Below are positions 1-64,000 of a DNA stretch of 64,000 nucleotides, piece by piece; within the stretch, counting starts at the first letter, position 1; each line of letters begins with the position of its first letter. The stretch lies in the NCBI RefSeq assembly GCF_910596095.1, contig NC_056550.1:17764501-17828500 (forward strand). The letters run 5' to 3'. The translations under genes were made by a program, and so were the position numbers. Source of the stretch: Thunnus maccoyii. Taxonomy: Eukaryota > Chordata > Actinopteri > Scombriformes > Scombridae. The notes beneath the pieces were generated by a model that worked only from the letters and a program-made list of their open reading frames with translations, was not told the DNA's origin and made no database searches.

Positions 1-1896
1 ATAAACTCTGTGCGATTCAGCTGTAATTAATCGTTCTGTCACTTTCAATCACAGCTCTTGCTTTCTTTCTAATCGGTCCATTTTATAGCATCTAATATTC
101 CCTGGACAGTGAGATCAACATCTTGACCCATGAGCTCTCTGTTAATCAGTCTTTCTCCCTCACAGGTGTCTAAATGTGTGTATATGAAAGCATGTGTGCA
201 TATGGATGATCACACACACTGAATAGCTATAGACTGTGGCAATCACACACACAGTTACACACATTAGAGATGCAAATGCTCATAATTAGGATCTACCTAA
301 TAGATGAAGCAGACAGCATGTGTGGCTATGACAAAAATAAATGTAACAGCCCACACAAGGGCTTTAATTGAACCTCACTGCTTTCTAAGCCCTGAAAGTG
401 ATCGACACCAGGATATCCCTGGAAACACTTATCCACATCATCCTAATCGTACTGTGTTTACGGGGTATTACAGCACATCTGTGGCACAAGCAAACACACT
501 CCTCTCCAACTGTCTCAGCAGCCTCCTCTCGACCAACCAAAGCAATCTCAACCAAAAAGCCTCTATATACCTTTTTTGTTTCATTCAATTGGTGAAATTA
601 TCCATGTTGTTGTCAACTCTTCTTGTTTTTAACAGTACCTTGACCATCAAAAATCCTTTTGTGTCTTTTGTGGACTTCCAGGAAACAAGCAGCAACCTCC
701 CGTCATTGAGCCTCTGTAATCAGGTGACTGAGGTCACACTGCACTCTGGTTCGGAAACATTTGTCCTTGGGCAATATAGCTGACAAATTACAGAAGGCCA
801 GAAGATCATCAGAGAAGAGAGTGAGCAGGCCTGTTTCAGCTTCAGTTGAGCAAAAAAAAAGAGACCCTTTTGGAGGTCAGGGACACAGTACACGCGCAGT
901 ATAATATTATGATTCATCACAAAACAATACTGGATGTTTTAGCATAGACACAATTCCAATAATATGATATGCATTATTGACAGACTGGACCCCTATGGTT
1001 ACATGTCATGTACAATATAGCACTATAGTGTAATGTCTGGCAATGTCTGGGCCTGGATTGGTCATCTCTTCCGTGCTTTCAATAGCAAGGTGCCCCAATT
1101 AACTGATTCGAGACACCCACTCAACTCCAAGAGCAAGTGTTTTGGTCCGCATTATTTCCACCTAGCAACGAGTGAGACCACGTGTGAAATGGAGGTTAAG
1201 CTTTTCCATTAGACAGCATAATGAAACAGCCAAATTAAGCAATGCATATATATATCACATAGCACATCAAATCTAGCCTAGTGCTCTGCAAATGGAGTGT
1301 AAGCAAAGGTTAATTGCCAGTTACTGAGAGCATCCACTTGAAATTGCCTGTCCAGGTAGCAAATGGTTCACTGTAAATCTCAGGAATTATGACATGAGGA
1401 GCAACACGAATAGGGTGACATACTGATGCTCGCTCTTGATTTCCTTCTTGGTGGGTGCCACCAAAGGAATGTTTTGTTGTTTTAAATGTACACAAGATGC
1501 ATCACTTGCATGCAATGAAAATAAATTATATCAAAAAAATTTAGGCTACTCAATGAATATTTAGTCTCTGTTATGTTCCATTGAGATTAAACGGATATGT
1601 TGCTTTTGGTGTGCTAGTACTGTATTAGCACTATTAGCAACAGTTGCCTCTGCGCACACACGGTAACGAGTAAACCTGTTGCAGCATCCACTACAACAGA
1701 GCTGCAGAGCTGACCGTAAAACAGCCACTCCAACAGATTTACACACCTGACTCCATGAGATCACAGAGAGAAACACAAAACAAACACAAAACAAATGTAT
1801 ACTTTTTAGGTAAGATGACATGATGCTCTCATGGCGCACATATACGCAATGGATTCAGTGCGCCGTGCGTAAACGGTGCTAGAGCGGCTTCCTTAC
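1..1896 (-). other. Start of KCNT intron 1; no exon seen
   Basis: This stretch lies downstream of the KCNT first exon on its strand and reads as AT-rich intron. I looked for the next conserved block (VQVEFY, NENTFKERL) on the minus strand and did not find it. Short CA repeats occur near 210-265. Open frames here are short and have no recognisable domains. Confidence 0.55.
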
Positions 1897-1985
1897 CTGT
1901 CGTCGGTCTGCCAGTCCCCGAGCAACAGGTCTCGGAACCGGTACCGAGGGGGCAGCGGGAGCACCTCCTTTTCCAGTTCGACCAT
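1897..1985 (-). CDS. kcnt: First coding exon of a KCNT-type sodium-activated potassium channel (partial gene)
   Basis: On the minus strand an ATG at 1985-1983 in good Kozak context (GCCATGG) opens 29 codons plus two bases and ends at a GTAAGG donor after 1897. The peptide begins [17 protein letters not shown] and continues [12 protein letters not shown]. This closely matches the N-terminus of KCNT2 (Slick) and of the Slack-A form of KCNT1, in which the next residues begin R-V-Q-V-E-F. These channels are large tetrameric potassium channels with six membrane segments and cytoplasmic RCK domains, opened by internal sodium. I found no second exon in 1-1890, so the remainder lies beyond the left edge. 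Whether this is kcnt1, kcnt2 or a further fish paralogue cannot be settled from 30 residues. Confidence 0.82.
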
Positions 1986-4135
1986 GGCTCTCCTCCTCAG
2001 AGCCCAGAGACAGAGACAAAGATCACCGCAAACCGCACCTCCACACCGAGGAGGTGGACCACCCCAAAACCAACTCCGTTCCTTTTCCTCTTTCTATTCA
2101 AAACGTTGATTGATGACAAACACATTGATGATACACTTCATGGCATCATCCTCGACCTCCCCCCTAAAAAGAAAAATCAACTTATTTCTTTTTTTGGCAC
2201 CCGTCTGAATGCAGCTCTACTTTTCTTCCCGCCGAGGCAACAGGTAGAGGATGCTCATCCGTCGGTGCGTAGGGGAGGCTCCACTTTTACTGTGACAGCT
2301 GGAGAGCAACTGGTTATCTCTCTCAACACCAGCATCCTCCCTGAATGAGCTCCGCATGGACGCACCGACTGCAAATATGGAATCAACCGTTGGGAAATAA
2401 CGTTGCGACGACTTTTCATGTCAGGAAAAAAAACAAACTACAACAAAAAACAATACCCCTGAAATCAACAATAAACGTTCTCCATCAACATCTGCGCTGC
2501 ATTATGAGTATAATAGTGAACACTCTAATCCTGAATAGGAAAACTGTCGTACACACGTGATCCCCAGAAATGTCTATCACACTTCTGTGGGGACCTTTGC
2601 GCGTCAGTCGTGAGTCTACAATATCGACACATATTTATTATTTTTGCATGAAGAGCTGTAGTTTTTCCTCATGTTAACAGGGCTTCTAAATATTAGCCTG
2701 TAGGTTTATAGTTCTTTTCAGTGTCACATTTTCCATGTTGGCTATTCTGGTGCTGAAATAGCCTATACATGAGAACGCATTCAATTTATTTAGTGCAACC
2801 CTTTGGTTGTGCATGTTCATTTTCAGACACTTAACACGATTCTGCACGGCTTGCCAACTAAGCTCTGAGTGCTGTTGCTTTCTCACTAAGCATCCACAGG
2901 CTAAATATAATCAAAATACACAGTAGAAGCAAGGGATACTCCAACAAACCCCCTCTCCTCATGAAAAAGAATCATAATCCTGTAATTAATTATAAAAAAA
3001 ATACACAATGAAGACACATACAGAGCTGGAAGTTCCCGTGAATGTGGGCTATGATGATGTAAAAATACAAAAGATCGCTATGAACTCAATATTATCATAG
3101 AATATTTCCCCCTATGAATATTTTAGTTTGCTCTTATTGTAACTAATTACTAAACTTGTCTCACTTGTAACTCTCATTATGCACCAAAACCTGTAAAAAT
3201 TCAGTTGTATTGTACACTGCTTTGCCAGATACTAGTTTGCTTGGCACTCATTACATGTCACAGGTTGAATGTTGTAGAGCCTGTGGCCATAATAGAAGCT
3301 CTAATGAAATTCAAATGTGGTGCTTAAAGAGAACTGTTGATTCAAAGCCACAGACAACAGGTGTTATTCAAATTAACTTCCATTGATTAATATTAATCAC
3401 CTTTGGCTGAGCCTTGATAAACCAGCACCTCCGTGAGCTCCCATCAAAACCTTCATTCACGGGGTCAAACAGGATTATTCCTAAATTAATTAATGATAAG
3501 ATGATGAACAATGGATAATGCGGATAATGATAATCTGATACTATTTTGATAGATGCCGACTCTGGGTTGTGAATAATTTTGATGTCGATATTTTTATTTC
3601 CTGCACAAAAATCTAATATTATCTTTCCTTAGAGACAGCTGAACTACTGTTTCCACTATAACCCATACAGCAGATCATTTAGTTTTACTGTTACACTTTG
3701 CTCTGGTTTTGTATATTTTGCCCTCTGGTGGGACATTGTGAAATGACACAAGCACACAATCTGTTGTGAGCCAGGTTCATCTCTCTGTTTGAACAGTTAG
3801 CTGACAACTACCAGTCTGTTAGGATGTGGAGTAAATCAAGAGAAAATGCATATTCATTTATTAATATTAAGCCTTCGGCAAAAATGAAATAGCTTTGTAA
3901 TGAGCTCATCCACATAAAATAGGTTGACAGGAAGGCAAAACATTTCATTTCAAGTGGGTGGGCCTGACTGTGTAGCCATGGTAACAACAAAAAGTGTCTG
4001 AGCGTATCAGAGGAGATAGTTCATGTGTTTCAAACCTCATTTAAAGCCCATTCAGTCGCACATTATCATAATACGTACTCTGAGGACAATTTGCAGAGGC
4101 TGAGTAAATCAGGTTGTGACAAAAGACAATCAGGC
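1986..4135. other. Region between KCNT exon 1 and qtrt1 3' end: probable KCNT 5'UTR/promoter, otherwise nothing recognised
   Basis: The first few hundred bases upstream of the KCNT start codon (about 1990-2350) are locally richer in G+C than what follows and probably contain its 5'UTR and promoter. The rest is AT-rich with no supported exon on either strand. The qtrt1 polyadenylation signal at 4136-4141 marks the likely right boundary. Confidence 0.4.
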
Positions 4136-4141
4136 TTTATT
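4136..4141 (-). terminator. qtrt1 polyadenylation signal (AATAAA)
   Basis: AATAAA on the minus strand, 173 bases past the stop codon. A second AATAAA overlaps the stop itself (4318-4313, GGAATAAAAC) but would leave almost no 3'UTR, so the distal one is the more likely signal. Confidence 0.55.
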
Positions 4142-4313
4142 TCTTCACATCTAAAGCCATTTTCCTCACCACCAACAAAAGTGGCAAAGTAAATGTAAAC
4201 AAGCGAGTAGAAAACAAGCATCCATAAAAAAGTCACTTAAAAATATATAAAATATGTCAGTCATTGATTGACATTTATCCCCGCACTGAATTAAAACAGT
4301 CGCCTTCCAAGTT

Positions 4314-35659
<31,346 letters not shown>

Positions 35660-38600
35660 ACCTGTGGCCAAGCCCACCTAAGTGTGTGTGTTTGTGTGTG
35701 GGTTCGCATGTGTGTATCTGCACACTATAGGCCGTGGGCGGGGGCAAGAGGGGAGAGGCTGACTGATAGCGGTGCATTAATGTGCATCGTCCAGCCGTAG
35801 TAATGTCTCTTCAAGCAATGTTAATAAGCTGCTAATACCGTCTTTATCAGTGCACATGAATGAAAGAAAGCCCTTAACCACTTGAACATTACATTTGACT
35901 GCTGTGGATATTGTGTAATACAAAATAAAACCCTGCTGATCTGCGGGATGCATTTAGCTTCTACCAATAGGAGACCATGTCTCAAATTCAGTTCAAGAGC
36001 TTTTTTTTTTTTTATTGTAATAACTGGTATATGTGTTCTGACAAGGTGCCCAGCAGAAGCTCATTAAATAACTTATTAACTGTTAAAGGCTGGCTTTCCT
36101 CTCCCCTCCCTTCACCTTTTTAGATTGGCCCAGACGCCCAAGTCTAGATCTCTGTGTAACATACACACTTAACCTGTTGTTAATGTGTTTCTGGGTTTTC
36201 ATTTCCTAACTGATTTCATACTGAAAAAAAACAATAGCTTATTATCACTGTTATTATTTTGGTGGTGTCGATTACATTTTTTTTCCTTGTGTTATTTTAT
36301 TTGAGTGACTTTGTCCTTTTTAATGACCGTCATAAATGTAGCTTTAAAAGTGAAATCCTAATCACAGCAAAAACAAAGCATGAGAAGACACAGGGCAGGG
36401 TCGCAGGGAGACTGAGAGGGTATCCTCAGCCCCTCTCTGTGAATTATCCTTCCATAATGAAAAAGATGTCAGACAGATTGACCAATATAATCCGAGCACT
36501 TCTAACCATTTAGCCTTACAACAAGCCACTCATAACTGGGATGTTGTAGTCCGTTACAAGAACACTATGCACGAAAACCCGGGAGATGGAGAGAGACAGA
36601 CACAAGTGTGTGATGTTCTCTCTCCGCTAATTCTGAGTTGTTAAAGCCTTGAACATTAATCCCTTTAGTCTCAGTTGAACCCCGATGAGGCCTTCAGTTA
36701 GACTTTGTTCATTCCTGGATTCGCTAGAACAGAGCATACAGAACAGTTCCCTCTCAATGAGGGTAAAGCGGTGGGGTGTGTAGATGAGGGTAGACCTGTG
36801 TTTTAGAGTATAAAGATGGTATTTAGCATGGAGGAGTCGGCACATCTCTTTCTGGACGTAGTTTCCGAGGACATTTATTATTGCTATTTGCTATCTTGCT
36901 TCCATGCATTTCAAATATCATGTATATAGCTGGCCCATACTGAGGAGGTAGCACTTGTATCTTATTTTATAGGAGGGTTGATGACAAAAACATTCTGTTG
37001 ATAATAATCAAAGCCCAACATGTTAAAATGCAACTGCAGTCATCATATTTAAAGAAGCACTAACATTGTCATTTCATATATTAGCCTCGGATGTAGGGAA
37101 AAAAAAAAGATTGGTCCTCTCCTGAAGCATTATTTATAACCTGGGCATTTGTCATTTCTTTTGATGTTTTGGTTGCAATTGTATCAGCTCTGTTCATCTA
37201 TACGCTACTCAGCCCCCCCCCCTCCCCCCAGCTCGTCCTGGACTGTTATTTTGGGGTTCTGCTACAGGGATTAGGTGTCTAAACGTGATATATGTTGGGA
37301 GGGCACTTCTACACAGCTGTGATTATTTGCTAATGGATATCTTTTGATTGCTTTGTGAGGGTATTTGACCATTTAAAACCAATCTTTCTGGAATATTTTT
37401 AAGCGTTTACGGGAAGGGGAAGTGACATTGGGCTACTTGGATGTTTAATGTCTATTTTTGGTTTGATCAATGGTGGTGAGCGGTTGGTGGAAGTTGTGGT
37501 GTATGAAGACACATCCTGTCAAGAGAAGCTGTCTAGACTTTACTTACCATAAAATAGAGAATCTTAATGATTCAACCTGACAAAGGAAGTGTTAATAATT
37601 CAAAACTGCCCACAGACTCTTGAGACAGAATGTGATCTTTTCCCCCTGCATTTCTCTAAAGGTCTGGCTTTCAGTGACAGTGCCAGAAGGATTGAAGTAT
37701 GCTTATAAAACAGCCCTGAATCTTTAGATTTAAGACCCATTACACTTGATCTTCCACAAACCACTGATACACAAAAATCGATTGCTCGTGTGATAAAACA
37801 TCTGATTGGCCAAAGTTGATTAAATTCCCTTGTCATCTTCATGCACCTGTCACTCAAACCAGCCCTTGAGAAGCCTACACTGTAAATGCCCTGTAATACA
37901 TTAGGTTGTGGCAATTATGCCTTCCTAATGGATGTACCCTGTCTCCCTTCCTCTTTCCCTCCCCTGTCTGTATCTAATGGAAGGGGTTGGAAATCAACCT
38001 GCAAAAATCTCTTTTCTTTTGTTTTGCAAACCCTTGTCAAGTGCCTCTGTAGCAATTAATTGATTTGAATAAACAAGATGAACTGATTTAGAAAGGAAAG
38101 TAAATAAAGAGGTGTTGTGTACAATAAAGGGACTGGCTCTGGTGGTTGGTGTCTCCTTGTGTCCTGTGTGATCTACTCTCTCCTCTCTCAGAACGTAGCA
38201 CCCCTCCTGGTCTCTCTCTCCTTAGTGCCTTCACTCTCTACAAACCAACACAGACTGACAGAAGCCTGCAAATGTTCCTATGGCAACCCTCTATTGGCTG
38301 TCTGCCTGTTTCAGAGAGGCAAACAACAGTCACTGCTCTTTATGCTCAACACATGCATTTTCACCAAGGTGTTCTAAGAAAAAAAAATCAATACCTTGTC
38401 ATAGTAATCATAGTAATCTTATGTTGCGTTCAGTGCATGTATTGATTAAATCAGCATTTATATAGTTTACACCAAATGTGCAAAAAGCCCCTGGCCAGAT
38501 TATTCCAAACATCTTTTAAAACAGTTCTTTGAATCAGGATTGTGTATCTAATCATATTCTCCGATAAGAGTAGGAGGATGATTTGTAGCCCTCTCACTAA

Positions 38601-39830
38601 ACAGATTGCCTCATCACGAATGCCCTTGCCATTCCTATGACTGGATAGTTTTGCATGTCACAAGGTTGAGAGATTAATGTTGGCTGATTGTTCCTGAACA
38701 GGCGCCCGGCTCCCCGTCGAAACCAGTGGTGACTTTGACCAGCCTGCAGTGGACATGAAATGACTTCAATCCATGATAACAACGGGACCACAGAAGAACT
38801 GGATAGCTAATTTTGAGTTCACTTAAAAAAAACAAAACTATTAATGTTACATGCTTCCAATTGTAGTCTGATACTGCCAGTAAGACCTAAAAATTGTTAT
38901 GAGTTACTAAGGCTTAAAACTTGAAACCAGAGGAAGTTATTTTTTCAACAGCGTATGTTACCAAAAATAGTTCTAAACACTAATTTTTTAAAATATTTCC
39001 AAACATGGTTGGAATCAAGTTGTAATAGTCTGGATTTGAACACAATCTTCCAGAAGACTCAATTATTTATTTGAACAAAAACTGTAACATGATGTAACTT
39101 TTAGGGACACTACCAGATACTGTGCCAAGACTGTTTAACATAAGGATGGTTTTTTTTATTATTGCAACATGTCTCAGTTCCGTGATGACACACAGAAAAT
39201 GCCCTTCAGATGGTGTAATGCTGCCACTGAGGATGTTTAACCACAGAAAATTTTAATGAAGGCTTAGGAAACTGCGTAGTCCCAGGAAGTTCAGTATAGG
39301 GTGAGAAGATAGCGGTAGTGACTTAAATGCACAATAGCTTTTACCTACTACGGAAGATTGAAACTGCCTAAAAAAAACCCAAATCAAGTGAAATTCAATA
39401 CATGCTGTATATATTTCCTTTTGATGCTTTTGTATTTCACTTCATTTTGTTTGATTTGTTATTCTATAGGCATTTGGAATCATCCATAGCTACTCCGTTA
39501 TGTAGGTTTTTATCACAAAGTGCAATTGCATGAAAGAAAGGACTGCAACGTATCCACAAGGAGGTGAATGAATCAACCGAAACCAACTTGCCATCTATGT
39601 GACTGCACTGTTGCTGTCTTTGTAACCTCCAGATGGAGAAATCAATCAGGGAGATTGCTTTGTCTTTTTTTTTTTGTTTTAATTTTTTTTATTTTTTATT
39701 CTCAGATAAGATTTAAAGTGTGATTTTAATTTTGGGTTGTTTTGGCAATTGGTTTGATAAAACATAGTGTAGAGCAATAAATGTAAATGTGAAATTTAGT
39801 GTCTGAGATTAAATAAAACAACATTCCAGT
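35660..39830 (+). other. Probable dnm2 3'UTR with several polyadenylation signals
   Basis: After the dnm2 stop no coding exon is seen until tmed1 on the other strand. AATAAA signals on the plus strand occur at 35924-35929, 38068-38073, 38103-38108, 38123-38128, 39776-39781 and 39812-39817. The tight group near 38.1 kb and the distal pair near 39.8 kb are plausible alternative ends, giving 3'UTRs of about 2.5 or 4.2 kb. A T-rich run (39667-39700) holds tmed1 signals on the opposite strand. Confidence 0.5.
39688..39700 (-). terminator. Candidate tmed1 polyadenylation signals
   Basis: TTTATT occurs twice on the plus strand (39688-39693 and 39695-39700), giving AATAAA on the minus strand about 530 bases past the tmed1 stop. 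No closer AATAAA was found. If used, the tmed1 mRNA would overlap the distal dnm2 3'UTR. Confidence 0.4.
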
Positions 39831-40226
39831 GTGAACAGCTGTGGTTTTCTACATTCCCTGATGAAATTATTAGCAGATATCAGTGCAACAAGTATTTTAC
39901 TTGTGTTTGTATATGTGTATAAAGTACATACATGGGTGTGTGCATATTACGGTACTGTACCCTAAAAATGACTTTCAGGTGTTGACATGACAGGAATTTC
40001 TATTACTCACATATTCGCAAAACATCAAAGCAAGCACTTTTTGGCTGCAGTGAACTTCACACTGCATAATAAACCGGTTTCCAAATGTGTGAACTATCAA
40101 GGCGCTATTGTAAAACTGACACTTTCACACATGTATCAGTTTAGTGTTTAGTGTCAAACTTTCAGGTCTCATGGCACGCAGGTTCTGCTATCTCTGCTGG
40201 GAGGTGATGTAGCAGTTCTGTGATGA

Positions 40227-43200
40227 CTATGTGCAGATCCGCTTTGTGTCCTGAAAGAGGTTTTGCAGGGTGTAAATCTGAGTGACGGCGACGGTGAGCA
40301 TGACAAGCAGGTTGAGGCAGGACCAGAAGGACACCCGCCACAGGTTATCCTCCAGAAGGTAACGATCCCTCGCCTCAAAGGCCCTCAGTGTTGTCTGCAC
40401 CTGACGACTCTTCTCCAGGAGCTTGTACACAGAGTCTATCCTCGCCTGGGAGAGAAAGACAAGAACAGTACACAGGAGGAGGTGAAGGAGACTGCTAGGA
40501 TGTTGAGAGATCAGAAAGAATGACATGAGATGATTCAGGTGTTGTCTAGAGGGGAATCATAGCTGCAGCAGATGTAATAGCTCTTTATTTTTCCCTCTCA
40601 CCCTGATGTCCTCCAGTTTGTACTCCACCATGTCCTCTGTCATGGTTGCGTCTGCCCACTCATCTCCTCCTGAGCTGCTCCGACTATTAATGTTCACCTC
40701 AAAGAACACCATCTTCACTGACAGTTTACTGAAGCTGTTGTCGAAACACAACCGGTAGTCTCCATCCTCAGTGGGATCCACCCTGCAGGAAGGTATCAAA
40801 TTTTGAGGAGAGGTGGCGACTACCCTTGACACAATCACAGCTGAAAAATAGTGGAGTGTAAACATTTGTTTTTATGAATATCCTGCTGAAAATGGAAAAT
40901 GCAAATAGAATATAAGGTTGGTTTTTGGAAAAGGAGAGGAAGTGCTGATCTGAAATGAGGTCTCTTTCTTTCCAGGTATTCATGTATTATAATTTGGGGG
41001 GATGAAATCATGACTGCTGCCTTAATGCTTGTTTAGAAGTCTTAGTTAATTGGTTTTGATCTAAATAAAGAGTACTGCAGGGATTGAGCATTACATCAAA
41101 AGGAGATGGTTGTTGGAAAGCAATTAGGTGACCTACATATGGATGCCGTCAGATCTCCTGAAGTCAGAGGCCAGTCGGTATCCGCTGGGTGAAATAAGGG
41201 CAAAACCAACATCTAGACCTGAACCAGCTATCACCTGTAAAAGAAACACGGGGATAGAGTTCAGTAATGGAGGATGTACAGACTCTACGTAACACTCATT
41301 CAGCACTCACTCACATTTCCAAAGTTATCTTCACATTTTTATTCCTGACGTGCAGCTCACAGTTCAAGAACTCATTAGACTATCTGGGCAAAGGCTGTTT
41401 TTACATTCAAATTTAAATCTTGATAGTACATTGAACTACAACCTACCTCAAATATTAACCCCACAGTGATAATAATGGGACAGTCTGTGTGTCTGTGTCC
41501 AAAATTCTCTCTGTCAAAAGATGGGTTCAGACACAGTTCAGCAGCCCTGCATTAACTTTCTCAAGGTTTATTTATTTATTTTATCATATCAAGCCTCTGT
41601 GTGAGAGGTTCAATACAAGAAGAATTCAAACTCTCTGGACCAAGGTCAGTCATTAGATCCAACCATGAGCCAGTTTTTTTCAGCATGGTCTATTGGGGGG
41701 GCTGGTGTACAGGCACAGTGAAAACACAGCCTAAAAAGTTATGTTTTGTTTCTTTAAAACTGTTTTAAGGTTATATATGTCATCATCAGATGTCATCATT
41801 TCCATTAATATATGAGGGCTAATAGAGTGACAGCAGCTTATTTTAATACTCATTTGGCAAAAATGACTCATAAACATGAACAAACTTTCTGTTACAGCAC
41901 AGGGAAATGAAAGTGGTTATCCGCCCACAGTAAACAGTGGCCTGCTTCATTTATGATTAAAGCAAAAGGAATAAGTGCTTTTTATTGACACAAATCTCTT
42001 CTGATCAGATAATTTTTTTGTTCAACTTATGCCCTGTGTTATGCATCTTGTAAATTTATAAGATGTTATGAGGTCACTATAGGCTATTTATTGGGATTTG
42101 CATGAGTGTTGTGTTGTGTTGTGCATTATCTACTGTAAATTTATGAAGAGTTAAGTAAATGATCTGCTAAAATCTATAAAAGGGAAAACTTCAGCTTCTG
42201 TTAAGGGGCCAAATATTTTTGCTGGAGGGCCAGATTTGGCCCACAGTTTGCTATTTTTCTGTACCCATGTTCTACACAACCCTGTCATTCTCAGACAGTG
42301 ATTCATACTGTGTAAATGTATACATGATCTTCTGCCTTTTTTGTGGGCTGTAATATTCTCAAAATGTTGTGTCAGAAAGTGCAGCCAGGCATACAGTTCC
42401 ACATCAGGAAGGAGCCTTCGGCCTACAGGCCAGTGGAGCTGTATTTGTCACTGTCTCTTTAGTAAAGGTTTGGGACAAGGCAGCTGATTGATAAATGAGA
42501 CCTCTATGCAGCGGCCTTGGAGCATCATGAGTCAACTGTTCCAGGAAAATCTCCTCTCTGACTCAGCACACAGTGACGTGTCACAGCAGAGCAGCCAGGA
42601 CTGACCAGGGTGCAAAATTAACTTTTTTTGTCCACTGGCCAAATGGCTACTGAATATTCAAAATTTTACCAGCCACTCACCAGCATTACCAGCATTTCAC
42701 TGGTGGCTGGTGCCAATTCTGTGCCCTGACTGTGACGTCACATTAACACAGTCCTGATGACTGTGGTGTGATGGTAGAAGGTGAAACAAGGCAAAGGTCA
42801 CAACTATAAAATGACTGAGCTCAACAATACATTATGAGAGACTTGAGTACAGGTGTGCTTGAAATTTCAGGCTGGCTATATTTAGAGGTATTTCACAAAA
42901 GTACAAAACTGGCAAACAGATGTACTTGTATTTTGCATATTACATTAATTTTAAACTAATTTTGGTGGCCAACATATATTTTGGATGCATTTACAGTGTC
43001 ATCATCTTGTAAATGCATGTTTGTGATAAACCAGGATGCATGTTAAATACTTTTAAAATGTATTTTTGCAGTTTGGATCATTTTTGTTTTTCTACCTGTT
43101 ACACAGGACAGGTGTGTTCTGCAACAACAGCAGTAGTGGATTTCTTATCTCTCTGCATGCAAGACAAAGTCCAAAGCCTACTCACTGGTATTTCAGTTAG

Positions 43201-43468
43201 ACATTATTCACAAACTTTCATAAAGCTGTCCAAAACTAAACACAACATTACACTGTCACTGTACCAGACAGACAGGAGAGAAAACTGTATTTACCTGGTA
43301 TTCAACTTCCATGCTATCGTTCCTCACGGTGGTTTGGTAAAAACACTCTGTGCTGCCAGCAGGTAACAGAAATGTAAATTCCATGTCCTGGTTTGGCCCC
43401 AAAGCCAAAGTCAAGCCTACAGTCAGAGTAAACCATGCCAGCAAAAAGGGCTGTGCAGAAAAAATCAT
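40227..43468 (-). CDS. tmed1: Transmembrane p24 trafficking protein 1 (four exons, complete)
   Basis: Exons, minus strand: 43468-43295, 41234-41137, 40782-40602, 40445-40227; phases agree, 672 nt, 223 aa. p24 proteins are type I membrane proteins that sort cargo in vesicles between ER and Golgi. Visible: a signal peptide ([19 protein letters not shown]), a GOLD domain from [10 protein letters not shown] to VFFEV with its two paired cysteines (ECFYQ and RLCFDN), a coiled-coil around [20 protein letters not shown], one membrane segment ([14 protein letters not shown] onward) and a short tail [11 protein letters not shown]. The tail has LF where human TMED1 has FF, and no dilysine signal. An in-frame Met seven codons upstream (43489) is an alternative start; I chose 43468 because it gives a cleaner signal peptide. 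The gene faces dnm2 tail-to-tail, as in mammals. Confidence 0.95.
41235..43294 (-). other. tmed1 intron 1
   Basis: 2 kb intron. Around 42205-42250 a GGGCCAAATATTTTTGC...GGGCCAGATTTGGCCCA motif resembles ends of hAT-type repeats, but no full element could be bounded. Nothing else was recognised. Confidence 0.35.
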
Positions 43469-44298
43469 TATCCTCTGGTTGCAGTGCATACTTCATTTAT
43501 TCCACACGTTCTTCTGTGTCATACATGCAAAATAAAGCAATTTTACTGTATATCTGCAATGGCTTACTCTCATACTCCGACGGTTGGAGAATAGCCTGAT
43601 AATTGGTTCCCTGATCAAAACTGAATGAGTGGATCCACTCTCTGTGTCGACCAATAGCGCTGCGCAGTCTGAACTGCAGTCTCATGCAAAACTGAGGTGT
43701 GGTGACAAGGTGCAATATAATCCTGTTATGTAGTGTGTGTACACCTGGCATGTAGGCCTGTAAGATTACTGCGAAGGTAAATACTGTTTTTGTATTTTTA
43801 TGGCTTTTTATACTTTTTTTTAGCTTTGTACTTGTGCTGATTGAATCATTTTCTTTAGTTTGTTTTTTCTTTCTTTTTTCTTTTTTTTTATACTGTCAAT
43901 TATCAAATGCTGTACTTTTCATGTCCCATTATATCCTATAGGGGGAGCTGTGGGTAAAAGCACAGAAAAGGGGCCTTGATATGAGTAAGGCAGGATGTAT
44001 CATAAATTCTTATAGTTCACCTTTAAGAAATAATCAAGTCAGTATGAGTTTATGTGATTAGTGACTTGGATCATACAGGCAAGTGACAAATCAAAGGAAA
44101 AACCAACATTAAGGGCCTTAATAAGCATCAATGTGCCTTGGCATTGACAAATCATATGAGAATGAACTAATATATTTAGACATGTCAGCAGTTTGTAATG
44201 TACTGAAGTGAGCAAATAATTGAATTGTGTCATATTAATATTGTGTCAGGAATGAGATGACTTGTCAGCATTACTAGAACTGTTTCTGTTTTCTGTAG

Positions 44299-44441
44299 GC
44301 AGCAACATGGAGGTGTTTGCATCTGGCCACCAGTTAGATATTTCATATTTCTATGAGAAAAAGTGTTGTTCTGCTTTCAGAGAAGCTGTTCAAATGCCCT
44401 TAGATTCAACTAGATTCATGTTTGAAACAACTGTGAAGTAA
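44299..44441 (+). other. Repeated candidate exon, copy 1 (function unknown)
   Basis: After TTTCTGTAG the frame reads GSNMEVFASGHQLDISYFYE, KKCCSAFREAVQMPLDSTRF, MFETTVK and stops. The second copy at 45630-45772 has the same length and stop. I do not recognise the protein. The two copies differ at about ten of 143 bases, and only one difference is silent, so there is no sign that the reading frame has been protected. It could be a last exon of a duplicated gene fragment or chance. Confidence 0.25.
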
Positions 44442-44999
44442 AAATCATTGATTAATGATCCATCAATTGTTAACTAATCAGATATAAACTCATAGTGACA
44501 TTATCATCTCTTAATAATGAATTACAGGAATTAATGATACATTATGCATTAAACCATCATGGAACATGCATAAAGTCTGCATTAAGCACTTGTTTTGAAC
44601 CGTTATTATATTACCAGAAACTCCCATCACTTATAATCTCATATCTGTATCTGTATCTTTTTGTTATGAATACAGCCCAGCAAATTAAATTTTTATCTTG
44701 ATCCCATGATTTACTCATTTCCTGATAACAAACTCTCAGTAACTGATCATGTTTGTGAGACTTGCAGGGATAGTATCGGTGACAGGGTTTAACAATTATG
44801 TAATACTTAATTTATCTTTGCAAGAAAAATTTACTATAAAGTCAGAGGTCAACAACAGAGCTATAGCCCTCATTAGTATGTCACCCTACTGCATGGAGGT
44901 CTAACTTTCTACCATTACATCATGCTTCTCAGGATTTCAGTTCAGTGTATTCAGCCTTGGGCCCCTTTACCCCTGGTAAATGGTTTTGTCTACAAATAG

Positions 45000-45440
45000 G
45001 CTGCATCTCAGGCATTTAGGGAGCAATGGTAAATTGTAGTGTCTACCAATAGTCTGCATGAGCGGCGTTTAGGGGATGGGCACTGTTCTCTGTATTGAGA
45101 AATCGGCCCGTTCCGAACAGGCAAGATTTGAACGGGCAATGTACTAGTCTCTATATAAAGCAAGGAATCTCTGTCTGTATTTATGTATGCATGTAAGTTT
45201 TTAGTGACAAGAACTACCATAGAGAATGAATTGAGAAAGTTTACCATAGAAAATCGGTAATTGTAGCATCTACTGATAGCCTGCATTTGAGGCATTTAGG
45301 GAGCATTGGTAAATTGTAGCGTAGACCAATAGTCTGCATGAGAAACATTTAGGGGATGGGCATTGTTCTCTTTAGGTATTAAGAAAGCGGCCCTTTCTGA
45401 ACAGGCACGATTTGAATGGGCAATGTACTAGTCTCTATAT
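45000..45440. repeat. Degenerate minisatellite-like repeat with Helitron-like neighbouring sequence
   Basis: A unit of about 55-60 bases built around GCATTTAGGGAGCA...GGTAAATTGTAG...CTACCRATAGYCTGCAT appears at 45010-45075 and 45262-45365, and again at 54290-54470. It is followed by GGCCCGTTCCGAACAGGC and then TCTCTATATAAAGCAAGGAA, TCTCTGTCTGT. An inverted stretch (TTTCGAACGGGTCGATTTC) lies at 46430-46450. The TCTCTATATAAA...TCTGTCTGT start and the later TATCTCGAGAACCGTTCATC are common in fish repeats and resemble Helitron 5' ends, but I cannot confirm the class. Confidence 0.45.
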
Positions 45441-45629
45441 CAAGCAAGGAATCAGAAACATCAGCAGGGACAAATTGACAAATCATATGAGAATGAAAAG
45501 ACATGTTTAGGCATGTCAGCAGTTTATAATGTACTGAAGTGAGCAAGAAATACAATTGTGTCATATTAATATTGTGTTGGGAATCGGATGACTTGTCAGC
45601 ATTACCAAACTTCTCCACTGTTTCTGTAG

Positions 45630-45772
45630 GCAGCAACATAGAGGTGTTTGTATCTCGCTTTCAGTTAGATATTTCATATTTCTATGAGAAAAAGTGCTGT
45701 TCTGCTTTCAGAGAAGTTGTTCAAATGCCCTTAGATTCAACTGGATTCATGTTTGAAGCAACTGTGAAGTAA
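45630..45772 (+). other. Repeated candidate exon, copy 2 (function unknown)
   Basis: After TTTCTGTAG the frame reads GSNIEVFVSRFQLDISYFYE, KKCCSAFREVVQMPLDSTGF, MFEATVK and stops. It is the paralogue of 44299-44441 in the duplicated block. Same comments on function and selection apply. Confidence 0.25.
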
Positions 45773-46759
45773 CAATCATTGTTTAATGATCCATCAATTG
45801 TTAACTAATCAGTTATAAACTCATAGTGACATTATCATCTCTTAATAATGAATTAAAGGAATACATTATGCATTAAATCATCATGGAACATGCATAAAGT
45901 CTGCATTAAGCACGTGTTTTGCACTGTTATTATATTACCAGAAACTCCTATCACTTGTAATCTCATATCTGTATCTGTATCTTTTTGTTATGAATACAGC
46001 CCCATGTACTAGTCTCTATATAAAGCAAGGAATCTCTGTCTGTTTTTATGTATGTATGTAAGTTTGTCCTTCGCATATCTCGAGAACCGTTCATCTGACC
46101 TACTTCATACCTGGCGAGTGGATTGCTGGATTTCTTGTTGTTTTGTTTTCTTCCGCTGTACCTACATTTAAGTACCAGTAAGAACCGGAAAGTATTTTAT
46201 ATGTACGGATTCATACAAGGAAGTTACACCATAAGTTCTGGGAAATTACATGGTAAGTGATGGGAAGTTACACTGTAAAACTCAGGCTGTATTATAAAGT
46301 GTTACCAAATCTTTAGATGTATTATCAAGCCTTGGAGGCTGTCAGAGATGCACCTGCCTGCACAGGGTTAGGGGTTAGGTAACTGCAAACATTAAAATGA
46401 CTTGTGCAGTCCCAATCAAAACATGCCTGTTTCGAACGGGTCGATTTCTCAATACCTAGAGAAAGTTGTGCCCATCCCCTAAATGCCTCTCATGCAGACT
46501 ATCTGTAGATAGTCTGATAGTCTAGATATCGTAGTATAGTAGATATCAGCAGTAAAACGTGGGCTGTATTATAAAGTGTTACCAAGATTTGGTAACAAAG
46601 ACAAGATATAATTCGTTCCCACGCTTATGATCATGGAGATAAGGCAACAAATCCCCCCCAGCCCATGTTTTACATACCAGCAGGGACATTCATTGTTTTT
46701 TTAGTAATTTTAAACTTATATCACTGTCATTTTTATCTGAGATCATAGCCCACATGAAG

Positions 46760-47510
46760 CCCACTACATGCAGCCTTGATGCTATTTCCACAAAATTGTT
46801 GACATAGTTGGCGCCAGTATTTTATTGATTATCAACAGTTCCCTTGAAAATGGACTTTTTCCTTCTACTTTTAAACATGCTGTGGTGCAACCTCTTTTAA
46901 AGAAACCTAACCTCGATCCCTCTGTTTTTAATATTTTTAGACCAATTTCTAAACTTCCCTTTTTAAGCAAAGTTTTAGGAAAAGTGGTCTCAACCCAACT
47001 TTTAGCTTTTATGTGTCAAAACGACATCTTTGAGAAATTTCGGTCAGGTTTTAGAGCTTTACATAGCACAGAAACTGCCCTCCTCAAGCTAACTAATGAC
47101 CTCCTTTTAGCAGCTGACAGGGGGAGAGCTCAATTTTAATTCTTTTAGATCTAAGTGCAGCTTTTGACACAGTAGACAACACTATTTTAGTTGACCGTCT
47201 TAAGACCTCGGTGGGCATCAAGGACACTGCACTTGATTGGTTTTATTCTTACCTTTTAGAAGAACCTTCTCGGTCACCATTGGTAACTTCACTTCTTCCA
47301 CAACCCACATTACCAGTGGCGTACTGCAAGGTTCTATTTTAGGTCCAATTTTATTTTCCATCTACATGCTTCCACTTGGCCAAATCATTCAATGACACAA
47401 GGTTTCTTTTCATTGTTATGCAGACGACACACAGATATACCTTCCTCTGAGACACGGTGATCCAAGAGGCCTAGCTGCTGTTGTGGATTGTCTCATGAGA
47501 TGCTACTTTT
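46760..47510 (+). pseudogene. LINE reverse-transcriptase fragment (CR1/L2/Rex-like), frameshifted
   Basis: Successive frames read RPISKLPFLSKVLGKVVSTQ, then FRSGFRALHSTETALLKLTN, then [20 protein letters not shown], then [20 protein letters not shown] and YADDTQIYLPL (active-site YADD at 47417-47428). These are the ordered motifs of non-LTR reverse transcriptase. The frame changes after about 47135 and again in the next 150 bases, so it cannot make an active enzyme. No endonuclease or 3' tail was found; it is a 5'- and 3'-truncated copy. Confidence 0.85.
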
Positions 47511-47683
47511 GCTGAAAAGAAAGTTGGAAAAGAAGCAATGATGAGCAAAATACAGGGGCACCGGTTTCATTAGAGAAGTGCTGGGGCCAAAAAAGTTTCT
47601 GTGTGCGTGTGCGTTAAGGCCTTTTCGTATTTTCTGCGGGCACAGACGCGCTCCACATGTGTGCACTAATAAACAGGGTTGCA

Positions 47684-47728
47684 GCATTTAAAGGCTGATC
47701 AGTATTTTACTGATCAGCCTTTAAATGC
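47684..47728. repeat. Perfect 21-bp inverted repeat with a 3-base loop
   Basis: Left arm 47684-47704 starts GCATTTAAAGGCTGATCAGT; right arm 47708-47728 is its exact reverse complement; the loop is TTT. No mismatch occurs in 21 pairs. It lies just after the LINE fragment in otherwise unremarkable sequence and is not followed by a T run. Confidence 0.9.
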
Positions 47729-49907
47729 AATAATATGTTATTCCAACCGGACTGCTGGATCATATTTCATTCTCTCACCGACACTAAACAATATCCACAC
47801 ACTAACGCAGCCCCTTATTGTTCTACAAAGGACTGTTTTCAGCAAGGGCGACCCATAAGGGCTGTTTTATTACAAACAATTCCACCGCAGAAACCTGGAA
47901 TCTATGTGTAACAGTTGACCTCTTTATATACAGTCAATGATGATCAATTGTGTAGATGTGCAGAACATAGAACATTAATTACCGTCAGATCCCGACCGAT
48001 CCTTTTGATGAAGTTACCGCTGCTGTGCCACGTGCGTAAACGCGCACATCACTCTCTCAATTTAAAGACGCACTTATCGTTTCAGCTGCCGTGTGATGCT
48101 GCAGGTCTTTAATAAAGTCAAAGGAAAGAATCTGAACATCAACAAACAGTACATCAGTGCTGATGTTTCCACGAAATCCTGGATACATTCAGTGACACCT
48201 GAACGACATCAATGTAAAATTCAGACCTGCCTTAGTCATATTAACAGCTGTAGCCTATTCTGGCGGACATTTAAGTAGATTATGACATAGATGTGAAATA
48301 CTAGAGAAGTAAAATAAGCAAAATACATGGAAGTTGGTTTGTGATTGTGGAGAGCTCTGTGTGTGCACACCTCTGCTAATTAAAGCCACGCAATTTGAGG
48401 CTTTTGTGCTCTCTGCTGTTTTCATGGACCAATCTGTGTGCTGTGTGGAGAAAAGCCTTAAACACTGCAAACAGCAACTTTACTGTCCGTAATACAACCA
48501 TGGCCTGTATGCCCCTTGACCCTCTACTTCCGGCGCCAGTGGAAAAATAAAATGTTGACTTCTGTGTTAATCAAATGATAAAATTGATCACACAAAGTAA
48601 TTAATCAATGTTACCATAATAAATGCACCTTTGATTGGCATTTTACAAATCTGTGTAAACAAAAAACAATCACACAATGAGTGCAGCTGGTTATCAACAT
48701 AAACAAACAATGTTTTACTGAAAGATTTCGTCTCTTAGCTTATATTTAATCTCCACCTCATCACATCACCCTCAGACTGCTTTAGAAAAACATGTGTACA
48801 CCTGGTCTGAAGAATGGGTGAGGTGCGCACATTCTCACCACACATTCTGCTTTTATAAACACCAGTTTATGTGCGGGGAATGGCGTATGCATGGTTTATG
48901 TTCATATACATCATTTATATATCTGGCCCCAGGTGTTGTTTTCAGCCGTTTCAATGAAGGTAAACACGGTGAACGAATGTGCATAACGGCACTGTGCTCT
49001 GGTGCAGCATCTCAGATGCTGCAGATTTATCAACATATCAGTGTTGCTGCTTTGAGATGCTGCAGGGATTTAATGAACTGAATGAGAAGCTTTTCATACA
49101 GTATAAAGCAGCTGTGGACAGCAGATACTGTAAGAATCACCCACTGGGTGGAGGATGTCCACTCAATACAGATGCTCCATACATATGTATATATATTTGC
49201 CCATGTCCCCTTAGGGTTCTCCATATGATGGAGTTATGGTGTGACTTTTAAAAAACAAAAGCAGGCCCACACTCACTCGTCTTTACACTCACACTAATGT
49301 ATGAGATCTTGCTCAAGTTTAGTCAAGCAGAGGCATCGGTGAATAAAAGTACTCTTGTGACAGAAACAAAAGTGACATTTACTACATCATATGAATGATT
49401 GTTTTTCTCCAAAAACTGCTGACAGGGAAAGAAATTCACTATTATGGGGAAGAAAGTGGAGTGGAGACAGAGAAGTACATTAAAGTCCAGCCTATTTACA
49501 CAGAACTCCACTGACATCCCCAGGGGGGCAGGGGCAAGACTTGATGTTCCATGATGATGGATGGTCAGATGCTTTCACTGCATATCTGACTCAGTTTCCT
49601 GTCCTTGTCCTTTTTAAAATACATTACAATTACAATTAAATCATCATGGAATATGCATAAAGTCTGCATTAAACATGTGTTTTGCACCATTATTATATTA
49701 CCAGAAACTCCTATCACTTATAATCTCATGTTTGTATATTTTTGTTATGAATACAGCTCAGCAAATTAAATTATTATCTTGATCCCATGATTTACTCATT
49801 TCCTGATAACAAAACCCTCAGTAACTGATCATGTTAGTGAGAATTGCTGGGACAGTATCGGTGACAGGGTTTAACTATCTAAATTATGTAATACTTGGTT
49901 TATCTTT

Positions 49908-50113
49908 GCAGGAAAAATCTACTGGAAGGTCAGAAGTCAACAACAGAGCAAAAGCCCTCCTTAGTACGCCACCCTGCTGCTTGGAGGTCTAATTTTCTAC
50001 CATCACATCATGCTTCTCAGGTTTTCAATTCAGTGTATTCAGCCTTAGGCCCTTTTACCCCTGATCTGGTCCTACCCTACAATCATGCTGTCACAACTCA
50101 TCATCCATGTTAG
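49908..50113 (+). other. Candidate upstream exon or relic shared by the duplication units
   Basis: After TCTTTGCAG a frame reads KNLLEGQKSTTEQKPSLVRH and continues SNFLPSHHASQVFNSVYSAL, GPFTPDLVLPYNHAVTTH. The equivalent frame is open in unit C (59250-59470) and broken in the degenerate copy at 44820-44985. I do not recognise the protein and see no clear partner exon. It may be an exon of a lost neighbour or simply repeat sequence. Confidence 0.2.
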
Positions 50114-50778
50114 TATTTGAACATAAAGTATTTTGAAATAACTTATTTTTTTCCATGTTCACTTCCATCTATCACACAAACACACTATTGATTTCAGAGG
50201 TGAATATACTCTCTTGAATATTTTTCTAAAAATATGATCGTGATCTGATCCAGAGTAATATGTATAGTATTTACACCCTCAATTCATTTAACAAACTGAA
50301 GGAGCATACATTATTCTAAACAAATCACTAACTCTCACCGTACCACGGTGGTGGTGCACTTGTTGGTGTCAGACCATGAGACAAGCCGCTAAGCAAGAAC
50401 ATGAGAGAGAGGAAGTGTGAATGGATATTTCAACATTGCTATTACAATGACGTGGGAGGGCGTGAAGGGGAGGTTAAATGCATTGTGCTCACCCACTTGG
50501 TAATTGTCGTCTTTTACTTTGAGGCTTCGTAACTGATGGTCAGGTTCTGTAGCTGCACCAGAAAAATTTGCATCAGGTACAGCATCATTTTAATATTTGC
50601 AGTTATCGTGTGCAGGCAAGTGCATCTCTGACAGCCTCCAAAGGGGCTTTACTGATGCATCTCAGGATTTCTATATCTGACTCTGAGCTTTGTCCCCAGT
50701 GAAGTGACACTCGTTGACAACTTCTGGAGCATATTTCCACACTGATTCATTTTCAGTTACAGAAAGAGCGCTGTTGAT

Positions 50779-52612
50779 ATGGCTGAGGATGGGTATCCTT
50801 TTGTAAACTCGATGGACAGCCATGCCACCTGTCCTCCAGTACCACCCAGGCTAAGCCAGGGGCAACGGTGTGCCAGGGTGGGACAGAAAGTGCTGTTCAT
50901 CCTGGTGAGCGTGGTATTATGCAGCATGATCGTAGAGGCCTGTCTCATCTACCATCTCTACCAAATTGAATCTGTGAGTATCAATCAGTATCAGTGCTTC
51001 TTTTTTGTTTAATTAAATTTTCCTTTACAACCCCTTTTTACTCTCACTTTCCTCATCACCTTTAACTGCTATTCTCACTTTCAGTTTTCCTCTTTTTCTT
51101 TTTAGTAGTTTTCTCTTACTTGTATTCTGTCACTATTAACCGAAAACTGCTGTTCATTGATAACACCTTTAAAATTCCTTTAAACGCTAGTCTTAAATAT
51201 TTATAACAGGAATTCCTCTAGTTGTCTCAGTAACATCTTATATTCATAATGTAATATTTATGTTAAAATGTAATTACTTGGAGTGAGTCAAATATGTACT
51301 AATCAAACTAAGGTAACATCTCAAGACAAAAATAATAAAATACAAAAATGAGTGACCTCAGTACATTAAAAAAGTTTCATGAAATAATATAAAAGCAGCA
51401 CATTTCATGTAAAGGTGATTAGTGATTCAGCAAACAAAAATACTATACAAACAGGGGATGGTGGAGAAAAAGAAGTGGTGTATTTCCTGTAGCATGATTG
51501 TGATCTACCTTTTATAGATTACCAAAAACATCCACCTGTCCTACTTTGCTCTGCACACAGTGTGGTCCTTACACACAATTCAGATCTTATAATGTTTGTT
51601 AAAATCTGCTCACATACAGATCATAGTTGGGTTTTTTTGTTTTTTTACTTTTTTCATCTTATTTTCTTAACGTGCATATGCACCAATGGTGATTGCATTC
51701 ACATCTGCATGTGCATGCTCACAAACAAAAAATAAACAAGCACAACTGTGAGGTGAACTGCTTTTATTTTCATTGCAGGTCACCTCAGCATCAATCTCTA
51801 AGATCATCACAGGTATGTGTCAGCAGTTTTGCACTTAAATTTAAATAAAATTTTAATTGATAAATATTTTCAATTACTTTATGCACATTAGAGACATGTC
51901 TATGTCTGGTCTTCATACAGAACAAGATGTTGCTGCCACCAAACGGCCCAGTCCTGTTATTTCTCCTTCCAAACCAGTTGCACATCTGACAGGTGAGGGC
52001 AGCGCTGATGTCCCAACCAATACCATGGTGTTAAATGTATTACCAAAGCAGAAAATAAATCAAAATACATTGTCATTTGCTTGTAAAATGAAGGCACATT
52101 CTCAAAGTGCTGGTGGTAATCATGTGGTTTATTTGTCATTTTTGAAGCCTCAAAATTTAAAAAAAAAATATCAGACTTCATATTGTCAGTGTTGTCTTCT
52201 CTCTTTCTTTCTTTCAGATGGACAAGACGTAGTTCATGCAAAAGACATTATGGCATGGAGCACAGATGCAGACCCTCTCCTCTATGAAATAGACTACAAA
52301 GACAGAAGTCTTGTCATTCAGAAGGAGGGGTATTACTATGTCTACTCCAAAGTTTCCTTCTCAGACAACGATGTATTTCATCATCTTGTTGAATTGCGTA
52401 CTGAAAAGTATACTGGGAAAAGTATTAACCTCTTGAAGTCCAGGAAATATTCCAATCTTTCCAAACATTCCTCTTACAAACAATCCAACAGTTACTTGGG
52501 TGGAGTGTTTCACCTCTCCAAAGGTGATGCCATTTTTGTGAAAGTGAGCAACACCTCAAAAATCGTGCGACAGAAACCGTCTGATAATGTCTTTGGTGCA
52601 TATACGATATGA
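50779..52612 (+). CDS. tnfsf14: TNFSF14 (LIGHT)/FasL-like TNF superfamily ligand, copy A
   Basis: Exons 50779-50973, 51779-51812, 51921-51992, 52218-52612; phases agree, 696 nt, 231 aa. A type II membrane cytokine: cytoplasmic residues 1-36 with a proline-rich PPVPPR (19-24), membrane segment about 38-60 (VLFILVSVVLCSMIVEAC), a short stalk, and a TNF homology domain from about 95 (PVAHLT) to the end. Typical strands are present: LVIQKEGYYYVYSKVSF, SYLGGVFHLSKGD and the C-terminal VFGAYTI. The domain lacks cysteines. Such ligands form trimers that engage TNF receptors on lymphoid and other cells. VAHLTG, GYYYxYSKV and FGAF/Y resemble LIGHT most, with FasL the next candidate; location beside dnm2/tmed1 (19p13-like) favours the TNFSF14 group. 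Polyadenylation signals follow at 52658-52667. Confidence 0.88.
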
Positions 52613-53774
52613 ATATCATACTAATATTTCACCAGAAATCCTAAAAATTGGAGTAAGAATAAATAAAATTGGATAAGAAATCATATAACATCTTTTTTTG
52701 AGGACTAATGGTTCTCTTTGTAATGAAAAGGTAAACACAACCAGATTGGAGTGAAAACCTGGAAGTGTTAAGAAGGTCAGGACTGCTGACTCTTCAGTTT
52801 CTAAATTGTGTTTGACAGTATAACAAAATTCATTTTTTACATCAGGGACTTTTTACATGATACCTTATATACTAACTTTACACTTAATCTTTTGTGTGTT
52901 ACGAACTGACACATCATAGATGGATATTTTGAAGATGACTTATACTGCTTAGTTGGATCTTCATATTTGTGCTGAGTTTAATTGCATGCATCATGTTGCA
53001 AACCAGTCTCACATCAAAATGTATAGTAGCTATGTTGGTCCACAGTGCAAAACATATTAGTTTCAGATGCTTATGTTTCTTTAGCCTATTCTTTTCTACT
53101 GGCCTGCATCCACAGTGCAAGTGGCTAGTTTCTGTCTGCAAAAACAAACAAAATGGCTGAAATTCCTTTTATACTCAGGGGAAATGCATTATTTTAGGAT
53201 AGCTTCAGCATTGAAATTCCTTTTAATGACATTTCTAGTGAGAAATGTGCATTTTATTTTCATAATCTTTGTTCAGGGAATGTATATGATTTTTAGTTTG
53301 TTAGTTATTATGAAGGTTGTTTCAGGTCTTGCCAGAAAACCGTAGGAATGCAATGTTTCCGACCGTTGCTATGGTGGTTGCTATGGACCCTGCTGTCGCT
53401 GAAACCATGTCGTTGCATGTTGTGTGAATCATTGTCTTTGCGTTGTCTTGTTATTTGAGCTGTTATGTTATTTGTGTTATTTTATGTAACTGTTTGATTA
53501 TGTTATTTCAATAAAAAAACAAAAAAACATAGAGTTTAGAGTGGAGAAATGAACTGAGTTTGAAATCCAGAATTTGAAGCTTTGCGACCAGAGGACTTGC
53601 CGCCTGTAAGTATTTTCCTCACTGTCAATGTGTCAAAGTTTTCTTTTAATGATATCATTCATCATCAACATTTATCAACACAAAAACACAAAAGTGTCCT
53701 TGATAAGTCAACGATATGATAGGTTAATGTTAGGGCCATCAGTTTTAGTTATTTCCCCTTTTTCTCTACAGCGT

Positions 53775-54240
53775 TGATTTGCTTCTTCTTCTTCCTGTGA
53801 AGTTAACGATTGGAAATATGGACAGCGCCATCTGCCATTGCAATCCATATTGTGGTCGGAGATGGGATTACATCTGTAGTGATAATGACTTGAAAAAACT
53901 TCAGAAATTTAAGCTCTTCTATTGAACTGTGTGCTATGAAGGAAACTTGGCTTGTACGTTCAAGACTTAGTGCTGGATGTCACAGTCACGTTCAGAGATA
54001 TATATAAAAATACCTCATATACAACGTTGCTTCTGGTTCTTCTTCTGCAGATGGATTCAACCGACATTGTGTCGGAGGTGGGATTACACCCGTAGTGATA
54101 AGAACTACCATAGAGAATGAATTGAAAAAGCTTAGAGAGTTTAGCTCCATTCCTGTTCCTCATGCATGGGAACTTTGTATGTATGTTCAAGACATAGTGC
54201 AGGATGTCTCAGGGATGTTTTGAACGGGCAGTACAGTTCA
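53775..54240. repeat. Internally duplicated repeat downstream of copy A
   Basis: Two related halves, each with a TTCTTCTTC tract, a GTGTCGGAGGTGGGATTACA-like core and a GTTCAAGAC.TAGTGC.GGATGTC tail. The same pair follows copy C (63200-63707), and fragments occur at 45200 and 54735. It behaves as a dispersed repeat rather than a gene. Confidence 0.6.
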
Positions 54241-54279
54241 TCCGATCAATTTTCGCTCAGGTCAAAATTGTAGTTTCCA

Positions 54280-54800
54280 GATATTCTGCGTGTGAGGCAT
54301 TTAGGGAGCATCAGTAAATTGTACCATCTACCGATAGCCTGCATATGAGGCATATACGGAACATGGGTTAATTATAGCGTCTACTGTTAGCCTGTGTGTG
54401 AGGCATTTATGGAACATGGGTAAATTGTAGTGTCTACTGATAGCCTACATGAGAGGCATTCAGGGGACGGGCACAACTCTTTCTAGGTATTGAGAAATCG
54501 GCCCGTTCCGAACAGGCACGTTTTGAATGGGCACTGCACTAATCTCTCTATATAAAGCAAGGAATCGCTGTCTGTCTGTATATAAGTTTGTCCTTATATA
54601 TCTCGAGAACCATTCATCCGATCTATTTCATACCAGGCAGGTGGATTGCTGGGGAAACAAGGAAGTGCAATGTTGATGTGTGAAGTTGTTTGGATGAGCG
54701 GTTTCGAAAATTATTCAAAAATACCTAATAAATAATGTTGATTTGCTTCTTCTTCTGCCAGTGGAGTCAACAAATGGAAATACGGATGGCACCACTCTAC
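54280..54800. repeat. Minisatellite and Helitron-like repeat, second locus
   Basis: Three to four units of the 55-60 base repeat described at 45000 (with TAAATTGTA and GCATTTA cores) run to about 54470. They are followed by GGCCCGTTCCGAACAGGC, TCTCTATATAAAGCAAGGAA and TATCTCGAGAACC.TTCATC, then a fragment of the TTCTTCTTCTGCC repeat. Class uncertain. Confidence 0.45.
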
Positions 54801-56153
54801 CATGGCAACCCACATTAAAATGTAGGCTAGTTGTCTCCCCTGAATATTAATGTTGATTATTATTCTGTATTATATCATTAAAAAGGTCTCGTTATTGATC
54901 ACGAATAGAAGCCATTCAGAAGGCGGTAATTTGGTGCCTGTACCAAACAAGAAGCATTCTTATCAATTGTTCCAACGGAAAACAAGAGCAGCCAACCAAG
55001 GAAAAAGTCTGAGGCTACTGGAAAAAAGCAGGAGGATATGTATCCATAGCTAAGGTGTTCAATAGAATATTGGCATTTTTGCTTGTTCTGTGCCCTTTTG
55101 CTGATATGATATGATTGTTGTTGTTTTATGATGCTATCCAGTTGATTAAACAATCAGACATGCAGCGGTAAAATAAAATAGCCAAGTCAAAGGTCCACAG
55201 GGGTTTTGGTTGGGGAGTTTATGGGTCCTCCCCCAAGAAAATTTGATGTCATTTGACTAAAAACTATGCATTTTCGCACAATTTTGGACTATTATCATTA
55301 CAATATTTAAAGAAAAAAAAAAAAAAAACGCACTGTGTGCCATAAAATATAATAATCACAACACATTGGTAAAACAGGCTTATAGTGAATGGATTTGAAC
55401 TGCGATTTTCTCATCCTCCCATCCTCCCAAGCTGTAGCCGCTAGAGATCCCAGTATTTGTATTTGTATCTGTATTTGTTGAGGCAGAAAAATTATTTGTA
55501 TCTGTGTTTGTATTCGAATAAAAGTGGAAAGAGGCTTAAAAATCCTGTTTTTGTTTTTATTACACTTTTAATTTTAGAAAACTATTATGATTACTGAGCT
55601 AAAACTTTACTCATCGCCTCATTGCAGCCAGACCTATCTATTTGAACACCCATAACACGGAGACAACACACTGTGTAACGTGTAGGGAGGAACTTCAAAG
55701 GCAATTGCTGCTTTGCACTTTTCATTTATTGCCTATTTTTTACAACTTAACTTTGTGGAAAGGAGAAGGGGAACAACAGGTTATGGAGAGTCTTTAAGAG
55801 CACTTTGCTTGTGTCAGTAGCTCAACTTTATCTCTGGGGAATACCCCCAACAAATAATTTTTAAAATATTTGTATGAAACAAATACTCGTATAACTATTT
55901 GTGCTTTGCGGAATAATGTATTTGTATTCAGGTACACCCCTAGTAGCCACTAGCCAGTTGTAGGGACAGCTATGGATAGAATTTAACTTATCCACAAACA
56001 ATTTATTTGTCCCATTTTGCACATATCACGGAGATACAACAGACTGCATTGATGCCATCTCAACACCTTTTATTTCCTTGTTGGAATAAAAGACACACAT
56101 CAGACTTTATGACCCAACTGATAAAGATTTATACTGTCTGTTAATATCTGACA
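54801..56153. other. Intergenic stretch, possible transposon debris
   Basis: AT-rich. Around 55455-55560 and 55860-55935 there are runs of TATTTGTATT-type repeats (GTATTTGTATCTGTATTTG, GTATTCGAATAAA) that look like parts of one non-autonomous element about 480 bases long, but I could not define its ends. No coding exon was seen. Confidence 0.35.
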
Positions 56154-56672
56154 ATGTTACCTGTTTGTGCCTGGCAAAAGTATGTGAACCCCTAAGATTA
56201 CCAATTCATTAGAGGGGGAAATTAGAGTTGGGTGTTGCAATTAATGGGATGACAATCAAGTGTGAGTCTGTGAGGCCCTGCCTTATTTAAAGAAGATAAA
56301 TCTGGGTCTTCACTGTCAAACTCTGAGCTTCACAACACAGGTTTGTGGAAGTGTGTCATGGCTCAAACAAAGGAGATTTCTGAGGACAAAGAAGAGTTGT
56401 TGATGCTCACCAAGCTGGAAAGGGTTACAAGACCATTTCTGAAGAGTTTGGACTCCACCAGTCGGCTGTCAGACAGATCATATACAAATTGAAGACATCC
56501 AACACCATTGTTGAAAAAGATGAAAACAATGATTTTTTTGGTCTCATTTGTTTAATTGGATTCACTTTGTTTAGTTTTAGGACTTGTGTAAATATCTGAT
56601 CATGTTTTAGGTCATATTTATGCAGAAATACAGAAAATTCTAAAGGGTTCACAAACTTTCAAACAACACTGT
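56154..56672 (+). mobile_element. Internally deleted Tc1-like transposon
   Basis: The left part has GCAAAAGTATGTGAACCCC and the right end GGGTTCACAAACTTTCAAAC ... CACTGTA, the inverted ends typical of fish Tc1 elements. At 56359 the transposase start MAQTKEISEDK is followed, after a frameshift, by GKGYKTISEEFGLHQSAVRQ and IIYKLK: the N-terminal paired-type helix-turn-helix. The catalytic DDE domain is absent. The right end abuts the start of the truncated ligand unit B. Confidence 0.8.
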
Positions 56673-57111
56673 ATATATTTTTTTGCCCATGTCCCCTTAG
56701 GGGCTCCATATGATGGCATTATGGTGTGACTTCTAAAAAACTATTTTTAATATTGGGAGACAAAAGCAGGCCCACACTCACTCCTCTTTACACTCACACG
56801 AATGTGTGAGATCTTGCTCAGGTTTAGTGAAACAGAGGCATCAGTGAATAAAAGTACTTTCGTGACAGAAACAAAACTGACATTTACTACATCATATGAA
56901 TGATTGTTTTTCTCCAAAAACTGCTTACAGGGAAAGAAATTCACTATTATGGGGAAGAAAGTGGAGTAGAGAAAGAGAAGTACATTAAAGTCTGGCCTAT
57001 TTACACAGAACTCCACTGACATCCCCAGGGGGGCACGGACAAGACTTGATGTTCCATGATGATGGATGTCAGATGCTTTCACTGCATATCTGACTCAGTT
57101 TCCTGTCCTTG
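56673..57111. repeat. Left part of truncated duplication unit B
   Basis: Matches 49187-49607 upstream of ligand copy A (for example GCCCATGTCCCCTTAGG, CATATGAATGATTGTTTTTC). At 57112 the match stops and, after about 39 unrelated bases, resumes at the equivalent of 51505 inside copy A intron 1. Confidence 0.8.
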
Positions 57112-57437
57112 TGTGGTGTTCCGCGTGATGGCAGCAGTCACGGGGTGTACCTACCTTTTACAGATTACCAAAAGCACAGACCTGTCCTACTTGCTCTGCA
57201 CACAGTGGTCCTTACACACGATTCAGATCTTATAATGTGGAGAATTTTGTTAAAATCTGCTCACATGCAGATCATAGTTTTTTTTGTTTTGTTTTTTTAA
57301 TTTAAGCTTTTGTCATCTTATTTTCTCAACTTGCATATCCACCAATGGTGATTGCATCTGCATCTGCATCTGCGTGCTCACAAACAAAAAATAAACAAGC
57401 ACAACTGTGAGGTGAACTGTTTTTATTTCCATTGCAG

Positions 57438-58248
57438 GTCACCTTAGCATCATCCTCTAAGATCATCACAGGTATGTGTCAGCACTTTTGCACTTTAATT
57501 TATATTCAATTTTAATTGACAAATACTTTCAATTACTTTATGCACATTAGAGACATGTTTATGTCTGGTCCTCACACAGAAAAAAAATTGCACAGTCCTG
57601 TTATTTCTCCTTCTAAACCGGTTGCACATCTGACAGGTGAGGGCAGCACTGATAACCCATCCAATACCATACTGTTAAATGTATTACCAAAGCAGAAAAT
57701 AAGTCAAAATTGTCATATCTTTTGCTTGTAAAAATGAAGGCACATTCTCAAAGTGCAGGGAAGGTAATCATGTGGTATATTTGTCATTTTTGAAGCCTCA
57801 AAATTAAAAAAAATATGTTGTCAGTGTTGTTTTCTCTCTTTCTGTCTTTCCAGATGGATAAGATGTAGTTCATGCAAAAGACATTATGGCATGGAGCTCA
57901 GATGCAGACCCTCTCCTCTATGAAATGGACTACAAAGACAGAAGTTTTGTCATTCAGAAGGAGGGGTATTACGATGTCTACTCCAAAGTTTCCTTCTCAG
58001 ACAACGATGTATTTCATCATCTTGTTGATTTGTGTACTGAAAAGTTTACTGGGAAAAGTGTTACCCTCCTGCATTCCAGGAAATATTCCAATCTTTCCAA
58101 ACATTCCTCTTCCAAACAATCCAACAGTTACCTGGGTGGAGTGTTTCACCTCTCCCAAAGTGATGCCATTTTTGTGAAAGTGAGCAACACCTCAAAAATC
58201 GTGCGACAGAAACCGTCTGAGAATGTCTTTGGTGTATATATGATATGA
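57438..58248 (+). pseudogene. TNFSF14-like ligand, copy B: no exon 1, nonsense codon in last exon
   Basis: Equivalents of exons 2 (57438-57471), 3 (57580-57636) and 4 (57854-58248) are present with intact splice sites. Exon 1, with the start codon and membrane anchor, is missing. The third codon of exon 4, CAA in copies A and C, is TAA here (57859-57861). Exon 3 is 15 bases shorter than in copy A. The rest of exon 4 is open and 395 bases long as in copy A, with replacements such as YYDVYSK for YYYVYSK. Splicing from copy A exon 1 into these exons would still meet the stop. I therefore call it a pseudogene; an internal Met after the stop could not give a membrane ligand. Confidence 0.88.
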
Positions 58249-58953
58249 ATATCATATTAATATTTCACCAGTAATCCTAAAAGTTGGAGTAAGAGTAAAA
58301 AAAATTGGATAAGAAATCATATGGCATCCTTTTTGAGAACTAATGGTTCTCTTTGTAATGAAAAGGCAGATTCACAACCAGATTGGAGTAAAAACCTGGA
58401 AGTGTTAAGAGGGTCAGGACTGCTGACTCTTCAATTTCTAAATTGTGTTTGACAGTATAACAAAATTCATTTTCTCATCAGAGACTTTTTATATGCTACC
58501 TTATATACTTGCTTTGCACTTAATCTTTTGTATGTTACGAACTGACACATCATGGATGGATATTTTGAAGATAACTTTGATATACTGCTTAGTTAGATCT
58601 TTATATTTGTGCTGAGTTTAATCATATGCATCATGTTCATGTTAAAATGTTCAAAAAACACACAAGCTGTATCCTTATACATTTTTTATATCTGAATAAC
58701 ACAATTGCTTTTAATTCTGCTGTCTATGTGCAATAATGCACGCAAAAGAATGAAATAAACAGCTCATGATTTAGATGTGGTTGTTGTTTGTTGGTTTTCT
58801 CAAATGAAATGAACTCCTCTATGCACTTCCTGTTGCATCAAGCGAGACCACACTGGAGCCTTTGCAGAGTGGTCTCAGTATCAGTTGCAGCGAATGTTTC
58901 ACCCACTTGATGCAACAACACCACACATACAGTAGAGAAGGTATTTTTTAAAT
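58249..58953. other. Spacer between copy B and unit C
   Basis: To about 58620 it matches the 3' region of copy A; then it becomes unique, with AATAAA at about 58754-58759 that could have served copy B. No gene seen. Confidence 0.45.
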
Positions 58954-61900
58954 ACATTACAATTACAATTAAATCATCATGGAACATGCATAAAGTCTGC
59001 ATTAAGCACGTGTTTTGCACCGTTATTATATTACCAGAAACTCCTATCACTTGTAATCTCATATCTGTATCTGTATATTTTTGTTATGAATACAGCCCAG
59101 CAAATTAAATTATTATCTTGATCCCATGATTTACTCATTTCCTGATAACAAAACCCTCAGTAACTGATCATGTTTGTGAGAATTAATGGGACAGTATCGG
59201 TGACAGGGTTTAACTATCTAAATTATGTAATACTTAGTTTATCTTTGCAGGAAAAATTTACTGGAAGGTCAGAAGTCAACAACAGAGCAACAGCCCTCCT
59301 TAATACGCCGCCCTGCTGCTTGGAGGTCTAATTTTCTACCATCACATCATGCTTCTCAGGTTTTCAGTTCAGTGTATTCAGCCTTAGGCCCTTTTACCCC
59401 TGATCCGGTCCTACCCTACAATCATGCTGTCACAACTCATTCATCATCCATGTTAGTATTTGAACATAAAGTATTTTGAAATAACTTATTTTTTTCCATG
59501 TTCACTTCCATCTATCACACAAACACACTATTGATTTCAGAGGTGAATATACTCTCTTGAATATTTTTCTAAAAATGTGATTGTGATCTGATCCAGAGTA
59601 ATATGTATAGTATTTACACCCTCAATTCATTTAACAAACTGAAGGAGCATACATTATTCTAAACAAATCACTAACTCTCACCGTACCACGGTGGTGGAGT
59701 ACTTGTTGGTGTCAGACCATGAGACAAGCCGCTAAGCAAGAACATGAGAGAGAGGAAGTGTGAATGGATATTTCAACATTGCTATTACAATGACGTGGGA
59801 GGGCATGAAGGGGAGGTTAAATGCATTGTGCTCACCCACTTGGTAATTGTCGTCTTTTACTTTGAGGCTTCGTAACTGATGGTCAGGTTCTGCAGCTGCA
59901 CCAGAAAAATTTGTATCAAGTACAGCATCATTTTAATGTTTGCAGTTATCGTGTGCAGGCAAGTGCATCTCTGACAGCCTCCAAAGGAGCTTTACTGATG
60001 CATCTCATGATTTCTATATCTGACTCTGAGCTTTGTCTGAGCCATCTCCACTTGAACCAACCACAAGTGAGCCCACCCATTTTGCTACTTTTTCACATCG
60101 TCTGTCACACTGTCTCTTCTGTTTGTCTCTGCAACCCCATTGAAGTGACACTCTTTGACAACTTCTGGAGCATATTTCCATACTGATTCATTTTCAGTTA
60201 CAGAAAGAGCGCTGTTGATATGGCTGAGGATGGGTATCCTTCTGTAAACTTGATGGACAGCCATGCCACCTGTCCTCCAGTACCACCCAGGCTAAGCCAG
60301 GGGCAACAGTGTGCCAGGGTGGGGCAGAAAGCGCTGTTCATCCTGGTGAGCGTGGCATTATGCGGCATGATCGTAGAGGCCTGTCTCATCCACCGTCTCT
60401 ACCAAACTGAATGTGTGAGTATCAATCAGTATCAGTGCTTCTTTTTTGTTGAATTAAATTTTCTTTTGCAACCCCTTTTTACTCTCACTTTCCTCATCAC
60501 CTTTAACTGCTATTCTCACTTTCAGTTTTCCTCTTTTTCTTTTTAGTAGTTTTCTCTTTCTTGTGTTCTGTCACTATTAACCCAAAACTGCTGTTTATTG
60601 ATAACACCTTTAAAATTCCTTTAAACGCTAGTCTTAAATATTTATAACAGGAATTCCTCTAGTTGTCCCAGTAACATCTTATATTCATAATGTAATATTT
60701 ATGTTAAAATGTAATTATTTGGAGTGAGTCAAATATGTACTAATCAAACTAAGGTAAAATCTCAAGACAAAAATAGTAAAATACAAAAATGAGTTACCTC
60801 AGTACATTAAAAAAGTTTCATGAAATAATATAAAAGCAGCACATTTCATGTAAAGGTGATTAGTGATTCAGCAAACAAAAATACTATACAAACATGGGAC
60901 GGTGGAGAAAAAGAAGTGGTGTATTTCCTGTAGCATGATTGTGATCTACCTTTTATAGATTACCAAAAACACCCACCTGTCCTACTTTGCTCTGCACACA
61001 GTGTGGTCCTTACACACAATTCAGATCTTATAATGTTTGTTAAAATCTGCTCACATACAGATCATAGTTGGGTTTTTTTGTTTTTTTACTTTTTATGTCT
61101 TGTTTTCTCAACTTGCATATCCACCAATGGTGATTGCATTCACATCTGCATGTGCATGCTCACAAACAAAAAATAAACAAGCACAACTGTAAGGTGAACT
61201 GCTTTTATTTTCATTGCAGGTCACCTCAGCATCAGTCTCTAAGATCATTGCAGGTATATGTCAGCACTTTTGCACTCAATTTTAATTGATAACTACTTTC
61301 AATTACTTTATGCACATTAGAGACATGTCTTTGTCTGGTCCTCACACAGAACAAGATGCTGCTACTGCCGCTAAATTGCACAGTCCTGTTATTTCTCCTT
61401 TCAAACCACTTGCACATCTGACAGGTGAGAGCAGCACTGATGTCCAATCCAATACCATGGTGTTAAATGTATTACCAAAGCAGAAAATAAATTAAAATAC
61501 ATTGTCATAGCTTTTGCTTGTAAAATGAAGGCACATTCTCAAAGTGGTGGTGGTAATCATGTGGTTTATTTGTCATTTTTGAAGCCTCAAAATTTAAAAA
61601 AAAAAATCAGACTTCATATTGTCGGTGTTTTCCTCTCTCTTTCTTTCTTTCAGATGGACAAGATGTAGTTCATGCAAAAGACATTATGGCATGGAGCACA
61701 GATGCAGACCCTCCCCTCTATAAAATAGACTACAAAGACAGAAGTCTTGTCATTCAGAAGGAGGGGTATTACTATGTCTACTCCAAAGTTTCCTTCTCAG
61801 ACACCGGTATATTTCATCATCGTGTTGATTTGCGTACTGTAAAGTTTACTGGGAAAAGTATTAACCTCTTGAAGTCCAGGAAATATTCCAATCATTTCAA

Positions 61901-63707
61901 ACACCCCGAACAATCCAACAGTTACCTGGGTGGAGTGTTTCACCTCTCCAGAGATGATGCCATTTTTGTGAAAGTGAGCAACACCTCAAAAATCGTGCGA
62001 CAGGACCTCTCTGAGAATGTCTTTGGTGCATATATGATATGAATATCATATTAATATTTTACCAGGAATTCTAAAAATTGGAGTAAGAATAAATAAAATT
62101 GGATAAGAAATCATATAACATCTTTTTTGAGGACTAATGGTTCTCTTTTAATGAAAAGGTAAACACAACCAGATTGGAGTGAAAACCTGGAAGTGTTAAG
62201 AAGGTCAGGACTGCTGACTCTTCAGTTTCTAAATTGTGTTTGACAGTATAACAAAATTCATTTTTTACATCAGGGACTTTTTACATGATACCTTATATAC
62301 TAACTTTACACTTAATCTTTTGTGTGTTACAAACTGACATATCATGGATGGATATTTTGAAGATGACTTATACTGCTTAGTTGGATCTTCATATTTGTGC
62401 TGAGTTTAATTGCATGCATCATGTTGCAAACCAGTCTCACATCAAAATGTATAGTAGCTATGTTAGTCCACAGTGCAAAACATATTAGTTTCAGATGCTT
62501 ACGTTTCTTTGGCCTATTCTTTTCTACTGGCCTGCATCCACAGTGCAAGTGGCCAGTTCCTGTCTGCAAAAACAAACCAAATGGCTGAAATTCCTTTTAT
62601 ACTCAGGGGAAATGCAATATTTTAGGATAGTTTCAGCACTGAAATTCCTTTTAATGACATTTCTAGTGAGAAATGTGCATTTTATTTTCATAATCTTTGT
62701 TCAGGGAATGTATATGATTTTAGGTTTGTTAGTTATTATGCAATTATTTCAGGTCTTGCCAGAAAACCGTAGGAATGCAATGTTTCCGACCGTTGCTATG
62801 GTGGTTGCTATGGACCCTGCTGTCGCTGAAACCATGTCGTTGCATGTTGTTTGAATCATTGTCTTTGCATTGTGTTGTTATTTGAGCTGTTATGTTATTT
62901 GTGTTATTTTATGTAACTGTTTGATTATGTTATTTCAATAAAAAAAACAAAAAAAACATAGAGTTTAGAGTGGAGAAATGAACTGAGTTTGAAATCCAGA
63001 ATTTGAAGCTTTGCAACCAGAGGACTTGCCGCCTGTAAGTATTTTCCTCACTGTCAACGTGTCAAAGCTTTCTTTTAATGATATCATTCATCATCAACAT
63101 TTATCAACACAAAAACACAAAAGTGTCCTTGATAAGTCAACAATATGATAGGTTAATGTTAGGGCCATCAGTTTTAGTTATTTCCCCTTTTTCTCTACAG
63201 CGTTGATTTGCTTCTTCTTCTTCCTGTGAAGTTAACAATTGGAAATATGGACAGCGCCATCTGCCATTGCAATCCATATTGTGGTTGGAGATGGGATTAC
63301 ATCTGTAGTGATAATGACTTGAAAAAACTTTAGAAATTTAAGCTCTTCTATTGAACTGTGTGCTATGAAGGAAACTTGGCTTGTACGTTCAAGACTTAGT
63401 GCTGGATGTCACAGTCACGTTCAGAGATATATATAAAAATACCTCATAAACAACGTTGCTTCTGGTTCTTCTTCTGCACATGGATTCAACAGCGGAAATA
63501 CGGACAACGCCATTCTGCCACTGCAACCCACATTGTGTCGGAGGTGGGATTATACCCGTAGTGATAAGAACTACCATAGAGAATGAATTGAAAAAGCTTA
63601 GAGAGTTTAGCTCCATTCCGGTTCCTCATGCATGGGAACTTTGTATGTATGTTCAAGACATAGTGCAGGATGTCTCAGGGATGTTTTGAACGGGCAGTAC
63701 AGTGCAT
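58954..63707. repeat. Duplication unit C carrying a TNFSF14-like gene
   Basis: Counterpart of 49621-54240. It begins ACATTACAATTACAATTAAA and runs past the gene to GATGTTTTGAACGGGCAGTA. Compared with unit A it retains about 90 extra bases in the 5' leader (about 60033-60140). Confidence 0.85.
60220..62042 (+). CDS. tnfsf14: TNFSF14 (LIGHT)/FasL-like TNF superfamily ligand, copy C
   Basis: Exons 60220-60414, 61220-61253, 61350-61424, 61654-62042; phases agree, 693 nt, 230 aa. Architecture as in copy A: proline-rich PPVPPR, membrane segment ALFILVSVALCGMIVEAC, and TNF homology domain with PLAHLT, LVIQKEGYYYVYSKVSF, SYLGGVFHLSRDD and VFGAYMI. It is intact, with no stop or frameshift. Against copy A it has a codon more in exon 3, two codons fewer in exon 4 and about thirty amino-acid differences, clustered in likely receptor-facing loops of the domain. 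Polyadenylation signal at 62088-62093. Same family caveat as copy A. Confidence 0.88.
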
Positions 63708-64000
63708 CCGATCAACTTCATCGATCAACATGTTGCTTTGTTGACTGCATTGGTGGAATGAACAAAATGCCAGAAGAAAGAAATAAGAGTATTTATCAAT
63801 ACAAAAATTTGTATGTAGTTACGCAAGTAAAATGGAGGGAAAAAGAGCTGAGAGCACTGTGAAAAACATAGGAAAACCAGGAAGTCTAATGCTGAAATTG
63901 TGAAAATGTGCATTCAAATGTAGGACTAAACTGGCATTAAAAACAGACACACACAAACGCCGCCCAAGAACACCTCAATGCCCAACTTTCAAAAATATTG
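62049..64000. other. Region downstream of copy C
   Basis: Up to about 63707 this repeats the sequence downstream of copy A, including an AATAAA followed by A-rich tracts at 62936-62957 and the internally duplicated repeat at 63200-63707. The last 290 bases are not part of the duplication and show no recognisable gene. Confidence 0.5.

Follow-up and report, generated by a model that had tools for sequence, protein, structure and literature searches.

Regional divergence in a probable mosaic tandem array of TNF ligand genes in Thunnus maccoyii

Two intact TNF ligand genes, copies A and C, lie in a tandem array of Thunnus maccoyii, and they raise the question of why duplicates should differ more in their exons than in their introns, mostly by amino acid replacements. 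The first-pass annotation of this locus offered two explanations: diversifying selection on the ligand surface and anchor, or gene conversion that homogenised introns only. We analysed a window of 64,000 nucleotides (contig NC_056550.1, positions 17,764,501 to 17,828,500) and give positions within that window; A/C divergence is expressed as substitutions per aligned site.

Both copies are members of the TNF ligand superfamily by their C-terminal TNF homology domain, which scored 81.3 bits in A and 69.9 bits in C against Pfam PF00229 (cutoff 23 bits; E-values in Table 1). A matched FasL (6.7e-12) and LIGHT (6.7e-11), C matched LIGHT (1.2e-9) and FasL (1.4e-8), and the best-scoring entry for both was a multi-domain TNFSF13 chain (4zch_A). 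The disulfide pair of the LIGHT TNF domain, which we take to be C154-C187, is absent: there is no cysteine after residue 55 in A or after residue 65 in C. The neighbouring genes carry dynamin, TGT and p24/GOLD domains and are presumably DNM2, QTRT1 and TMED1, for which we assume a human location of 19p13. A helix was predicted at residues 27-72 of A, with block-mean pLDDT above 90 at residues 31-60, and is a candidate type II membrane anchor. In the full-length single-sequence model pLDDT fell below 50 from residue 68 and the TNF domain failed; a TNF-domain model built from three sequences was poor (mean pLDDT 49.5, pTM 0.48).

A TNF ligand of the LIGHT/FasL type is present here as three tandem units. 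The reading frames of A and C are open to the stop codon and their exon borders are GT/AG, so both genes are intact, whereas unit B between them is a pseudogene. B is made up of a block resembling 49255-49608, then the end of intron 1 and exons 2-4; a tblastn search of the window with A and C found no exon 1 in it. Further pieces resembling the 5' flank of the unit lie at 44548-44975 and 45872-46002, the second being 98.5% identical to the flank of C. A scan of viral contigs for exon 1 produced 17 pattern matches, none of which was confirmed.

Table 1. Features of the tandem TNF ligand array (positions within the window).
Feature	Position	Strand	Remarks
Tandem unit A (four exons with both flanks)	49611..54249	+	95.5-97.9% identity to 58944-63715, in three pieces
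Copy A exon 1 (putative tail, membrane anchor and stalk start; tail cytoplasmic)	50779..50973	+	65 codons
A/C stretch free of substitutions, 5' side of core	51532..51653	+	122 nt
Divergent A/C core, intron 1 end to just past stop	51654..52640	+	64/968 vs 94/3649 outside
Copy A exon 2	51779..51812	+	
Copy A exon 3	51921..51992	+	
Copy A exon 4 (TNF domain, stop codon)	52218..52612	+	Pfam TNF 7.3e-23 (whole protein)
A/C stretch free of substitutions, 3' side of core	52641..52902	+	262 nt; candidate homogenised tract
Unit B, pseudogene	56760..58637	+	tblastn of the window with A and C
Pseudogene B exon 2	57438..57471	+	
Pseudogene B exon 3	57580..57636	+	57 bases vs 72 in A
Pseudogene B exon 4	57854..58248	+	in-frame TAA is second full codon
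Tandem unit C	58944..63715	+	
Copy C exon 1	60220..60414	+	
Copy C exon 2	61220..61253	+	
Copy C exon 3	61350..61424	+	one codon longer than in A
Copy C exon 4 (TNF domain)	61654..62042	+	in-frame 6 bases shorter than A and B; Pfam TNF 2.5e-19 (whole protein)

From 5' to 3', A and C differ by 33/1167 substitutions in the 5' flank, 11/195 in exon 1, 23/805 in intron 1, 3/34 in exon 2, 8/96 in intron 2, 8/72 in exon 3, 9/224 in intron 3, 24/389 in exon 4 (plus one 6-base gap) and 39/1635 in the 3' flank. About 38.5 of the 46 coding differences are replacements, and the proteins differ by 37 replaced residues and 3 indel residues. The earlier counts for exon 1 (11 differences, 10 of them changing the amino acid) were exactly reproduced, and that for intron 1 (20-25) agrees with ours. 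For exon 4, the estimate of about 21 substitutions with about 3 silent rises to 24 (20 replacement, 4 silent), and the 6-base deletion stands. The reported clusters at residues 151-165, 181-188, 202-203 and 220-223 of copy A are correct, with changes also at 121, 124 and 230.

The claim that exons differ more than introns holds as an overall contrast, which is beyond chance whether the exons (46/690) are compared with all introns (40/1125, i.e. 3.6%; p=0.003) or with all noncoding sequence (112/3927; p=3.5e-6); exon 4 also exceeds the 3' flank (p=0.0005). As originally framed, however, the claim fails: what was seen against intron 1 does not carry over to the introns between exons 2 and 4, because introns 2 and 3 are themselves raised, to 17/320 (5.3%) against 95/3607 (2.6%) in other noncoding sequence (p=0.012), and exons 2-4 (35/495) are not distinguishable from them (p=0.38), in a core noncoding sample of only 320 sites. 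Two things confound the exon-intron comparison, a block of raised divergence that extends across introns 2-3 and CpG change in exon 1.

A scan for this block picked out a divergent core with an A/C divergence of 6.6%, compared with 2.6% outside it, and none of 200 permutations reached the LLR of the best segment. Inside the core, exons (35/495) and noncoding sequence (29/473) differ to a similar degree (p=0.61), a comparison in which the noncoding total is favoured because the scan chose its own edges. The copies are also related differently by region: the flanks pair A with C, whereas the core separates all three copies by about the same distance. In three-copy site counts made within 51507-52990, B accounted for 47 of the 62 sites unique to a single copy in the homologous flanks but for only 34 of 82 in the core (p=4e-5), and for 15 of 32 when only noncoding core sites were used (p=0.006). 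Just past the gene, B alone differs at each of 20 variable sites in succession (52647-52896); this A=C run is significant (P=0.0001; 0.0017 for noncoding sites only), although its length partly mirrors the raised A/C divergence in the core. The A=B and B=C runs were not significant (P=0.16 and 0.30). The discordant copy relationships and the shared A=C run mark the array as a mosaic, formed probably by gene conversion or exchange. Gene conversion was the better-supported half of the earlier explanation, although what looks homogenised is the flanks and most of intron 1, not the introns as such.

We consider it probable that the A/C pattern as a whole reflects this mosaic history of the core, together with CpG change in exon 1 and with tolerated or favoured replacements at receptor-facing positions, more of them in C. 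From the difference in divergence between core and flanks we infer that ectopic gene conversion or unequal exchange among the units recently reset the flanks of A and C and spared the core. Alternatively, a diverged core may have been brought into one copy. In its full form this alternative has the flanks as native products of duplication, whereas one copy, with C the likelier candidate, acquired its core by conversion from a paralogue or allele outside the window. It would account for the larger number of core sites unique to C (33, against 15 in A, of 784; p=0.013), and the additional flank-like pieces upstream of the array suggest that more units exist or existed. However, tblastn found no donor in the window, and the stretches free of A/C substitutions adjoin the core on both sides, as homogenisation of the flanks predicts; we regard a foreign core as somewhat unlikely.

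Exon 1 lies outside the core and yet diverges more than the noncoding sequence there (11/195 vs 83/3454 without correction for CpG; p=0.016). Compared locally the excess is marginal (p=0.075 against intron 1; p=0.047 against the 5' flank and intron 1 together). Five of its 11 A/C differences are at CpG, and at non-CpG sites it does not exceed intron 1 (6/181 vs 20/797; p=0.61). The excess divergence of exon 1 is therefore largely CpG, and would have arisen largely by fast change at such sites. This weakens the case for exon 1 as an independently selected exon. In a model with sequence context, the probability of its replacements was 0.011 at flank rates, 0.019 at all-noncoding rates, 0.085 at intron 1 rates and 0.52 at core-intron rates.

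Mosaic history and CpG change are not the whole story, because under a two-rate neutral model that includes sequence context 23.9 replacements are expected, against the roughly 38.5 seen (P about 0.03; by part, P=0.013 for exon 1 and about 0.1 for the core). Counting by NG86 gave an omega of 1.49 (Fisher p=0.27; bootstrap P(dN<=dS)=0.13), and maximum likelihood by GY94 gave 2.29 over all exons (p=0.033), 5.2 for exon 1 (p=0.057) and 1.91 for exon 4 (p=0.23), with p=0.22 for exons 2-4. Neither estimate of dN/dS is below 1, and the overall intron divergence lies below dS (5.1%), so that the earlier interpretation withstands the refuting condition set for it. It is partly supported: the suggestion of diversifying selection gains from the omega values above 1 and from the likelihood result, and loses from the counting test and from pseudogene B, whose replacement to silent split (16:3) is shared by C (19:3). 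Replacements in exon 4 were clustered when the two deleted codons were included (P=0.013) and not when they were left out (P=0.12), and we give this clustering no weight; as a control, noncoding differences in three stretches showed no significant clustering (P=0.47, 0.13 and 0.35). The selection signal that remains between A and C is borderline.

We compared the changed positions with the set of 15 LIGHT residues that contact HVEM (PMC8558838; PDB 4RSU). V152 was without a partner in all eight alignments and V196 in six, which left 13 or 14 of the contacts for the test; as changed positions it counted 93 and 96 and both deleted codons as well. A/C changes were enriched at positions homologous to the contacts, with p between 0.037 and 0.049 in six alignments and about 0.002 in the two that held A, LIGHT and FasL only; leaving out the deleted codons gave p=0.025 (0.017 within exon 4). 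In all eight alignments Y165 of A lies opposite Y173 of LIGHT in the DE loop, and it is Phe in C and B. K220 of A, which is Asp in C, was not counted as a contact: MAFFT placed Q219 opposite R228 in all eight alignments, whereas a HMMER alignment to one LIGHT chain (4kg8) placed K220 there.

A shifted receptor surface on C is plausible, but unproven. As a second layer of the preferred explanation, we infer that core positions facing the receptor took up replacements that were either tolerated or favoured, and more so on the C lineage, and A and C may thereby bind receptors differently. A stronger version, in which C would be a re-targeted ligand and selection would keep the A and C cores apart against ongoing gene conversion that homogenises the rest, so that the core acts as a conversion-resistant specificity module, seems doubtful to us. 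That reading of C rests on the Phe opposite LIGHT Y173 and on new residues in the CD and EF loops.

The same observations can be read as decay, with C (or both copies) drifting unconstrained toward a pseudogene like B and with a neutral share of replacements. The core exons evolve at about the rate of the introns among them, the replacement to silent split of C resembles that of B, C carries Phe at the DE-loop tyrosine position, and its Pfam TNF score (71.9) is nearer to that of B (68.3) than to that of A (83.3). Against drift there is weak evidence from the reading frames, both of which are intact where neutrality would predict 0.7-1.8 stop changes. Neither of the coding indels (3 and 6 bases) shifts the frame, whereas 2 of 11 noncoding indels are multiples of three (Fisher one-sided p=0.077), and in anchored blocks replacements fall at framework positions in 2 of 9 cases in C against 5 of 7 in B (p=0.13). 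We consider this drift unlikely.

Diversifying selection acting alone would have raised the coding divergence of recent duplicates to 6-11% over a neutral divergence of 2.6%, with introns 2-3 high by chance or hitchhiking. It draws on the GY94 results for all exons and exon 1, on the enrichment at contact-homologous positions, and on an excess of replacements at flank rates with context that is very large (38.5 seen vs 13.7 expected; P=1.7e-8). However, at core-intron rates the excess in the core shrinks to 28.5 seen against 21.9 expected (P=0.083), the NG86 test is not significant, and the silent sites of exons 2-4 (6.5 changes in about 109 sites) are high together with introns 2-3; selection on the protein raises neither. 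As introns 2-3 and silent sites rise alongside the exons, we rejected diversifying selection as the sole cause, and rate it as distinctly improbable. An assembly artefact, with A and C as alleles of a single gene whose two haplotypes were misplaced one after the other, so that the core would be an allelic difference, is very improbable. A flank divergence of 2-3% is within reach of a very heterozygous animal, but a distinct unit B with its own breakpoints sits between A and C, about 98 bases lying upstream of exon 1 in C have no counterpart in A, and the window contains no N.

If the receptor surface of C has truly shifted, A and C would be a natural near-identical ligand pair for dissecting the receptor specificity of LIGHT-like cytokines. 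The locus also carries a caution: in a gene with a mosaic boundary and CpG-rich exons, a comparison of exons with a single intron can give the appearance of positive selection.

Genes of the TNFSF6/TNFSF14 group are said to duplicate readily in accounts of fish TNFSF14 (LIGHT) duplicates (PMC7674686, PMC11762692), as seen here, and the same sources describe four tandem FASL genes in Callorhinchus, one most likely a pseudogene; the main text of PMC11762692 contains neither the term 'gene conversion' nor 'positive selection'. PMC3906575 describes accelerated exons in primate segmental duplications, which likewise are more diverged than their flanking introns and are enriched in duplicated genes. 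Unlike those exons, exons 2-4 here lose their excess when compared with the introns between them, and that of exon 1 is largely CpG. The idea that fish duplicates are homogenised by conversion is shared with the work on interlocus gene conversion between teleost paralogues in PMC10503786, which, as reported there, concerns genome-duplication pairs analysed with codon models, whereas here the copies form a tandem array with a core that was spared or is foreign. The TNF domain of copy A can be aligned with human LIGHT in its complex with HVEM (PDB 4RSU; PMC8558838), and a Tyr of A faces Y173 in the alignment. Unlike human LIGHT, A and C have a TNF domain without cysteine and their CD loop is shorter by 7 residues; in C the residue at the Y173 position is Phe, and residues in the CD and EF loops are altered.

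The end of the window consists of three tandem TNF ligand gene units (A, B and C; see the table). Copies A and C each have four exons and an open frame, of 231 and 230 residues respectively, and both contain the Pfam TNF domain. Among solved structures the best match of each is a multi-domain TNFSF13 chain, with FasL and LIGHT next; FasL is slightly above LIGHT for A and LIGHT slightly above FasL for C. On this ranking, membership of the LIGHT/FasL group is likely, without LIGHT itself being proved. The stretches adjoining the array encode dynamin, TGT and p24/GOLD domains, which we take to be DNM2, QTRT1 and TMED1, genes located at 19p13 in human; this neighbourhood would favour TNFSF14. Duplication of TNFSF14 in fishes is already on record in two papers (PMC7674686, PMC11762692). 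Among the open-access literature matches listed, no title dealt with conversion in arrays of this kind or with how their exons and introns diverge. Unit B is classed as a pseudogene because its exon 1 was not found by tblastn and the second full codon of its exon 4 is TAA; the layout of B is consistent with a deletion having taken out exon 1.

Features of the TNF ligand array and nearby sequence (positions in the window)
Feature	Position	Remarks
Unit A	49611-54249	three pieces shared with unit C, 95.5-97.9% identity
Unit B	56760-58637	pseudogene
Unit C	58944-63715	three pieces shared with unit A, 95.5-97.9% identity
Block before unit A	49255-49608	94.9% identical to 56760-57112
Same block in B	56760-57112	adjoins end of intron 1 (57151 onward)
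C-only segment	60037-60135	~98 bases ahead of exon 1 in C, missing from unit A; possible regulatory difference
C codon 65	60412-60414	end of exon 1; Ser-to-Cys, cysteine in C and none there in A
Further copy of TNF unit 5' flank	44548-44975	no gene found alongside
Further copy of TNF unit 5' flank	45872-46002	no gene found alongside; 98.5% identity to C's flank, 89.9% to A's
Weak TNF-domain-like reading	42262-42460 (+)	internal stop; amid pieces of p24/TMED-like gene; tblastn E 0.087 over 13.5 kb, 0.84 and 0.48 over whole window; possibly an old TNF-ligand relic, or chance
Likely transposon pieces	20037-20492 and 46780-47136	BED zinc finger (6e-10) and a reverse transcriptase match under Pfam cut-off

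The first-pass annotation held that the exons of A and C are more diverged than their introns, and proposed diversifying selection or intron-homogenising gene conversion. Its counts are correct to within a few and the observation is sound: 46 of 690 exon sites differ, whereas introns differ at 40/1125 (p = 0.003) and noncoding sequence as a whole at 112/3927 (p = 3.5e-6). However, the headline contrast is mostly the product of a mosaic boundary and of CpG. A search of the 4617 aligned A/C sites for a single segment of raised divergence picked 51654-52640, which starts at the end of intron 1 and finishes shortly beyond the stop codon; here 64/968 sites differ compared with 94/3649 outside; the gain was matched in 0 of 200 permutations. 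Inside this block exons and noncoding sequence were alike (35/495 vs 29/473, p = 0.61). As the block edges were selected by the scan itself, introns 2 and 3 were also compared alone; they differ at 17/320 sites vs 95/3607 in the remaining noncoding sequence (p = 0.012), and their divergence is like that of exons 2-4 (p = 0.38). Exon 4 was more diverged than the 3' flank (p = 0.0005), as the block predicts, and silent divergence in exons 2-4 was comparable (6.5 changes in ~109 sites).

Sites unique to one copy were counted with B as reference, within the homology 51507-52990. In the flanks on both sides of the block (644 sites) there were 6 unique to A, 9 to C and 47 to B, making A and C closest; in the block itself, the core (784 sites), the counts were 15, 33 and 34, a nearly three-way split with long C and B branches (C vs A, p = 0.013). 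The shift from flank to core had p = 4e-5, or p = 0.006 for noncoding sites alone. The longest stretch over which A and C agree against B was 20 sites (52647-52896), with P = 0.0001 by a Sawyer-type permutation (noncoding only 0.0017); for A=B and B=C the longest runs were not significant (P = 0.16 and 0.30). The 262 bases of 52641-52902 hold no A/C substitution. Such a pattern would follow if the flanks had been reset by gene conversion or unequal exchange and the core left untouched; a similar one would be expected had the core been imported from another copy.

Outside the block, exon 1 (11/195) is above noncoding sequence (83/3454, p = 0.016), above the 5' flank and intron 1 together (56/1972, p = 0.047) and, at p = 0.075, above intron 1 alone. 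CpG sites, which make up 14/195 aligned bases in exon 1 and 8/805 in intron 1, hold five of the 11 differences; non-CpG divergence is 6/181 vs 20/797 (p = 0.61). A context model at the flank rate expects 6.4 changes in exon 1 in all (P(>=11) = 0.061) and 4.2 replacements, compared with 10 seen (P = 0.011).

What remains beyond the mosaic boundary and CpG is a modest replacement excess. NG86 gave dS 0.051 and dN 0.076 (omega 1.49, Fisher p = 0.27; bootstrap P(dN<=dS) = 0.13). Pairwise GY94, a model blind to CpG, gave omega 2.29 for all exons (p = 0.033), 5.2 for exon 1 (p = 0.057), 1.73 for exons 2-4 (p = 0.22) and 1.91 for exon 4 (p = 0.23), uncorrected across these four overlapping tests. A neutral model that took sequence context from the flanks and gave the core a separate rate expected 23.9 replacements, compared with ~38.5 seen (P ~0.03); by part, P was 0.013 for exon 1 and ~0.1 for the core. 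Replacement:silent changes per branch were 7:2 in A, 19:3 in C and 16:3 in pseudogene B, and the likeness of C to the dead copy counts against selection. Neither A nor C has a stop and both coding indels are in frame, vs 2/11 noncoding ones (p = 0.077), which weakly suggests retained function. Exon 4 replacements looked clustered with its two deleted codons counted (P = 0.013) and did not without them (P = 0.12).

For LIGHT, 15 residues in contact with HVEM are named in a published account, which also credits Rooney 2000 with the finding that Y173F significantly diminishes HVEM binding (PMC8558838). In 8/8 alignments Y173 is matched by Y165 of A, and A159-S160-T161 by N151-D152-V153. At these positions C carries Phe (165) and Thr-Gly-Ile (151-153), and B carries Phe at 165 and retains Asn-Asp-Val. 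In 6/8 alignments 5/13 contact-homologous positions are changed vs 16-17 of 113-123 others (p 0.037-0.049), and in the other two 7/14 (p ~0.002); the majority mapping without deleted codons gives 5/13 vs 15/123 (p = 0.025). Since the EF-loop alignment is uncertain and surface loops are variable in any case, this enrichment is only suggestive of receptor-surface change. By comparison with LIGHT, the replacement excess would be sited partly where an altered receptor preference would lie.
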